A stretch of DNA of 64,000 bases from Dokdonella sp. (GTDB lineage: Bacteria; Pseudomonadota; Gammaproteobacteria; Xanthomonadales; Rhodanobacteraceae): positions 1-64,000 of the forward strand of contig NZ_JAHCAQ010000015.1 in NCBI RefSeq assembly GCF_019634845.1, in the 5' to 3' direction. Below, piece by piece: positions 1 through 64,000 of this stretch. Every line of letters begins with the position of its first letter. Within the stretch, counting starts at the first letter, position 1. Position numbers and translations under genes: made by a program. The notes beneath the pieces are model-generated. The model worked only from the letters and a program-made list of their open reading frames with translations. It had not been told where the DNA came from and made no database searches.

Positions 1-112
1 ACAGCACCATCAATCAATGCAGAACAGGGCCGCAGATACCGCCATCTCAACCACCAGGGCCGACAGTTGCGCCGCCCAAGAGACCACCAGGTATGCCGCC
101 AAAGTGAATGTC

Positions 113-367
113 ATGGCAAAGTTAAATAGGCGATTTATCATTCATTTCTTTGGATATATATTCGCAACACTTCTTATTTTTATCGGCGGATATTATATCT
201 TGTGGGCTCTGCAAGGCGCATCGTTCTCGGTTGCTGCTGGATCAGCTGCGCAGGAAATATATAAGGCGAGAGCGGAGATAATGTTTCCTATTGGGCTTTT
301 GTTTATTGCTGTTGGTATTCTATATTTTTGTATCGTCTTTAGTAGCCGATCAAGTGAAAGAAAATAG
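113..367 (+). CDS. Small two-TM membrane protein, orphan
   Basis: Encodes about 84 residues from the ATG at 113. The frame stays open back to 17, but the upstream part is polar, Ala/Thr-rich and unlike a signal peptide. Two hydrophobic segments are visible (about residues 8-26 and 60-78), each after basic residues, which predicts an inner-membrane hairpin. The gene is far richer in A+T than the core genes here, like the RHS tip and its partner at 2.2-2.96 kb. I do not recognise the family. By position it could be an orphan immunity protein left by an earlier RHS tip exchange, but that is inference only. Confidence 0.55.
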   Translation: MAKLNRRFIIHFFGYIFATLLIFIGGYYILWALQGASFSVAAGSAAQEIYKARAEIMFPIGLLFIAVGILYFCIVFSSRSSERK

Positions 368-378
368 GGATTAGAACT

Positions 379-411
379 CGCCAACGCCCGGCCTTGCGCC
401 GGGCGTTGGCG
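379..411 (-). terminator. Perfect 14-bp inverted repeat after symE-like gene
   Basis: Positions 379-392 pair perfectly with 398-411 around a 5-base loop, giving a very stable GC-rich hairpin. It starts 7 bases past the stop of the minus-strand SymE gene and 12 bases past the stop of the plus-strand membrane gene, so it may serve both. No clean T-tract follows on either strand, so intrinsic termination is likely but not certain. Confidence 0.6.
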
Positions 412-417
412 TCTGGG

Positions 418-642
418 TCAGTCGATGGTGATGACGAGGCAGCCGTGGGCGATGCGCACGCGCAAGGGCTGCTGCGGATGAAATCCGGCCGCCTGCAACC
501 AGAGCCCTTGCAAGCGTATCCAGGGGATCGGCCGATCGCCGGCCGAACGCGCACGAGCGGGGTAATAGGCCGTAGCGACGGTGAGCCGGCGTTCGTGCGG
601 GCGGGCGGCCGGCGGTGCGGGGGTATGATCGGAATCAGCCAT
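418..642 (-). CDS. SymE-family toxin-like protein
   Basis: Encodes 74 residues. The core matches the SymE family: an RRLTV strand, then IPWIRLQGLWLQAAGF, then a strand ending RIAHGCLVIT. In E. coli SymE this is the LTV / IP-I-LKG-WL-AAGF / GC-I-LT pattern. SymE is an SOS-induced protein with an AbrB-like (SpoVT) fold that affects RNA or nucleoid structure and is held down by the antisense RNA SymR. The start has a good ribosome site (AGGAG about 6 bases upstream). The gene is 73 bases downstream of, and co-oriented with, a truncated XRE regulator. No antisense promoter was identified. Family call firm, toxicity inferred. Confidence 0.8.
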   Translation of the reverse strand: MADSDHTPAPPAARPHERRLTVATAYYPARARSAGDRPIPWIRLQGLWLQAAGFHPQQPLRVRIAHGCLVITID

Positions 643-715
643 GATCCACTCCTAGTCAGTGGGTTGTGGTCAGCGGCGCGCCGGGGTTGCCGCCCCGGTG
701 CGCCGCGCTTGTCTC

Positions 716-913
716 TCAGGCCGCCTGCGCGTTCGCGCTGTTGAGGGCGGCGTCGAGCATGTCGAGCAGCATGCGTTGCTTGGAACGCGGCAGGGCCGCA
801 ATGCGTTCGATCTGCGCGTGCAGCTTCGGTGCCGGTCCACGCTTGCCGATCTTCTTCGCCGCTTCGCCGAACAGCGCGTCCAGCGACAGGTCGAGGGCTT
901 TGGCGATCGGTCG
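716..913 (-). pseudogene. C-terminal fragment of XRE-type regulator
   Basis: On the minus strand about 65 codons read IAKALDLSLDALFGE, then KRGPAPKL, then ERIAALPRSKQRMLLDMLD, ending at a TGA at 716-718. This is the usual end of small XRE/cI-type repressors: the last helix of the HTH domain, a linker, and a C-terminal helix. The HTH beginning is missing, because upstream of about 910 the sequence becomes RHS repeat on the opposite strand. The fragment therefore has no start and no recognition helix. It is followed by the SymE gene in the same direction, suggesting an ancestral XRE-symE operon cut by the RHS cassette. Confidence 0.7.
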
Positions 914-931
914 GTCGGGCGCCTGACGCGG

Positions 932-2626
932 ATGCTCGATGCGAGCGGATCGACGACCTGGTGCTACGATCACCGCGGCAACGTGATCAGCAAGACGCAA
1001 GTCACGCATGGCTCGACCTATGTCCTTGGCTACGAGTACAACGTGGCGGATCGGCTCATGGCGATCGCCTACCCGGACGGCGTGCGAGTGGAGTACACGC
1101 GCGATGCGCTCGGTCGCGTCAGCGCGCTCAAGTTGCGCCTCACGCCGGGCGGGGCGTTGACGACGGTGGTCTCGTCGATCACCTACCTGCCGTTCGGTCC
1201 GGCGCAGTCCTATGCGTTTGCGAGCGGCGGTCAGTCGCTGGCGCTGACCTACGACCAGAACTACTGGCTCAACGACGTCGGCGGCAGCGTGCTGAACCTG
1301 CACTTGTGCCGCGATGGGCTCGCCAACATCACGCGTCTCGCGGCCAGCGCGCCCGCGTGCACGGCCAGCGCCATCGAGCAGTACGGATACGACGCGCTGT
1401 CCCGCTTGACACTGGTGCAGAACGGCAGCGGCGGGACGGTCGAACGCTACAGCTACGGCAAGACCGGTGATCGGCTGAGCAAGACCGTCGGCAGCACGAC
1501 GACGAACTACAGCTACACCCTGGCCACCAGTCATCGCCTGCTCGGCGTGGGCAGCGACGCTCGCGATTACGACAACGCCGGCAACCAGACCAGCGGCAGC
1601 AGTCCGTCGCGAACGTGGACCTTCGACGATCGCAACCGCATGGCCGCGTATAGCCAGTCAGGCATCGGGTTCGGGCGCAGCGGAAGTTACGACTACAACG
1701 GGCGCGGCGAGCGCGTGTTCAAGGATGGGCGCGGCCCGCTGGCGCAGCACAATTCCGCCCATTTCGTCTACGACGAAGCGGGCCTGCTGCTGACCGACAA
1801 CGGCAACGGCAATCCCAATCCGACCGACTACGTCCATGTCGACGGGCGGCCGCTTGCGCTGGTGCGCAACGGCAGCATCTACTACGTCCATTCGGACCAG
1901 CTCGGTACGCCGCGCGCGGTCACGGCAGCCGGCAGCGCGACGCCGCTGTGGAGCTGGAGTTTCGCGGGCAACCCGTTCGGCGAGCAGGCGCCGACCGGGA
2001 GTTTCACCAACATGCTGAGGTTCCCGGGCCAGTACTACGACCCGGAGTCGGGTCTGCACTACAACTACTTCCGCGACTACGAGCCGGGCACGGGGAGGTA
2101 TGTGGAGAGTGATCCGATTGGGTTGGATGGAGGATCGACGACTTTTGGTTATGCGCTTGGCTCTCCTGCGTTCTATTTCGATACCTTGGGGCTGGATGCC
2201 CAGTGTGAAAATTGTGATGATAGAGTTACATCCAAACGCGTGCAGAGATGGTGTGACCAGTTCGGAAAGCGAATTCGAGATAAAAGTCTCGCGAGTTGTG
2301 TAAGAAATAAATGTCAGACTGCGCAAGTGAAATGCAAGTCGCGTTGCCTTGTAAAATGCGATGGTGATGCGGCTCCTAGATCTGGAGGATTTGCAGGCCT
2401 TTCAAGAAGGGGTGACAACCATATCGTTCTTTGCATGGACACTGATCCAAGTCGCGATCAAGCTGGTGGCGGGTGGGGCGCAGTAATCATTCATGAATTT
2501 TCGCATCTTTGCGGTTGGATGCATTGTGATGGGGGAGGGGTTCCTAGAGACCACACGCCAAGTGAGTGCAAGCGCGCGAAAGGTGGTGATCCGCAAGGCG
2601 GAGTTTGTCGATATGATCCGGAATAG
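932..2626 (+). CDS. 5'-truncated RHS protein with metzincin-like toxin tip
   Basis: The YD/RHS repeat signal begins at 914 (VGRLTRMLDASG) and 932 is the first in-frame ATG in it. The frame is open to 659, but codons before about 910 are antisense to an XRE gene. Repeats (YDHRGNV, YGYDALSRL, YDYNGRGERV) lead to the RHS core (FPGQYYDPESGLHYNYFRDY) and a DPIGL/DTLGL boundary near 2190. The 140-residue tip after it is Cys-rich and A+T-rich and contains HEFSHLCGWMH (2492-2524), an exact HExxHxxGxxH zinc-peptidase signature. No Met-turn follows. No signal peptide, PAAR or VgrG part is present, so this is probably a displaced tip cassette, silent unless recombined onto a full-length rhs gene. Peptidase activity is inferred. 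Confidence 0.8.
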   Translation: MLDASGSTTWCYDHRGNVISKTQVTHGSTYVLGYEYNVADRLMAIAYPDGVRVEYTRDALGRVSALKLRLTPGGALTTVVSSITYLPFGPAQSYAFASGGQSLALTYDQNYWLNDVGGSVLNLHLCRDGLANITRLAASAPACTASAIEQYGYDALSRLTLVQNGSGGTVERYSYGKTGDRLSKTVGSTTTNYSYTLATSHRLLGVGSDARDYDNAGNQTSGSSPSRTWTFDDRNRMAAYSQSGIGFGRSGSYDYNGRGERVFKDGRGPLAQHNSAHFVYDEAGLLLTDNGNGNPNPTDYVHVDGRPLALVRNGSIYYVHSDQLGTPRAVTAAGSATPLWSWSFAGNPFGEQAPTGSFTNMLRFPGQYYDPESGLHYNYFRDYEPGTGRYVESDPIGLDGGSTTFGYALGSPAFYFDTLGLDAQCENCDDRVTSKRVQRWCDQFGKRIRDKSLASCVRNKCQTAQVKCKSRCLVKCDGDAAPRSGGFAGLSRRGDNHIVLCMDTDPSRDQAGGGWGAVIIHEFSHLCGWMHCDGGGVPRDHTPSECKRAKGGDPQGGVCRYDPE

Positions 2627-2960
2627 GCTTGCAGCTCTTTGGTGCTCTATCTTGTTGGTGGGATGCTGTCCGGTGCAACAGAAATCAACGGATAACAAAA
2701 TTGCTCCGATAGTTGATGGGGACGCTTTTCGAGCAGGTCTATTTCTTGACTATTGTTGGAGCGCGAAACATTTTGTAAGCGTTGATTTTGCGAAGGCAAC
2801 GTTCATACAGTTTGTCAATGATGATTTTGCGATGTACCGATTGAGCTCTGGGCCAAGCGAAATGTTGTACTGCGCCTATCCGCTGAATAACGCGGAGTTG
2901 ATCCAGAAGGCGAAAGAACTTGGCATATCATACTCGGTGTATATTTCAGTGCTTCCTTAA
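2613..2960 (+). CDS. Small lipoprotein, candidate immunity protein
   Basis: Encodes 115 residues. The start is set at 2613 because a ribosome site (GGAG about 9 bases upstream) precedes MIRNRLAALWCSILLVGC, a lipoprotein signal with lipobox LVGC. The mature part is acidic with a few aromatic residues and has no recognised domain. It overlaps the RHS stop by 14 bases and shares its low GC, the standard arrangement of toxin tip and cognate immunity gene. A lipoprotein location would fit a toxin acting in the periplasm or cell envelope. The immunity role is inferred from position. Confidence 0.65.
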   Translation: MIRNRLAALWCSILLVGCCPVQQKSTDNKIAPIVDGDAFRAGLFLDYCWSAKHFVSVDFAKATFIQFVNDDFAMYRLSSGPSEMLYCAYPLNNAELIQKAKELGISYSVYISVLP

Positions 2961-3253
2961 CAGGGTGCTGAGGATACTCGGGCGCGAGCGCGCGCAGGTC
3001 GTGTCAGCACGTTGGGAAAGAGTCGGGAAGACGATGTGTGGACGATGACGAATCGATGTGTCACCGATGCCAACCCCATGCGTTTCGATGAAGGGTCGCT
3101 GGCCGCGTCAAAGGGATCAACGCCAACAGCCACGCTTGGAGTTTCGCTGAATGGATCGCATCGGACGGCGCAGTGGCCGGCTCGGCGTTTGGCAGAGTGC
3201 GCCGGCGAGGACTAGGATCACGGCTTCCAGTCACGCAATGAGGAGGCAGTGCA
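2961..3253. other. Intergenic end of the accessory island
   Basis: About 290 bases with no convincing gene. A 67-codon open frame at 3012-3215 has no ribosome site, no domain and low-complexity content. Base composition returns from the A+T-rich island to the GC-rich chromosomal background here. Confidence 0.4.
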
Positions 3254-3856
3254 ATGGCAACGATCCTCGGTCCGCAGCGGCTTGGTCCGCTCACGCCACT
3301 GGTCGGCGAATGGGAAGGCGACGACGGCGTCGATCTGTCGTACCACAACAAGGACGACGTGACCGGCGAAACCGGCTACTTCGAGAAGGCCTGGTTCCAC
3401 CCGATTCCGCTGCAGGAAAACGGCAAGCAGACGCTGGAAGGTCTCAACTACAAGATGACCGCCTGGCGCCATGGCGAGGAGGCGATGGACCCGTTCCACG
3501 ACGAGGTCGGCTACCTGCTGTGGGAAAAGGCGAGTGGGCAGGTCATGCGCGTGGTCGTGTTCGGCCGCGGCATCGCGCTCATTGCGGGCGGCAGTGCCAA
3601 GCCGCGCGACCGCAAGCTCAATTTCGTCGCTACGCCCGGTGATCCGTCGTATGGCATCCTGCAGAACAAGTACCTGCTCGAACGCGCCGAGCTCAAGGGA
3701 TTCGACAGCACGTTCACCTGCAATGCCGACGGCACCTTGAGTTATACCTCGGACCTCGTGCTCAAGCTCGCCGCCACCGGCCAGCAGATGCACCACACCG
3801 ATCGCAACACGTTGCATCGGGTGGCGAGCCTGCATCCCGGCAGCGCGCACGCCTGA
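3254..3856 (+). CDS. Nitrobindin/FABP-like beta-barrel protein
   Basis: Encodes 200 residues with no signal peptide, so cytoplasmic. GPLTPLVGEWEGDDGVDLSY near the N terminus resembles the opening L-G-W-G strand of nitrobindin (DUF1794/THAP4-like) ten-stranded barrels, which bind heme and react with NO or peroxynitrite. The body alternates short hydrophobic strands, and a His cluster (QQMHHTDRNTLHR) near the C terminus could supply the axial ligand. It is longer than minimal nitrobindins (about 160 residues). GAGGAGG lies about 9 bases before the start. The family is likely, heme binding inferred. It stands alone with no operon partner. Confidence 0.6.
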   Translation: MATILGPQRLGPLTPLVGEWEGDDGVDLSYHNKDDVTGETGYFEKAWFHPIPLQENGKQTLEGLNYKMTAWRHGEEAMDPFHDEVGYLLWEKASGQVMRVVVFGRGIALIAGGSAKPRDRKLNFVATPGDPSYGILQNKYLLERAELKGFDSTFTCNADGTLSYTSDLVLKLAATGQQMHHTDRNTLHRVASLHPGSAHA

Positions 3857-4038
3857 GCGGTGGCGGGCATGGCGGGTCCGGCACCACGCCGCTGAGCGTC
3901 AGGCGCGGGGCGACGGCTCCAGTCGACCACAGCGGCGTCGGCGCGGTATGGCGTGGCGGCTTGCGCCGAGCGCGCCGACCGGTGCCGTATGCGCCGCGGC
4001 GCCATCCACGCGCCGTGGCGAGGCAGCCGCCGATACGC

Positions 4039-4068
4039 AAACGGCCCCGTCGCAGGACGAGGCCGTTT
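4039..4068 (-). terminator. Hairpin after small basic protein gene
   Basis: AAACGGCC (4039-4046) pairs with GGCCGTTT (4061-4068), and an inner CGTC/GACG stem lengthens it. It lies 57 bases past the stop of the minus-strand gene at 4125-4277 and 183 bases past the plus-strand gene. On the minus strand the stem ends in a short T run. It may terminate both convergent genes. Confidence 0.5.
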
Positions 4069-4124
4069 CGCGTCGCGAGCGGCTCGATGCCGCATCACGG
4101 CATGTGCGCGCAGCGCGCGGCAGC

Positions 4125-4277
4125 TCAATGCGCCGGCGCGGTTTCGGGCATCTTGGTCATGCCGCTGGCTTCCATCGTGCGGGCCATCTTCTTGGCGCGC
4201 TTGAGCGCACGCTTTTCCTCGAAGCTGTGTTGCGGTTTCTTCTTGTCGTGGTGACGCTGGTGGTCTAGGCCCTTCAT
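4125..4277 (-). CDS. 50-residue highly basic small protein
   Basis: Reads MKGLDHQRHHDKKKP..., 50 codons, then TGA at 4125-4127. A near-ideal ribosome site (AGGAGG, 5 bases of spacing) precedes the ATG. The composition is Lys/Arg/His-rich: a KKK cluster, a central FEEKRALKRAKKMARTME helix, and a short neutral tail. No signal peptide or membrane segment. Similar small basic proteins occur in Xanthomonadales, but I know of no assigned function. Nucleic-acid or ribosome binding is only suggested by charge. Confidence 0.65.
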   Translation of the reverse strand: MKGLDHQRHHDKKKPQHSFEEKRALKRAKKMARTMEASGMTKMPETAPAH

Positions 4278-4413
4278 GGGATCCTCCTGGACATCAGTCC
4301 TGTGGTCATTGGGCGGGCATGATGCTGATCCGCTGCAGCGGGCGCGTCAACGTGATCGCCAGCGGGCGTTTCGTTGCCGTTTCGTTTGCGTGGCGCTGCT
4401 GCAAAGCGGCGAT

Positions 4414-5646
4414 TCAGTCGCCGCCCGCACGATGGGCCGGGAGCCGTCCGCCGATGCGCAGCTCGCGCACGAGCGAGCCGCCGATCCAGTAGCACAGCGC
4501 CGCCGCATCGTGCACGCGCCAGGCGACGCAATCGGCGCGCAGGCCGACCGTGAGGCGGCCGCGGTCGGCAAGGCCGAGTGCGCGCGCCGCATTGACGGTG
4601 GCGCCGCGCAGCGCCTCGGTCGGCGTGAGGCCGAACAGTGTGCAGGCCATGCCCAGCGCCAACCGCAGCGACAGCAGCGGCGAGGTGCCGGGGTTGAGGT
4701 CGGTGGCGACCGCCATTGCCACGCCTGCTTTGCGGAATCCATCGATCGGTGGCAGCCGTGTTTCGCGCAGCGCGTAGTAGGCGCCCGGCAGCAGCACGGC
4801 GACCGTGCCGGCCGCGGCCATCGCGGCGACGCCGTCGGCAGCGGTCCATTCGAGATGATCGGCCGACAGCGCCGTGAATTCGGCGGCGAGCGCCGCGCCA
4901 CCCAGGTCGGAAAGCTGGTCGGCGTGCAGCTTGACCGGCAGGCCGAGTTCGCGCGCGCGTGTGAACACGCGGCGCACCTGGGCGGGCGAGAACGCAATCC
5001 GTTCGCAGAAGGCGTCGACCGCATCGGCGAGTCCCGCGCTCGCCGCCGCTGGCAGGATCGCGTCGCAGACGTGGTCGATGTAGGCATCGGCGCGGCCCGC
5101 GAATTCGGGCGGCAGCGCATGCGCCGCCAGCAGCGTGGTGCGCACGCTCACGCCCAGTTCGGCGGCGAGGCGGCGCGCGACGCGCAGCATCTTGAGCTCG
5201 CTGGCGACGTCGAGGCCGTAGCCGGACTTGATCTCGAGCGTCGTCACGCCATCGGCGAGCAACGCGCGGGCGCGCGGCAGCGACTGCGCGAACAGCGCAT
5301 CGGCGTCGGCCGCGCGCGTGGCGCGCACGCTCGCGGCGATGCCGCCGCCGCTGCGCGCGATCTCCTCGTAGCTGGCGCCATGCAGGCGCTGCTCGAATTC
5401 GCGCGCACGGTCGCCGCCGAACACGAGGTGGCTGTGGCAATCGATGAGACCGGGCGTGACCAGTGCGCCAGCAAGACTGTCCTCGTGCCGCGCCGCATGT
5501 CGTGCGGGCAGGCCCGCGCGCGGACCCGCATAGACGATGACGCCATCGCGCCAGGCCAGCGCGCCATCCTCGACGAGGCCAAGACCATCGCCTTCCAGCG
5601 TGGCAAGGCGACAGTCCAGCCACAGGCCATCCCAATTCGTGTCCAT
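4414..5646 (-). CDS. hutI: Imidazolonepropionase
   Basis: Encodes 410 residues, the usual HutI length. The enzyme hydrolyses 4-imidazolone-5-propionate to N-formimino-L-glutamate, the third step of histidine degradation. Amidohydrolase metal motifs are present: [38 protein letters not shown], and the later TDLNPGTSP. The start at 5646 ([12 protein letters not shown]) is chosen because upstream codons in the same frame run into the divergent hutF. Divergent from hutF across 156 bases, so the two probably share a control region. hutH and hutU are not in the window. Confidence 0.93.
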
Positions 5647-5802
5647 CCCGGTGCGCTCTCCGCGGTCGGCCTGCAATGGCGGCATTATTCCAGAGCGCGG
5701 CCCGCGCCGACCGTGACGCGACCGCGCGCCGGCAGTGGCGGCGGCTGGCATCGGCCATCGCGCATCGCTAGGCTGCAGGCTTTGTGCAGGCGGAGTATGA
5801 GC

Positions 5803-7185
5803 ATGAGCGAGCAAATCCTGTTTGCCGACTACGCCTGGCTGGCTGCCGGTTGGCAGCAGGCCGCCGCGCTGCGCGTGGTCGATGGCCGCATCGAGCCGGG
5901 CGATGCCGCGGCCGGTGGCGTGCGCGTCGGCCGCTACGTCGTGCCCGGCATGCCGAACCTGCATTCACATGCGTTCCAGCGTGCGATGGCGGGGCTGGCC
6001 GAGCGCCGCAGTCTTGGCGGTGATGGCGAGGCCGCAGCCGCCAACGACAGCTTCTGGACCTGGCGCGAGGTCATGTATGCGTTTGCCGGCCGCATTGGCC
6101 CGGATGAACTGCAGGCCATCGCCGCCCAGCTCTATGTCGAGATGCTCAAGGCCGGCTATACCCAGGTCTGCGAGTTCCATTACCTGCATCACGCGCCCGA
6201 TGGTCGCGCCTACGCCGATCCGGCGCAGATGTCGCTGGCGCTGATCGAGGCAGCGCGCGAAGCCGGCATTGGCCTCACCCTGCTGCCGACGCTCTACATG
6301 AGCGGCGGCTTCGATGGCCGCGCACTGACCCCGCGCCAGCGCCGCTTCGGGCATGAGGTCGATGCGTTCCTGGCCCTGGTCGAACGCTTGCGCGCGCTCG
6401 AATCGCCGCTGCTGCGCGTCGGCCTGGCCCTGCATTCGCTGCGCGCGGTGCCGCCCGCCGCGATGCGTGAGGTGCTCGCCAGCGAGCCGGCGCGCAGCGG
6501 GCCCATCCACATCCACATCGCCGAGCAGCTCGGCGAGGTGCAGGACTGCCTGGCCCTGCGCAAGGCGCGGCCGGTCGAATGGCTGCTCGACCACGCCGCG
6601 GTCGATGCGCGCTGGTGCCTCGTCCATGCCACCCATCTGACCGCGGCCGAGACGCGGCGCCTGGCCGCCACTGGTGCCGTCGCCGGCCTGTGCCCGACCA
6701 CCGAGGCCAATCTCGGCGATGGCCTGTTTCCGCTGCGCAGCTGGCTCGATGCCGAGGGTGTGTTCGGCATCGGCTCGGACAGCCACATCTCGGTGTCACC
6801 GGTCGAGGAGCTGCGCTGGCTCGAATATGGCCAGCGCCTGGTCAGCCACCACCGCAACGTGGCGGCGAGCGCCGCATCGCCGAGCACGGGGCAGCTTCTG
6901 CTCGCACGGGCGCTGGCCGGTGGTGCGCAGGCCAGCGGCGTCGAACTCGCCCGCCTGGATCGCGGCCGCGCCGACCTCGTCGTGCTCGACGACAGCGCCG
7001 CGCTGCTGGCCGGTCGCGACTGCGCCAGCGTCGTCGACAGCTGGCTGTTCGCCGGCAATTGCAATCTCGTGCGCGACGTGATGGTCGGTGGCCACTGGCG
7101 CGTGCGTGAGTTCCACCACCGCGACGAAGCGCGCATCGCCGCGCGCTATCGCACCGTGGTGGAGGCGCTGCAACGCGAGGCCTGA
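5803..7185 (+). CDS. hutF: Formimidoylglutamate deiminase
   Basis: Encodes 460 residues. HutF converts N-formimino-L-glutamate to N-formyl-L-glutamate plus ammonia, the Pseudomonas-type branch of histidine degradation. Motifs are [12 protein letters not shown] (metal HxH), [18 protein letters not shown] and [19 protein letters not shown] 5803 is preferred to 5797 because GGAG at 5792-5795 gives 7-base spacing. It acts directly on the HutI product made by the divergent neighbour. A formylglutamate hydrolase (HutG) would complete the path and is not seen here. Confidence 0.93.
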
Positions 7186-7267
7186 ACGCCCGCGCCGAGC
7201 AGCGCAGGCGCAACCGCGCGACAGGCGGCGCGCGATTGCGGTGGTCGACTGCGCGCGAGCCTGGCCC

Positions 7268-8512
7268 TCAGGGCTTGCGCAACAGCGGCGCCACGGCGGC
7301 GAAGTCGCCGTCGTTGGGCGCCGGCTGGATCCGCAGCAGGTGCGCCAGCAGCGGATAGACGTCGACGTTGGGAAAGCCCGGCACGACGAGGCCGCGGCGG
7401 AAATCGGGGCCGCGCGCGATGAACAGTGCCTGCATCTTCGGATCGATGTTGTCGTAGCCGTGTTCGCCCACTGAGGTGTGCCCACCCTGGTTCTCGTAGG
7501 CATGCTCGGTGATGATGCCGCCCTCGGCCGCCAGGCACAGGATCGGCGGCAGGCGCGGGTTGCTGCCGTAGTGCAGGCGTGCCGGCACCTGCGACTTGCG
7601 CCAGCAGGTCATGTGCGGATGCGGCTTGAGCAGGGCCTGCTCGACGCTGGCCTGCTTGCCTGGCAACGGCGTCACGGTGGCGAGCACGCCGTAGTTGCCG
7701 ACCTTGATGTCGGCCAGCGGCACCACGTCGTCGAGATAGGTGCGCAGCGCCTTCGAGGTCGTGGCACCGCCATGGTCGGAGACGATGACGAGATCGGTGT
7801 CGTCGTACAGGCCGCGCGCGCGCAGGCCGGCGACGAGGCGCCCGAGCGCGTCATCGACTTCGGCCAGGGCGGCATCGACCTGCGGTGACGGCGGGCCATG
7901 GCTGTGGCTGGCGTGGTCGACCGCATCGAAGTACAGCGTGTAGAACTGCGCGCGCTGCGCGGCCGGAAGGTCGATCCAGTGCAGCAGGTGATCGACGCGC
8001 TCGGACGAGCTCATGCTGCCGTCGTAGTAGAGCCAATGGTCGGGGCGCACGCCGCTGATGGCGACGTCCGAGCCGGGCCAGAACATCGTGGCCGTGCGCA
8101 GACCCTGTTTTTGCGCCGTGATCCAGATCGGCTCGCCGCCCCACCAGGTCGGATCGGCCGTGGTGTAGCGGTCCTTGAACACGAAGGCCGCGCCGGTGTC
8201 GGGGTTGGTGAAGCGGTTGTTGACGATGCCGTGATGGTCGGGATACAGGCCCGTCACGAGCGTGTAGTGGTTGGGGAAGGTCAAGGTCGGGAAGGCCGGC
8301 TGCATGGCCTTGGCCCGCACGCCATCGGCGGCCAGCGCAGCCAGTGTCGGCGTGTGGCCGCGCTGCAGGTAGTCGGGGCGGAATCCATCGATCGAGACGA
8401 GGATGACCAGCGGTCGGCGCGTGGCGGGCGCGGCGGCCTCGGTGCGCGGCTGGCTGGCGCAACCGGCGCAGGCGGCGAGCAGCAGGATCGACAACAGGCG
8501 CAGCAGGCGCAT
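7268..8512 (-). CDS. ENPP-type nucleotide pyrophosphatase/phosphodiesterase lipoprotein
   Basis: Encodes 414 residues. The start at 8512 gives a lipoprotein signal (MRLLRLLSILLLAACAGC). The alkaline-phosphatase fold is clear: VILVSIDGFRPDYL (first Asp ligand), FPTLTFPNHYTLVTGLYPDHHGI with the nucleophilic Thr, YFDAVDHASHSHGP, VSDHGG and GGHTSVGEHGYDN. This matches the ectonucleotide pyrophosphatase/phosphodiesterase family, which hydrolyses nucleotides or phosphodiesters outside the cytoplasm. The natural substrate is not predictable. The gene diverges from the ene-reductase across 117 bases. Confidence 0.88.
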   Translation of the reverse strand: MRLLRLLSILLLAACAGCASQPRTEAAAPATRRPLVILVSIDGFRPDYLQRGHTPTLAALAADGVRAKAMQPAFPTLTFPNHYTLVTGLYPDHHGIVNNRFTNPDTGAAFVFKDRYTTADPTWWGGEPIWITAQKQGLRTATMFWPGSDVAISGVRPDHWLYYDGSMSSSERVDHLLHWIDLPAAQRAQFYTLYFDAVDHASHSHGPPSPQVDAALAEVDDALGRLVAGLRARGLYDDTDLVIVSDHGGATTSKALRTYLDDVVPLADIKVGNYGVLATVTPLPGKQASVEQALLKPHPHMTCWRKSQVPARLHYGSNPRLPPILCLAAEGGIITEHAYENQGGHTSVGEHGYDNIDPKMQALFIARGPDFRRGLVVPGFPNVDVYPLLAHLLRIQPAPNDGDFAAVAPLLRKP

Positions 8513-8629
8513 CGGCACACTCCACGGGGCAAAACGCCTATCGTCGGCAAATCGGGCCGCGGCGCAAGTGTTCATTGGTCAAGTCCGGTGGCGACTGGCT
8601 AAGATCGACGCTTTGCGCGCGGGGTCGCC

Positions 8630-9688
8630 ATGCAGTTGCTCGAGCCGTGGACCCTCGGCGGGCTGACGCTGCGCAACCGCATCGGGGTGTCGCCGATGTG
8701 CCAGTACTCGGCCAGCGACGGGCTGCCCAACGACTGGCACCGCGTGCATCTTGGCAGCCGTGCGGTCGGCGGTGCCGGCGTGGTGTTCGCCGAAGCGACC
8801 GCGGTGTCGCCGGAAGGGCGCATCACGCCGGCCGACACCGGCCTGTGGAACGAGGCGCAGCGGCGCGCCTGGCAGCCGATCGCCGCGTTCATCGCCGCGC
8901 ATGGCGCGCTGCCGGCGATCCAGCTCGCGCATGCGGGACGCAAGGCCGCCTGCGCGGTGCCGTGGCATGGTGGCCAGCCGCTGCCACGCGCGCAGGGCGG
9001 CTGGACCCCGCTGGCACCGTCGGCGCTGAGCCAGCAGGCGGATGGGCCGGTGCCGCAGGCGCTCGATCGGGCTGGCATCGTGCGCGTCATTGGTGCATTC
9101 CGCGCCGCTGCGCAGCGCGCTGCGCAGGCCGGCTTCGGCCTCATCGAGATCCATGCCGCGCATGGCTATCTGCTGCACGAATTCCTGTCGCCATTGGCCA
9201 ACCAGCGCGAGGATGACTATGGCGGCGTGCTGGCCAATCGCGCGCGCCTGCTGCGCGAGGTGGTCGGCGCCGTGCGCGAGGTGTGGCCGGTGCCGCGGCC
9301 GCTGGCCGTGCGCGTCTCGGCCACCGACTGGGTGCCCGGCGGTTGGGACATCGATGAGTGCGTTGCTCTGGCGGGCTGGCTCAAGGCCGATGGCGTGGAC
9401 CTCATCGACTGCTCGTCGGGCGGGCTCGTCGCACATGCCCGCGTGCCGGCGCAGCCCGGCTTCCAGGTCCCGTTCGCCGCGCGCATCCGCCGCGAAGCGG
9501 GCATCGCCACGGCAGCGGTTGGGCTCATCACGGGTGCGCAACAGGCACAGGCGGTACTCGCCGCAGGCGCCGCCGATCTCGTCCTGCTCGGTCGCGAGCA
9601 TCTGCGCGATCCCTACTTCACGCGGCGCGCCGCCACTGAACTCGCGGTGCCGCTCGTCGCGCCCGAGCCGTATCAACGCGCCTGGTGA
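8630..9688 (+). CDS. NADH:flavin oxidoreductase (Old Yellow Enzyme, YqjM/NamA-like)
   Basis: Encodes 352 residues, typical for the YqjM class. It is an FMN-dependent TIM barrel that reduces activated C=C bonds using NAD(P)H. Evidence: SPMCQYSASDG with the redox-tuning Cys, IQLAHAGRKA, EIHAAHGYLLHEFLSPL with the substrate-binding His pair, NQREDDYGG, and the phosphate-binding GLITG...LGREHLRDP end. Its last 16 bases overlap the convergent MFS gene. Physiological substrate unknown. Confidence 0.92.
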   Translation: MQLLEPWTLGGLTLRNRIGVSPMCQYSASDGLPNDWHRVHLGSRAVGGAGVVFAEATAVSPEGRITPADTGLWNEAQRRAWQPIAAFIAAHGALPAIQLAHAGRKAACAVPWHGGQPLPRAQGGWTPLAPSALSQQADGPVPQALDRAGIVRVIGAFRAAAQRAAQAGFGLIEIHAAHGYLLHEFLSPLANQREDDYGGVLANRARLLREVVGAVREVWPVPRPLAVRVSATDWVPGGWDIDECVALAGWLKADGVDLIDCSSGGLVAHARVPAQPGFQVPFAARIRREAGIATAAVGLITGAQQAQAVLAAGAADLVLLGREHLRDPYFTRRAATELAVPLVAPEPYQRAW

Positions 9689-10938
9689 GGGTCGGTATTG
9701 GGCAGGAACCAGGTCAACAGGCCGATCGCCGGCAGCCAGGCGCAGATCGCATACACGGCCTCGATGCCGATGTGGTCGGCGAGGCGACCGAGCACGGCCG
9801 CGCCGATGCCGCCCATGCCGAACGCAAAGCCGAAGAAGATGCCCGCGACGACGCCGGTGCGGCCCGGCACGAGTTCCTGCGCGTAGACGAGGATCGCCGC
9901 GAACGCCGACGACAGCACGAGACCGATCACGACGCTGAGGAGCGTGGTCCACACGAGGTTCGCGTGCGGCAGCAGCAGCGTGAACGGCAAGACGCCCAGG
10001 ATCGACACCCAGATCACGTACTTGCGGCCGATGCGATCGCCGATCGGGCCGCCGGCCAGCGTGCCGGCCGCGACGGCGCCGAGGAAGTAGAACAGGTGCA
10101 GCTGCGACTGCTGCGCGCTGATCCCGAACTTCTCCATCAGGTAGAACGTGTAGTAGCTCGACAGGCTCGCCAGGTAGAAGTACTTGGAGAAGATCAGCAT
10201 GCCGAGCACGAACATCGTCAGCACGATCGTGCGCCGCGGGTACATGCTGCCGTCGCTCTTGGCGCGCGCCTGTGCCGCGCGCCAGCTCGTGATCTGCGCC
10301 CGATACCAGCCGCCGATGCGCGTGAGCAGGGCGATCGCCACCAGCGCCGCGAGCGCAAACCACGCCACGCTGGCCTGGCCGCGCGGCATCACGATGAATG
10401 CGGCCAGCAGCGGGCCGATCGCCGAGCCGATGTTGCCGCCGACCTGGAACACCGATTGCGCAAGCCCGTGCCGGCCACCCGATGCCATGCGCGCGACGCG
10501 CGAGGATTCGGGATGGAACACCGACGAGCCCGAGCCGACCATGGCGGCGGCCAGCAGCAGCGCCGGGAAGCTCGTGGCATGCGCCAGCAGCAGCAGTCCA
10601 CTCAGCGTGCACGCCATGCCGATGGCCAGCGAGTAGGGCAGTGGACGGCGATCGGTATAGATGCCGACCAGCGGCTGCAGCAGCGAGGCCGTGAGCTGAA
10701 ACGTCAGCGTGATGAGCCCGACCTGGCCAAAACTCAGCGCGAAACTGTCCTTGAGCAGCGGATAGATCGCCGGCAACAGCGACTGGATCATGTCGTTGAG
10801 CAGATGACAGGTGCTCAGCATCAACAGGATCGGGAACGCCGTTTGCAGCGCCGCGCCCGTGGCCGCAGGCACGGCACGCGTGCCGACATCGAGGGCGGCA
10901 TCGGCGTGTGAAGGTGAATCGGGGGTCAGCGTTTCCAT
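9673..10938 (-). CDS. MFS transporter, fosmidomycin-resistance (Fsr)-like
   Basis: Encodes 421 residues from 10938 (METLTPDSP), with an alternative ATG at 10965. About twelve hydrophobic segments. The first carries CHLLNDMIQSLLPAIYPLLK, and the TDRRPLPY and VFHPESSRVARMASGGRHGLAQS motifs are typical of the Fsr/MFS efflux group. The role is probably drug or metabolite export across the inner membrane. Substrate not predictable. Its 3' end overlaps the convergent ene-reductase gene. Confidence 0.85.
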   Translation of the reverse strand: METLTPDSPSHADAALDVGTRAVPAATGAALQTAFPILLMLSTCHLLNDMIQSLLPAIYPLLKDSFALSFGQVGLITLTFQLTASLLQPLVGIYTDRRPLPYSLAIGMACTLSGLLLLAHATSFPALLLAAAMVGSGSSVFHPESSRVARMASGGRHGLAQSVFQVGGNIGSAIGPLLAAFIVMPRGQASVAWFALAALVAIALLTRIGGWYRAQITSWRAAQARAKSDGSMYPRRTIVLTMFVLGMLIFSKYFYLASLSSYYTFYLMEKFGISAQQSQLHLFYFLGAVAAGTLAGGPIGDRIGRKYVIWVSILGVLPFTLLLPHANLVWTTLLSVVIGLVLSSAFAAILVYAQELVPGRTGVVAGIFFGFAFGMGGIGAAVLGRLADHIGIEAVYAICAWLPAIGLLTWFLPNTDPHQAR

Positions 10939-11089
10939 GCGCAGCAGACAGTGGCCACGCGCCATTATCGGTCCTCGCGCGCGCAACCGCATGTGTCACG
11001 GGCCTGTCGCTGCACGCGCGCGCGGCGTCGCGCCGCCGGCTGCGCCCGTGGCAGCGGCGGCTTCCTGCCACGCTCCGGCAGCGTGACGC

Positions 11090-11118
11090 TTGACGTCCAC
11101 CGCGCGCGCGGCTCTAAT
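11090..11118 (+). promoter_or_regulatory. Sigma70 promoter for tRNA-Phe
   Basis: TTGACG at 11090-11095 (5/6 of the -35 consensus) is followed after exactly 17 bases by TCTAAT at 11113-11118 (5/6 of the -10). The tRNA starts 46 bases past the -10, consistent with a short 5' leader removed by RNase P. Confidence 0.7.
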
Positions 11119-11164
11119 ACGCGGCCCGCCGCGCACCGTCAGGTCCGCATCGGCACCCAATTCC

Positions 11165-11240
11165 GGCCAGGTAGCTCAGTTGGTAGAGCAGGGGATTGAA
11201 AATCCCCGTGTCGGCGGTTCGATTCCGTCCCTGGCCACCA
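11165..11240 (+). tRNA. tRNA-Phe (GAA)
   Basis: A 76-base cloverleaf with encoded CCA. The acceptor GGCCAGG pairs with CCTGGCC. The anticodon loop is TTGAAAA with anticodon GAA, and the T-loop is TTCGATT. A terminator follows 8 bases downstream, so it is a single-gene unit. tRNA 3' ends are common phage integration sites and the next genes look phage-derived. Confidence 0.97.
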
Positions 11241-11248
11241 AAAATCGA

Positions 11249-11280
11249 CGCCCAACCGTTCCCGGTTGGGCGTTTTCGTT
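11249..11280 (+). terminator. Rho-independent terminator after tRNA-Phe
   Basis: CGCCCAACC (11249-11257) pairs with GGTTGGGCG (11264-11272) around a 6-base loop, then a T-rich run (TTTTCGTTT). A standard intrinsic terminator. Confidence 0.9.
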
Positions 11281-11493
11281 TGCGGAATGCGCGCGCCATG
11301 CGGGGTTCCGCGCCGTTCGGCGTGTGCCACCCGCCGTCGCCCGACCGCCACCACGCGCCCGGTTCGTCCCTGTTCCGCCCTGTCTTCTCTCGAAACCTGC
11401 GCCAACTTCTTCGCCGTGGCACACGCAGACGGCGTTTTCCGTCAATGGTTTGTGCGTGTACCGATCGGAATCGTTGGAAGGAGGCTCCCGTCC

Positions 11494-11738
11494 ATGTGCC
11501 CGTACCAGCCGATGCTGCTTGCGCTATCAACCGTGGCTTTGTGCGCCTGCACGACGCTGCCGCCGCCGGTGAACTGCCCGGGCCCGCCCGAGATGCTGAT
11601 GCGGCCGCCGCAGGCATTGCGCTCTCTGCCGTCGCCGGTACCGTTGCCGCCAACTACCAGACCTGCTTTGAACCCGCCGAGCAACTGAGGGCGTTGCAGG
11701 TGTGGCTTGGGGAAATGAATGCGGCCGCCAAACAGTGA
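11494..11738 (+). pseudogene. Frameshifted Rz1-like outer-membrane spanin remnant
   Basis: The ATG at 11494, after GGAGG about 10 bases upstream, starts a Rz1-type lipoprotein: a short signal with lipobox ALCAC, then TTLPPPVNCPGPPEMLMRPP. Around 11625-11645 homology passes to another frame, reading AVAGTVAANYQTC then EQLRALQVWLGEMNAAAKQ and stopping at 11738. The first frame instead runs into Pro-rich nonsense and stops at 11688. Rz1-type spanins link to Rz across the periplasm to disrupt the outer membrane during phage lysis. The -1/+2 shift and the absence of other lysis genes suggest a decayed prophage fragment next to tRNA-Phe. Confidence 0.6.
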
Positions 11739-11780
11739 CTGGATGCTGGCCGACTTCTACCTCCCTGACGCGCCTCGCCC

Positions 11781-12671
11781 TTACGCCCAAACCTCGTCCA
11801 GATTCTTCGCCGCCAACAACTTTTCCCGCAGTGCGTAGCGCGACGACTGCATATTGACCTCGCTGCTTTCCGGGCGCGGGATCGGGACAATCGCTGTCGC
11901 TGGCCCCTTGAACTTGATCATGTACTTGCCGGTGTCGTTGTAAGGCAGGATGGCCTCGACCTCGGCGATGTGGGTGATGGCCGCGACGGGGGCAACCTGA
12001 TAGGCGGCAATGAACTTCAGCTTGGAAATGTGCTTCGCATTGATCCGAACGGCAAACCAGCAGTTCTCGTTGAGGAAGCGTTGCTTGAAACCTTCCTCGC
12101 GGGCCGGGACGACGATGGTGTCGAACTTGTCGTTCTCCGACCCCACGGGCTGCACCTGATCGCTCGGGTCTTCCTGCTTCGGCGGCGTGAAGGCGTTGAT
12201 GCCGAGCATCGGCAGGATCAGCAGCATATCGGCCAGGAACGCTTGCGCCGTGGCCTTGGCCGCCGGAGCCATCGTCGGAGCCGTGGGGTTGTTCTTGTTC
12301 AGCAGAATGGCGCGATCGTGCTTCTTGGCCAGAGCAACCAGTGCCGATTCCAGGTACTGGACTTCGGTCTTGCCGATCTTGTGGTTGCGGTCGAAGAAGT
12401 AGACGCCCCATACCCAACCTTCCTTGTTGGAGACGTGGTTCTTCAGCCGGTCACCAACGGCGTCGGCCTCGCCGATGTAGATCGTCTCTTCGGCGGCATT
12501 GCCGACTAGGATGTAGATACCGGCTTGCGAGAAACCCGGCTCCTGCTTCAACAGATGGAAAAGCGCCTTGTTGAAGACGACGCCGTAGCCAGACCAGTTC
12601 GACTTGTCGAGGTGACGAATCCCTTCGGGGTCACCGGATGTTGCGAAAAGCGTGATGGAGAACGGTTGCAT
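11781..12671 (-). CDS. GIY-YIG nuclease-domain protein
   Basis: Encodes 296 residues. The GIY-YIG core lies at about residues 48-110: AGIYILVGN, then TIYIGEADAVGDRLKNH, a catalytic-type Arg after YIGEA, and a conserved Glu region (EVQYLESALV). The C-terminal 180 residues are unassigned and contain a repeat-like beta part. GIY-YIG domains cut DNA in repair, restriction and homing enzymes. The specific role is unknown. Located between the spanin remnant and a GH5 gene, it may be cargo of the same mobile segment. No homing target is evident. Confidence 0.8.
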   Translation of the reverse strand: MQPFSITLFATSGDPEGIRHLDKSNWSGYGVVFNKALFHLLKQEPGFSQAGIYILVGNAAEETIYIGEADAVGDRLKNHVSNKEGWVWGVYFFDRNHKIGKTEVQYLESALVALAKKHDRAILLNKNNPTAPTMAPAAKATAQAFLADMLLILPMLGINAFTPPKQEDPSDQVQPVGSENDKFDTIVVPAREEGFKQRFLNENCWFAVRINAKHISKLKFIAAYQVAPVAAITHIAEVEAILPYNDTGKYMIKFKGPATAIVPIPRPESSEVNMQSSRYALREKLLAAKNLDEVWA

Positions 12672-12944
12672 GGGTATCCCGGAGCCCGTCTGAGTTTTTG
12701 TGTGTGAGGCGGTTTTCGTCGTCGGTCCCGATCAAAGGTGAAGCGTGAAGCGGTATCCGTAGATTATCGCGAACTGGTTCATCGCCGACTTCCACTCCCG
12801 GCAGCGAGCAATTGCGCGGGGGCGGTTGCCCACGCTGCCGCGTGCAGAGCCCGGGACGCGGCCGTGGGCCGGCGCGGTACGCGCTACCATTCGCAGCGCA
12901 AGGGGATGCTCTGGTTCGCCAGCGATGATTTGGGGAGGCTTCCG

Positions 12945-15900
12945 ATGACTGCAACGCGAGTTGCTGTGGTTCTGGCATGGCTTGGTTGCGCTGCTGCGGC
13001 GCAGGCGGCCTTGCCGATGCGTGGGGTGAATCTGGCCGGTGCGGAGTTCGGCGAGGGCAACCTGCCTGGACAATATGGCGTCGATTACACGTTTCCCACG
13101 GTGCAGGAGGTGGACTACTTCCATGCCAAGGGCATGACCACGATCCGCGTGGGGTTCCGCTGGGAGCGGCTCCAGCACACGCTTGGCGGGCCGCTGGACG
13201 CAACCTATCTGGCCGGACTGGACACGGTCGTGAACCATGCCGCGAGCCTCGGCATGAAGGTCATCATCAATCCGCACAACTATGCGCGCTACTACGGCAA
13301 TCTTGTCGGCTCGCCCCAGGTTTCCAACGCGCAGTTTGCCGACTTCTGGTCGCGCCTGGCGCAGCATTACCAGACGGTGCCGCAGGCGGTGTTCGGGCTG
13401 GTCAACGAGCCCAACACGATGCCGACCGAGCAGTGGCTGGCGGCGGCCAATGCCGCCATTGCGGGCATTCGCGCCACCGGCTCGACGCATCTGATCCTCG
13501 TGCCGGGCAATGCCTGGACCGGCGCGCATGCCTGGTCGCAGAACTGGTACGGCACACCAAATGCCCAGGTGATGACGGGGGTGGTCGACCCGGGCAACCA
13601 CTTCGCGTTCGAACTGCACCAGTATTTCGATGCCGATTTCAGCGGCACCTCGGCCACTTGCCTCAGTGCGGCGGGAACCGGTGCGAACCAGCTGCAGGGC
13701 GTCACCCAATGGTTGCGCACGAATGGCTACAAGGGCTTTCTTGCCGAGTTGGGCGGCGCCAACAACACCCCGTGCCACAACGCGGTGGTGAGTGCGCTGG
13801 ACCATCTCGAGGCCAATGCCGACGTGTGGCTGGGTTGGACCTGGTGGGCGGCCGGGCCGTGGTGGGGCGAGTACATGCTGACGCTGGAACCAACCAGCAA
13901 CTTCACCGTCGACCGTCCGCAGATGGCCTGGCTCGAGCCGTATCTCGCCGGGACGGGAACGCCGGGCCAATCACTGATCGTCTACGACGACGCGCTGCAG
14001 AACGACTTCGGCGACTGGTCCTACGGCGGCGGGGAAAACTTCGCCAACACGACACCGGTGCATGGCGGCACCCGTTCGATTGCCCTGACCGGCAACAACT
14101 ACAACGCCGTTTCGATGACCCATGAAAGCGGTCCGCTTTCCACGGCGAACTATCCACTGCTGCATTTCTGGATCCACGGCGGCAGCAGCGGCGGTCAGGC
14201 GCTGAATCTGGTCCTGCAGAATGGTTGCAGCACCGCAGTCTGCGCGCCGGTGGCGCAAGCCAGTCTCAACGCCTTCATCGCCGGCGGCGCTGCGGGCGCG
14301 AACAGCTGGCGCGAAGTGACGGTACCGATCACGCAGGCGCCCCTGTCCTACACCGGCGACTTCGATCGCATCGACATCGAAGGCGCATCCTCCGGCACGC
14401 AGCCAACCGTGTATTTCGATGACATCGAGCTGCAACCCGGCGCAAGCGGAAACGAGGTGATTTTCGTCAACGGCTTCGACGGCGCGCTGCCGACCGTCGG
14501 TGGCCTGGTGCAGGAACATGATGTGACCGTGGCATCGATGGTGAGCGACCGCTTCACCTGGCGCGATTCGGCCAACAAGCCGCGTGTCGCCGTGCTCGCC
14601 CACAACGACGGCCAGACTGGCCCGACCGCGCCTGGTGGCTACACGAATCGTGGCGGCGCGCTGCGCGAGTTCCGCTACCAGATGCCGGACGACACGACCC
14701 GCGTCGCCGGCGTCACCAGCTACGGCAACGCCGGCCAAGGCGGCTTCGGTTATGTCGTCTCGCATTCGGCCTGGCCGAGCAACGGCGGGGGCTGCAACGG
14801 TGACGACTCGCCGCTTGGATACGGCTTCCCCGGCGCGTTCCAGCGCGTCTTCGAGGGCCGCCACCATGCCATCTTCCGCTTCACGCAGAACTATCCGCGC
14901 CATTGCAGCGCGGCTGCCGGCGGCGCATCGAGCGTGGTGCCGGTCACGATCGACTGGACTTTCTCGACCGGCCGCGACAATCCGCTGTGGTCGATCACCT
15001 ACGACATGAGCGCACTGCCGGCCAACTTCCTGTTCGACGATTCGCGCGCACCGTACGGCGAACTCAACATCGACGGCGCGGGCGCCACCAACATCAGTGG
15101 TGTGGGCTGGGGCGACCGCTGGCAGTTCACCAGCACCACCTCGCCGGTGACCTTGAACAGCCAATGGACGTGGAACACGCCCAACACCGTGCCTTACGTG
15201 AAGCTGTGGGTGACGTCGACGAACGCGACCATGGGCCTGGTACAGAGCCAGACGATGACGCAACAGGACGCCGGCGCGCGCAACCAGTACTACCAGGACA
15301 TCACCGCGTTCTGGAACAAGACCAGTGCGCAAGGCAATGCCGGCGGTACCTATGTGATGCCGTGGCAGGACAGTTGGCCCTACCAGGCCAATGCCTATTC
15401 GATCGGCCCGTCCACGCCCAACAGCAATGCGCGCCTGACCTGGGGAACCTCGTTCGGCTTTCTCGGCCAGTCCAGCTATGACGTCCACGATGGCGTCGTT
15501 GCCACGGCTGCGGGCTATCCGCGCAAGAGTTACGCGGTGTATGTCGTGCTGGGCGCGCACAGCACCGCGCCGGTCGAGGCGCAGCGCAGCGAAATCGAGA
15601 CGCGGCAGACGCTGAGCCTGGGCGCGACGATCGGCAGTGTCGCCGCCAGCGGACCCGCCGGAGCGGGCCGCAGCGACACCATCAGCTACCAGCCCGCCGG
15701 CAACGATCCGGTCTACGGTGCGCTGACCTTCATCGCCGCCGGCAATGCGCTCGATGCCAACGTCGCGGTGGGTGCCGGCACGCTCAGGCATCCGCTCATC
15801 ATCGTGCGCGGCGTCACCGCGTATCCGACCACGGTCAAGCTCAATGGCAGCACGCTCACGGCCGACGCCGACTACTTCGCGTCGCTGCGTGCGAGTCCAA

Positions 15901-15968
15901 ACGAGCTGTGGCTGACGCTCAACCGCGATCTCTCCGGCACCACCAACCGCGTGCAAGTGCAGCCATAG
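12945..15968 (+). CDS. Secreted GH5 glycoside hydrolase with large C-terminal extension
   Basis: Encodes 1007 residues, starting at 12945 after GGGGAGG. A Sec signal ends near residue 21 (AAAAQA). Residues about 25-330 are a GH5 cellulase-type TIM barrel, with acid/base Glu155 in GLVNEPNT and nucleophile Glu268 in FLAELGG. Residues about 340-500 look like a beta-sandwich carbohydrate-binding module. EVIFVNGFDG at 504-513 (14459-14479 for the core) resembles the terminal tag of two other secreted proteins in the window. Residues 515-1007 are a beta-rich region I cannot assign. Probably an extracellular endoglucanase or related beta-glycanase. Confidence 0.85.
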   Translation: MTATRVAVVLAWLGCAAAAQAALPMRGVNLAGAEFGEGNLPGQYGVDYTFPTVQEVDYFHAKGMTTIRVGFRWERLQHTLGGPLDATYLAGLDTVVNHAASLGMKVIINPHNYARYYGNLVGSPQVSNAQFADFWSRLAQHYQTVPQAVFGLVNEPNTMPTEQWLAAANAAIAGIRATGSTHLILVPGNAWTGAHAWSQNWYGTPNAQVMTGVVDPGNHFAFELHQYFDADFSGTSATCLSAAGTGANQLQGVTQWLRTNGYKGFLAELGGANNTPCHNAVVSALDHLEANADVWLGWTWWAAGPWWGEYMLTLEPTSNFTVDRPQMAWLEPYLAGTGTPGQSLIVYDDALQNDFGDWSYGGGENFANTTPVHGGTRSIALTGNNYNAVSMTHESGPLSTANYPLLHFWIHGGSSGGQALNLVLQNGCSTAVCAPVAQASLNAFIAGGAAGANSWREVTVPITQAPLSYTGDFDRIDIEGASSGTQPTVYFDDIELQPGASGNEVIFVNGFDGALPTVGGLVQEHDVTVASMVSDRFTWRDSANKPRVAVLAHNDGQTGPTAPGGYTNRGGALREFRYQMPDDTTRVAGVTSYGNAGQGGFGYVVSHSAWPSNGGGCNGDDSPLGYGFPGAFQRVFEGRHHAIFRFTQNYPRHCSAAAGGASSVVPVTIDWTFSTGRDNPLWSITYDMSALPANFLFDDSRAPYGELNIDGAGATNISGVGWGDRWQFTSTTSPVTLNSQWTWNTPNTVPYVKLWVTSTNATMGLVQSQTMTQQDAGARNQYYQDITAFWNKTSAQGNAGGTYVMPWQDSWPYQANAYSIGPSTPNSNARLTWGTSFGFLGQSSYDVHDGVVATAAGYPRKSYAVYVVLGAHSTAPVEAQRSEIETRQTLSLGATIGSVAASGPAGAGRSDTISYQPAGNDPVYGALTFIAAGNALDANVAVGAGTLRHPLIIVRGVTAYPTTVKLNGSTLTADADYFASLRASPNELWLTLNRDLSGTTNRVQVQP

Positions 15969-16140
15969 CAGCGCCGCGGGTTCGGCGCAGGCGCCGCGCC
16001 CGGCGAACATCGACTCGGTGCAACGGCCAGCACGCACCGGGTCCCGGCGGGTGATGCCCGCTGGCGGAGTGCTGGCCCCATGCGCGGTCGCGGCCACAGC
16101 GGAGAACGCGCCCGAACCGGACGGCCGCGCCGATGGCGCG

Positions 16141-16180
16141 AAAAAAAAAAGGCCGATTCCCGTGCAGGAATCGGCCTTTT
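16141..16180 (-). terminator. Rho-independent terminator of the tRNA operon
   Basis: A perfect 14-bp stem (16147-16160 with 16167-16180) and, on the minus strand, a long T-tract (the A-run beginning at 16141). It lies 12 bases past the tRNA-Asp CCA end and closes the Ala-Glu-Asp operon. It also faces the 3' end of the GH5 gene. Confidence 0.92.
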
Positions 16181-16192
16181 CACTTGAACAGA

Positions 16193-16269
16193 TGGCGGAG
16201 CGGACGGGACTCGAACCCGCGACCTCCGGCGTGACAGGCCAGCATTCTAACCAGCTGAACTACCGCTCC
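16193..16269 (-). tRNA. tRNA-Asp (GTC)
   Basis: A 77-base tRNA with encoded CCA. Its sequence from GGAGCGG to CCGCTCCGCCA follows the bacterial tRNA-Asp pattern, with anticodon loop CTGTCAC (anticodon GTC). Third and last gene of the minus-strand tRNA operon. Confidence 0.97.
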
Positions 16270-16319
16270 GCGTTGCATGTGACCGCTGCATCCTGCAGCA
16301 CTCGCACCTTTCACTCGAC

Positions 16320-16395
16320 TGGCGTCCCCAAGGGGATTCGAACCCCTGTTACTGCCGTGAAAGGGCGGTGTCCTGGGCCTCTAGACGATGGGGAC
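16320..16395 (-). tRNA. tRNA-Glu (TTC)
   Basis: A 76-base tRNA with encoded CCA. The acceptor GTCCCC pairs with GGGGAC, and the anticodon loop CTTTCAC gives anticodon TTC. Second gene of the operon. Confidence 0.97.
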
Positions 16396-16416
16396 GCTGG
16401 AAACCGCAAAAACCGT

Positions 16417-16492
<76 letters not shown>

Positions 16493-16507
16493 TCAAGGGA
16501 GCGCGAG

Positions 16508-16536
16508 AGGATAGTGAGGTGCGCGCGATTCGTCAA
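16508..16536 (-). promoter_or_regulatory. Sigma70 promoter of tRNA-Ala-Glu-Asp operon
   Basis: On the minus strand TTGACG (16536-16531) and TATCCT (16513-16508) are separated by exactly 17 bases. The stretch just after the -10 (CTCTCGCGC) is a GC-rich discriminator of the kind linked to stringent (ppGpp) control of stable-RNA genes. The operon starts 15 bases downstream. Confidence 0.75.
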
Positions 16537-16585
16537 CAAGGTTTTTCAGGTTGGCGCGCCCGGCGCATCGGGGCGCGCGCTTCGC

Positions 16586-17605
16586 TCAGCGGTTGCGCCG
16601 CGCGCCGCCCGCTTCGATCTCGATGTGGCCACTGGAATGGTAGGCGTTGATGAAGTTGGCGACGTCGGCGACCGCCGAGCCGCTGGCTTCGGCGACCTCC
16701 TCGACGGTGCCGGCGGCCTTCATCATCGCGGTGGCGATGCGGAAGTGGCGCGGGAAGTCGCGTTCGACCTGCGGCCAGCGCGCGAGCTTGTAGCGCGCAT
16801 CGGCATCGAGCCCGGCTTCGAGGCGTCCTTCGCTGCCGACGAGATGGGCCAGCCAGGACAGGCGTGCGTAGGGCAGCGTGGCCAGACCGCGCGTGGCAGC
16901 GGCAAACGCGCCGGCCTCGAGCGGATCGACCGTGGCATCGGCGAGCGAGCGGTTGCACCAGCTCGCCAGCACCTTGAGCGCGCTGTCCTGGACGTGGACG
17001 GTCTGGCTGTCGCCGTCGAGGAACAGGGTCTGCTGACCGTCGCGCTGCAGGCGCCAGCGGCCGCCGGCTTCGAGCAGATCGAGCAGCGCGCGCGGCTTGC
17101 TGGCCGCCGGTGCCTTGGCTGCGACGGCTTCGGGCGCCGCTGGCGCGGCGTGCACGGCGGGGCCTGTGGTCGGCCGTGCAGCCGGGGCCGGTGGCGCCGC
17201 TGCAGCCGGCGCGGCATGGCTGGCGGAGCCATTCGCCGCGGCGTGGCCGTTGCCTGCGGCAGGCTGGCCCTCGACCTGGTCGAGCAGTTCGAACAGCGTT
17301 GCCGTGGTCACGGGCTTGCGCAGGCGGTGGTCGGCGCCGTGGCCGTCGCCCGAGGTCAGTGCGATCACGATGCGCCCGCTGGCCTGCGCCTTGAGCCAGT
17401 CCATGTGTCCATACACGGAATCGACGTCGACGATGAGCACGTCGGCATGGTTGGCCGGTCCGGTGCGCCAAGCCGAGTCGGGGCGTGCCGCGAGCAGGCG
17501 GCCGAGTCGTTCGGTGTCGTCGTGGCTGCCGCCAAGGAGGCTCAGGGTGCGGGCTGGCTGGTTCACGGGCAGGGTTCCGTCAGGGGGATGCTCGCAGGAA
17601 AGCAA
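16586..17605 (-). CDS. Pseudo-receiver protein with Ala/Pro linker and helical C-terminal domain
   Basis: Encodes 339 residues from ATG 17605. A GTG at 17566 (reading MNQPARTLSLLGG) is an equally plausible start. Residues about 15-110 look like a degenerate response-regulator receiver: ADVLIVDVDSVYG in place of the phosphoacceptor strand, IVIALTSGDGHGADHRLRKPVT with a conserved Lys-Pro, and no clear acidic pocket. Residues about 115-170 are an Ala/Pro/His-rich linker. The C-terminal 170 residues form an uncharacterised domain ending in a helix-turn-helix-like segment (GTVEEVAEASGSAVADVANF). No TM or signal. Possibly a signalling scaffold for motility or pili, but the function is unknown. Confidence 0.65.
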   Translation of the reverse strand: MLSCEHPPDGTLPVNQPARTLSLLGGSHDDTERLGRLLAARPDSAWRTGPANHADVLIVDVDSVYGHMDWLKAQASGRIVIALTSGDGHGADHRLRKPVTTATLFELLDQVEGQPAAGNGHAAANGSASHAAPAAAAPPAPAARPTTGPAVHAAPAAPEAVAAKAPAASKPRALLDLLEAGGRWRLQRDGQQTLFLDGDSQTVHVQDSALKVLASWCNRSLADATVDPLEAGAFAAATRGLATLPYARLSWLAHLVGSEGRLEAGLDADARYKLARWPQVERDFPRHFRIATAMMKAAGTVEEVAEASGSAVADVANFINAYHSSGHIEIEAGGARRNR

Positions 17606-17668
17606 GAAACGTACCGCGCCGATGGGTGGCTGCGGCGGCGCGATCGGCGCCGAAACTGACGCTGAATG

Positions 17669-19465
17669 TCAGGCTTGGACCGTTTCGTCCGCCGCCACCG
17701 CCGCATCGCGGCCGCCACGCTGCTGCAACTGCCACAACTGGGCGTAGCGGCCGCCGTCGGTCAGCAGTTGCTGGTGGCTGCCGCGTTCGACGATGCGGCC
17801 ATGCTCGATCACGATGATCTGGTCGGCATGCACGATGGTCGACAGGCGATGGGCGATGACCAGTGTGCTGCGGCCACGCGCGATCTCGGCCAGTTCGTGC
17901 TGGATCGTTTTCTCGGTGCGGGTGTCGAGCGCGCTGGTGGCCTCGTCGAAGATGAGGATCGAGGGCTGCTTGAGCAGCGTGCGCGCGATCGCCACGCGCT
18001 GCTTTTCGCCGCCCGACAGCTTGAGGCCGCGCTCGCCGACGTTGCTGTCGTACCCGTGCGGCAACGACTCGATGAAGTCGTGGATGTGCGCCGCGCGCGC
18101 GGCAGCGATGACCTCGTCGCGACTGGCGGTGGGGCGCCCGTAGGCGATGTTGTAGTAGATCGTGTCGTTGAACAGCACGGTGTCCTGCGGCACGATGCCG
18201 ATCGCTGCGCGCAGGGAGGCTTGGGTCACCTCGCGGATGTCCTGGCCGTCGATCGTGATGCGGCCGCCACTGACGTCGTAGAAGCGGAACAGCAGCCGCG
18301 CCAGCGTCGACTTGCCGGCACCGGTGGTGCCGACCACCGCGACCGTATGCCCGGCCGGGATGCACAGGTCGATGTCGTGCAGGATCGTGCGCTCGCTCTG
18401 GTAGCCGAACTCGACGTGTTCGAAGCGGATCTCGCCTTCGCGCATCGCCAGCGGCACGGCAGCGGGCGCGTCGTCGACCTCGCGGCCCTCGGCCAGCAGC
18501 TCGAACAGGCGCTCGATGTTGATGAGTCCTTGCTTGACCTCGCGGTAGACCATGCCGAGATAGTTGAGCGGTGCGGCAAGCTGCAGCAGGAAGGCGTTGA
18601 CGAGCACGAAGTCGCCGATCGTCATGTTGCCGGCGATGACGCCCTGCGCCGAGCGCCACAGCAGCAGGGTGAGGCCGAGCGCGACGATCGTGGCCTGGCC
18701 GACGTTGAGCACCGCCAGCGTCTTCATGCTCTTGACGGTGGCCTCCTCGTAGCGCACCAGCGCGGCGTCGTAGCGTGCCTGCTCGTGCGCCTCGTTGCCG
18801 AAGTACTTGACCGTTTCGTAATTGAGCAGCGAATCGACCGCGCATTCGTTGGCTTCGGTGTCGGCGGTCTTGGCCGCGCGGTAGTAGCGCATGCGCCATT
18901 CGGTGATCGAAAAGGTGAAGCCGATGTAGGCGACCAGGGTCGCCAGCGTAATCGCGGCGAAGCCCCAATCGAAGCGCGAGATCAGGATGCCGCACACCAG
19001 GCTCACCTCGAGCAGCGTCGGCAGGATCGTGTAGATGGTCCAGTCGAGCAGGTCCGAGGTGGCGGTCATGCCGCGTTCGATGTCGCGCGCGACGCCGCCG
19101 GTGCGGCGATCGAGGTGGAAGCGCAGGCTGAGCCGGTGCAGATGCTCGAAGGCCCGCAGCGTGATGTTGCGCGAGGTGCGCGCCAGCACGCGCGCGAACA
19201 CCACCTGGCGCAATTCCTGGAACAGCGCCATGCCGAGCCGGAACGCGCCGTAGGCCAGCAGCAGCGCGAGCGGAATCAGCAGCGGGCGGGGCGTGATGTC
19301 GAGCGCGTCGACCAGGTGCTTGAGCACGATCGGCACGCCGATCGCGGCCAGCTTGCCGGCCACCAGCAGCGCGAGCGCCACGCCGACACGCCAGCGGTAG
19401 CGCCAGACCTCGGGCCACAGGCGACGCAGCACGCCCAGCGTGTCGATCGAGGCGGGTGGGCTCAT
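17669..19465 (-). CDS. Atm1/HMT1-type ABC exporter (fused TM and ATPase)
   Basis: Encodes 598 residues. Six TM segments span residues 25-310 and carry the Atm1-family signature DSLLNYETVKYFGNEAHE. The ATPase domain has Walker A VGTTGAGKS, Q-loop VPQDTVLFN, signature LKLSGGEKQRVAIAR, Walker B ILIFDEATSALD and the switch His in VIAHRLSTI. Bacterial Atm1-like exporters move glutathione or glutathione-metal complexes and support heavy-metal tolerance. The protein works as a homodimer in the inner membrane. It lies 63 bases downstream of the pseudo-receiver start on the same strand. Confidence 0.93.
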   Translation of the reverse strand: MSPPASIDTLGVLRRLWPEVWRYRWRVGVALALLVAGKLAAIGVPIVLKHLVDALDITPRPLLIPLALLLAYGAFRLGMALFQELRQVVFARVLARTSRNITLRAFEHLHRLSLRFHLDRRTGGVARDIERGMTATSDLLDWTIYTILPTLLEVSLVCGILISRFDWGFAAITLATLVAYIGFTFSITEWRMRYYRAAKTADTEANECAVDSLLNYETVKYFGNEAHEQARYDAALVRYEEATVKSMKTLAVLNVGQATIVALGLTLLLWRSAQGVIAGNMTIGDFVLVNAFLLQLAAPLNYLGMVYREVKQGLINIERLFELLAEGREVDDAPAAVPLAMREGEIRFEHVEFGYQSERTILHDIDLCIPAGHTVAVVGTTGAGKSTLARLLFRFYDVSGGRITIDGQDIREVTQASLRAAIGIVPQDTVLFNDTIYYNIAYGRPTASRDEVIAAARAAHIHDFIESLPHGYDSNVGERGLKLSGGEKQRVAIARTLLKQPSILIFDEATSALDTRTEKTIQHELAEIARGRSTLVIAHRLSTIVHADQIIVIEHGRIVERGSHQQLLTDGGRYAQLWQLQQRGGRDAAVAADETVQA

Positions 19466-19567
19466 CGGTGCTGCCGCAAGCCGTTCGTCGGCTGGTTTGC
19501 ACGGTCTCGGCCGGTGCGCCGCAATCGGGCTATGATGCGGCTCTCGGCCATCGATGGAGCAAGGCTC

Positions 19568-20008
19568 ATGCGTGCTATCTCACTGATTGTTGCTGGCTTG
19601 TTGTTCGGTGGCAGCCTGGTGGCGCCGCTGCCGGTCATGGCCGCGGACGGCAACACCGTGGCACCGGAAGACGCCCGCGTGTTCTTCGTCGACCTCAAGG
19701 ATGGTGACACGGTCCCGCGCACGTTCAAGGTCAAGTTCGGGGTGCACGGCATGGCTATCAAGCCCGCCGGTGACATGAGCCCCAACAGCGGCCACCACCA
19801 TCTGTTCATCGACGAGAGTGAGTGGCCGGCCGCCAACGAGCCGATCCCGGCCGATGCCCACCACAAGCATTACGGGGCGGGGCAGACCGAGGATACGCTG
19901 ACGCTGGAACCGGGTCCGCACCTGCTGCAACTGGTGTTTGCGGACGGCCGCCACATGCAGTTCGATCCGCCCGTCGTGTCGCAGGCGATCACGATTCACG
20001 TGCAGTGA
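19568..20008 (+). CDS. Secreted DUF4399 protein
   Basis: Encodes 146 residues, starting at 19568 with GGAGC about 8 bases upstream. A Sec signal (MRAISLIVAGLLFGG...PVMAA) precedes the mature domain, whose DUF4399 hallmarks are VFFVDLKDGDTVPRTFKVKFG, GMAIKPAGD, SGHHHLFID and LEPGPHLLQLVFAD. The family is a small periplasmic beta-sandwich of unknown function. The GHHHL motif suggests metal binding (inference). Transcribed divergently from the ABC exporter. Confidence 0.85.
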   Translation: MRAISLIVAGLLFGGSLVAPLPVMAADGNTVAPEDARVFFVDLKDGDTVPRTFKVKFGVHGMAIKPAGDMSPNSGHHHLFIDESEWPAANEPIPADAHHKHYGAGQTEDTLTLEPGPHLLQLVFADGRHMQFDPPVVSQAITIHVQ

Positions 20009-20017
20009 CGCGAGCTT

Positions 20018-20041
20018 GGCGCGGGCCGGGCGGCCCGCGCC
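20018..20041. terminator. GC-rich hairpin between convergent genes
   Basis: A perfect 10-bp stem (20018-20027 with 20032-20041) and 4-base loop between the convergent DUF4399 and DUF885 genes. No T-tract, so a bidirectional or Rho-assisted terminator is only likely. Confidence 0.4.
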
Positions 20042-20074
20042 GCAACGGGCGCCAGCGCGGCGCCCGTCGGCGTG

Positions 20075-21883
20075 TCACTGGATCGGCAGGTCGAACATCA
20101 GCTCGCGCACGTAGCGCACCGGCGGCGAGCCGAACGACAGCACCGCGTTGTTGTAGCGTGCCGGGCTGTAGTCCTGGCCCCAGCGCTGCTGCGCATCGCG
20201 GCGCAGGTCGAGGTGTTCCTGCCAGCCGACGAAGTAGGTCGGCAACTGCGTCGAGGTGAGCTGCGCGCGCACCCATTTGGCGGCCGCCTCGCGCTCCTGC
20301 TGGAAGGTCTGCACGGTCATCAGGTGCATGGCCTGCTCGCGCGTCATGCCATCGACATGCACGCCCTGGTCGAGCAGGGCATTGGCGATCACGCGCAGGT
20401 TCCACTTGAGATGGATCAGCTCGAACAGCGGGTCGCGGTCGAGGAAACCCTGTTCGACCATGAGCTGCTCGGCATAGACCGCCCAGCCTTCGATGAAGGT
20501 GCCCGAGCCGAGCACGGCGCGCAGCACCGACGGATACTTGTTGGAATGCCATAGCTGCAGGTAGTGGCCGGGCATGGCTTCGTGCACGGTGAGCTCGGCG
20601 ATCGAGCGCGTGTTGTATTCGCGCAGGAACGAATCGACCTGCTGCCGGGTCCAGTCGGCGGGAATCGGCGACACCGCATAGAACGTGGCCAGTCCCTTGT
20701 CGAGCGGGCCCGGCGAGTCGCAGTAGGCCAGCGCCACGCCGCGTGCGAATTCGGGCATTTCGATCACCTGCAGCGGTGCATCGGGCACTTCGACCAGATC
20801 GTGCGCGCGCACGAAGTCGGTGGCCTTGGCCAGCTCGGCCTTGGCGGTGGCGATCACCTGGTCGCGGGCCGGCCGCTCGGCATAGGCCAATTCGAGCGCG
20901 GCCTGGATCGCGGCCTGCTGCTGGGCCGGACTCGGTTTTTCGGGCAGCGCCGGTGCCTTGCGCTTGCCGCGCAGCACCTCGCGTGCGATTGCATACATCT
21001 GCGCCCGCGTGTCGGTGAGCGCCTGCTCGGCACGTTGGCGGATCTCCTGCCGGCTCAGGGTGGAATTGAGCGAGAAGGCGAGCTTGGCGTCGTACATCGC
21101 CGCGCCGATGCGGAATTCGCCCTTGGCCTTGGGCACGAGTTCGCTGTCGAGCCAGTGCTGGTTGGCCTCGACTGCTTCGCGCAGGCCGGCGATCGCCGCC
21201 TGCAGACGGGCGCGCTCGGCCTCCGGCAGCTCGGCCGCATGCGGCGCGATCTGTTCATCGACGATGCTGAGCACGCCCTGGTTCTGCCTCGCCGCCGTTT
21301 CGGCGTGGATCTTCGGCACCAGGGCCGGGTCGAGATTGGCGCGCATCTGCGCATACAGTGCCGGCAGCTTTTCCATGCGCGCCGTGGCGGCGCGCAGGCG
21401 CTGCGGCAACGGTGCGAAGTCGCGCGCCATCAGCGAGAACAGCGCATTGCCGGCGATGCCGCTGTAGAGCAGCGGGTTGCGCGCCCACTCCTGCGCGTTC
21501 TGCGCGCTCCAGATGTCGGCGCGCAACTGGTTGCGCAGGATCGCGTAATCGACCTGGTTTTCGCGCGACAGCCGCGCCGGGTCGAGATGCTCGAGGTCGG
21601 CCAGTGTTTGTTGCGCGAGCGCCAGCGCGTGTTCGCGTCCGGCCGCGCCGAGGTCGTCGATGTCGCTGTCGTAGCGATGCTCACCGAACGCGGTGGCGCT
21701 GACCGGGCTGGCCTGCAGCATGCCGTCGAGCCAGCGCGAGGACAGGGTGACGAACTGCGGGTCGGCGCTGACCGCCGCTGCGGCGGCGCTGACCGCGGGT
21801 GTGGCCTGCGGTGCCCGACTGGCCTGCGGTGCGCAGGCGGCAAGGGCCAGGGCAAGTGCGGTGACGAGAGGCAGGCGGGACAT
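20075..21883 (-). CDS. DUF885 metallopeptidase-like lipoprotein
   Basis: Encodes 602 residues. The start at 21883 follows AGGAG and gives a lipoprotein signal (MSRLPLVTALALALAAC). DUF885 proteins are helical, gluzincin-like and about 600 residues long. Here the metal-binding HEAMPGH lies at residues 434-440, followed by GSGTFIEGWAVYAEQLM as expected. Probably an envelope-anchored metallopeptidase or hydrolase with unknown substrate. The next gene upstream on the same strand starts 23 bases before it, so the two are likely cotranscribed. Confidence 0.88.
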   Translation of the reverse strand: MSRLPLVTALALALAACAPQASRAPQATPAVSAAAAAVSADPQFVTLSSRWLDGMLQASPVSATAFGEHRYDSDIDDLGAAGREHALALAQQTLADLEHLDPARLSRENQVDYAILRNQLRADIWSAQNAQEWARNPLLYSGIAGNALFSLMARDFAPLPQRLRAATARMEKLPALYAQMRANLDPALVPKIHAETAARQNQGVLSIVDEQIAPHAAELPEAERARLQAAIAGLREAVEANQHWLDSELVPKAKGEFRIGAAMYDAKLAFSLNSTLSRQEIRQRAEQALTDTRAQMYAIAREVLRGKRKAPALPEKPSPAQQQAAIQAALELAYAERPARDQVIATAKAELAKATDFVRAHDLVEVPDAPLQVIEMPEFARGVALAYCDSPGPLDKGLATFYAVSPIPADWTRQQVDSFLREYNTRSIAELTVHEAMPGHYLQLWHSNKYPSVLRAVLGSGTFIEGWAVYAEQLMVEQGFLDRDPLFELIHLKWNLRVIANALLDQGVHVDGMTREQAMHLMTVQTFQQEREAAAKWVRAQLTSTQLPTYFVGWQEHLDLRRDAQQRWGQDYSPARYNNAVLSFGSPPVRYVRELMFDLPIQ

Positions 21884-21906
21884 GGCGACTCCTGGTGCGG
21901 CGGGGT

Positions 21907-23919
21907 TCAATGCGGCGCGGCGAGGTCGATGGCATAGGTGCTCGTGCCATCGCCATTGTCGTGCAGCAGGCGGATGCCGGCGAGGCCGGCGGCTTCGGCC
22001 AGCGCGAGCTTGCCGCTGGCCGAGACGAACGTGATGGGGCCGCGCGTGTGCACCGCAACGAAGCGCCAGTTGCGGTCGGCGCCGTCGCGGTCGCGGCGCA
22101 GGTGTTGGCGCGCGCGTATCCAGTCGATCAGCACCTCGCGGTTGCCGTCGGGCGCGGCCAGCACGATGTTGCTGCCATCCAGGCCCGGGAACTTGCCGCC
22201 GCCGCTGGCGCGGTAGTTGTTGGTGACGACGATGAATTCCTGCTGCGGCTGAACCGGCTTGCCGGCATGGCGCAGGTCGGTGATGCGCGCGCCGGCGGGC
22301 TGGGTCACGTCGATCGCGTAGCTGATGCCGTTCTGGATCACGTCGAAGTTGTAACCGGAGAAGCTGCGGTTCACCAGCGGCTGCGGCGCGGTCTGCTGCG
22401 GGTCGATGCGGTTGAAGCGGCCGGCCGCGCGTTCGAGCCAGCCCTTGAGGGTGGCGCCGTCGATCTTCACCGCCGTCAGCGTGTTCGGGTACAGGTAAAG
22501 GTCGGCGGCGTGGCGGATCGCGATCGGACCGGCGGGCACGTCGGTGTAGTCGCTGGCGCCGCCGAAGCCGCTGCGGAACGGCGCCGCGGCGGAGACGACC
22601 GGCAGCGCAGCGTACTGCGGCAGGCTCTGTGCAACGTAGCGCCGCACGTAGTCGGCCTGGGCCTCGTTGACGACCTGCAGCGCCGTGACGTCGCCGACGT
22701 CGGCGAAATAGCTCGTGAGGGCGAAATCGCTGTCGCCGATCGGGGTGGCGACGTACTGGCGCGTGGCTTCGTGCACCGATTCCACCAGCGGCGCGATGGC
22801 CGGGTCGGGCGCGACATGGCTGCCGTCGGCGTTGCGGATGTCGCGCACCTGCGAGCGCGTCGCGGCGGTGTCGATCGTCCAGTGTCCGTCCTTGCGCAGC
22901 AGCGCCAGTTCGATGATGCCGAGGCTCTTGCCCCAGTAGTTGCCCATGACCGCGGGCTTGCCGTGGATCAGGCCGCGTTCGTCATCGACGCCGGCGATGT
23001 TGGCGAAGCGCTTGTGCCCGGCGCGGCCGGCTTCGGGAAACACCGTGTGCGAGTGGCCCAGCAGCAGCACGTCGATGCCCGGTTCCTGCGCGAGGTAGAG
23101 GTTGGCATTCTCCATCTCGGGGCTGTAGTGGCTGCGATCGATGCCGCCATGCGAGATCGCCACCACGAAGTCGACGCCCTGCGCGCGCAGTTCGGGCAGG
23201 AACTGGCGCGCGGCCTCGACCAGCCCCTTGCTGTAGACCTTGCCTTCGAGGTTGCGCTTGTCCCACAGCATGATCGTCGGCGGGGTGAAGCCGATGATGC
23301 CGATCCGTACCGGCGCCTCGACGCGGCGCCCGTCCAGATCGAGCCGCAGCGTGCGCTCGAGCACGGCATAGGGCGGATAGATCGGGCGATCGTCGCGCGT
23401 GCTGAACACGTTGGCGAGCACGAGCGGGAAATGCGGCCCCGCGCAGTCGCGCGATGTCACGCCGTCGACGTTCATCGCCTGATCGCTGACCTGGGCCAGG
23501 AACGGCAGGCCGTAGTTGAATTCGTGGTTGCCGATCGTGCCGCCGTCGTAGCCGAGCGCGTCCATCGCGCGGTACATGGCCAGTTCCTCGGCGCAGCCGA
23601 CCGGATGGACGAGCGCCTGGTAGTCGGCCAGCGCGGTGCCCTGGATGGTGTCGCCGGCGTCGAACAGCAGGCTGTTCGGATACTGCGCGCGAGCCTGCCG
23701 GACCAGCGTCGCCGCGCGCTCGAAACCGAGGCTCGGGTCGGCCTTGTCCTGGTAGTAGTCGTAGCTGCGGATGTTGGAATGCAGGTCGGTGGTCTCGAGG
23801 ATCGCCAGCTGCGCGCGCGTGCCGTCGGGCACGGCCGGGCGCTGCGCGGTGGTGGCGCAGGCGGCCAGCGCGGTCAGCGCCAAGAGCAGCGGCAGACGGG
23901 TTGCGGAGCGAAGCTTCAT
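21907..23919 (-). CDS. cpdB: 2',3'-cyclic-nucleotide 2'-phosphodiesterase/3'-nucleotidase, lipoprotein
   Basis: Encodes 670 residues from 23919, where a lipoprotein signal (LLLALTALAAC) begins. The N-terminal calcineurin-like phosphoesterase has ETTDLHSNI, LFDAGDTIQG, TIGNHEFNYG, AISHGGIDRS and LLGHSHTVFPE. The C-terminal 5'-nucleotidase substrate domain includes YTDVPAGPI...DLYLYPNT and ISYAIDVT. CpdB enzymes salvage extracytoplasmic nucleotides. E. coli CpdB is soluble and periplasmic, so the lipid anchor is a difference. Likely in operon with the DUF885 gene. Confidence 0.87.
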   Translation of the reverse strand: MKLRSATRLPLLLALTALAACATTAQRPAVPDGTRAQLAILETTDLHSNIRSYDYYQDKADPSLGFERAATLVRQARAQYPNSLLFDAGDTIQGTALADYQALVHPVGCAEELAMYRAMDALGYDGGTIGNHEFNYGLPFLAQVSDQAMNVDGVTSRDCAGPHFPLVLANVFSTRDDRPIYPPYAVLERTLRLDLDGRRVEAPVRIGIIGFTPPTIMLWDKRNLEGKVYSKGLVEAARQFLPELRAQGVDFVVAISHGGIDRSHYSPEMENANLYLAQEPGIDVLLLGHSHTVFPEAGRAGHKRFANIAGVDDERGLIHGKPAVMGNYWGKSLGIIELALLRKDGHWTIDTAATRSQVRDIRNADGSHVAPDPAIAPLVESVHEATRQYVATPIGDSDFALTSYFADVGDVTALQVVNEAQADYVRRYVAQSLPQYAALPVVSAAAPFRSGFGGASDYTDVPAGPIAIRHAADLYLYPNTLTAVKIDGATLKGWLERAAGRFNRIDPQQTAPQPLVNRSFSGYNFDVIQNGISYAIDVTQPAGARITDLRHAGKPVQPQQEFIVVTNNYRASGGGKFPGLDGSNIVLAAPDGNREVLIDWIRARQHLRRDRDGADRNWRFVAVHTRGPITFVSASGKLALAEAAGLAGIRLLHDNGDGTSTYAIDLAAPH

Positions 23920-24088
23920 GGCAGGGAGTTCCCGGGACAGTGCGGCGCGGGCCGCGCGGCGCGCAGCGGCGTGGGCGGCGGTTGCCGAATTGGCGCAGGA
24001 TAGGCCATCGGACGCGGGCTTGGCCACGGCCCGCGCGCGATGGCATGGTTCGTGCTGGCTGCAGATGAGGCTGGAGCGGAGAACGGAC

Positions 24089-24451
24089 ATGACACGCACG
24101 ATGCTGCTGACCGCACTGCTGCTGCTTGGCGGCTGCGCCGCCGCGCCGTATCGACCGTTGGTCGACGACGGCGTGAGCCGTGGCGACTACGCGCTGGACC
24201 TGGCCGACTGCGAGGCGTTGGCGGCGCAGCGCCCGGCCGCCGCGCAGGCGGCGGGCGGCGCGGTCGCCGGCGCCGTCATCGCCGGCCTGCTGGCGGCGGC
24301 GGTGGGTCTGCGTGGCGATGATGTCGGTCGCGTTGCGGCCTGGGGCGCGGCCAGCGGCGGCATCGATGGCGCGGCGTATGGCGCCGCCGAGCAGCGCGCG
24401 ATCGTCGCCCGCTGCCTTGCCGGACGCGGTTACAACATCGTCGCCGACTGA
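24089..24451 (+). CDS. Small glycine-zipper lipoprotein
   Basis: Encodes 120 residues. MTRTMLLTALLLLGGC is a lipoprotein signal. The mature part has conserved-looking Cys residues (DLADCEAL, VARCLAGRGYN) and an Ala/Gly zipper-like hydrophobic middle (AGGAVAGAVIAGLLAAAVG). Such glycine-zipper lipoproteins sit in the outer membrane, but no function can be assigned. Its 3' end overlaps the convergent regulator gene by 22 bases. Confidence 0.75.
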   Translation: MTRTMLLTALLLLGGCAAAPYRPLVDDGVSRGDYALDLADCEALAAQRPAAAQAAGGAVAGAVIAGLLAAAVGLRGDDVGRVAAWGAASGGIDGAAYGAAEQRAIVARCLAGRGYNIVAD

Positions 24452-27396
24452 GCAGCGCCCGGCGCCGCGCCGAAGTCGCGCCACGCAACCGGCATGGCGC
24501 CGGGCGCGGGTCTGGCAGGCGCGTTGGCATGCGTGGGCACGCGCGCAAGTCGCGCGACGATCCAGCCGAAGCCGTGTGCCCTGGCATCGGCATCGAGCGC
24601 ATGGCGCAGCGCGTCCGCCGCCGGCGTGCCGCTCGCGGCGGCCAGACTTTGCACCTCGGCCAGACGCGCCTCGAGCGACCAGCCCAGCCAGTGGCGCCGC
24701 TGCGCATCGGCAGCCAGCGCGCGCAGCCTGGCGATGCCATCCGCCGGGGCCTCGCCCATCGCGTCGAGTTGGGCCAGCGCGATGTCGACCATGAAGACTT
24801 CCTGGCGCTGGTTGGCGCGGCTGCGCAATTGCATCGCTCGTGCCTTGGCGCGGTCGCGCGCGGCGGTGTCGCCGCGGCGCTGTGCGGACAGCGCACGCAA
24901 GGCCTGCGCAATGGCTTCCCCCGCGACGAATTGCGCAGTCGATGCGGTGGCGATCGCGCGGTCGAGCGCTGCGGAGGCGGCGTCGAGCTGGTCGTCGGCG
25001 AGCGCGAGATGGCCGCGCACGAGGTCGGCGTTGAAGGCGATCGTGGCATCGCCGGCGTTTTTCGCGCCAGCCGCAGCCGCATCGATGCCGCTGCGCGCCG
25101 CGGCGAGATCGCCGCGATCCAGCGCAATGAGGGCGCACTCGAACCGCATCGAGGCGACGCCGTCGGCGTTGCCGATGTCGCGAAAGCCGTCGCCGGCCTG
25201 TTGGCACAAGCGTGCGGCCTGGTCGAGATCGCCGCGCAGACGCAGCTCGTCCGCGTACAGGCCGAGCGTGAAGGCGCGATGTGAACGGGCGCCGCTGCGC
25301 TCGTCGAGACTGATCGCGTCGCGGTAGTCCTGCTCGACTTCGTCGCTTGCCGATTCGTCGGCGAGGATCGTGCCGAGTGCGGCCAGTGCCCATGCCTGTC
25401 CGCTCAGGTCGGCAGTTTCGCGCCGCAGGGCGAGCGCCTTGCGCACGGCGGTTTCGGAACCGTCGCGGTCGCCGCCGTTCCACAACATGATGCCGAGATC
25501 GCTGTAGGCGGCCGCTTCGCCGTTGCGGTCGCCGATGGCCTGGTAGCCGGCGAGCGCGCGCTGGTAGGACTCGCGGGCGCGCACCGGATCGGATTGCATC
25601 CACGCGTTGCCGAGATTCTGGTCGACCCAGGCCTCGCCATGCGGATTGCCGACGGCGGTGTAATCGGCGCGCGCCTGCTTGAGTGCCTGCTCGGCGCCGG
25701 CGAGGTCGCCCAGATTGGTGCGGGCGATGCCCAGGCGCGTGCCCGCCTCGGCAGCGAGACCCGGCAGTTCGAGGCTGCGCGCCAGGTCGAGCGCGCGCTG
25801 GGCGTGCGCCGCGGTTTGGGCATCGTCCTCGCGTGCGGAGGCGACCTGCGCCAGCGCGAGTTCCATGCGTGCATCGGGTTTCGCCCCTCGCGCGGCTGCC
25901 CACGTCGCCAGTTCGCCCTGCGCGGTTTCCGCCTTGCCGGCCTGGATCAGCGTGGTGACGAGCTGATAGCGGTATTCGGCATTGCGGGGCCGCAGCGCGG
26001 TCAGTGCGCGCAAGGTGGCGATGGCCTTGTCCCACTCGTGCGTTGCGAGCTGGACCTGCGCGTCGATTTGCAGGCGTTGCTCCTCGGGCAGGCCACCCGC
26101 GTGCGCGGCGGCCTGCTGCGCGGCGGCCAGCGCCTTCGCCTGATAGCCGAGCGCCGACCAGGCTCGTGCGAGGTGGCTGTAGCTTGGGGCGTAGTCGGGC
26201 GCCTGCGCGATCGCATCGAGCAGTTCGTCGCGGGCGCGCGCGGCGTCGTTGCGTCGCATCGCGTCGAGCGCAAGTCCGATGCGCCGGGCGACGTCGGCGC
26301 TGGGCGGCTGCGCGGCGGCGATGCGGTCGAGCTCGTCGCGGTCCGGGCCGACTGCGCCGAGGTGTGCGCGCAGTTCCTTGCCGGCCTGTGCCACCAATGC
26401 CGGCAGTTCGGCCAGCGGCGCCGAGCGGGCCAGCGCAGCGACGACGTGCCCGTCGCGGGTGTCCTGCAGCGTGATGTCCATGCGCAGATCGGGTCGTGTC
26501 GCATCGCCGGAAACGAGATAGCTGCCGCTGAGGACGTAGTCGGCACCGACGCGCTCGCGCAAGCGGTCGAGGCTGCGCGTCGCGTAGCCGCCCGCCGCGA
26601 GCGCGGGCAGGTTGGCGAAGGCGGGACGCACGAGTTCGTCGGGTAGCGCATGCGCGGCGCTGTCGCCAGCCAGTTCGGTCGCGAGCATCTGCGTCAGCGC
26701 TGGAGCGAGCCAGCCGTCGCGCACGTTCTGCGAGAGGTTGCGGAAATCGACGATGACGACACCGCCGTCGGCGGCGACGTCGCGCGGTGCCGGCGAACGT
26801 GGCAGCCATTGCATTGCCGCGACGATCGCGACAAGCGCACCGGCGCTGGCGGCGATCCAGCCCAGCCGGCGCCGTGGCGGACGCGGCGGCGCAGCATCGG
26901 CTGCCTGGGCGGCGTCGGCCGACGTCGTGGTGGCGCCGGACGGCAGCGCCGGGGCAAGCGCATCGGCGGCCGCGGTGGCAACCGCCTGGTCGGAAGGGCG
27001 GGCGACGATAGCGGCCGCAGGCGCGACTGGCGCGGCGGGCCGGTCGAGGTTGTCGCGCGCCACGCGCTCGACCGCGGCGCTGAAGCGATAGCCATGCTTG
27101 GGCACCGTTTCGATGTGGGTGTCGCCGTCGCCCTCGTCGAGCGCCTTGCGGATCAGCCAGATGTGCTTGGTCAGGTTCGACTCGTCGACGAAGCCGCGCG
27201 GCCACAGCACTTGCATCAGCTCGTCCTTGCCGACGACGCGGCCGGCGCGTTCGACGAGCAGCACGAGCGTGTCGAACACCTTCGGCGTCAAGGCGATCGG
27301 CTGGCCGCTGGCGGACAACCGCCGCTCTTCCGGGTCGAGCTCGAACGGGCCGAAGCGGAACAGGGGTTTTTCTTGTTCGGACAAGAGCTTGGCCAC
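24430..27396 (-). CDS. CadC/ToxR-like membrane regulator: wHTH, TM, TPR
   Basis: About 988 residues from a GTG at 27396. The frame is open to 27558, but the upstream part is Pro/Arg-rich and overlaps the divergent promoter. Residues 12-106 are an OmpR/PhoB-type winged helix (FRFGPFELDPEERRL, LTPKVFDTLVLLVER, TKHIWLIRKALD, VPKHGYRF). After an Ala/Pro linker, one TM segment (178-198) follows RRR. The remaining 790 residues carry a periplasmic part and many TPR units (NLGDLAGAEQALKQAR, AYSDLGIMLWNGGDRDGSE). The design fits a one-component regulator binding DNA from the membrane and sensing through TPRs. It is divergent from the delta-60 trio, a possible target. Confidence 0.82.
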   Translation of the reverse strand: MAKLLSEQEKPLFRFGPFELDPEERRLSASGQPIALTPKVFDTLVLLVERAGRVVGKDELMQVLWPRGFVDESNLTKHIWLIRKALDEGDGDTHIETVPKHGYRFSAAVERVARDNLDRPAAPVAPAAAIVARPSDQAVATAAADALAPALPSGATTTSADAAQAADAAPPRPPRRRLGWIAASAGALVAIVAAMQWLPRSPAPRDVAADGGVVIVDFRNLSQNVRDGWLAPALTQMLATELAGDSAAHALPDELVRPAFANLPALAAGGYATRSLDRLRERVGADYVLSGSYLVSGDATRPDLRMDITLQDTRDGHVVAALARSAPLAELPALVAQAGKELRAHLGAVGPDRDELDRIAAAQPPSADVARRIGLALDAMRRNDAARARDELLDAIAQAPDYAPSYSHLARAWSALGYQAKALAAAQQAAAHAGGLPEEQRLQIDAQVQLATHEWDKAIATLRALTALRPRNAEYRYQLVTTLIQAGKAETAQGELATWAAARGAKPDARMELALAQVASAREDDAQTAAHAQRALDLARSLELPGLAAEAGTRLGIARTNLGDLAGAEQALKQARADYTAVGNPHGEAWVDQNLGNAWMQSDPVRARESYQRALAGYQAIGDRNGEAAAYSDLGIMLWNGGDRDGSETAVRKALALRRETADLSGQAWALAALGTILADESASDEVEQDYRDAISLDERSGARSHRAFTLGLYADELRLRGDLDQAARLCQQAGDGFRDIGNADGVASMRFECALIALDRGDLAAARSGIDAAAAGAKNAGDATIAFNADLVRGHLALADDQLDAASAALDRAIATASTAQFVAGEAIAQALRALSAQRRGDTAARDRAKARAMQLRSRANQRQEVFMVDIALAQLDAMGEAPADGIARLRALAADAQRRHWLGWSLEARLAEVQSLAAASGTPAADALRHALDADARAHGFGWIVARLARVPTHANAPARPAPGAMPVAWRDFGAAPGAAQSATML

Positions 27397-27549
27397 AGCA
27401 GGAAATCTGCCAGAAAAATACCAGACAGCCGCCCAAGACGAACGATCCGGCGGCCCGCAAGCATGCGCCGATCGGCACACCGGCGCATGCGCGCCCGCGG
27501 CCGACGCCCGCGCCAACCCCCAAGGCGCCAACAACGGAGGACGTTCGCC

Positions 27550-29133
27550 ATGTTTCACCGCACTTCAAGCGCAATCGGCGCAGTCGGGCTCGCGGCCTTG
27601 CTCGCCGCCTCGGTGCTGCACGCGGCCGACGGCACCTGGGACGCGTCGTGGGCGCCCCGCAACAGTGACCAGAAGGGCATTGCAGGATTGTTCGAGGATA
27701 CCTGGGCACTCGGCGGTACAGGCACGTACCAAGGCGACATGACCGCGACGGCGACCGCCGTTCAGGCCGACGGCAAGGTGCTCGTCGCCGGCTTCGGCTG
27801 GAACACCTACAACGGCACCGACCAGAACGCCTGCATCGTGCGCCGCTATTTCGCCGACGGCAGCGTCGACACCGCCTTCGGCAACATGGGCGGCGCGGTG
27901 GTGACAAACTGGCACGCGAGCGGCAGCAATCCGAGACTCGATTGCTACGCCAAGTCGATCGCCGTGCAGCCCGACGGCAAGATCGTCTACGCCGGTCAGC
28001 TCGCCTATGCCAATGGTGTGACGACGCCGACGATCATGGTCGCCCGCCTCAATGCCGATGGCACCTCTGACGGCTCGTTCGTCAATGGCGGCTTCGCCTA
28101 CAACTTTGGCTACGACGCCAATGCGGTGCTCGTCGCCGGCAACGGCGACATTCTCGTCGGCGGCTCGGCGATTCAGGGGCATTTCTCCGATACCGACTTC
28201 TATCTCGCCACGCTGAGCTCGGGCGGACAGATCAAGGACGAGGCGTGGCTCCCCTTCGACACCGCCGGCAGCGACCGCAACGATGGCGCCAACGCCGCCG
28301 TGCTCGAATCGTGGTCGTCGGGAACGATCGGCCAGTTCCATTCATACGACGAGGTGTACATCACCGGTGTCGTCGACGAACCCGGCTATGCGAGCGGGCT
28401 TGCGCATCATTCCTGCGGCATCGTCGCGTTCCGGCGCACCGACGGAGGCGCGTTCTCGCTTGACACGAACTTCAACGGCAATGGCTTCGTCAATGTCGAC
28501 TTTCCGGTCGGCGCGTCCGATACCGACACGATCTGCCGTACGGCGACGCAGCGTCCGCGCGCTGGCGGGTTGTTTGGCCCGACCGGAGTGGTCGTTGGCG
28601 GCGAGCGCTACTTCGTGCCGACGTCCGGCACCGGGCTCGCCAGCTACTACGCGCTCGCCGATGTCGACGCTGCCGGCACGGTGGCGCGTCATGACGCCTT
28701 CGCCTTCTTTGCTGATCTCAATGAGAACGGCGCGTACAACTCGATCTTCGGCTTGACCTGGGACAACGTCGGCAAACTCGTCGCCGTCGGCTACGCCGGT
28801 ATTGGCGCCAACGGCGACCAAGCGCATGCCCCGTCGGATGGCGTCGTGCGCCGCTTCAACGCTGACTACAGCGTCGACGGTTCGTTCGCGGCCGATCATT
28901 CCGGGACCTTGTTTGCATCGCTCGACACGACCGGCGTCGCCGGCATCGCGCAGGCGCAGCGCGAGTGGGCGAACGCGGTCGCGTTCGACCCCTTGCACGG
29001 CCGCATCGTCTTTGTCGGCGAGCGTTCGGTGCTGATCTCGCTCGCGCCGAATCTGTACGCGTGGTTTCTCGGCGCGGTGATCGACGGCAACGTCGTCATC
29101 AGCGACCGCATCTTCGCCAACGGCTTCGATTGA
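27550..29133 (+). CDS. Secreted delta-60-repeat (beta-propeller-like) protein
   Basis: Encodes 527 residues, starting at 27550 after GGAGG. Signal peptide to about residue 26 (SVLHA). The mature protein has delta-60-type repeats: AVQADGKVLVAGF, SIAVQPDGKIVYAGQ, VARLNADGTSDGSF, VVRRFNADYSVDGSF. It ends in SDRIFANGFD followed directly by the stop. Such repeats form extracellular propellers of unknown ligand. No membrane anchor or basic C-terminal tail. First of three probably cotranscribed secreted-protein genes. Confidence 0.85.
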   Translation: MFHRTSSAIGAVGLAALLAASVLHAADGTWDASWAPRNSDQKGIAGLFEDTWALGGTGTYQGDMTATATAVQADGKVLVAGFGWNTYNGTDQNACIVRRYFADGSVDTAFGNMGGAVVTNWHASGSNPRLDCYAKSIAVQPDGKIVYAGQLAYANGVTTPTIMVARLNADGTSDGSFVNGGFAYNFGYDANAVLVAGNGDILVGGSAIQGHFSDTDFYLATLSSGGQIKDEAWLPFDTAGSDRNDGANAAVLESWSSGTIGQFHSYDEVYITGVVDEPGYASGLAHHSCGIVAFRRTDGGAFSLDTNFNGNGFVNVDFPVGASDTDTICRTATQRPRAGGLFGPTGVVVGGERYFVPTSGTGLASYYALADVDAAGTVARHDAFAFFADLNENGAYNSIFGLTWDNVGKLVAVGYAGIGANGDQAHAPSDGVVRRFNADYSVDGSFAADHSGTLFASLDTTGVAGIAQAQREWANAVAFDPLHGRIVFVGERSVLISLAPNLYAWFLGAVIDGNVVISDRIFANGFD

Positions 29134-29183
29134 GAGCGCAGGCGGCAGTGCCTTGGTACTGCCGCGTGCCGATGGAGCTTGCG

Positions 29184-29630
29184 ATGAACGCAACGATGCC
29201 GCCTCCCGAGAGACTTGGGCTGGCCTGCGTGCTGGCTGGCAGCCTCCTGTTCGCGACTGTGCCGACGCATGCGGCGGTGCCTGCATCGGCCGCGCCGCCC
29301 GAACTCGACTGGCGCACCAGTCCGCTCGATCTCGACCTGCGCGGCATGAACGGTGAGCGCTACACGTTCCATTGCCCGCCGGGCAAGCCGCAGCCGAGCC
29401 GCGTCGTCGGCAGCGGCCCCTACACCGACGCCTCGTCGATCTGCGCCGCCGCCGTGCATGCGGGTGCGCTTGGCGCGCGCGACGGCGGTGAGGTGACCAT
29501 CGAAATCCGTCCCGGCGAGCGCCGCTACGCCGGATCGCAGCGCCACTACCTCCGCTCCTCCGACGAGGACGCCGGCTGGAGCGGCAGCTTCGTCGTGATT
29601 GGCGGCGATGCAACTCCCTCCAAACCCTGA
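29184..29630 (+). CDS. Secreted LCCL-domain protein
   Basis: Encodes 148 residues. ATG 29184 is preferred to 29172 because GGAG sits 5 bases upstream. A signal peptide (about 1-30, ending PTHAA) is followed by an LCCL domain at about 45-140: YTFHCPPG, SRVVGSGPYTDASSICAAAVHAG, GGEVTIEIRPGERRYAGS. LCCL is a secreted, disulfide-containing fold better known from animal proteins but also found in bacteria, and here the two Cys are present. Lies between two delta-60 proteins, 50 bases after the first and 12 before the next. Function unknown, perhaps surface or carbohydrate binding. Confidence 0.82.
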   Translation: MNATMPPPERLGLACVLAGSLLFATVPTHAAVPASAAPPELDWRTSPLDLDLRGMNGERYTFHCPPGKPQPSRVVGSGPYTDASSICAAAVHAGALGARDGGEVTIEIRPGERRYAGSQRHYLRSSDEDAGWSGSFVVIGGDATPSKP

Positions 29631-29642
29631 AAGGAGATTTCC

Positions 29643-31082
29643 ATGCGATGCATCCGCGTCTGGTTGTTGCCCTTGCTCGTCGCCACCTTGGTGCCGCGCG
29701 CAGGAGCACAAACGCTTGATTCCTACGATCCGCATCCACTGAGTCCGCCGACCTCGCTGGCGATGCAGGCCGACGGCAAGCTCGTCATCGTCGGCGGTTT
29801 CCTGGCGGTGGGGGCAGCCAGCTACACGCGCGTCGCACGCCTGAACGTCGACGGCTCGGTGGATGCCACATTCGTCGATCCGAACGTCGACAGCGAGGTC
29901 AAGGCGGTCGCCGTGCAGGCCGATGGCAAGCTGCTGATAGGCGGAAGTTTCACCCACGTCGGTGGCGCCGTACGGCACTCCCTTGCACGGCTCAACGCCA
30001 ACGGCACGCTCGACACGAGCTTCGCCGATACCGGACTCAACGACACCGTCTGGGCGCTCGCGGTGCAGCCCGACGGCAAGGTGCTGGCCGGCGGCGATTT
30101 CGACCATGTCGGCGCGACCGCACGCAACTACCTCGCGCGGTTTGCCGCCAACGGCAGCTTCGACAGCGGATTTGCCGATCCGCAGCTGTGCTGCCTGCCG
30201 GTGCGCGCGGTCGCGCTGCAATCCGACGGCCACGTGCTGGTCGGCGGCTACTTTTCGCAGGCTGGTGGCATTGCCCATTTCAACCTGGCGCGCTATTCGG
30301 GCAGCGGCGCGTTCGATCCCTCCTTCCCGAGCGTGCCGGACGATGTTCCACTCGTGGCACTGGTGCTGCGGGTTGCGCCGGACGATTCGGTGTACGTCAG
30401 CGCTGCGCCTGCGCAGCCCGTCGTCCGCCTCCACGCCGATGGCAGCTACGACCCGACGTTCGTCGCTGCCGCGGTGGATGAGGACATCAACAGCATCATG
30501 TTGCAGCCGGACGGAAGAGTGCTGATCGGCGGCACCTTCGAGCAGGTCGGCGGCCAGCCGCGCCACGCTCTCGCGCGCCTCGGCGCGAACGGCGCGCTCG
30601 ATGCGGCGTTCGCCGACCTGCAGTTCAGCTTCGATGCCGGCAATCCGAACGGCTACATCTACGGCATCGCCGCCCAGGCCGATGGCCGCATCATCGTCAA
30701 CGGCAACTTCACGCTCGCCAACGGCCAGGCGCGCGCCGGCATGGCGCGCATCAACAGTGCGCAATACGCGATGAACCGCCTTGCCGGGCAAGCCGGCAGC
30801 GGCAACGTGACGATGAGCTGGACGCGTGGCGGTGCCGGTGCCGAACTCGTGCAGGCGCCACTCCTGCAGCGCTCCAGCGACGGCACCAACTTCGCCACGG
30901 TGGCGACGATGATGCGCATCGCCGGCGGCTGGCGCGCCACCACCAGCGGTGATGTGCACGGCGCGCCGTTCTACCTGCGCGCGCTCGGCACGACCGCCGA
31001 CGGCGCCGGCAATGCTTCGCGCGGGCAGGTCGTGAGCCGGCTGTGGTTCAGCGACGCGATCTTCGCCGACGGCTTCGATTGA
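29643..31082 (+). CDS. Secreted delta-60-repeat beta-propeller protein
   Basis: Encodes 479 residues, with the start after a strong AAAGGAGA site. Signal peptide to about residue 22 (PRAGA). At least six delta-60 units are clear, each of the form L-QADGK-L-GG-F--VGG----LARLN-DGSLD--F. Residues about 370-460 form another beta domain. The protein ends [10 protein letters not shown] then stop, nearly the same tag as the first protein of the trio. Secreted, ligand unknown. Confidence 0.87.
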
Positions 31083-31091
31083 GTTTGCGCC

Positions 31092-31139
31092 GCCCGGCGC
31101 CGCAGCGCGGCCACGCCGGCCAGCGCTGCGGCGCCGGGC
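31092..31139. terminator. Long GC-rich hairpin before gltX
   Basis: A 16-bp perfect stem (31092-31107 with 31124-31139) 10 bases past the delta-60 gene stop and 80 bases before gltX. Probably terminates the secreted-protein trio, though no T-tract follows. Confidence 0.5.
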
Positions 31140-31218
31140 ACCGATGGTCGCTGCGGCGCTGCGCGTCGCGCAGCGGCCTTCGATTAAACTGTGCGCCTTC
31201 CCCGCACGAAGCCAGCGC

Positions 31219-32619
31219 ATGAGCGTCCGTACCCGTTTTGCCCCCAGTCCCACCGGTTACCTGCACATCGGCGGCGCGCGCACCGCGCTGTACTGCTGGC
31301 TGGAGGCGCGTCATCGCGGCGGCGAATTCGTGCTGCGCATCGAGGACACCGACCGCGAGCGCTCGACCGATGCGGCGGTGCAGGCGATCCTCGACGGCAT
31401 GAGCTGGCTCGGGCTGGCGCACGACGAGGGTCCGTACTACCAGACCCTGCGCATGGACCGCTACAAGGCCGTCGCCGAAGACCTGCTCAAGGCCGGCAAG
31501 GCGTACTACGCCTACGAATCGAAGGAAGAGATCGAGGCGATGCGCGCGGCGGCGATGGCCAAAGGCGACAAGCCGCGCTACGACGGCCGCGCGCGCGACG
31601 CCAACCTGCCGTATCGCGACGATCCCAATCGCGTGCTGCGGTTCAAGAACCCGACCGCCGGCAGCGTGGTGTTCGACGACCAGGTCAAGGGGCGCGTGGA
31701 GTGGAGCAATGCCGAGCTCGACGATCTCGTGCTGATCCGCTCGGACGGCTATCCGACCTACAACTTCGCCGTCGTCGTCGACGACATCGACATGGCGATC
31801 ACCGAGGTCATCCGCGGTGACGACCACGTCAACAACACGCCGCGCCAGGTCAACATCTACCACGCGCTCGGTGCCAGCGTGCCGCGGTTCGCCCACCTGC
31901 CGATGATCCTTGGTCCCGATGGGCAGAAGCTCAGCAAGCGCCACGGCGCGGTCGGCGTGATGCAGTACCGCGATGACGGCTTCCTGCCGCATGCGCTGCT
32001 CAACTACCTCGTGCGGCTGGGCTGGTCGCACGGCGATCAGGAGATCTTCTCGATCGCGCAGATGATCGAGCTGTTCGACATCGCCGACGTCAACAAGTCG
32101 GCCTCGCGCTTCGATCTCGACAAGCTCAAGTGGCTCAACCAGCAGTACCTCAAGAGCGATCCGCCGGACGAGGTCGCCGCGCACCTGCGCTGGCACATGG
32201 ATGCGCAGGGCATCGACGTGCGCAGTGGGCCGGCGCTGGCCGATGTGGTCGTCGCGCTGCGCGATCGCGCGCACACCCTGGTCGAGATGGCCGCCAAGGC
32301 CCGCGTCTGGTATGCGCCGCTCACCGACTATGACGCGGCGGCGGTCGCCAAGCACCTGCGGACGCCGACCGCACGCGCGGCGCTGCAGGCCGTGCATGCG
32401 CAGCTCGACGCGCTGGCCGCGTGGCGCGTCGAGGCGATCCACGCCGCGATCGAGGCGGCCGCCGCGGCGATCGGCGAGGGCATGGGCAAAATCGCGCAGC
32501 CGCTGCGGGTGGCGATCACGGGCACCCAGGTGTCGCCTTCGATCGACCAGACCGTGTATCTGGCCGGGCGTGACGAGGCCTTGCGCCGCATCGACGCGGC
32601 GCTGGCCAAGGTCGACTAG
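31219..32619 (+). CDS. gltX: Glutamyl-tRNA synthetase
   Basis: Encodes 466 residues, normal for GltX. It charges tRNA-Glu with glutamate in the cytoplasm. The class I signatures are intact: [18 protein letters not shown] (HIGH-type) and [11 protein letters not shown] (KMSKS-type), plus the DTDRERS segment. ATG 31219 begins directly at [11 protein letters not shown]. The cognate tRNA-Glu is 15 kb away in this window. Confidence 0.97.
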
Positions 32620-32630
32620 CGGAGCGGCCG

Positions 32631-33032
32631 GTGGCGCTCGAATGCAGCCTCGATGCATTGCGCAACCTCGACCAGAGCGATCTGGATGCGGTGCAGGCGC
32701 TGCTCGATGCCTGCACGCGCACGCTGCTGTCGCCGTCGCTGTGGTTGTGGGCGCTCGGTCTCACCGCGGCCTGCGCCGCGATCGGCGCGTTGCTGGGCCT
32801 GGCCAAGGGGCGCTGGCTGTGGGGCCTGGTGTGGGGCGCCGCGCTGGGTCCGCTCGGCTGGATCGTGGTGCTGCTGTCGGCCGCCGCGGACAGACCCTGT
32901 CCCGAATGCGCCCGGCTCAATCCGCCCGGACGCAAGCGCTGTCGGCATTGCGGCGTGGATCTGGCCGTCGCGGCGGCACGCTCGTCGCGCTCGCGCCTGC
33001 GCGATTCGACGCGCAGCAACGAGTGGCGTTGA
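32631..33032 (+). CDS. Membrane protein with C-terminal zinc ribbon
   Basis: Encodes 133 residues from a GTG at 32631, 11 bases after gltX, with GGAG upstream. Two TM segments (about 37-58 and 62-83, rich in Gly and Trp) are followed by CPECARLNPPGRKRCRHCG, a four-Cys zinc ribbon on the cytoplasmic side, and an Arg/Ser-rich tail. Family not recognised. Possibly cotranscribed with gltX. Confidence 0.7.
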   Translation: MALECSLDALRNLDQSDLDAVQALLDACTRTLLSPSLWLWALGLTAACAAIGALLGLAKGRWLWGLVWGAALGPLGWIVVLLSAAADRPCPECARLNPPGRKRCRHCGVDLAVAAARSSRSRLRDSTRSNEWR

Positions 33033-33080
33033 CGCGGCCTCGCCCCGTGGCGGTATCGGCACGTCGGGCATCGCGTTAGC

Positions 33081-33602
33081 ATGACGGCATCTCCGCTGCG
33101 CACTGCCATGTCCACGACCGTCCATCCAGCGCATGACGCCCACCTGCATCGCCACGATGCAGGCGCGTTCGTGGCCGCGGTCGAGGCGGCCTGCGCGACG
33201 CGCGGCCTGCGTCTGACGCCGCTGCGGCTGCGCGTGCTCGAGCTCGTCGCCGCCGAGGCCAAACCGGTCAAGGCCTACGATCTGCTCGACCGGTTGCGCG
33301 GCGAGCAGGGCAGTGCGGCGCCGCCGACCGTGTACCGTGCGCTCGACTTCCTGCTCGAACACGGTTTCATCCACAAGCTCGAGTCGATCAATGCCTTCGT
33401 CGGCTGCCACCATCCCGACGAGGCGCATCAGGTGCCGTTTCTCATCTGCGACGTGTGCGCGAGCGCGGTCGAGTTGTGCGACGAACGGGTTGCCACCCTG
33501 CTTGGCGGCCAGGCGCGCGAGCGCGGCTTCGTGCCACGCGCGCAGACGCTCGAGGTGCATGGCGTGTGCGCCGCCTGTGCCGCCGCGGCGCGCACCTCGT
33601 GA
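33081..33602 (+). CDS. zur: Fur-family zinc uptake regulator
   Basis: Encodes 173 residues from ATG 33081 (alternative 33108). The N-terminal winged helix includes RLTPLRLRVLELV and PPTVYRALDFLLEHGFIHKLES. The metal region has GCHHPDEAHQ and two CxxC pairs (CDVC, CAAC), the structural zinc site of Zur. The His-rich N terminus (HDAHLHRHDAG) is an extra. Zur represses zinc-uptake genes when zinc is plentiful. A ZnuD-like receptor follows convergently and a Zur-box-like dyad lies at 35674-35688, supporting Zur over Fur. Confidence 0.87.
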   Translation: MTASPLRTAMSTTVHPAHDAHLHRHDAGAFVAAVEAACATRGLRLTPLRLRVLELVAAEAKPVKAYDLLDRLRGEQGSAAPPTVYRALDFLLEHGFIHKLESINAFVGCHHPDEAHQVPFLICDVCASAVELCDERVATLLGGQARERGFVPRAQTLEVHGVCAACAAAARTS

Positions 33603-33627
33603 GCGTCGCGAGCGGTTCGCGCTGCGC

Positions 33628-35646
33628 TCAGAACAGGCCGCGCAGACCCAGCGTCAGGCTGCGCCCGGGCAGTGGCACGCTGTCCTTGATCAGCGAGGTC
33701 GACAGGCGCGCGGTCTGGTTGGCGAGGTTGTCGGCATCGACAAACGCTTCCCAGCTCGTGCGCGGCGTGCTCGCGAAGGCCCAGGCCAGATGCGCGCCCA
33801 CCAGGGTGAAGCCGGCCGTGCGCGTTTCCATGGCAGCGACGTCGTCGTGGGCGAAATAGCGCGTCACGCCCAGACTCGCGCGCCAGTCGTCGTTGTGCCA
33901 CTTGAGCTCGCCGCCTGCGCGCGCGGCCGGGATGCGCGGCACGTTGCCGCCGTGCGCGGCCAGCGTGGCACGCACGGTGTCACCCCACAGGCGCAGGTCG
34001 TAGTGACCGACCGCGGTGGCGGCGAGGTGGAACGTCGCTTCGGCCTCGCCGCCGCGCAGCAGCGCATCGCGCTGCGACCAGTGGCGTACCGGCAGGCCGT
34101 CCTCGATCAGGCCGGTGTCGGCGAGATAGATGAAATCGGCATAGCGGTTGGTCCAGATCGCCAGCTTGGCATCGACGAGCTGGCCGTGGAAATGCAGGCC
34201 GAGCTCGGCCTGGTTGGCGGTTTCCTCGCCGAGCAGCGCATTGCCGATCTCGAACGTCGCCGATGCCGCGTGTGGGCCGTGCGCAAACAGTTCCTCCTCG
34301 GCCGGCGCGCGCTGCGCACGGTCGAGGTTGAGCGTGAGGTGCCAGGCGTCGTCGATGCGCCAGGTGAGACCTGCCGACAGACTGTGAGGTGCGAAGCTGC
34401 GTCGCGTCGAGTCGCGCGGACGGCTGCTGCGGTGGTCGAGGCGGGCGCCCAGTTCCAGGTCCAGCGCAGCGAAGGCGTGACTGGCGACCGCGAACAGGCC
34501 CAGGCCGCGCGTGGTCGTGGGCGGCACGAAGGTTTCTTCGCCGAGCGCGGCAAAGTCACGCTGCAGCGCCTGCACGCCAATGCTGCCCTGCCAGCCCGCC
34601 AGCGGCGTGGGCATGAACAGCACACGGGCCTCGTCGCTGAGGTTGCTGAACCGTGTCGCGGGCGCGTCGCCCTCGTACTCGGTGTGGTGGTAGTCGGTGC
34701 GGCCCAACGCGTATTCGATGCGGTCGATGCCGGGCAGCGGCGCGTTGAGCGCGCCCTTGAGGTCGTAGCGCGTCTGCTGCAACTGCAGGTGGACGGCGGC
34801 CACGCCATGGGCGGCGTCGCCCGGTTCGGCTGGGTTGCCGTAGCTGTCGAGGTAGCGCGACACCGACAAGCCGGCATAGCCCCAGGCGCCGAGCCACGAG
34901 CCGCCGAGCGCGCCGGCGTTGGTGTCGACATGGCTGTTGGGCAGGCGGCCGCCGGGAATGGCGTAGTCGCCGTCGCGGCGGTTCATGCCGTCGGCGTGCA
35001 GCACGAAACCGGCGCTGCCGGCATCGACGCGAAACAGCTCGGTCTGGCCGCGTGAAACACTGTCGTAGCCGGCCTGCACGCGTCCGCTGAATCCAGCGTC
35101 GGGCGCCTGCTGCGCGATGCGGCCATCGCTCACGTTGACCACGCCGCCGATCGCACCGGAACCGTACAGCAGCGTGGCTGGCCCCTTGAGCACCTCGATG
35201 CGGTCGGCGAGGAATGGCTCGATGCCGACGGCATGGTCCTGGCTGATCGCGGAGACATCGCCGGCGCCGAGGCCATCGCTGAGCACGGCCACGCGCGGGC
35301 CGTCGAGACCGCGTATGACGGGGCGCCCGGCGGCTTGTCCGAAGGCCGTGGTTTGCACGCCGGGCAGGTTGGCCACGGTCTGGCCGAGCGTGCTGGCGCG
35401 CGCCTCGTCGAGGTCGGTGCCGCTCAGGACGCTGGCGGGCGTGACATTGCGGACGGCGTCGCGCGATGGCGCGGCGCCGCGCACGGTCACCACCGACAGC
35501 TCGGTCTGTGCGCGGCGGTCCACCGCCGGCAGGCTGCCGCTGTGTTCGGTATCCGCGTCGGTTGGTGGCGGTGCGGCGGACTGCGCAGCGGCGCAGCCGG
35601 CGGTGAGCAGCAGGAGCAGGGGCAGGGGCGACAGGCGGGTGGGCAT
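33628..35646 (-). CDS. znuD: TonB-dependent receptor, probable zinc (ZnuD-like)
   Basis: Encodes 672 residues. Signal peptide MPTRLSPLPLLLLLTAGCAAAQS. The plug domain (about 50-165) has TELSVVTVRG, TVANLPGVQTT, RPVIRGLDGPRVAVL and VLKGPATLLYGSGAIGGVVNV. The rest is a beta-barrel ending in Phe (LTLGLRGLF). His-containing loops (TDYHHTEYEGD, HWSQRD) fit metal binding but are not proof. The substrate call rests on the adjoining zur and the Zur box 28 bases upstream. It would take Zn(II) or a zinc chelate across the outer membrane with TonB energy. Confidence 0.83.
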   Translation of the reverse strand: MPTRLSPLPLLLLLTAGCAAAQSAAPPPTDADTEHSGSLPAVDRRAQTELSVVTVRGAAPSRDAVRNVTPASVLSGTDLDEARASTLGQTVANLPGVQTTAFGQAAGRPVIRGLDGPRVAVLSDGLGAGDVSAISQDHAVGIEPFLADRIEVLKGPATLLYGSGAIGGVVNVSDGRIAQQAPDAGFSGRVQAGYDSVSRGQTELFRVDAGSAGFVLHADGMNRRDGDYAIPGGRLPNSHVDTNAGALGGSWLGAWGYAGLSVSRYLDSYGNPAEPGDAAHGVAAVHLQLQQTRYDLKGALNAPLPGIDRIEYALGRTDYHHTEYEGDAPATRFSNLSDEARVLFMPTPLAGWQGSIGVQALQRDFAALGEETFVPPTTTRGLGLFAVASHAFAALDLELGARLDHRSSRPRDSTRRSFAPHSLSAGLTWRIDDAWHLTLNLDRAQRAPAEEELFAHGPHAASATFEIGNALLGEETANQAELGLHFHGQLVDAKLAIWTNRYADFIYLADTGLIEDGLPVRHWSQRDALLRGGEAEATFHLAATAVGHYDLRLWGDTVRATLAAHGGNVPRIPAARAGGELKWHNDDWRASLGVTRYFAHDDVAAMETRTAGFTLVGAHLAWAFASTPRTSWEAFVDADNLANQTARLSTSLIKDSVPLPGRSLTLGLRGLF

Positions 35647-35673
35647 GGCAGGGCTCGAAATGACCGTGCGTGA

Positions 35674-35688
35674 TGTTATAAGATAACA
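35674..35688. promoter_or_regulatory. Zur box in divergent promoter
   Basis: TGTTATAAGATAACA, with perfect half-sites TGTTAT/ATAACA around 3 bases. It matches the gammaproteobacterial Zur core TGTTATAnTATAACA at all defined positions but one. It sits between the TonB receptor (start 35646, minus) and the MerC-family gene (start 35692, plus), so bound Zur could silence both. Confidence 0.8.
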
Positions 35689-35691
35689 GCC

Positions 35692-36183
35692 ATGATCGAG
35701 TCGATGTGCCGGGAGTCATCACTGGTGGCCGCGCCGTCTGCGCTGCGCGATCTGCGCACGAGTGCGGGCGATGCGGCGCACTGGCATGGCCGCGCCGACC
35801 GCTTTGGCGCAGTCGCTTCGCTGGTGTGCGCGGTGCATTGCGCGCTGCTGCCGCTCGTTCTCGGCGCGCTGCCGGTGTTGGGCCTGAGCTTCCTCGCCGA
35901 TCATCGTTATGAGGCGATGTTCATTGCCTTCGCGAGTGTGCTGGCCACGCTGATGGTGGCCTACGGTTTTCGCCGCCATCGCCGCCTGCTCGCGCTGTGG
36001 CTGCTGCTGCCCGGCATCGCGCTGCTGTTGGCCGGTGCGTTCAGCGCGTTTGCGCACGGTTCCGCCCTGCACAGCATGCTGGTGGCCGTTGGCGGCGTGC
36101 TGGTGGCCGGCGCCCATGTGGTCAACCTGCGTCTGGCGCGCGGCTGCGTCAGGCCCGCTTGCCGCGTCCCCGACGTGGCGTGA
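35692..36183 (+). CDS. MerC-family inner-membrane protein
   Basis: Encodes 163 residues from ATG 35692. As this is only 4 bases past the Zur box, the true start may be further in (for example 35704). The MerC signature DRFGAVASLVCAVHCALLPLV begins near residue 36, with the Cys pair CAVHC in the first of four TM segments. MerC proteins move Hg(II) in mercury operons. No other mer gene is present, and the shared Zur-box promoter suggests a role in zinc uptake instead (inference). Confidence 0.78.
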   Translation: MIESMCRESSLVAAPSALRDLRTSAGDAAHWHGRADRFGAVASLVCAVHCALLPLVLGALPVLGLSFLADHRYEAMFIAFASVLATLMVAYGFRRHRRLLALWLLLPGIALLLAGAFSAFAHGSALHSMLVAVGGVLVAGAHVVNLRLARGCVRPACRVPDVA

Positions 36184-36249
36184 TTGTGTAACCGCATCGC
36201 GCTTGCCTAGCATCGCCGCGCGGTTGCCGCAGGCGATGCAGTTCCGACC

Positions 36250-37239
36250 ATGGCGCATTCCCACGATCACGCCCACGATCACGATCACGCCCACGATCAC
36301 GATCACGATCACGATCACGATCACGATCACGATCACGATCACGACCACCATGCACGGGCCGCCGGCGCGGGTCGCGAGCGCAAGCTGTTCGTTGCCTTTG
36401 CGCTGACCCTGGTCACGTTGCTGGCCGAAGCGGTCGGCGGTTACGTGGCGGGGTCGCTGGCGCTGCTGGCCGACGCCGGCCACATGCTGGTCGATGCGTT
36501 CGCGCTGCTGTTCGCCTGGCTCGGGGCGCGCATGGCGCGACGCGCCGCCGACGCGCGGCGCAGTTATGGTTACGCCCGCGTCGAGGTGCTGGTGGGCTAT
36601 ACCAATGCACTGGCCCAGTTCGTGTTGGTCAGCTGGATCGTGGTCGAGGCGGCGGCGCGGCTGTTCACGCCGGCACCGATCCTCAGTGGCGTCATGCTGG
36701 CGGTGGCGCTCGCTGGCCTGGTCGTCAACGCACTCGTGCTGCGCATGCTGCACGCGCATGACGAGGACGATCTCAATACGGCCAGTGCGCGTCTGCATGT
36801 GCTGGGCGATCTGCTCGGTTCGCTCGGTGCGGTCGCGGCGGCACTCGTGATCGGCTGGTTCGGCTGGCTGTGGGCCGATCCGCTGATCTCGGTGCTGGTG
36901 GCGCTGCTGCTGGTGCGCAGCGCATGGCGGCTGGTCGCGCGCAGCGCCCACATCCTGCTCGAGGGTGCACCGTCGGGAGTCGACGAGGAACGCGTGGTCG
37001 CGGCGCTCGAGCGCGCTGCCGCTCCGGTGTGCGACGTACACCACGTCCATGTGTGGCAGCTCGCCGGCGGCAGCAGCGTCGCCACGCTGCATGCCCGTGT
37101 GCGGGCAGGCGAGTCAGCCGATGCCGCGCTCGACGCGGTGCGCGCCGTGCTGCGTCGCGAGTTCGGCATCGCGCATGCCACGATCCAGCTCGAGTCCGAG
37201 CCGTGCCCGCCGGCCCGTTGTGGCCATGATCACGCCTGA
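36250..37239 (+). CDS. Cation diffusion facilitator with His-Asp repeat N terminus
   Basis: Encodes 329 residues. CDF/ZitB-CzcD type, exporting Zn(II) (and often Cd or Co) in exchange for protons across the inner membrane. Residues 3-35 are a His-Asp repeat, a likely metal buffer. Six TM segments follow, with metal-site pairs ADAGHMLVDAFAL (TM2) and ARLHVLGDLLGSLG (TM5), then a cytoplasmic metal-sensing domain (VHHVHVWQL). C-terminal CPPARCGHDH adds more ligands. It completes a zinc locus together with zur, receptor and MerC protein, but as an exporter probably under different control. Confidence 0.92.
   Translation: MAHSHDHAHDHDHAHDHDHDHDHDHDHDHDHDHHARAAGAGRERKLFVAFALTLVTLLAEAVGGYVAGSLALLADAGHMLVDAFALLFAWLGARMARRAADARRSYGYARVEVLVGYTNALAQFVLVSWIVVEAAARLFTPAPILSGVMLAVALAGLVVNALVLRMLHAHDEDDLNTASARLHVLGDLLGSLGAVAAALVIGWFGWLWADPLISVLVALLLVRSAWRLVARSAHILLEGAPSGVDEERVVAALERAAAPVCDVHHVHVWQLAGGSSVATLHARVRAGESADAALDAVRAVLRREFGIAHATIQLESEPCPPARCGHDHA
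36262..36350 (+). repeat. CACGAT hexanucleotide microsatellite inside CDF gene
   Basis: A near-perfect tandem array of CACGAT units, broken by two CACGCC units near its start and a CACGACCAC end. It encodes alternating His-Asp. Because the unit is six bases, copy-number change alters the His-Asp length without breaking the frame. Confidence 0.93.
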
Positions 37240-37351
37240 GTGGCGACGCAGTCTGCCGCCCGGGGTCGCGCTGCCACGGCCGCGGCGGTTGCGCAGGCGC
37301 CGCAGGCTGCTATCCTGCGCGCCCGTTTATCGAACCGGATCAGGAGCCACC

Positions 37352-37537
37352 ATGGGCAAGGGCGATCGCAAGACACGCAAGGGCAAGATTTCCATCTGCA
37401 GTTACGGCAATGCACGCCCGCACGCGGGCAGGAAGGGCAGCGCGGCAGCCGTGGCCGGCAAGCCGGCCGCCAAGAAGGCCGCTCCGGTCAAGAAGGCCGC
37501 TCCGGCCAAGAAGGCAGCCCCCAAGAAGTCGGCCTGA
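37352..37537 (+). CDS. Ribosomal protein bTHX-like with basic Ala/Lys tail
   Basis: Encodes 61 residues. MGKGDRKTRKGKISICSYGN then ARPHAGRKGS matches the bTHX (Thx) family, a tiny 30S-subunit protein first seen in Thermus (MGKGDRRTRRGKI-). The usual protein ends near residue 30. Here a tail of KKAAP-type repeats (PAAKKAAPVKKAAPAKKAAP) is added, similar to histone-H1-like tails. AGGAG precedes the ATG. It may stabilise 16S rRNA at the head of the 30S subunit, while the tail's role is unknown. Confidence 0.8.
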   Translation: MGKGDRKTRKGKISICSYGNARPHAGRKGSAAAVAGKPAAKKAAPVKKAAPAKKAAPKKSA

Positions 37538-37600
37538 GCATCGCGCCGGGCAGGCCCTGCGCGGCCGGTCGGTGGGCATTGGCGGCGACTCAACGAAAAG

Positions 37601-37792
37601 TTAGCTTTTCTGTCTTGATACCGGTATAGTCGCGCGCACTGTGTTCGCCAGGGTCACCGTGAATCGTGACCTTGATGCAGTCGATCTGACGATCCGCTTC
37701 ATCGTTTCGCCTCGCTTGCTCCCGGCAACCCAGTCTCGACACGGGCATTTCCGTGATCGCGATTCCATTGTGTTTCCAGGAGTTTTGCAAAG
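37601..37792 (+). promoter_or_regulatory. Promoter and long 5' leader of cold-shock gene
   Basis: A -10-like TATAGT at 37625-37630 has a weak -35 (TTAGCT at 37601) 18 bases upstream. The leader to the ATG at 37793 is about 155 bases and holds a small GGTCAC/GTGACC hairpin (37652-37671). Long structured leaders are typical of csp mRNAs, where they control translation by temperature. Promoter placement is tentative. Confidence 0.45.
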
Positions 37793-38002
37793 ATGTCCAA
37801 TCGTCAAAGCGGCACGGTCAAGTGGTTCAACGATGCGAAGGGCTTCGGCTTCATCACGCCCGAGAGCGGCCCCGACCTGTTCGTGCACTTTCGCGCCATC
37901 CAGGGCACCGGCTTCAAGTCGTTGCAGGAAGGCCAGCGCGTGACCTTCATCGCCGTCCAGGGCCAGAAGGGCATGCAGGCTGATCAGGTGCAGGTCGTCT
38001 GA
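37793..38002 (+). CDS. Cold-shock protein, CspA family
   Basis: Encodes 69 residues. An OB-fold RNA chaperone with both RNA-binding motifs: KGFGFITPE (RNP1) and DLFVHFRAI (RNP2, usual form VFVHFSAI). [15 protein letters not shown] is the usual start. It binds single-stranded RNA and prevents secondary structure. A long leader and strong terminator make it a single-gene unit. Confidence 0.95.
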
Positions 38003-38026
38003 TCGAGCATCGTTCAGCGAATGACC

Positions 38027-38057
38027 AAACCCCGGGTGGCGACACCCGGGGTTTTTT
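38027..38057 (+). terminator. Rho-independent terminator of csp gene
   Basis: A 12-bp stem (38027-38038 with 38043-38054), a 4-base loop and a run of six T. It lies 24 bases after the stop. Confidence 0.93.
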
Positions 38058-38179
38058 ATTGGCCGCGCAGCGCGGCTGAATCGCTGCCAACCCGTGACCG
38101 CCCCATGCGCGCCGGCCGACCGCGGTCGGCGCTGGCGTGGCATCCTCTGGCGTCGATCCCTGCAGTGGAGGATTGCGTC

Positions 38180-38746
38180 ATGGCCCATGACATCGCCGTC
38201 ATCGTTGGCAGCCTGCGCAAGGAATCGTTCAACCGCAAGTTTGCGCGCGTGCTGATCGATCTGGCGCCCGCCAGCCTGCGCATGCAGATCGTCGAGATCG
38301 GTGCCTTGCCGCTGTACAACCAGGATCTCGATGAGGCCGGTGCGGTGGTGCCGCCGGCCTGGACCGCGTTCCGCGAGCGCATGCGCGCGGCGCAGGGCGT
38401 GCTGTTCGTGACGCCCGAATACAACCGTTCGGTACCCGCCGTGCTCAAGAACGCGATTGATGTCGGTTCGCGTCCCTACGGTCACAGCGTGTGGGCCGGC
38501 AAGCCGGCCGCGGTGGCCAGCGTGTCGATCGGTGCGATCGCAGGTTTTGGCGCCAACCATCACCTGCGTCAGTCGTTGGTGTTCGTCGACATGCCCGTGT
38601 TGCAGCAACCCGAGGCCTACATCGGTGGGGCGGGTAGTCTGTTCGACGCCCAGGGCGAGTTGAGCAATGCCGGCACGCGCGAGTTTGCCGCCAGGTTCAT
38701 CCAGGCCTACGCAGCCTGGGTCGAGCGGCTGCTCGGCCGTGCCTGA
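38180..38746 (+). CDS. NADPH-dependent FMN reductase (ChrR/YieF-like)
   Basis: Encodes 188 residues of flavodoxin-like fold. VGSLRKESFNRKFAR forms the FMN-phosphate loop, and TPEYNRSVPAVLKNAIDVGSR is the family signature. Related enzymes reduce quinones, azo dyes or chromate with NAD(P)H. Cytoplasmic, usually dimeric or tetrameric. The physiological substrate is not given by sequence. Ends 2 bases from the convergent CorA gene. Confidence 0.9.
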   Translation: MAHDIAVIVGSLRKESFNRKFARVLIDLAPASLRMQIVEIGALPLYNQDLDEAGAVVPPAWTAFRERMRAAQGVLFVTPEYNRSVPAVLKNAIDVGSRPYGHSVWAGKPAAVASVSIGAIAGFGANHHLRQSLVFVDMPVLQQPEAYIGGAGSLFDAQGELSNAGTREFAARFIQAYAAWVERLLGRA

Positions 38747-38748
38747 GG

Positions 38749-39678
38749 TCAGACCCAGCCGCGCCGCCGCAGCCATGCCAGCGGCAGTACGGCGCTGAGC
38801 GTGATCACGCCCAGCGCGATCGCATAGCCATACGGCCACTGCAGTTCGGGCATGTTGTGGAAGTTCATGCCCCAGATGCCGGCCAGCACCATCGGCGGGA
38901 TCGATACCACCGAGGCGATGGTGAGGATCTTGATCACATCGTTCTGCTCGATGTTGATGAAGCCGAGCACGGCGTCGAGCAGGAACTGCAGCTTGTCGGT
39001 CAGTTGGCTGTCGAATTCGGCCAGAACTTCCAGATCCTTGCCGATCGCATCGGCGCGCTGGTGCAGGGGACGATCCATGCCGTGGCCGTGGCAATCGCGC
39101 AGGAACAGCATCAGTCGCTGCAGTCCCGTGGCCGATTGGCGCATGCGCGTGAGGCGCGCTTCGAGGTGACCCAGTTCGGCCAGCGCCTGGCGCAGGGTGT
39201 CGCCGCGCTCGCGCGCCGTGCCGAAGATGCGCAGCGAGAGCTGGCCGGTTTCGGCCGAAACGTGTTCGAGCCGGTCAGCGTTGGTGGCGACGATGGCCTC
39301 GATGATCGTGAGCAGCGCTTCGGCGGCGGTCAGCGACGGCGCCGCGCTGACGCGCGCTGCGGCGAGTTCGAAGGCTGGCGATACCGCATAGCGGATCGTG
39401 ATCACGCGCCGTGGCAGCAACAAAAAGCCGACCGGCGATTGTGCGGTGCTGTCGCTGTGGCTGAAATACGGTACGCCCAGCCGCAGCACGCCGTCGCTGA
39501 CGTCGATGCGGCTCGACAACTCGAGGCTGCCCAGTTCCTCGCGCGTGGGCAGGGTCACGGCGCAGGCCTGCTCGACCTGGCGGATCTCGTCGACCGTCGG
39601 CGCGATGAGATCGAGCCAGACGGCGCCGATCTCGCCGCTGGCGCCGCCGCTGCGGCCGGGATGGTGGTGGATCAACAT
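38749..39678 (-). CDS. CorA-family divalent cation channel
   Basis: Encodes 309 residues from 39678 (MLIHHHPG). A long cytoplasmic funnel domain is followed by two C-terminal TM segments and the selectivity motif GMN (GIWGMNFHNMPE) between them, as in CorA pentamers. Takes up Mg(II), possibly Co/Ni. Upstream in-frame codons overlap the start of the divergent rhomboid gene, so the shorter start is preferred. Confidence 0.92.
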   Translation of the reverse strand: MLIHHHPGRSGGASGEIGAVWLDLIAPTVDEIRQVEQACAVTLPTREELGSLELSSRIDVSDGVLRLGVPYFSHSDSTAQSPVGFLLLPRRVITIRYAVSPAFELAAARVSAAPSLTAAEALLTIIEAIVATNADRLEHVSAETGQLSLRIFGTARERGDTLRQALAELGHLEARLTRMRQSATGLQRLMLFLRDCHGHGMDRPLHQRADAIGKDLEVLAEFDSQLTDKLQFLLDAVLGFINIEQNDVIKILTIASVVSIPPMVLAGIWGMNFHNMPELQWPYGYAIALGVITLSAVLPLAWLRRRGWV

Positions 39679-39764
39679 GGGGCAGTGGCCGTCGCAAGAC
39701 TTGTTGCCGCGATGGCGCGCATCATATCGTTCACCGCCCCGCCACTGCACGAGGTCCGGTCCGG

Positions 39765-40385
39765 ATGATGGCTCAAGGCTACGCAACGCTGGCGATCATC
39801 GCCGTTACCTGTGTTGTCTCGTTCATGGGGTTCTCCAACCCGGCGCTCATCTCGCGGCTGATCCTGTGGTCGCCGGCGATCACGCGCGGCCGCGAGTATT
39901 GGCGCCTGGCGACCTGCGGCCTGATCCACGCCGACGTGCCGCATCTGCTGTTCAACATGATCACGCTGTACTTCTTCGGCGCATTGATCGAGGCGTTCTA
40001 CAGCGTGCGGGTCGGCGAACTCGGTTTCGTGCTGTTTTACGTGGCGGGCCTGGTGGTGTCGTCGCTGCCGAGCTGGTACGAGCACCGCAATGACGGCGGC
40101 TATCGCAGTCTGGGTGCCTCGGGCGCCGTCAGCGCGGTGCTGTTCGCCTACATCCTGCTGCGGCCATGGTCGCAGATCATCGTCTTCGTGGTGCCGATGC
40201 CGGCCATCCTGTACGCGGTGCTCTACCTGGGCTACACGATCTACATGGAGCGCCAGCGCAGCGACAACATCAACCACAGCGCGCATCTGTGGGGTGCCCT
40301 GTACGGCGTCGTGGTGACGGCGCTGGTCGAGCCGCGCGTGCTCGGTGCGTTCGTGTCGCAACTGCTGCGCCCGCTGGCGCAGTGA
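39765..40385 (+). CDS. Rhomboid intramembrane serine protease
   Basis: Encodes 206 residues with six TM segments. The catalytic dyad is visible: Ser in LGASGAVSAVLF and His in NHSAHLWGALYG. LIHADVPHLLFNMITLYFFG is the conserved H-x-x-x-N region of TM2. It cleaves membrane proteins within the bilayer. Substrate unknown. Confidence 0.92.
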   Translation: MMAQGYATLAIIAVTCVVSFMGFSNPALISRLILWSPAITRGREYWRLATCGLIHADVPHLLFNMITLYFFGALIEAFYSVRVGELGFVLFYVAGLVVSSLPSWYEHRNDGGYRSLGASGAVSAVLFAYILLRPWSQIIVFVVPMPAILYAVLYLGYTIYMERQRSDNINHSAHLWGALYGVVVTALVEPRVLGAFVSQLLRPLAQ

Positions 40386-40395
40386 TGGTGCAGCG

Positions 40396-41097
40396 TCAGT
40401 CGGCGTAGGCGGTGGCCAGTGCCGTCAGGTGGTCGCGTTCGGTCGGTGCCAGGTGCGGTGCGAGCAGGGCGATGACGCGGCGCATCGCAGCGCGCGGGTC
40501 GCCGATGCTGCCGTCATAGTGGTTGTTGCGCACGCTGTCGTAGCCGACCCAGAACGTGACCAGTGCCATCGCGTTCTCGACGAGGACGTCCAGTTCGGCG
40601 GGCGCCAGCCGCAACACGCCGTCGGCGACGAATTGGCGCAGCAGGGTGCGCGCGCTGACGGTGGCACGGTCGAGGATCCGGGCGAAGCGCGTGCGGATGC
40701 GCCGGTTGCGCGCCAGGATGTCGACCAGATCGCGGTGCAGGAAGCGGTAGTCGCCGATGGTCTCGAACAGCAGGTGCAGCTGCAGCCACAGGTCCTCGAT
40801 GTTGGGATTGCGCGCGGTCGGCAGCAGCAGGGCGTCGTCGATGCGATTTTCATAGGCGCCGAACAGGCGCTCGACGATGTCGTCCTTGCTGCGGAAGTGG
40901 TAGTACAGGTTGCCGGGGCTGATGCCGGTTTCGTCGGCGATGTGGTTGGTGGTGACGTTGGGTTCGCCGTGGGCGTTGAACATCGCCAGGCTGGTGTCGA
41001 GGATGCGCTCGCGGGTCGGTCGCGCGGCACGCCGCCCGGCGCCTACGGGCGCGTTGGCCGCGCTGGCGGCAAGGTCGATGGGTGGCGGGTCCTTCAT
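40396..41097 (-). CDS. TetR-family regulator
   Basis: Encodes 233 residues from ATG 41097. A TTG at 41184, just after the upstream gene, is another possible start. The HTH is TRERILDTSLAMFNAHG, then NHIADETGISPGNLYYHF then RSKDDIVERLF. The ligand domain (about 95-230) resembles regulators of fatty-acid metabolism in Xanthomonadales and Pseudomonas, and the gene follows an acyl-CoA-binding protein gene in the same direction. Acyl-CoA or a fatty acid is a plausible effector (inference). Confidence 0.85.
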   Translation of the reverse strand: MKDPPPIDLAASAANAPVGAGRRAARPTRERILDTSLAMFNAHGEPNVTTNHIADETGISPGNLYYHFRSKDDIVERLFGAYENRIDDALLLPTARNPNIEDLWLQLHLLFETIGDYRFLHRDLVDILARNRRIRTRFARILDRATVSARTLLRQFVADGVLRLAPAELDVLVENAMALVTFWVGYDSVRNNHYDGSIGDPRAAMRRVIALLAPHLAPTERDHLTALATAYAD

Positions 41098-41190
41098 TCG
41101 CCAGTCCGGCGCGCTGCCGCGACCCTTGCGCGCGCGCGGCGTGGGCGGATCCTGGCGGCCTGGCGTCGAGACTGCCTTTTTCAAGGACGT

Positions 41191-41448
41191 TCAGCCGCCG
41201 AGCTTCTTCACCAGGTCGATGTACTTCTGCTGCGCGTCCTCGGCCTTGGTGCCCTTGAGCTTGGCCCAGGCCTCGTACTTGGCGGTGCCGACGAAATCGA
41301 AGAAGCCCGGCTTGGGCCCGGACACGTCGCCTTCGGCACCTTGCTTGTACAGCGCGTAGAGCTTGAGCAGGGTGTCGTTGTCGGGACGTTCGTCGAGCTT
41401 CTTGACGGCTGCGGCGGCATTCTCGAATCGTGCTTTCAGGTCGGCCAT
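41191..41448 (-). CDS. Acyl-CoA-binding protein
   Basis: Encodes 85 residues, the normal ACBP length, as a four-helix bundle. Key residues are present: LLKLYALYKQGAEGDV, the PGFFDFVGTAKYEAWAKLKG block with Tyr/Lys contacts to CoA, and AQQKYIDLVKKL. It carries medium- to long-chain acyl-CoA in the cytoplasm. Divergent from the fatty acyl-CoA reductase across 135 bases, it could supply its substrate. Confidence 0.93.
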   Translation of the reverse strand: MADLKARFENAAAAVKKLDERPDNDTLLKLYALYKQGAEGDVSGPKPGFFDFVGTAKYEAWAKLKGTKAEDAQQKYIDLVKKLGG

Positions 41449-41583
41449 GGCGTGGTTCCGTAGCATCGCAGCGGCAATTGGCGCAGCTTACAACAGGGTC
41501 GCCGCCGGCGGCCATTCGCGTAGCCAGCGGCGCGCCGGCAAGGCTATGCTTGCGCGGCGAGTCATCGGCAGAGGACGTGGCAC

Positions 41584-43563
41584 ATGACGTATTTCGTTAC
41601 CGGCGCGACGGGTTTCATCGGCAAGCGCCTCATCGAGAAACTGCTCACGCGCAAGGGGACCATCCACTGTCTCGTGCGCAAGGAATCGATGCCGCGGTTC
41701 AAGGCGCTGGTCGAAACGTGCGGCGATGACGGCAAGCGCCTGGTCGCGGTGGTCGGCGACCTGGCCAAGCCACGGCTTGGCATCGCGCCGGCGACGTTGC
41801 GCGCCCTCGGCGGCAAGATCAGGCATTTCTTCCACCTTGCCGCGATATACGACCTCGCTGCCGACGCCGACAGCCAGATCGTGGCCAATGTCGAGGGCAC
41901 GCGCCACGCCATCGAGGCGGCCGAAGCACTGCGCGTGGGCTGCTTCCACCACGTCAGCTCGATCGCCGCGGCGGGGTTGTATTCGGGCGTGTTCCGCGAG
42001 GACATGTTCGACGAGGCCGAGGAGCTGGAGCATCCGTATTTCCGCACCAAGCACGATTCGGAAGGCCTGGTGCGCAGCCAGTGCAAGCGCCCGTGGCGCG
42101 TGTATCGCCCCGGCATCGTGGTCGGCGATTCGCGCACGGGCGAGATGGACAAGATCGATGGCCCCTACTACTTCTTCCGCCTCATCAAGAAGATGCGCCA
42201 GAGCCTGCCGCCGTGGATGCCGACGGTCGGGCTCGAGGGCGGGCGCATCAACCTGGTGCCGGTCGACTGGGTGGCCGCCGCGCTCGACCACATCGCCCAC
42301 AAGGCCGCACTCGATGGCCACACCTTCCACCTGACCGACCCGGCGCCACGCCGGATCGGCGAGGTTCTCAACCTGTTCGCGCGCGCGGGACATGCACCGC
42401 AGATGACGATGCGGCTCGATGCGCGCATGTTCGGTTTCATTCCGGCGAGCATCCGCGCGGCGATCGGCAGCCTGCCGCCGGTGCGCCGCGTGGCCAGGGT
42501 GCTGCTGCGTGATCTGGGTATCCCGGCGGCGATCATGCAGTTCATCAATTACCCCACGCGTTTCGATTGCCGCGAGACCGAGCGCGCGCTCAAGGGCTCG
42601 AAGATCGTGCTGCCCAGGCTCGACGACTACGCCTGGAAGCTGTGGGACTACTGGGAGCGCCATCTCGATCCGGACCTGTTCGTCGACCGCTCGCTCGGCG
42701 GCAAGGTGCGCGGCAAGGTGGTGCTGGTGACCGGTGGTTCGTCGGGGATCGGTCGCGCGGTGGCGACGAAGGTGGCCGCTGCCGGGGCGCAGCTCGTCAT
42801 CTGCGCGCGCGGCGAGGAGGAACTGGCGCAGACCAAGGCCGAGATCGAAGCCGCCGGCGGCATCTGTCATACCTATGTGGCCGACCTGTCCGACCTGAAA
42901 TCGTGTGACGAATTGGTGTCGCGCGTGCTGGCGGACCATGGTCACGTCGATATCCTCGTCAACAACGCCGGGCGCTCGATCCGGCGCGCGATCAGCGCCA
43001 GCTACGACCGCTTCCACGATTTCGAGCGCACGATGCAGCTCAACTATTTCGGTGCGCTGCGTCTGATCATGGGCTTGCTGCCGACGATGAGCGAGCGCCA
43101 TCACGGCCACATCATCAACATCTCGTCGATCGGCGTGCTGACCAATTCGCCGCGCTTCTCGGCCTATGTCGCTTCCAAGGCCGCGCTCGATGCGTTCTCG
43201 CGCTGCGCCCAGGCCGAGTATTCCGACAACGGCGTCAACTTCACCACCATCAACATGCCGCTGGTGAAAACGCCGATGATCGCGCCGACCCAGATGTACG
43301 AATCGGTGCCGACACTATCACCCGAGGAAGCGGCCGACATCGTGGTCGAGGCGATCATCGAGCGGCCCGTGCGCATCGCCACCCGGCTCGGCACCTTCGC
43401 CCAGGTGTTCTACACGCTGGCGCCGCGCGTGTACGAGATCGTCATGAACACCGCATTCCGGCTGTTCCCCGACTCGGCGGCGGCCAAGGGCGACAAGGGT
43501 GCCGCGGCACCCACCAGCGAGCAGATCGCGTTCGCCTCGCTCATGCGCGGAGTGCACTGGTAG
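41584..43563 (+). CDS. Fatty acyl-CoA reductase, alcohol-forming (two-SDR fusion)
   Basis: Encodes 659 residues. Colinear with the Marinobacter fatty acyl-CoA reductase (about 661 residues) that reduces acyl-CoA to fatty alcohol for wax esters. N-terminal extended SDR: TGATGFIG, FHLAAIYD, HVSSIAAAGLYSG, HPYFRTKHDSE (YxxxK). C-terminal classical SDR from about residue 380: VTGGSSGIGRA, NNAGRSIRR, ISSIGVLTN, YVASKAALDAFSRCAQAEYS. Even the end ASLMRGVHW is conserved. Uses NADPH, with the aldehyde as intermediate. Neighbouring ACBP, phasin and PHA-system genes fit a storage-lipid role. No wax synthase in the window. Confidence 0.9.
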   Translation: MTYFVTGATGFIGKRLIEKLLTRKGTIHCLVRKESMPRFKALVETCGDDGKRLVAVVGDLAKPRLGIAPATLRALGGKIRHFFHLAAIYDLAADADSQIVANVEGTRHAIEAAEALRVGCFHHVSSIAAAGLYSGVFREDMFDEAEELEHPYFRTKHDSEGLVRSQCKRPWRVYRPGIVVGDSRTGEMDKIDGPYYFFRLIKKMRQSLPPWMPTVGLEGGRINLVPVDWVAAALDHIAHKAALDGHTFHLTDPAPRRIGEVLNLFARAGHAPQMTMRLDARMFGFIPASIRAAIGSLPPVRRVARVLLRDLGIPAAIMQFINYPTRFDCRETERALKGSKIVLPRLDDYAWKLWDYWERHLDPDLFVDRSLGGKVRGKVVLVTGGSSGIGRAVATKVAAAGAQLVICARGEEELAQTKAEIEAAGGICHTYVADLSDLKSCDELVSRVLADHGHVDILVNNAGRSIRRAISASYDRFHDFERTMQLNYFGALRLIMGLLPTMSERHHGHIINISSIGVLTNSPRFSAYVASKAALDAFSRCAQAEYSDNGVNFTTINMPLVKTPMIAPTQMYESVPTLSPEEAADIVVEAIIERPVRIATRLGTFAQVFYTLAPRVYEIVMNTAFRLFPDSAAAKGDKGAAAPTSEQIAFASLMRGVHW

Positions 43564-43589
43564 AACCGGCGCCCTCCGGCGCCGGTTCT
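43562..43589 (+). terminator. Hairpin at 3' end of acyl-CoA reductase gene
   Basis: A 12-bp perfect stem (43562-43573 with 43578-43589) that begins inside the TAG stop codon. No T-tract. Confidence 0.5.
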
Positions 43590-43591
43590 GG

Positions 43592-43790
43592 GGAGGCAGG
43601 GATGCCGACCGGTCGAAGTCGCCACGAGCGACTGAGGAGGAGGCAAGGATGCCGACTGGAGCTGCGCACCAGGGAGGGTTGCTGGCGCCGGTTCCGAACG
43701 AAGTGATCGCCGTGGCCTGCGGTTGGCCAGGCCGGCCGAAGTCGCCACGGGCAGCGGGCGCTGCGCAGCAGGGACCATCGCCGCCAGCAA
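43592..43790. repeat. Mosaic intergenic repeat region
   Basis: No gene is seen in the 300 bases between the reductase and phasin genes. The stretch contains an 18-base direct repeat with one mismatch (43592-43609 and 43639-43656), a 13-base identical direct repeat (43614-43626 and 43737-43749) and a 9-base inverted repeat (43679-43687 with 43782-43790). It looks like a dispersed intergenic element. Confidence 0.45.
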
Positions 43791-43797
43791 TCCCCGA

Positions 43798-43828
43798 TAA
43801 AAAAAGGAGCGGGCCGCAGCCCGCTCCT
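43798..43828 (-). terminator. Rho-independent terminator of phasin gene
   Basis: A GGAGCGGGC/GCCCGCTCC stem at 43806-43828 that is followed, on the minus strand, by seven T (the A-run at 43799-43805). It lies about 36 bases past the phasin stop. Confidence 0.9.
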
Positions 43829-43864
43829 CGTGTCGATCCAACCTGGTGGCCGTGGCCGCCGCGA

Positions 43865-44332
43865 TCAGCCCGCGCTGCGCTTGCGCGCCGGACGCTTGGC
43901 CGCAGCCTTGGCAGCCGGCTTGCCGCTTGCGCGCGCCAGCTCGTCGATGCGCGCCTCGAGGCGCTTGATGTCGGCATGGCCGGGAATGCCCAGGCGCTTG
44001 AGCGAACGCGACACGCGATCCTCGAACACTTTCTCGAGCTTGTCCCAGGTTTCCTGGCTGCGCTCGCGGACCTGGCCGAGCGTGCTCTCGACATTGCCGC
44101 GGGCTTCGTCGACCTTGGCCTGGGTGAACTTGCGCGTCTTGGCTTCCAGCGCGCTGCCTTCCTTCACCAGCGCCTCGAACAGCTTGCTGCCTTCGTGCTG
44201 CGCCTTCGCAAAGGCGCCCAGTCCGGCCAACCAGATCTGCTGCGCCGAATCCATCACGCCCTTGCCGATGTGGCGGCTGTCGGCGCTGCTGCTGGGCTTC
44301 TTGGCGGCAGTCTTGAGCTTGGGCTTGGCCAT
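43865..44332 (-). CDS. Phasin (PHA granule-associated protein)
   Basis: Encodes 155 residues from 44332 (MAKPKLKTAAKK). The middle is a long amphipathic helix with the phasin pattern (IWLAGLGAFAKAQHEGSKLFEALVKEG then TRKFTQAKVDE), followed by a coiled part. The C terminus is Ala/Lys/Arg-rich like PhaF-type phasins that also touch DNA. Phasins coat polyhydroxyalkanoate granules. No PHA synthase is in the window, but the nearby PHA-system gene supports the call. Confidence 0.88.
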   Translation of the reverse strand: MAKPKLKTAAKKPSSSADSRHIGKGVMDSAQQIWLAGLGAFAKAQHEGSKLFEALVKEGSALEAKTRKFTQAKVDEARGNVESTLGQVRERSQETWDKLEKVFEDRVSRSLKRLGIPGHADIKRLEARIDELARASGKPAAKAAAKRPARKRSAG

Positions 44333-44466
44333 TGTCGCGTTCTCCGGTAGTGGCGGCACATGCCGCGATGGCCCATGTTGGCGCCCGCCACTAGAGCAGT
44401 CACCCTAGGGATGGGGCGGAGCAGGTTGCGGTGGCCACTGCCGCGCGCAGCGGTTCTGACGATGCC

Positions 44467-44742
44467 TCAGCCCAGGTGTTCGTCGAGCAGGCGTTCGATC
44501 TCGCGCTCGATCGTGTACTTGAGCGCGCCCATGAGGAAGCCGAGTTCGGCATGCACATGCAATTCGGCCTTGCTCACCTCGATCGAGCCGCTGATGCCGC
44601 TGCGTTCGAAGTACAGCGTGTTGCCGGCCCAGTCGTGGCTGACGCCGTATTCCGCGCCGAGCGAAGTGGCGACGCGGGTGATGGCGGCCTTGGTGGACTT
44701 GATGGTGCCGCCATGGACGCGCTTGATGTCGATGACCGCCAT
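44467..44742 (-). CDS. Polyhydroxyalkanoic acid system family protein
   Basis: Encodes 91 residues. Matches the PHA_gran_rgn family (PF09650): VIDIKRVHGGTIKSTKAAI, a mid-protein GISGSIEVSKAELHV strand, and FLMGALKYTIEREIERLLDEHLG. Found next to phasin genes. Thought to take part in PHA granule formation or regulation, mechanism unclear. 134 bases upstream of the phasin gene on the same strand. Confidence 0.85.
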   Translation of the reverse strand: MAVIDIKRVHGGTIKSTKAAITRVATSLGAEYGVSHDWAGNTLYFERSGISGSIEVSKAELHVHAELGFLMGALKYTIEREIERLLDEHLG

Positions 44743-44878
44743 GTGGGCCTCGTGTCGGATCGGAGTGCGGATGATGCCTCAAGGCGCGGCTGGCCGGCAG
44801 CCGCCGCCGCGCCGGCCCGAGGCCGGGGCGGCCGGGGGGGCTGTGCTAGAGTGCGGCAACCCCTTTCGAACGGATGCG

Positions 44879-45667
44879 ATGCGTCTCAGTTTCGGCAACG
44901 GCGCCCACCGGGACATCGTCCTGAGCGACGGCAGCCTCACCCTTGGCAGTGCGGCGGGCAACGACGTGCTGCTGGACGGCAAGGACGTGTCGCCGTGGCA
45001 CGCGCGCATCATCGCCGACGCGCGTGGGCTCGTGCTGCAGGTGCTCGACCCCAACGCCAAGACCCACGTCAACGCGCGACCGGTGCGCGAAATGGCCCTG
45101 CTGCGCCGTGGCGACGTCGTGCACCTCGGCCACGAGGCCGTCGCGATCAAGGCCGACAGCGATGCGCTCGACACGCGGCTGCCGGCCGCTGGGACTGCAG
45201 TGTCCGCAGCGGTGCCACGAGTGACGCTGCGTGGCCTGTCGGGTGCCAGTGCCGGCCGTGCGATCGGCGTCGAGCAGCGCCTGCTCATCGGCAGCGATCC
45301 CGCGGCCGACGTCGTGATCGACGATGTGCGCGTGGCGCCGCGTCATGCGGTCATCGAACGCATGGGCGATGGCCTGTGGCTGCGCAGCCTGGCCCCTGGG
45401 CAGGGCGCGCTCGTCAACGGCGTGGTCGCGCTCGATGCACGCCTGCAGGCTGGTGACCAGGTGGTGTTCGCACGCCAGCATTTCCTCATCGAGGCGCCCG
45501 GGCTGGCGGCCGCGGCCGCCCCGATGCAGACGCCTGCCGCCGCCGCGCCGGCGCCAGTCGAGGACAGTACGGCACAGGCGCGCGATGGCAACTCGATCGG
45601 TTGGCTGCTGGCGGCCGCGGCGCTGATCGCGCTGGCGCTGTACGTGCTGATCAACCGCGGACTGTGA
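44879..45667 (+). CDS. Double-FHA protein with C-terminal membrane anchor
   Basis: Encodes 262 residues from ATG 44879. Two forkhead-associated domains: about 1-90 (LTLGSAAGNDVLLDGKDVS, PWHARI, THVNARPV) and about 110-200 (LLIGSDPAADVVIDDVRVAP, RHAVIE, ALVNGVVALD). Each keeps the G-[SR] and [S]-x-x-H-[AC] FHA pattern. Then an Ala/Pro linker and one C-terminal TM segment (about 238-258), so the FHA domains face the cytoplasm. FHA domains bind phosphothreonine, but no Ser/Thr kinase is seen here. The partner is unknown. Confidence 0.8.
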   Translation: MRLSFGNGAHRDIVLSDGSLTLGSAAGNDVLLDGKDVSPWHARIIADARGLVLQVLDPNAKTHVNARPVREMALLRRGDVVHLGHEAVAIKADSDALDTRLPAAGTAVSAAVPRVTLRGLSGASAGRAIGVEQRLLIGSDPAADVVIDDVRVAPRHAVIERMGDGLWLRSLAPGQGALVNGVVALDARLQAGDQVVFARQHFLIEAPGLAAAAAPMQTPAAAAPAPVEDSTAQARDGNSIGWLLAAAALIALALYVLINRGL

Positions 45668-45699
45668 TGCCGGCGCCGTGATCGGCGCGGCGCAGCGGT

Positions 45700-46821
45700 T
45701 CAGCCGAACGTGAACGCGAAGGCCTGCACCTGCGGATCGAGGAACTCGATCTCGAAGGTGTGCTCGCCCACCGGCGTGCTGCTGCGGATGAGCTGATACA
45801 GGCGCTGGCTCGTGACCGCGCCGCGACCGTCGGCGTCGCAGTCCACGCCGTGGTCGGGGCCTGGCGCGGCGCCGTCGAGGCGGACGATGAAGCGCACCGG
45901 TTTGTCGTCGGCGCCGGGGCCGAGCACGAGGTGGAGATCGCGCGCGTGGAAGCGGAACACGATGCGGCCACCCGCGTCGAGCAGCGTGGCCTGCTCGGCA
46001 CCGACGCGCCAACGTCCGCCCAGTCCCCAGCGGTTCAAGGCCGGCCCGCTCGGCGCCGTGTAGCTGTAGCTGCGGTCGGCACGCATGCCGCCGCTCGAGG
46101 CGAAGCGCTCGGCGCGCGCGTAGCCGAGGTAGGTTTCGGGTGAGCCGATCTGGGCCAAGTCGGGTGCCAACTGGGCGCCGCTGCCGGAGACGGTCACGAA
46201 GGGTGAAGCCGGCGGCGCGTGTCCGGCTTCGCCCAGCAGGTCGCGGATCACCTGCTCGGACTGTGCATAGTTGCCCTCGCCGAAGTGGTGGTGGCGAATG
46301 CGCCCCTGCGCGTCGATGAAGTAATGGGCCGGCCAGTAGTGATTGTCGAACGCCTGCCAGATCCGGTACTTGCTGTCGACGGCGACCGGGTAGCGGATGC
46401 CGAGCGCGGTCACCGCGCGCCGCACGTTGGCCAGCTCCTGCTCGAATTCGAACTCGGGCGTGTGGACGCCGACCACGACCAGTCCCTGCGCGCGGTACTT
46501 GTCGGCCCAAGCCTGCACGTACGGCAACGCGCGCAGACAATTGATGCAGGTGTAGGTCCAGAAGTCGACCAGCACGACCTTGCCGCGCAGCGCCTGGCCG
46601 CCGAGCGGTGCCGAGTTGAGCCAGGCCACGGCGCCATCGAGCGGCGGCGCGACCCTCTCGACCGGCAGCGGCTGGCCCGGCGTCGGCGACGGCGCCTGCG
46701 CCGCGGCGGTGCTGTGCATGATGCGCGTGCCGCCCACGCCGAGCGCGGCGGCGATGCCGACCGCAAGCGCCACGGCGAGGCCGATCAGGCGGTGGCTTGC
46801 GAGGCGAGTCGGCGTCGGCAT
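45700..46821 (-). CDS. DipZ-like periplasmic thioredoxin protein
   Basis: Encodes 373 residues from 46821. One N-terminal TM anchor or uncleaved signal (about 10-30). A TlpA/redoxin domain (about 70-210) carries active site [15 protein letters not shown] (CINC) and the cis-Pro region YWPAHYFID. The C-terminal 140 residues form a beta-sandwich like the end of DipZ. The DipZ CcdA membrane part is missing, so reducing power must come from another protein. Probably a thiol-disulfide oxidoreductase in the periplasm. Convergent with the FHA gene, 32 bases apart. Confidence 0.85.
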
Positions 46822-47017
46822 ATCGATAGATCCGGAAGCTGGGCAGGGCCTGGCGGCGTGGCGCACGCAGCGGCCGCGCGCCGCAATCCGCGCCACTGCC
46901 AGACCGGGCCGCTGGCAGTCATCTTGCACGATCGGCCGGCGCCGCCGCCTGGAAGTTGCTTCTTGCGCGGATGTTGCAACGCGCCATAAAGTGACGATCC
47001 CAACCGGAGGAACTCGC

Positions 47018-48097
47018 GTGAGTCGTGCCTACAACTTCAGCGCCGGCCCTGCCGCGCTGCCCGAGGAGGTGCTGCGCCAGGCGCAGGCCGAGCTGCTGGA
47101 ATGGGGTGGTGCGCGTGCATCGGTGATGGAGGTCAGTCATCGCGGCAAGGAGTTCATTGCCCTCGCCGAAGCCGCCGAGCAGGACCTGCGCGAGCTGCTG
47201 GCGATTCCCGCCGGCTACAAGGTTCTGTTCCTGCAGGGCGGTGCAACGCAACATTTTGCCCAGATCCCGCTCAATTTCGCCGGCGGCGGCAGCGCCGACT
47301 ACGTCCTGACCGGCGACTGGAGCGAGAAGGCCGCCAAGGAAGCGCGCGCCTATACCCAGGTCCGCATCGCGGCGAGCGCGGCCGACACCAACCACGACCG
47401 TATTCCGCCGCGCGCGCAATGGCAGCTCGACGAGCGGGCGGCCTACGTGCACATCACGCCCAACGAAACGATTCGCGGCGTCGAATTCCACGACATTCCC
47501 GCGGTCGGCGCGGTACCGCTGGTCGGCGATGTGTCCTCGACGATCCTGTCGCGGCCGCTCGACGTGTCGCGCTACGCGCTGCTCTATGCGGGTGCGCAGA
47601 AGAACATCGGTCCGTCCGGCCTGGTCGTGCTCATCGTGCGCGATGACCTGCTCGAACGCTGCCCCAAGGACATTCCCAAGATCTTCAACTACGCCGAACA
47701 CGCGGCGCAGGGCTCGATGCTCAACACGCCCAACACCTGGGGCTGGTATCTGGCCGGCCTCGTGTTCAAGTGGATCAAGGCGCAGGGCGGCGTAGCCGCG
47801 ATGGGACAGCGCAATCGCGCCAAGGCCGAGCTGCTGTATGGCTACATCGACGCGTCGGGCTATTACCGCAACCCGGTCGAGCCCGCGGCGCGCTCGTGGA
47901 TGAACGTGCCGTTCACGCTGCCCGACGCGGCGCTCGATGCGGCCTTCCTCAAGCAGGCCGAAGCGGCCGGCCTGCTTGCGCTCAAGGGCCATCGCCTCGT
48001 CGGCGGCATGCGCGCCTCGCTCTACAACGCGATGCCGTTGGCCGGCGTGCAGGCGCTGGTCGACTTCATGGCCGATTTCGCCCGCCGCCACGGTTGA
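47018..48097 (+). CDS. serC: Phosphoserine aminotransferase
   Basis: Encodes 359 residues from a GTG at 47018 with CCGGAGG 8 bases upstream. Motifs: [31 protein letters not shown], and the PLP-lysine site [13 protein letters not shown]. Converts 3-phosphohydroxypyruvate to phosphoserine, and also acts in pyridoxal phosphate synthesis. First gene of the long rightward cluster and next to the dehydrogenase that makes its substrate. Confidence 0.96.
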
Positions 48098-48145
48098 GCC
48101 GCGGCGGTCGCGCTCCGATTCCCCATTCCAGGTTCCGGCATCCCC

Positions 48146-49312
48146 ATGTTCAAGATCCAGACCCTCAACAACATTTCGCGCAACGGCCTCGATCGCCTGC
48201 CGGGCACGCTCTACGCCATCGCCAACGAGCTGGCCGAGCCCGACGCGATCCTCGTGCGGTCGGCCGACATGCACCGTGCGCCGATCCCGGCCAGCGTCAA
48301 GGCCGTGGCGCGGGCTGGCGCCGGGACCAACAACATCCCGGTGGCGGCACTGTCGGCGCGCGGGGTGCCGGTGTTCAACGCCCCCGGCGCCAACGCCAAC
48401 GCGGTCAAGGAGCTCGTCGTCGCCGGCATGTTGATGGCCGCGCGCAACCTCGCGCCGGCGCTGGCGTTCGTGCACGAGCTGCCGCCGGGTGATGATCTGC
48501 ATGCACGGGTCGAAGCCGAGAAGAAGCGCTTCGTCGGCAGCGAGCTGGCCGGCAAGACCCTGGGCGTGGTCGGCCTCGGTGCGATCGGGGTCAAGGTTGC
48601 CAATGCCGCCTATGCGCTCGGCATGCGCGTGGTCGGCTTCGATCCGCACATGACGATCGACGGGGCCTGGCAGTTGTCGGCGCAGGTGGCGCGGGCCGCT
48701 ACGCTCAACGAGCTGTTTGCCGCCAGCGACTACCTGACCTTCCACCTGCCGCTCAACGACAAGACGCGCGGCATGTTCGGCATGCAGGCGCTGGAACTGG
48801 CGCGGCGTGGCGTGGTGGTGCTCAATTTCGCCCGCGAGGGCATCGTCGATGCGCAGGCGCTGCGCCAGGGTCTGGCCGACAACCGCATCGGCCACTACGT
48901 CAGCGACTTTCCCGAAAGTGACCTGCTGGCCGATCCGCGTGTCATCGCGTTGCCGCACCTGGGCGCCTCGACCGGCGAGGCCGAGGAGAACTGTGCCGTG
49001 ATGGTGGTCGACCAGCTGCGCGATTTTCTCGAGCACGGCAACGTGCGCCACTCGGTCAATTTCCCCGAGGCGCGCATGGCGCGCGCGAGCAATGGCCGCA
49101 TCTGCATCGCCAACAGCAACCGGCCGAACATGATCGGTCAGTTGTCGCACGTGCTTGGCGAGGCCGGCGTCAACATCGCGCAGATGCTCAATGCCTCGCG
49201 TGGCGACCTTGCCTATACGCTGATCGACGTCGATTCGAAGATTCCCGCCACGCTGGTGAGCGCGATCGCCGGCATCGATGGCATCCTGTCGGTCCGCGTG
49301 ATCGAGGACTAG
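48146..49312 (+). CDS. serA: D-3-phosphoglycerate dehydrogenase
   Basis: Encodes 388 residues, the short form. Oxidises 3-phosphoglycerate to 3-phosphohydroxypyruvate with NAD. GVVGLGAIGVKVANAA is the Rossmann loop, with the catalytic Arg in LNFAREGIVD, Glu in the SDFPESDLL region and His in LPHLGASTGEAEENCA. A C-terminal ACT domain (about 315-388) suggests serine feedback. It catalyses the step before SerC and lies 48 bases downstream of serC. Confidence 0.95.
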   Translation: MFKIQTLNNISRNGLDRLPGTLYAIANELAEPDAILVRSADMHRAPIPASVKAVARAGAGTNNIPVAALSARGVPVFNAPGANANAVKELVVAGMLMAARNLAPALAFVHELPPGDDLHARVEAEKKRFVGSELAGKTLGVVGLGAIGVKVANAAYALGMRVVGFDPHMTIDGAWQLSAQVARAATLNELFAASDYLTFHLPLNDKTRGMFGMQALELARRGVVVLNFAREGIVDAQALRQGLADNRIGHYVSDFPESDLLADPRVIALPHLGASTGEAEENCAVMVVDQLRDFLEHGNVRHSVNFPEARMARASNGRICIANSNRPNMIGQLSHVLGEAGVNIAQMLNASRGDLAYTLIDVDSKIPATLVSAIAGIDGILSVRVIED

Positions 49313-49316
49313 GACG

Positions 49317-50417
49317 ATGAGTCAGGACAAGCCCGACAAACCCGACCTGGTGGCGGTGCGTGCGCGCATCGACGGCATCGATCGGCAGATCCAGTCGTTG
49401 ATCGCCGAGCGCGCGCAGTTCGCGCACCAGGTCGGCAAGGCCAAGGGCAAGCTCGCTGCGGCGGTCGACTACTACCGGCCCGAACGCGAGGCGCAGGTGC
49501 TGCGCATGGTGGTGGATCGCAACGATGGTCCGCTCAGCGACGAGGTGCTCGTGCACCTGTTCCGCGAGATCATGTCGGCCTGCCTGGCGCAGCAGGAGCC
49601 GCTCAAGATCGGCTACCTTGGTCCCGAGGGTACGTTCAGCCAGCAGGCCGTGCACAAGCATTTCGGGCGCTCGGCGCTGGGTCTGCCGATGTCGAGCATC
49701 GAGGAGGTGTTCAACGAGGTCGAGGCCGGCAATGCCGACTTCGGCGTGGTGCCGGTCGAGAACTCGGGGCAGGGCACGATCCAGGTCACGCTCGACATGT
49801 TCCTGACCTCCAACCTCAAGATCTGCGGCGAGGTGGAGCTGCGCGTGCATCAGTACCTGCTGTCGCGCTCGGGCCATGTCGAGGACATCGAGCGCATCTA
49901 CGCCCACCCGCAGTCGTTCGCGCAGACCGCCGGCTGGCTGCGCTCGAACCTGCCCAAGGTCGAGAAGATCCCGGTGGCGAGCAATGCCGAAGGCGCGCGG
50001 CGCGCACGCAACGCCGACGACGCGGCCTCGATCGGCAGCGAGTCGGCCGCCCACGTGTATGGCCTCAAGAAGGTCATCATGAAGCCGATCGAGGATCACG
50101 CCGACAACACCACGCGCTTTCTCGTCATCGGTCGCCAGATCTTCCCCTCGTCGGGCCACGACCGCACCTCGGTGCTCGTGTTCATCAAGGACCAGCCCGG
50201 TGCGCTGTTCAACGTGCTCAGTCCGTTCGCGCGCCACGGCATCAGCATGAACCGCATCGAGTCGCGGCCCTCGCACCAGGCCAAGTGGGAGTATGGGTTC
50301 TTCATCGATCTCGCCGGCCACGTCGAGGACGAGGCCATGAAGGGCGCGCTCGAGGAACTGGCAGAACATTCTGCGCAGATCAAGATCCTGGGTTCCTACC
50401 CGGTCGCGGTACCGTGA
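49317..50417 (+). CDS. pheA: Bifunctional chorismate mutase/prephenate dehydratase
   Basis: Encodes 366 residues. An AroQ chorismate mutase (about 1-95: VRARIDGIDRQIQSLIAERA, YYRPEREAQVL), then prephenate dehydratase (about 98-275: GYLGPEGTFSQQA, VPVENSGQGTIQ, NTTRFLVIG) and an ACT domain (about 285-366) with the Phe-binding NRIESRPS. Makes phenylpyruvate from chorismate and is feedback-inhibited by phenylalanine. Only 4 bases after serA, and it overlaps hisC by 4 (GTGA). Confidence 0.96.
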   Translation: MSQDKPDKPDLVAVRARIDGIDRQIQSLIAERAQFAHQVGKAKGKLAAAVDYYRPEREAQVLRMVVDRNDGPLSDEVLVHLFREIMSACLAQQEPLKIGYLGPEGTFSQQAVHKHFGRSALGLPMSSIEEVFNEVEAGNADFGVVPVENSGQGTIQVTLDMFLTSNLKICGEVELRVHQYLLSRSGHVEDIERIYAHPQSFAQTAGWLRSNLPKVEKIPVASNAEGARRARNADDAASIGSESAAHVYGLKKVIMKPIEDHADNTTRFLVIGRQIFPSSGHDRTSVLVFIKDQPGALFNVLSPFARHGISMNRIESRPSHQAKWEYGFFIDLAGHVEDEAMKGALEELAEHSAQIKILGSYPVAVP

Positions 50418-51531
50418 CCGACGCGTTCGACGCCGCGCGTCTGGCCACGCCCGCCTGCGCGGCGCTGCGGGCCTACGATCCGGGCCACGACCTGCCGGCA
50501 CTGCGCGCACGCTTGGGCACCGCCATCGCCGAGCTGGGCTCGAACGAGAATGTACTCGGGCCCAGCCCGCGCGCACTGGCCGCAATGCGTGCCGCGCTCG
50601 ACGACGTGTATCGCTATCCCGACCCGCGCGGCGCCGCGCTCAAGGCGGCGCTGGCCGACCGGCTCGGGGTGACGGCGCAGCAGATCGCGCTCGGCAATGG
50701 TTCGCACGAGCTGCTGATGATGCTGGCGCAGTGCTTTGCCGATGCCGCGCACTCGGTGGTGTATTCCCGCTACGGCTTCGCCGTGTACCCGATTGCGGCC
50801 GCGGCGGCCGGTGCCGCTGGCATCGCTGTGCCCGCGCTGCCGCGTACCGATGCGCGCGCGCCGCTGGGCCATGACCTCGCGGCGATGGCCGCGGCCGTGC
50901 GCGCCGACACGCGCCTGATCTACCTGGCCAACCCGAACAATCCGACCGGTACCTGGTTCGACGATGCGGCGCTGGCCGCCTTGCTGGCCCGCGTGCCGCG
51001 TGAGGTTCTCGTGGTGGTCGACGAGGCCTATCACGAATACGTCGACCTGCCGGACCTGGCCGGTGCGCTGCCGTTCACGGCGCAGTACCCCAATCTCGTC
51101 GTGGCGCGCACGTTTTCCAAGGCCCACGGACTGGCCGGCGCGCGCGTGGGCTATGTCGTCGCCGACGCCAGCGTGGTGGCGGTGCTCGAGCGCATGCGTG
51201 AGTCGTTCAACGTCAACTCGCTGGCGCTCGCCGCTGCCACGGCGGCGGTCGCCGACGAGGCGCATCTGGCTGCGGTGCGGCGCTACAACAGCGCCGCGCG
51301 CAGCTGGCTGGTCGACGAACTCGCCCGGCGCGGCTATCGCTGCCTACCGTCGCAGACCAACTTCGTGCTGCTCGATCTGGGGCGCGATGCGGCGCCGCTC
51401 GAGCGGCACCTGCTCGGCGAGGGTGTGATCGTGCGGCCGATGGGCGGCTATGGGTTGGGGCAAACCTTGCGCATCAGCATCGGCCGCCGCGACGAGAACG
51501 AGCGCCTGCTCGCCGCATTGGATGCCCTGCC

Positions 51532-51535
<4 letters not shown>
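50414..51535 (+). CDS. hisC: Histidinol-phosphate/aromatic aminotransferase, HisC family
   Basis: Encodes 373 residues from a GTG overlapping the pheA stop. Class I PLP aminotransferase of HisC type: LGSNENVLGPSPRA, YLANPNNPTGTW, VVDEAYHEYV, and PLP-lysine in ARTFSKAHGLAGARVGY. The place between pheA and aroA, away from other his genes, suggests it acts at least partly on phenylpyruvate or other aromatic keto acids. HisC-family enzymes with such dual activity are known. Translationally coupled to both neighbours. Confidence 0.92.
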
Positions 51536-52866
<1,331 letters not shown>

Positions 52867-52928
52867 AGCGCCTGCCGCGGCGCCGGCATGGCGGCTAGAA
52901 TTGCCGTCTTTCCCGCGCCGCGTCCGCC

Positions 52929-53639
52929 ATGTCCGCCAGCAGCAGTCAGCCATCCGTTCCCGTGCTCACGATCGATGGTCCGTCCGGTTCGGGCAAGGGC
53001 ACGATCAGCGCCGCCGTTGCCACCACGCTGGGCTGGCATCTGCTTGATTCGGGCGCGATCTACCGCGCGGTGGGCTATGCGGCCAGCATGGCCGGCGTCG
53101 ACCTGTCCGACGCGGCCGCGGTCACGCGCTGCGCGCAGGCGGCGAGGATCGTGTTCCGCGCCGCACGCGATGGCGGCCAGACCCGCGTCATCGTCAACGG
53201 CTTCGACGCCACCGACGAGATCCGTACCGAAACCTGCGGCGCGGCGGCCTCGGCGATCGCGGCGATCCCGGCCGTGCGCAACGCATTGTTCGAGCGCCAG
53301 CGCGCGTTTCGCAAGGCGCCGGGCCTGGTCGCCGACGGCCGCGACATGGGCACCGTGGTGTTCAGCGATGCGCCGTGCAAGGTGTTCCTGACCGCCAGCG
53401 CCGAGGAGCGCGCGAAAAGGCGGTATAAACAGTTGAAGGAAAAGGGTTTGTCTGTTACTCTCGCTACCCTTTTGCGGGAGATCGAGGCACGCGACGAGCG
53501 TGACGCGACCCGCAAGGTGGCGCCGCTCAAGCCAGCTCGCGACGCAGTCGTCATCGACACCACGGCTTTGTCCATCGCGGAAGTGGTGGCGCGCGTGCTG
53601 GCGATTGCACGCGCGGCCATGCCTGCGCTCGACGGTTGA
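52929..53639 (+). CDS. cmk: Cytidylate kinase
   Basis: Encodes 236 residues. Phosphorylates CMP/dCMP with ATP. P-loop [13 protein letters not shown], the YRAVGYAA region of the NMP-binding domain, [12 protein letters not shown], and the lid [13 protein letters not shown]. The cmk-rpsA pairing is widely conserved in proteobacteria. Confidence 0.96.
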
Positions 53640-53794
53640 TTGAGCTGCGGCCCAGCCGGGTCGCGACCCGTAGTATCGCCCGCAAGGGCACGCCGGCATG
53701 GCGCCGGCAACGCGTCGGTGCGGCGTTTCCCGCATCGTTGATGGGTGGGCGTCGGCAAGCCGCCGAGCGCCTGTTTCATTCACTGGAATCCAAC

Positions 53795-55462
53795 ATGACT
53801 GAGAGTTTTGCCGAACTGTTCGAACAGAGCCAATCCGCGCTCTCCAAGCTGCGCTCCGGCGCCATCGTCACCGGCACCATCGTCGAGATCCGTTCCGACG
53901 TGGTGGTGGTCAACGCGGGCCTGAAGTCCGAAGGCATCATCCCGATCGAACAGTTCAGGAACGACAAGGGTGAGCTCGAAATCCACGTAGGCGATGACGT
54001 CAAGGTTGCGCTCGACGCGATCGAGAACGGCTTCGGCGAGACGATGCTGTCGCGCGAGAAGGCCAAGCGCTCGCTGGTGTGGGACGAACTCGAGGAAGCA
54101 CAGACCGCCAATGCCGCCATCACCGGCCGCATCTCGGGCAAGGTCAAGGGCGGCTTCACGGTCGACATCAAGGATGTCCGCGCATTCCTGCCGGGCTCGC
54201 TGGTCGACGTGCGCCCGGTGCGCGACCCGAGCTACCTGGAAGGCAAGGAACTGGAATTCAAGATCATCAAGCTCGATCGCAAGCGCAACAACGTGGTGGT
54301 TTCGCGTCGCGCGGTGGTCGAGAGCGAACACTCCGAGGAGCGCGAGCAGCTGCTCGAGAAGCTGGTCGAGGGTGCGGTGATCAAGGGCGTGGTCAAGAAC
54401 CTCACCGATTACGGCGCGTTCGTCGACCTCGGTGGCATCGACGGCCTGCTGCACATCACCGACATGGCGTGGAAGCGCGTGCGCCACCCGTCCGAGGTGG
54501 TCAATGTCGGCGACGAGCTGGACGTGCGCGTGCTCAAGTTCGATCGCGAGCGCAACCGCGTCTCGCTCGGCCTCAAGCAGCTCGGCGAGGATCCGTGGGT
54601 CGCCATCGCGCGCCGCTACTCGGCCAATACGCGCCTGTTCGGCAAGGTCTCCAACGTCACCGACTACGGCTGCTTCGTCGAGCTGGAGCCCGGCGTCGAA
54701 GGCCTGGTCCACGTCTCGGAAATGGACTGGACCAACAAGAACGTCAATCCGGCCAAGGTGGTCCAGGTCGGTGACGAGGTCGAGGTCATGGTGCTCGACG
54801 TCGACGAAGAGCGCCGTCGCATCTCGCTGGGCATGAAGCAGACCCGCGCCAATCCGTGGGAAGCCTTCGCGGCGATCCACAAGAAGGGCGACAAGGTCGC
54901 CGGCACGATCAAGTCGATCACCGACTTCGGCGTGTTCGTCGGTCTCGACGGTGGCATCGACGGCCTCGTGCACCTGTCCGACATCTCGTGGCAGGCAACC
55001 GGTGAAGACCTCGTGCGCAACTTCAAGAAGGGCGACGAGATCGAAGCGGTGGTGTTGGCAGTCGATCCCGAGCGCGAGCGCATTTCGCTGGGTCTCAAGC
55101 AGCTCGAGCAGGATCCGTTCGGCCAGTACATGGCGGCGCATCCGCGCGGCAGCATCGTCAACGGCACCGTGCGCGAAGTCGATGCGCGTGGCGCGACGAT
55201 CGACCTCGGCGACGGCGTGGAGGGTTACCTGCGCGCCAACGACATCGCCAAGGAGCGCGTCGAGGATGCCACCCAGCACCTCAAGGTCGGCGATGCGGTG
55301 GAAGCCAAGTTCGTCGGCATGGACCGCAAGGGCCGCAGCCTGCAACTGTCGATCCGGGCCAAGGACGAGGACGAACTGCAGAGCACGCTGGAGGAGTACC
55401 AGAGCGCCACGGGCGGCACCACCAAGCTCGGTGCGCTGCTCAAGGAGCAGCTCAACCGCTGA
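53795..55462 (+). CDS. rpsA: 30S ribosomal protein S1
   Basis: Encodes 555 residues and six S1 (OB-fold) domains, as in E. coli. The four C-terminal domains repeat the pattern [19 protein letters not shown]. The start at 53795 gives [19 protein letters not shown], the standard S1 N terminus that binds the ribosome through uS2. Unwinds and recruits mRNA. The 155-base gap after cmk probably holds its own leader. Downstream ihfB follows the usual order. Confidence 0.97.
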
Positions 55463-55557
55463 TGCGGAACCACGTGGCGCGCCGGCTGGCGCGCCACGTC
55501 TTTTCGCGTGCGCCAGCGGGCGTGCGCACATTCCCGGGAACCTGCGGAACGGCCTCG

Positions 55558-55857
55558 ATGGCGATGACCAAATCCGAATTGATCGAAGCGCTGGCGCGGC
55601 GCCAGAAGCATCTTGCCCCGAACGACGTGGAACTCGCGGTCAAGAGCGTGCTGGAGCAAATGAGCCAATCGTTGTCGGTCGGCGAACGCATCGAGATCCG
55701 CGGGTTCGGCAGTTTTTCGCTGCACTATCGGCCGCCGCGCATGGGCCGCAATCCCAAGACCGGCGATTCGGTCGCGCTGCCGGGCAAGCACGTGCCGCAT
55801 TTCAAGCCCGGCAAGGAATTGCGTACGCGCGTCAACGGCGAGCCGCCAACCGACTGA
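55558..55857 (+). CDS. ihfB: Integration host factor beta subunit
   Basis: Encodes 99 residues from ATG 55558 (GGAA 8 bases upstream), or 97 from 55564 (MTKSELIE, the E. coli start). The HU/IHF fold has [20 protein letters not shown] then NPKTGDSV and the DNA-bending proline arm, with [10 protein letters not shown] at the end. Works as a heterodimer with IhfA to bend DNA sharply at specific sites. Confidence 0.96.
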
Positions 55858-55951
55858 TGCCACCCGATCGGCCCGGCAGGCAGGCGCCGCCGCGTGCCGC
55901 AAGTCGCTGGCTGCGGCTATCATCGGCCATGGTCCCTGTTTGCCAACCCCC

Positions 55952-56197
55952 ATGCGCCTGATCGCGCTGCTCGTGTTGCTGCTCGTCATCGGTGCGGGAG
56001 CCGTGTTCGGCGCCCTCAATTCGAGCCCCGTGACCATCGATTTCGGCTTTGCCCACTGGCAGGGCGCGCTCGGCGTGGCCTTGCTGGTCGCGCTGGCGTT
56101 GGGCTGGCTGCTCGGCGGCGCGCTGGCCTGGTGCGGCCAACGGTTCGGCCGCGAGCGGGCCAGGCCCGCGATCGAGGCGGCGGAGCGGCAGCCATGA
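55952..56197 (+). CDS. lapA: LapA-domain inner-membrane protein
   Basis: Encodes 81 residues with two TM segments (about 3-22 and 38-62), ending in a basic cytoplasmic tail. FGALNSSPVTIDFGFAHWQG between them is the LapA signature (N-x-x-x-V-x-x-x-F). Partner of LapB. The stop overlaps the lapB start (ATGA), so they are translationally coupled. Confidence 0.87.
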   Translation: MRLIALLVLLLVIGAGAVFGALNSSPVTIDFGFAHWQGALGVALLVALALGWLLGGALAWCGQRFGRERARPAIEAAERQP

Positions 56198-57369
56198 ACG
56201 GCGTGTTGCCGTTACTGTTCCTGTTGCTGCCGGTGGCGGCGTTCTCGGGCTGGGTGCTCGGGCGGCGGCGCAGCGAACGCACCTCGGGCGCGCGCGTCAA
56301 CGAGCTGTCCACGAGCTATTTCCGCGGCCTCAACTACCTGCTCAACGAACAGCAGGACAAGGCGATCGAGGTGTTCCTCAAGCTCGCCGAGATCAACCGC
56401 GACACGGTCGAGACACACCTTGCGCTGGGCAACCTGTTCCGTCGCCGCGGCGAGGTCGATCGTGCGATCCGCGTGCACCAGAACCTCATCGCGCGGCAGA
56501 ACCTCAGCGATGAGGAAAAGACCGTCGCCTTGCTCGAGCTCGGTGAGGACTACATGCGCGCGGGCCTGCTCGACCGCGCCGAAACGCTGTTCTCGGACCT
56601 CGTGGCGATGGACGCGCTGGCACCGTCGGCACTGCAGCACCTGATCGGGATCTACCAGCACGAGCGCGACTGGCACAAGGCGATCGAGCACGCGCGGCGA
56701 CTGGAGCAGGCCGCTGGCGAGCCGCAGGCGACCACGATCGCCCAGTTCCACTGCGAACTGGCCGAGCAGGCGCGCGGGCAGGGGGACCGCGAGGGCGCGC
56801 GCGCGCATGTGGCCGACGCCTTTGCGGTACAGGGCGACTGCGTGCGGGCGTGCATGATCCTCGGTCATCTCAACAGCGCCGACAACGAGCTCGATGCCGC
56901 CATCGAGGCCTTCGAGCGCGTTGCCGAACTCGATCCCGATTACCTGCCGGAAATCCTCTCGCCGCTGCTGGACTGCTACGCGCGCGCCCAGCACATGCAG
57001 CGCGCCGAGGAGTTCCTGCTGCGCATGACCGAGCGCCATCGCGGCGTGACGCCGGTGTTGGCACTGGCGCGCCTGTACGCGAGTACGCGCGGCGAAGCCA
57101 AGGCGGTCGAGTTCCTGACCCTGAGCCTGCGCCAGCGGCCGTCGCTGCGCGCCCTGATGGCGCTGGTCGACATGAACCTGCGCACGGTGCAGGGCGAGGT
57201 GCGCGAGAACTTCCTCACGCTGCGCGACCTGACCGCGCAACTGGTCGAAGGCAAGGCGCTGTACCGCTGCAACCGCTGCGGCTTCGGCGCCAAGGCGCAC
57301 CACTGGCAGTGTCCGAGCTGCAAGACCTGGGGCTCGGTACGGCCGGTGCACGGGGCGGCCAGTGAGTGA
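56194..57369 (+). CDS. lapB: LPS assembly regulator LapB (YciM)
   Basis: Encodes 391 residues. An N-terminal TM anchor (about 3-21) is followed by several TPRs (YFRGLNYLLNEQQDKAIEVF, THLALGNLFRRRGEVDRAI) and a C-terminal rubredoxin-like zinc site CNRCGFGAKAHHWQCPSC. LapB guides FtsH to degrade LpxC and so sets lipid A output. It therefore sits logically before polysaccharide genes in this cluster. Confidence 0.94.
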   Translation: MNGVLPLLFLLLPVAAFSGWVLGRRRSERTSGARVNELSTSYFRGLNYLLNEQQDKAIEVFLKLAEINRDTVETHLALGNLFRRRGEVDRAIRVHQNLIARQNLSDEEKTVALLELGEDYMRAGLLDRAETLFSDLVAMDALAPSALQHLIGIYQHERDWHKAIEHARRLEQAAGEPQATTIAQFHCELAEQARGQGDREGARAHVADAFAVQGDCVRACMILGHLNSADNELDAAIEAFERVAELDPDYLPEILSPLLDCYARAQHMQRAEEFLLRMTERHRGVTPVLALARLYASTRGEAKAVEFLTLSLRQRPSLRALMALVDMNLRTVQGEVRENFLTLRDLTAQLVEGKALYRCNRCGFGAKAHHWQCPSCKTWGSVRPVHGAASE

Positions 57370-58450
57370 AGCCGCGGGTCCGCACGCCGCGGCGATCGCG
57401 GCGCTGCTGCTCGGCACGGCACTGGCGTCGGCGTTGTTGACTGCGCTGGCGACCGCCTATGCGCGGCGCCGTCGCCTGCTCGACCTGCCGGGACGGCGCC
57501 GTTCGCACGCGCAGGCCACGCCGCGCGGTGGCGGCATCGGCATCGTCCTAGTGGTGGTGCTGGCGGCGGCGCTGTGGTGGCCGCTGCGGAGCGAGGCCTG
57601 GGCCTTGGTGGCGGCGCTCGTGCTGGTCGCCGGGGTCGGCTGGATCGACGACCACGGGGGCCTTGCGGCGCGCTGGCGCCTGCTCGCGCACGGCGTGGCG
57701 GCGGCACTGTGGCTGGCGCCGCTCGTCGCCGGCTTCTGGCGCGGCGCCTGCCAGTTTCCGCTCGGCATGGACTGCGATGGGCTGCATCTGGTGATCGCGG
57801 CGCTGGCGCTGCTGGTTGGCGTGGGGCTGGTGTGGTCGATCAACCTGCACAACTTCATGGACGGCATCAATGGCCTGGCTGCCTGTCAGGCGGCGTTCGT
57901 GTTCGCGGTCGCCGCGCTTGCGTTCGCGCATGCCGGCAGCATGCCGCGTGCCGTGGGCAGCGCCACCTTGCTCGCCGCAACCGTGGGCTTCATTCCGTTC
58001 AACTTTCCGCGCGCGAGCGTGTTCCTCGGTGACGTCGGCAGTGGCGCACTGGGCCTCATGATCGGCATCGTGGTCCTGCTGCTGAGTCTCGCGCCGGGCA
58101 TCGCGGCCGCCAGCGGCCTGCTGGCGTGTTCAGGCTTCGTCGTCGACGCCAGCTGTACGCTCGCCAGCCGCATGCTGCGCGGGCGCCGTTGGTATAGTGC
58201 GCATCGCGAGCATCTCTATCAGTGGCTGGTGCGCACGGGTCTGTCCCATGCGCGCGTGGCTGCGCTGTACATGGCCTGGAATGTCGTGATCGTGGTACCC
58301 GCCTTGCTGTGGATCAATCGTCCGCGCGCCCATGCCGGTGGCAGCGGCGTCATGCTGGGCGTCTATGCGCTCGGCGTCGGCCTGTGGCTGGTCGGCAAGC
58401 GCTGGTGCCTGCGCCGCGTGGCCAGCGGAGGCGCCGATGCGACCGCGTAA
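57362..58450 (+). CDS. WecA/MraY-family polyprenyl-phosphate glycosyl-1-phosphate transferase
   Basis: Encodes 362 residues from a GTG overlapping the lapB stop by 8 bases. About ten TM segments. The family motifs are RSHAQATPRGGGIGIV, VGWIDDHGGL (DDxxG), HNFMDGINGLAA and FLGDVGSGALGLM, plus a cytoplasmic HREHLYQWLV. Starts a surface glycan by moving a sugar-1-phosphate from a UDP-sugar to undecaprenyl phosphate. Similar to WbpL/WecA. The next gene makes a matching type of UDP-sugar. Confidence 0.9.
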   Translation: MSEAAGPHAAAIAALLLGTALASALLTALATAYARRRRLLDLPGRRRSHAQATPRGGGIGIVLVVVLAAALWWPLRSEAWALVAALVLVAGVGWIDDHGGLAARWRLLAHGVAAALWLAPLVAGFWRGACQFPLGMDCDGLHLVIAALALLVGVGLVWSINLHNFMDGINGLAACQAAFVFAVAALAFAHAGSMPRAVGSATLLAATVGFIPFNFPRASVFLGDVGSGALGLMIGIVVLLLSLAPGIAAASGLLACSGFVVDASCTLASRMLRGRRWYSAHREHLYQWLVRTGLSHARVAALYMAWNVVIVVPALLWINRPRAHAGGSGVMLGVYALGVGLWLVGKRWCLRRVASGGADATA

Positions 58451-60314
58451 GGCGATCGCGCGCATCCACCCGCGACTGGCGGTGGTGGTGCACGACCTGT
58501 TCATGGTCTGGTTGGCCTGGACCGCGGTCAACACGGTGCGTTGGTCGCTCGAAGCCGACGCGATGCCGGTGTCGCTGCTGGGCGTGCAGAATTGGCTCGT
58601 GCTCGGCGCGCAGGGGCTGGTGTTCTGGTGGACCGGGCTCTATCGCGGCCTGTGGCGTTTCGCCAGCATGCCCGACATGTGGAACATCCTGCGCGCCTGC
58701 ATCGTCGGCGCGGTGGCGGTGGCGGTCACGCTGTTCCTCTACAACCGCCTGGAGCAGGTGCCGCGCACGGTGCTGGCGATCTATCCGTTCGTGCTCGCGC
58801 TGCTGCTCGGGGTGCCGCGATTGGCGTATCGATACTGGAAGGACAGTCGTCTCGACCTGGGCGGTGGTGCCAGCGAACGCGTGCTCGTGCTCGGTGCCGG
58901 CAAGGCCGGCGAAGCACTCGTGCGCGACCTGCGCCGTGAGCGGCGCTACATTCCGGTCGGCTTCCTCGATGACGACCGCAGCCTGCGCGGTGCGCGCGTG
59001 CACGGCGTGCCCGTGCTCGGCTCGCTCGAGCAACTGCCGCATGTCGCACGCGAGACCGCGGCGCAGATGGTCGTGATCGCGATTCCGTCAGCCAACAAGG
59101 CGCAGATGCGCCGCGCGGTCGACGTGTGCGAGGAGAGCGGCTTGCCGTTCCGCACGGTGCCGCGGCTGGAAGAGGTGGTGGCAGGGCGCTCGGCCTTCAA
59201 CGAGCTCAAGGAAGTGGCGATCGACGACCTGCTCGGCCGCGAGCCGGTGCAGCTGGACTGGACCGCGATCCGCACCCGCCTGTCGGGGCGGCGCGTACTC
59301 GTCACCGGCGGCGGCGGTTCGATCGGCTCCGAGCTGTGCCGCCAGGTGGCGCGACTGGGGGTCGAGTCGCTGACCGTGCTCGAACAATCCGAATACAACC
59401 TCTACACGATCGAACAGCAGTTGCGGCGCGACTACCCGGACCTGTTGCTGCGCGCGGTGCTCGGCGACTGTGGCGACGCGGCGACCTGCGAACACGTGTT
59501 CGCCAGCGCCCGTCCGCAGATCGTGTTCCATGCCGCCGCCTACAAGCAGGTGCCGCTGCTGCAGGGGCAGCTGCGCGAGGCGTTCCGCAACAACGTGCTC
59601 GGCACGCGGATGCTGGCGCAGACGGCCGATCGCTGCGGCGTCGAGGCGTTCGTGCTGATCTCGACCGACAAGGCCGTCAATCCAACCAGCATCATGGGTG
59701 CCTGCAAGCGCGTGGCGGAGCTGTACTGCCAGAACCTCGCGCGCCAGTCGCAGACCCGCTTCATGACCGTGCGCTTCGGCAACGTGCTCGATTCGGCCGG
59801 CTCGGTGGTACCGCTGTTCCGCGAGCAGATCCGCACCGGCGGGCCGGTGACGGTCACCCACCCCGAGATCACGCGCTATTTCATGACCATTCCCGAAGCC
59901 TGCCAGCTCATCCTGCAGGCTTCGGTGCTCGGTCAGGGCGGCGAGATTTTCGCGCTCGACATGGGCGAGCCAGTGCGCATCCGCGATCTCGCCGAGCAGA
60001 TGATCCGCCTCGCCGGCCGCCAGGTCGATCGCGACATCGCCATCGTCTACACCGGCCTGCGCCCCGGCGAGAAGCTGTTCGAGGAACTGTTCCACCCGCA
60101 GGAACAGTACGTCAACACGGCGCACGCCAAGATCTACCTCGCCCAGCCGCGCAGCATGGCCTGGCCGCTGCTGCTGGCCCAGCTCGCGCAGGCCGACATC
60201 GCCGTGCGCGAGTTCGACGAGGTGTCCCTGCGCCGCATCGTCGAGCAGCTGCTGCCCGAATTCGCGGGCGCCCAGACCAGTACCGACAACGTCGTCAACC
60301 TGCGACCCGCCTGA
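58437..60314 (+). CDS. WbpM/CapD-type nucleotide-sugar dehydratase/epimerase
   Basis: Encodes 625 residues and overlaps the transferase gene by 14 bases. Four N-terminal TM segments (about 12-125), a Rossmann-type domain (about 140-265, VLVLGAGKAGEALVRDL), then the catalytic extended SDR: VTGGGGSIGSELCRQV, AAAYKQVPL, ISTDKAVNPTSIMGACKRVAE. Large WbpM-type enzymes convert UDP-GlcNAc to 4-keto-6-deoxy sugars for O-antigen or capsule. Probably supplies the substrate of the upstream transferase. Confidence 0.92.
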   Translation: MRPRKAIARIHPRLAVVVHDLFMVWLAWTAVNTVRWSLEADAMPVSLLGVQNWLVLGAQGLVFWWTGLYRGLWRFASMPDMWNILRACIVGAVAVAVTLFLYNRLEQVPRTVLAIYPFVLALLLGVPRLAYRYWKDSRLDLGGGASERVLVLGAGKAGEALVRDLRRERRYIPVGFLDDDRSLRGARVHGVPVLGSLEQLPHVARETAAQMVVIAIPSANKAQMRRAVDVCEESGLPFRTVPRLEEVVAGRSAFNELKEVAIDDLLGREPVQLDWTAIRTRLSGRRVLVTGGGGSIGSELCRQVARLGVESLTVLEQSEYNLYTIEQQLRRDYPDLLLRAVLGDCGDAATCEHVFASARPQIVFHAAAYKQVPLLQGQLREAFRNNVLGTRMLAQTADRCGVEAFVLISTDKAVNPTSIMGACKRVAELYCQNLARQSQTRFMTVRFGNVLDSAGSVVPLFREQIRTGGPVTVTHPEITRYFMTIPEACQLILQASVLGQGGEIFALDMGEPVRIRDLAEQMIRLAGRQVDRDIAIVYTGLRPGEKLFEELFHPQEQYVNTAHAKIYLAQPRSMAWPLLLAQLAQADIAVREFDEVSLRRIVEQLLPEFAGAQTSTDNVVNLRPA

Positions 60315-60328
60315 GTATCCGTGCCGCC

Positions 60329-61210
60329 ATGCCCAATCGTTTGCGCAAAGTCGTGTTTCCCGTTGCCGGCCTCGGCACCCGCTTCCTGCCCGCCACCAAG
60401 GTGGTCGCCAAGGAGATGCTGCCGGTGCTCGACCGGCCGCTGATCCAGTACGCGGTCGACGAAGCCGTCGATGCGGGCGCCGACACGCTGGTGTTCGTGA
60501 CCAACCGCTACAAGCACGCGATCGCCGACTACTTCGACAAGGCCTACGAACTCGAGAGCAAGCTCGCCCAGTCGGGCAAGAATGAGCTGCTGGCGATGGT
60601 GCAGGGCACGCTGCCGCGCCATGTGCGCTGCGTGTTCGTGACCCAGCCCGAGGCGCTGGGGCTTGGCCACGCGGTGTTGTGTGCGAAGCCCGTGGTCGGT
60701 GACGAACCGTTCGGCGTGATCCTGCCTGACGACCTGATCTGGAACGGCAGCGGCGCCGGCGCGCTGCGCCAGATGGCCGACCTTTCCGTGCGCGAGAACG
60801 GCGCTGGCGTGATCGCCGTCGAGGAAGTCGCGCGCGAGCAGACCGACAAGTACGGCATCGTCGATGCGCGTCCTTTGTCCGAACGCGCGGCGAAGATCAA
60901 TCTCGTCGTCGAGAAGCCCAAACCCGAGGTCGCGCCGTCGAATCTCGCGATCGTTGGCCGCTACGTGTTGCCGGGCCGCATCTTCGAGCTGTTGGAAAAC
61001 ACCAAACCTGGCGCAGGCGGCGAGATCCAGCTCACCGACGCGATCGAGGCGCTGCTCGGTGAACGCTCGGTGCTGGCCTATCGCTTCGAAGGCACACGCT
61101 TCGACTGCGGCAACAAGCTCGGCCTGGTCAAGGCAACGCTGGCGATGGCGCTGGCCGATCCTGCGCTGGCGGGTCCGACGCGCGCCTACATCGCCGACAC
61201 CATGGGTTAG
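60329..61210 (+). CDS. galU: UTP-glucose-1-phosphate uridylyltransferase
   Basis: Encodes 293 residues. Makes UDP-glucose from UTP and glucose-1-phosphate. Motifs: FPVAGLGTRFLPATKVVAKE, FVTQPEALGLGHAVLCA, LPDDLIW, VVEKPKPE and AGGEIQLTDAIEAL. Only 14 bases after the WbpM-type gene. UDP-glucose feeds LPS core and other glycans. Confidence 0.96.
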   Translation: MPNRLRKVVFPVAGLGTRFLPATKVVAKEMLPVLDRPLIQYAVDEAVDAGADTLVFVTNRYKHAIADYFDKAYELESKLAQSGKNELLAMVQGTLPRHVRCVFVTQPEALGLGHAVLCAKPVVGDEPFGVILPDDLIWNGSGAGALRQMADLSVRENGAGVIAVEEVAREQTDKYGIVDARPLSERAAKINLVVEKPKPEVAPSNLAIVGRYVLPGRIFELLENTKPGAGGEIQLTDAIEALLGERSVLAYRFEGTRFDCGNKLGLVKATLAMALADPALAGPTRAYIADTMG

Positions 61211-61213
61211 CCG

Positions 61214-61474
61214 ATGCCGGGACCAGCGATTCCGCGATGGGCGTGGACGGCCCCGGTATTCGCGTTGGCGGCGGGTGTTTTTGCATTGTTCGTGCTGCAT
61301 CTGCCGCACGGATTGCTCTACGAAGTGGTTCCCGCTGCCGTATTCTTCACCGCGCTGTACCGCTGCTTCACGGGCGCGACGCCGTGGCAGGCGCGATACG
61401 TCTGGCTGATGCTGTGGTGCGCGCTGGTGGCGGTGGTTCCGTTCCTGTACGTGGGCCTGTTGGCTTCGCATTGA
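61214..61474 (+). CDS. Small three-TM membrane protein
   Basis: Encodes 86 residues starting 3 bases after the galU stop, so probably cotranslated. Three hydrophobic segments (about 10-30, 33-50 and 60-82), rich in Trp, Phe and Pro. No family recognised. Its position suggests a link to envelope polysaccharide, without further evidence. Confidence 0.6.
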   Translation: MPGPAIPRWAWTAPVFALAAGVFALFVLHLPHGLLYEVVPAAVFFTALYRCFTGATPWQARYVWLMLWCALVAVVPFLYVGLLASH

Positions 61475-61480
61475 GACACC

Positions 61481-62647
61481 ATGGACCTCAGCTACATCCT
61501 CAATCACCTCGGCGAGGACCGCGCGCAGTATTTCGGTGCGGTGGCACCGCCGCTCGTGCAGTCGTCGATCTTCGCGTTCCCGAACGTGGCGGCCATGCGC
61601 GACGCGTTTGCCGACGAGTACGGCCGGCACCTGTACACGCGCGGCAACAATCCGACGGTCGAGATCCTGCGCCGGAAGGTCGCGGCGCTGGAAGGCGCCG
61701 AGGATTGCCTCATGTTCGGCAGCGGCGCGGCGGCGATGGCGGCCGGCGTGATGACCCATCTCGTCGCTGGCGACCACGTGGTCTGCGTGGCCAAGCCCTA
61801 CAGCTGGACGCGTGCGCTGCTGCGCGACCTGCTCGGCCGCTACGGCGTGGCGGTGAGCTTCGTCGACGGCTGCGAGGTCGCGTACTTCGAGGCGGCGCTG
61901 CGCGAGCGCACGCGCCTCATCGTGCTCGAAAGCCCCAATTCGCTGACCTTTGAGCAGCAGGATCTCGCCGCCGTGGCCGCGCTCGCGCAGGCGCGCGGCA
62001 TCCGCACGATCTGCGACAACAGCTACGCGACGCCGCTCAACCAGTCGCCGCTGGCTTTGGGCATCGACCTCGTCGTGCACTCGGCCACCAAATACCTCAA
62101 CGGCCACAGCGACGTGGTGGCCGGCGCCTTGTGCGGCAGCAGCGCGCTGTTGCGCGAGGTATTCCGCGGGCCCTACATGGCGCTCGGCGCGATCCTCTCG
62201 CCACACGATGCCTGGCTGCTGCTGCGCGGGCTGCGCACGCTGCAGGTGCGCATCGAGCGCATCGCGCGCACGACGCGCGAGGTGCTGGCCTATCTCGAAG
62301 CCCATCCGCGCGTGCGGCAGGTCCATTCACCGCAGGCCAGCGCCAATCCGCAGCTTGCGCTCAGCCAGCGGCAGTTGCGTGGCGCGAGCGGGCTGCTCAC
62401 GATCGAGCTTGCCACCGGCGAAGTCGCCGCCGTCGAGCGCTTCTGCGATGCGCTCACGCGCTTTCTCATGACGGTGTCGTGGGGTGGTTACGAGTCGCTG
62501 GCCTTTCCGGTCTGCGCGGTGTTTCCGCCCGGCACGCCGCTGCGCCCCGGCGGCGACACCAACCTCGCCCTGGTGCGCCTGTCGATCGGGCTTGAGGATG
62601 CGGCCGTGCTCATTGCCGACCTCGAGCAGGCGTTGGCGCGTCTGTAG
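61481..62647 (+). CDS. Trans-sulfuration PLP enzyme (cystathionine synthase/lyase type)
   Basis: Encodes 388 residues. Cys/Met metabolism PLP family: YTRGNNPTVEILRRKVAALEG, CLMFGSGAAAMAAG, the PLP Lys in VHSATKYLNGHSDVVAG, and RLSIGLEDAAVLIADLEQAL at the end. It could be a cystathionine gamma-synthase, beta-lyase or gamma-lyase, since the sequence alone does not decide. Starts 6 bases after the small membrane gene and ends the rightward cluster. Confidence 0.88.
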   Translation: MDLSYILNHLGEDRAQYFGAVAPPLVQSSIFAFPNVAAMRDAFADEYGRHLYTRGNNPTVEILRRKVAALEGAEDCLMFGSGAAAMAAGVMTHLVAGDHVVCVAKPYSWTRALLRDLLGRYGVAVSFVDGCEVAYFEAALRERTRLIVLESPNSLTFEQQDLAAVAALAQARGIRTICDNSYATPLNQSPLALGIDLVVHSATKYLNGHSDVVAGALCGSSALLREVFRGPYMALGAILSPHDAWLLLRGLRTLQVRIERIARTTREVLAYLEAHPRVRQVHSPQASANPQLALSQRQLRGASGLLTIELATGEVAAVERFCDALTRFLMTVSWGGYESLAFPVCAVFPPGTPLRPGGDTNLALVRLSIGLEDAAVLIADLEQALARL

Positions 62648-62651
62648 CGCG

Positions 62652-63074
62652 CTACGGCAGGCTGCGGATACGCCAGCCGATCGCGATCGCCGCGATCGCC
62701 AGCACGACGCACAGCATCGCGCTCACGCGCAGCCAACGCACGAGCGCGACCATGGCCGCGCCGCGCCGCACCGGCGTGTCGCGGATCACGCGCGCTGTCG
62801 GCAGCGGCCAACGACCGGCGCGCAGCGCGCGCAGCGACTGCCGCCAGGCATGGGCACCGAGTACGAGCAGCGAGACGCCTGCCAGCATCGTGCTGGCACC
62901 GATCCAGGCACGCAGTTGGTGCGCGGCCGCATCGGGTGTCGCCAGCACGGCCTGGGCATACAGCCAGCGCTGCATGAGGTACAGGCCCACGCCAGCCGCC
63001 ACCGCGCTCAGCGCGAGCAGCAACAGCGTGCGGCGACGATACGCCGGGTCGGCGCGCTGGATGTCCCCACTCAT
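62652..63074 (-). CDS. Uncharacterised membrane protein
   Basis: Encodes 140 residues with three or four TM segments (about 16-34, 52-70, 107-130). After the first TM pair is a basic loop (HAWRQSLRALRAGRWPLPTARV then IRDTPVRRG). No known family. Convergent with the PLP enzyme gene, 4 bases apart. Confidence 0.6.
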   Translation of the reverse strand: MSGDIQRADPAYRRRTLLLLALSAVAAGVGLYLMQRWLYAQAVLATPDAAAHQLRAWIGASTMLAGVSLLVLGAHAWRQSLRALRAGRWPLPTARVIRDTPVRRGAAMVALVRWLRVSAMLCVVLAIAAIAIGWRIRSLP

Positions 63075-63180
63075 GCAAGCTCCCCATGCAAGGTGGTCGC
63101 ATCATAGGTGGCCTCGGTCGCGCGCGGCGCGCCGTTCATCGTGCAATCGCTGCGCTTGTCGCCGCTGCTATGCTTGCGCG

Positions 63181-64000
63181 ATGAAGACCTTCGCATTTGC
63201 GGCCGTGCTCGCGTTGGCACTCACGGCCTGCCAGAACATGGCACCCCGTCCGGCCGCGCATGCGGCTGCCGCAGCCCAACGCGTCGTGGTCGGCCGGTAC
63301 GACAACCACGAGCAGGTTTGGCAGGCGCGCGGGCAGGGCAAGGCGATTGCGCCACCGCATCTGCGCGTGACGCTGGAGGCGGCGGGCAAGCCTGGCTGGA
63401 CACTGTGGCGCATCGACCTCGACGGCACGCCGCCGATGAGCGCGCTGTGGGCGCTGCGAGAGGACAGCAGCGGGCCGGCGCCCGTGCTGGTGCCGCATCG
63501 CGCACTCGTCGCCGCGCCGGCGACCGGCAAGGCGTTCGATCCGGCGCAGTGGGCCGCGCTCGATGCCTGTGCGCTGCGCAGCGACGCCGGCCGCTACGCG
63601 GGCGACACTGCCACGTGTACGGTGCTGGCGCCGGGCATTGGCACCGACATGGCGTTGTTGCCGCTCGCGATCACGCACGATGGCGAGTGGCTGCGCCTGC
63701 GCCTGTACGCCGACCAGGCTCGCGGCGGCGACGCGCGTGAGGACCTGCGCCGCATCCAACTGTTCACGGGCTGGGCGGCGCTCAACGGCGGCGGCCCCAA
63801 GGCCGCCGCGGACAGCCAGGATTGGCACATGGATCGCGCGCTGCAGATCGAGAACGAAGGCGGGCACTACGCGCTGCATTGGCGCGATGGCAGCGCCAGC
63901 GGCTATTCGCTCGAACTCGAGCGGATTGCCTACCAGGGCGGCAACGTGCCCGTGCTCAAGCTGGCCGTCATCGAGGATGCCAGCGGCCAGACCTTGGCCT
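63181..64000 (+). CDS. Lipoprotein, 3' end beyond window; CpcT/CpeT-like
   Basis: At least 273 residues, open at the right edge. MKTFAFAAVLALALTAC is a lipoprotein signal. VVGRYDNHEQVWQARGQ and PPHLRVTLEAAG weakly recall the CpcT/CpeT fold (G-x-[FY]-[DS]-N-x-x-Q, P-x-x-x-H), and the Cys pair at 63575 and 63616 fits that group's bacterial lipoprotein members. Two beta-rich halves are visible. Function unknown. The family suggestion is tentative. Confidence 0.55.
   Translation, partial: MKTFAFAAVLALALTACQNMAPRPAAHAAAAAQRVVVGRYDNHEQVWQARGQGKAIAPPHLRVTLEAAGKPGWTLWRIDLDGTPPMSALWALREDSSGPAPVLVPHRALVAAPATGKAFDPAQWAALDACALRSDAGRYAGDTATCTVLAPGIGTDMALLPLAITHDGEWLRLRLYADQARGGDAREDLRRIQLFTGWAALNGGGPKAAADSQDWHMDRALQIENEGGHYALHWRDGSASGYSLELERIAYQGGNVPVLKLAVIEDASGQTLA

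Follow-up and report, generated by a model that had tools for sequence, protein, structure and literature searches.

A predicted zincin-like metallopeptidase family at the tips of RHS toxins and in probable myxobacterial lipoprotein gene pairs

Introduction

The end of a shortened RHS gene in a Dokdonella sp. genome raises the question of whether its cysteine-rich tip is a zinc peptidase toxin, and if so, to which family it belongs, where it would act and what would protect the producing cell. RHS toxins with metallopeptidase tips have been described (PMC3482391), and the zinc metallopeptidase VgrG2b kills from the periplasm and is counteracted by an immunity protein directed to the envelope (PMC6899460). 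In a literature search of partial coverage, no paper describing the present tip family was found, and the available text of PMC10433427 names no such toxin. The DNA analysed, referred to as the window, covers the opening 64 kb of contig 7 in a 3.26-Mb assembly (27 contigs, 90% complete).

The window tip and its truncated RHS gene

The ORF at 659-2626 (+) carries RHS repeats (PF05593, 1.2e-9), an Rhs_assc_core (TIGR03696, 69.1 bits against a cut-off of 32.5) and, at its 3' end, a tip of 144 residues. The 5'-truncated RHS core occupies 908..2191 (+; 428 codons), with Rhs_assc_core at approximately 1970-2194, and the predicted zincin metallopeptidase toxin domain follows at 2192..2626 (+), with its coding part at 2192-2623 and the stop codon at 2624-2626. 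An earlier sequence-only reading had given the tip about 140 residues starting at 2190; the extent holds, whereas the start shifts to 2192, as 2190 is out of frame. Its description of the tip as Cys-rich and A+T-rich is borne out: cysteine accounts for 13 of the 144 tip residues versus 3 of the 428 preceding core residues (Fisher p 3e-6), and GC content is 48-51% in the tip region versus 65-68% in the core, both as expected for an exchangeable RHS tip cassette.

The motif HEFSHLCGWMH lies at 2492..2524 (+), in frame with the 659-2626 ORF and just where the same reading had seen it, and comprises H101, E102, H105, C107 and H111. It is the single occurrence of HExxHxxGxxH in the 64-kb window when both strands are scanned (0.02 expected); 2 of 100 shuffles of the window contained one such pattern, and shuffling the tip residues produced it once in 200,000 trials. 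Judged by this signature, H101, H105 and H111 are probably zinc ligands and E102 the catalytic Glu.

The closest point of reference for the rest of the gene is the 1652-codon RHS frame of locus L046, which is the same place as L003 in genome G364 and belongs to the same genus as the window. Residue 3 of the window core piece pairs with residue 1029 of that frame in alignment, so that about 1000 N-terminal RHS residues are absent from the window gene by this comparison; DUF6531 is located upstream in the L046 frame, and a complete N-terminal delivery part is not present in the window gene. On this alignment the window RHS gene is a 5'-truncated remnant. No second RHS core was found elsewhere in the approximately 90% complete genome, and a search for the T6SS sheath gene VipB was likewise empty, on which ground T6SS delivery in this genome is rejected. 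The truncated core, the lack of a second one and the lack of a sheath gene together indicate that the window copy is probably an orphan cassette of tip plus immunity gene.

The surroundings of the truncated core hold several further features. What may be a leftover of a small regulatory gene in antisense orientation, recognized by eye only, abuts the core at 716..931 (-); it has no Pfam match, and the 5' part of the 659-2626 frame runs antisense to it. A SymE toxin gene lies nearby at 418-642 (-) (PF08845, 62.8 bits against a cut-off of 29). At the contig start, the ORF at 2-367 (+) is A+T-richer, encodes hydrophobic stretches and has no Pfam match; it is possibly an immunity gene left from an earlier, lost tip. 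On the other side, a THAP4-like heme-binding beta-barrel protein is encoded at 3254-3856 (+) (PF08768, 1.6e-24).

Distribution of the tip family

Single-sequence searches with the tip found no relatives in the PDB, plasmids, phages, PADLOC or PHROGs, nor among the 13 stretches matched in genome contigs; scans of viral contigs revealed no family member, and plasmid searches using two relatives as queries also found none. The search of the order matched 63 of 398 genomes at E up to 0.1, of which the window's own, G324 and G364 were retained; the other 60 genomes, along with further G364 matches, were dropped as chance because of poor scores, short matched spans, stop codons or reading frames, 30 fetched loci having been inspected in alignment. 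Two true relatives, L002 and L003, emerged, sharing 28-29% identity and each lying directly 3' of an RHS core. The resulting three-sequence profile led to 13 loci in public genomes, one of them the place of L003. Matches were found in 7 of 233 genomes in a further search (3 retained, 4 weak ones dropped) and in 2 of 369 in another (the window's own retained, G737 dropped for two stops).

A profile of 13 members matched 27 of 195 Myxococcota genomes at 32 places, of which 3 are RHS tips and 27 are stand-alone genes, the other 2 (G956, G974) being left unclassified; the RHS form occurs in 3 of the 27 genomes. Elsewhere, the order sample gave 1 positive genome in 299, the window's own, with G324 and G364 absent from these matches, and the phylum of the genome carrying L038 gave 1 in 247, namely that genome itself. 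The family thus looks rare outside Myxococcota on the basis of these two samples, in which members can be missed: the searches of 233, 195, 299 and 247 genomes scored only part of the first-look candidates in many genomes.

Conservation of the motif and the cysteines

The alignment A3 consists of 32 rows, 9 RHS tips and 23 stand-alone members; the broken copies L050 and L079 are excluded from it and from the counts of 25 given below, and L070 and L077, which are near L069 and L075, are also left out. C5, C36, H101, E102, H105, C107, H111 and P118 are invariant in A3, while V117 (31/32), G108 (30/32) and W109 (29/32) are nearly so. Retention of H, E, H and H in 32 of 32 members weighs far more heavily as evidence than the motif by itself. 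The family is real, without an existing name, and consists of RHS toxin tips that are metallopeptidase-like by prediction; the suggestion of the sequence-only reading that this may be a new toxin peptidase family stands as a prediction.

Members usually have 9-13 Cys, the exception being L047 with 5. C21, C41, C48, C56, C81 and C139 are each kept in 29-31 of the 32 rows, and exactly 12 Cys are present in 21 of the 23 stand-alone members; this constancy of position and number suggests disulfides and hence a disulfide-stabilised fold. Divergence differs between the two forms, as mean identity is 28% among RHS tips and 51% among stand-alone forms, and in the tree the long terminal branches belong mostly to RHS tips while stand-alone branches are shorter. 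We do not claim that members switched repeatedly from one form to the other: the tree needs four changes, but a single clade of lipoprotein forms is not rejected (AU p 0.108) and long branches meet.

Fold and peptidase class

The predicted fold of the tip is zincin-like, with aspzincins as the top matches and mini-zincins and metzincins lower among the 50 listed. These are mostly peptidases, although YbeY, named as a metallo-endoribonuclease, is among them, and the weak matches of the family to zincins in Pfam are likewise peptidases. No Pfam or NCBIfam cut-off is reached by the family in the results visible, and no non-peptidase family claims the tip. Neither computational outcome that would have refuted the sequence-only reading, a fold at odds with zinc binding or assignment to a non-peptidase family, was obtained. 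PDB searches with profiles returned nothing significant: one unrelated chain with A1 (E 0.1), myroilysin with A2 (E 0.2), and acutolysin and myroilysin (E 0.15-0.22) plus an unrelated chain (0.89) with A3.

The tip had been read as bearing the full metzincin-type signature while not being a textbook metzincin. HExxHxxGxxH is indeed exact in the window, but its Gly varies in the family (30/32). The second part is upheld, as no Met follows H111 in the window tip, and the tails after H111 (14-34 residues) contain Met in 6 of 32 members at no common position; the tip is rejected as a textbook metzincin (MA(M)) for want of a Met-turn. Where the Met-turn might be expected, the window tip has GVP (G116-V117-P118; 2537..2545, +), which may have a structural role.

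Membership of the aspzincins is rejected as well. The window tip scores 15.9 bits against Aspzincin M35 (PF14521), for which the cut-off is 30. The Asp ligand motif of M35 peptidases such as deuterolysin and AsaP1 is GTxDxxYG, and it is not in the tip sequence. The mini-zincin Acel_2062 (Zincin_1, PF06262; provisional M94) shares with the family the missing Met-turn and a minimal C-terminal part, and a C-terminal Tyr may stand in for its Met (PMC3890501). It has, however, HExxHxxGxxD with Asp as third ligand and is presumed intracellular (PMC3890501), whereas the third ligand is His in 32 of 32 members of the tip family, which is rich in Cys and probably includes exported forms; PF06262 gives no match to the window tip. 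Tox-MPTase, HopH1-like and PVC metallopeptidase families appear neither among the 10 Pfam families listed for 13 members (E up to 10) nor among the best 20-25 listed for 32 members (E up to 1), with the proviso that HMMER filters lose weak matches and that Tox-MPTase4 is the one Tox-MPTase profile confirmed to be in the set; this profile found nothing in three genomes containing family members.

Immunity candidates behind the RHS tips

The predicted immunity lipoprotein of the window is encoded at 2613..2960 (+; 115 aa), starting inside the last codons of the toxin with a 14-base overlap and carrying the lipobox LVGC at 2655..2666 (+). Its product matches nothing in Pfam at E up to 0.1 and has no relatives in 229 other genomes searched. 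As previously proposed, the tip is likely to act in an oxidising compartment and to have a lipoprotein as its partner, though this is still a prediction.

Nine members are RHS tips (the window, L002, L003/L046, L038, L039, L047, L078, L081 and L082), and Rhs_assc_core scores above cut-off ahead of the tip in all of them (the window and 8/8 others). An ORF lies 3' of each tip, with a hydrophobic N-terminal stretch in 8 of 9, by a rule in which N-termini were chosen by hand (in L002, L039 and further loci at a start inside the ORF) and which is laxer than that used for the stand-alone genes. The ORF behind L081 has a lipobox-like motif only, its start being uncertain. Most of these ORFs overlap the tip gene or begin within about 15 bases, the gap being about 145-160 bases in L038 and L046, the latter with an extra small ORF between. 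None scores above a Pfam cut-off, and apart from those of L081 and L082 none matches the partner shared in Myxococcota.

Individual loci show further features. The ORF behind the tip of L002 (695-1462, -) has a PilP match of 24.7 bits, just below the cut-off of 25.6. At L038, another frame that is RHS-like by eye (3641-4223, +) comes straight after tip and partner, as in arrays of displaced tips. In the planctomycete member L047 (4714-6312, +), a Laminin_G_3 match shares one open frame with the RHS core and tip.

Stand-alone pairs in Myxococcota

The 27 stand-alone genes, two of them broken, mostly have a lipoprotein-like leader. Among the 25 intact genes, 18 pass the stricter lipobox rule, 2 pass the hydrophobic-segment rule only and 5 pass neither; these rules are home-made rather than SignalP, and the control is rough, as toxins were scanned from every in-frame start ahead of the domain and controls from starts in the first 40 codons only. 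A partner gene follows the toxin gene in 27 of 27 loci, with a 10-base overlap in 16 of the 26 listed. The lipobox rule is passed by 23 of 25 intact partners versus 12 of 286 control frames, a set that includes toxin, partner and non-gene frames. In these predatory bacteria the domain is probably a lipid-anchored protein whose partner is likely to be its antidote.

The most important new result is that this partner is common to RHS tips and myxobacterial lipoprotein pairs: homologues of the stand-alone partners follow the RHS tips L081 and L082, with best E values of 6e-24 and 4e-12, whereas neither the gene behind L078 nor the immunity candidate of the window is homologous to them. An additional partner copy lies upstream of the toxin gene in L048 (4153-4779) and L061 (747-1370), in the manner of orphan immunity genes. 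With the shared partner and the extra copies, both formats are best read as a toxin with its immunity protein, and the shared partner would place both proteins outside the cytoplasm.

Discussion

Taken as a whole, the motif, its conservation, the predicted fold, the adjacency and overlap of the partner genes and the partner common to both architectures, all computed directly, make it probable that the tip is a zincin-fold, envelope-acting metallopeptidase toxin of the RHS kind with an overlapping lipoprotein immunity gene. A small secreted-type zincin at the RHS C-terminus would serve as an antibacterial toxin, its zinc held by H101, H105 and H111, with E102 catalytic, and its fold braced by disulfides without a Met-turn. 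Its probable site is the envelope (periplasm) of the target cell following presumed RHS delivery, where an envelope protein would probably be cut, and the overlapping lipoprotein would probably shield the producer in its own periplasm. In Myxococcota, the domain appears to have become a separate, probably lipid-anchored protein accompanied by a second lipoprotein homologous to the proteins in the immunity position at L081 and L082.

A zincin-fold hydrolase acting on a non-protein substrate such as peptidoglycan or another envelope polymer would also be an envelope toxin with exported immunity, and the evidence on site and partner suits it equally. The substrate is not fixed by fold and motif and YbeY is among the fold matches, but the predominance of peptidases among both the fold and the weak Pfam matches makes this improbable. 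We give still less credence to an ordinary envelope protease with a lipoprotein inhibitor or folding partner, for which fusion to RHS would be incidental: the greater likeness and shorter branches of stand-alone forms are what a housekeeping enzyme might show, but the patchy presence in Myxococcota, the position behind RHS cores at 9 loci, the variety of exported ORFs that follow the individual RHS tips and the extra partner copies all speak against it. That the window copy itself is an inert relic, a displaced tip cassette with no delivery part, is nearly an even call and compatible with the family-level reading; the loss of the N-terminal RHS region and the status of this core as the only one found favour it, but the tip and immunity frames are intact and the invariant residues kept.

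The preferred reading, that of a metallopeptidase toxin with lipoprotein immunity, has several relatives among known systems, compared here from the available text of each source. The VgrG2b C-terminal domain with PA0261 is likewise an HExxH peptidase toxin of the periplasm fused to a delivery protein, with an envelope-targeted immunity protein encoded downstream that is a predicted lipoprotein in Enterobacteriaceae (PMC6899460). It differs in VgrG/T6SS delivery and in its assignment by the authors to subclan MA(E), a comparison made by description (PMC6899460); its absence from the 50 fold matches listed excludes no relation. Tox-MPTase1-5, the HopH1-like and the PVC metallopeptidases are also zincin-like HExxH tips, found on RHS proteins and on further polymorphic toxins, but the motifs in the published table are unlike those of the family (PMC3482391). 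In Listeria, the gene of the metzincin Mtz adjoins that of Tim, a TIMP-like lipoprotein (PMC8235301); a secreted HExxHxxGxxH/D protease with a lipoprotein gene directly 3' is the likeness, whereas Mtz has a Met-turn and belongs to a phage-derived locus rather than an RHS tip (PMC8235301).

For the stand-alone forms, a parallel is SitA, a group of myxobacterial lipoprotein toxins transferred by outer membrane exchange with an immunity gene downstream (PMC5562445, PMC8546572). SitA toxins have an escort domain of about 375 aa and are cytoplasmic nucleases (PMC8546572, PMC5562445), whereas in the genes read here only a short stretch separates the probable lipid Cys from the domain, with no such escort; an envelope-acting toxin would not need one. 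Neither "protease" nor "peptidase" occurs in the available text of PMC5562445, and no peptidase toxin is named in that of PMC8546572. A single Met-turn-less, disulfide-rich zincin family may thus be used in two weapon formats, as RHS tips in several phyla and as an escort-free myxobacterial lipoprotein toxin with its antidote, possibly moved by outer membrane exchange, a proposal that we hold tentatively.

The build of the family is unusual in combining three His ligands, no Met-turn, the usual 9-13 Cys and an invariant Cys two residues past the second zinc His. If the two-format proposal is true, the myxobacterial form would be a class of envelope-acting lipoprotein toxin for which no route into the cytoplasm is needed, and the shared partner makes envelope killing by a lipoprotein protease toxin, and its travel via outer membrane exchange, testable.
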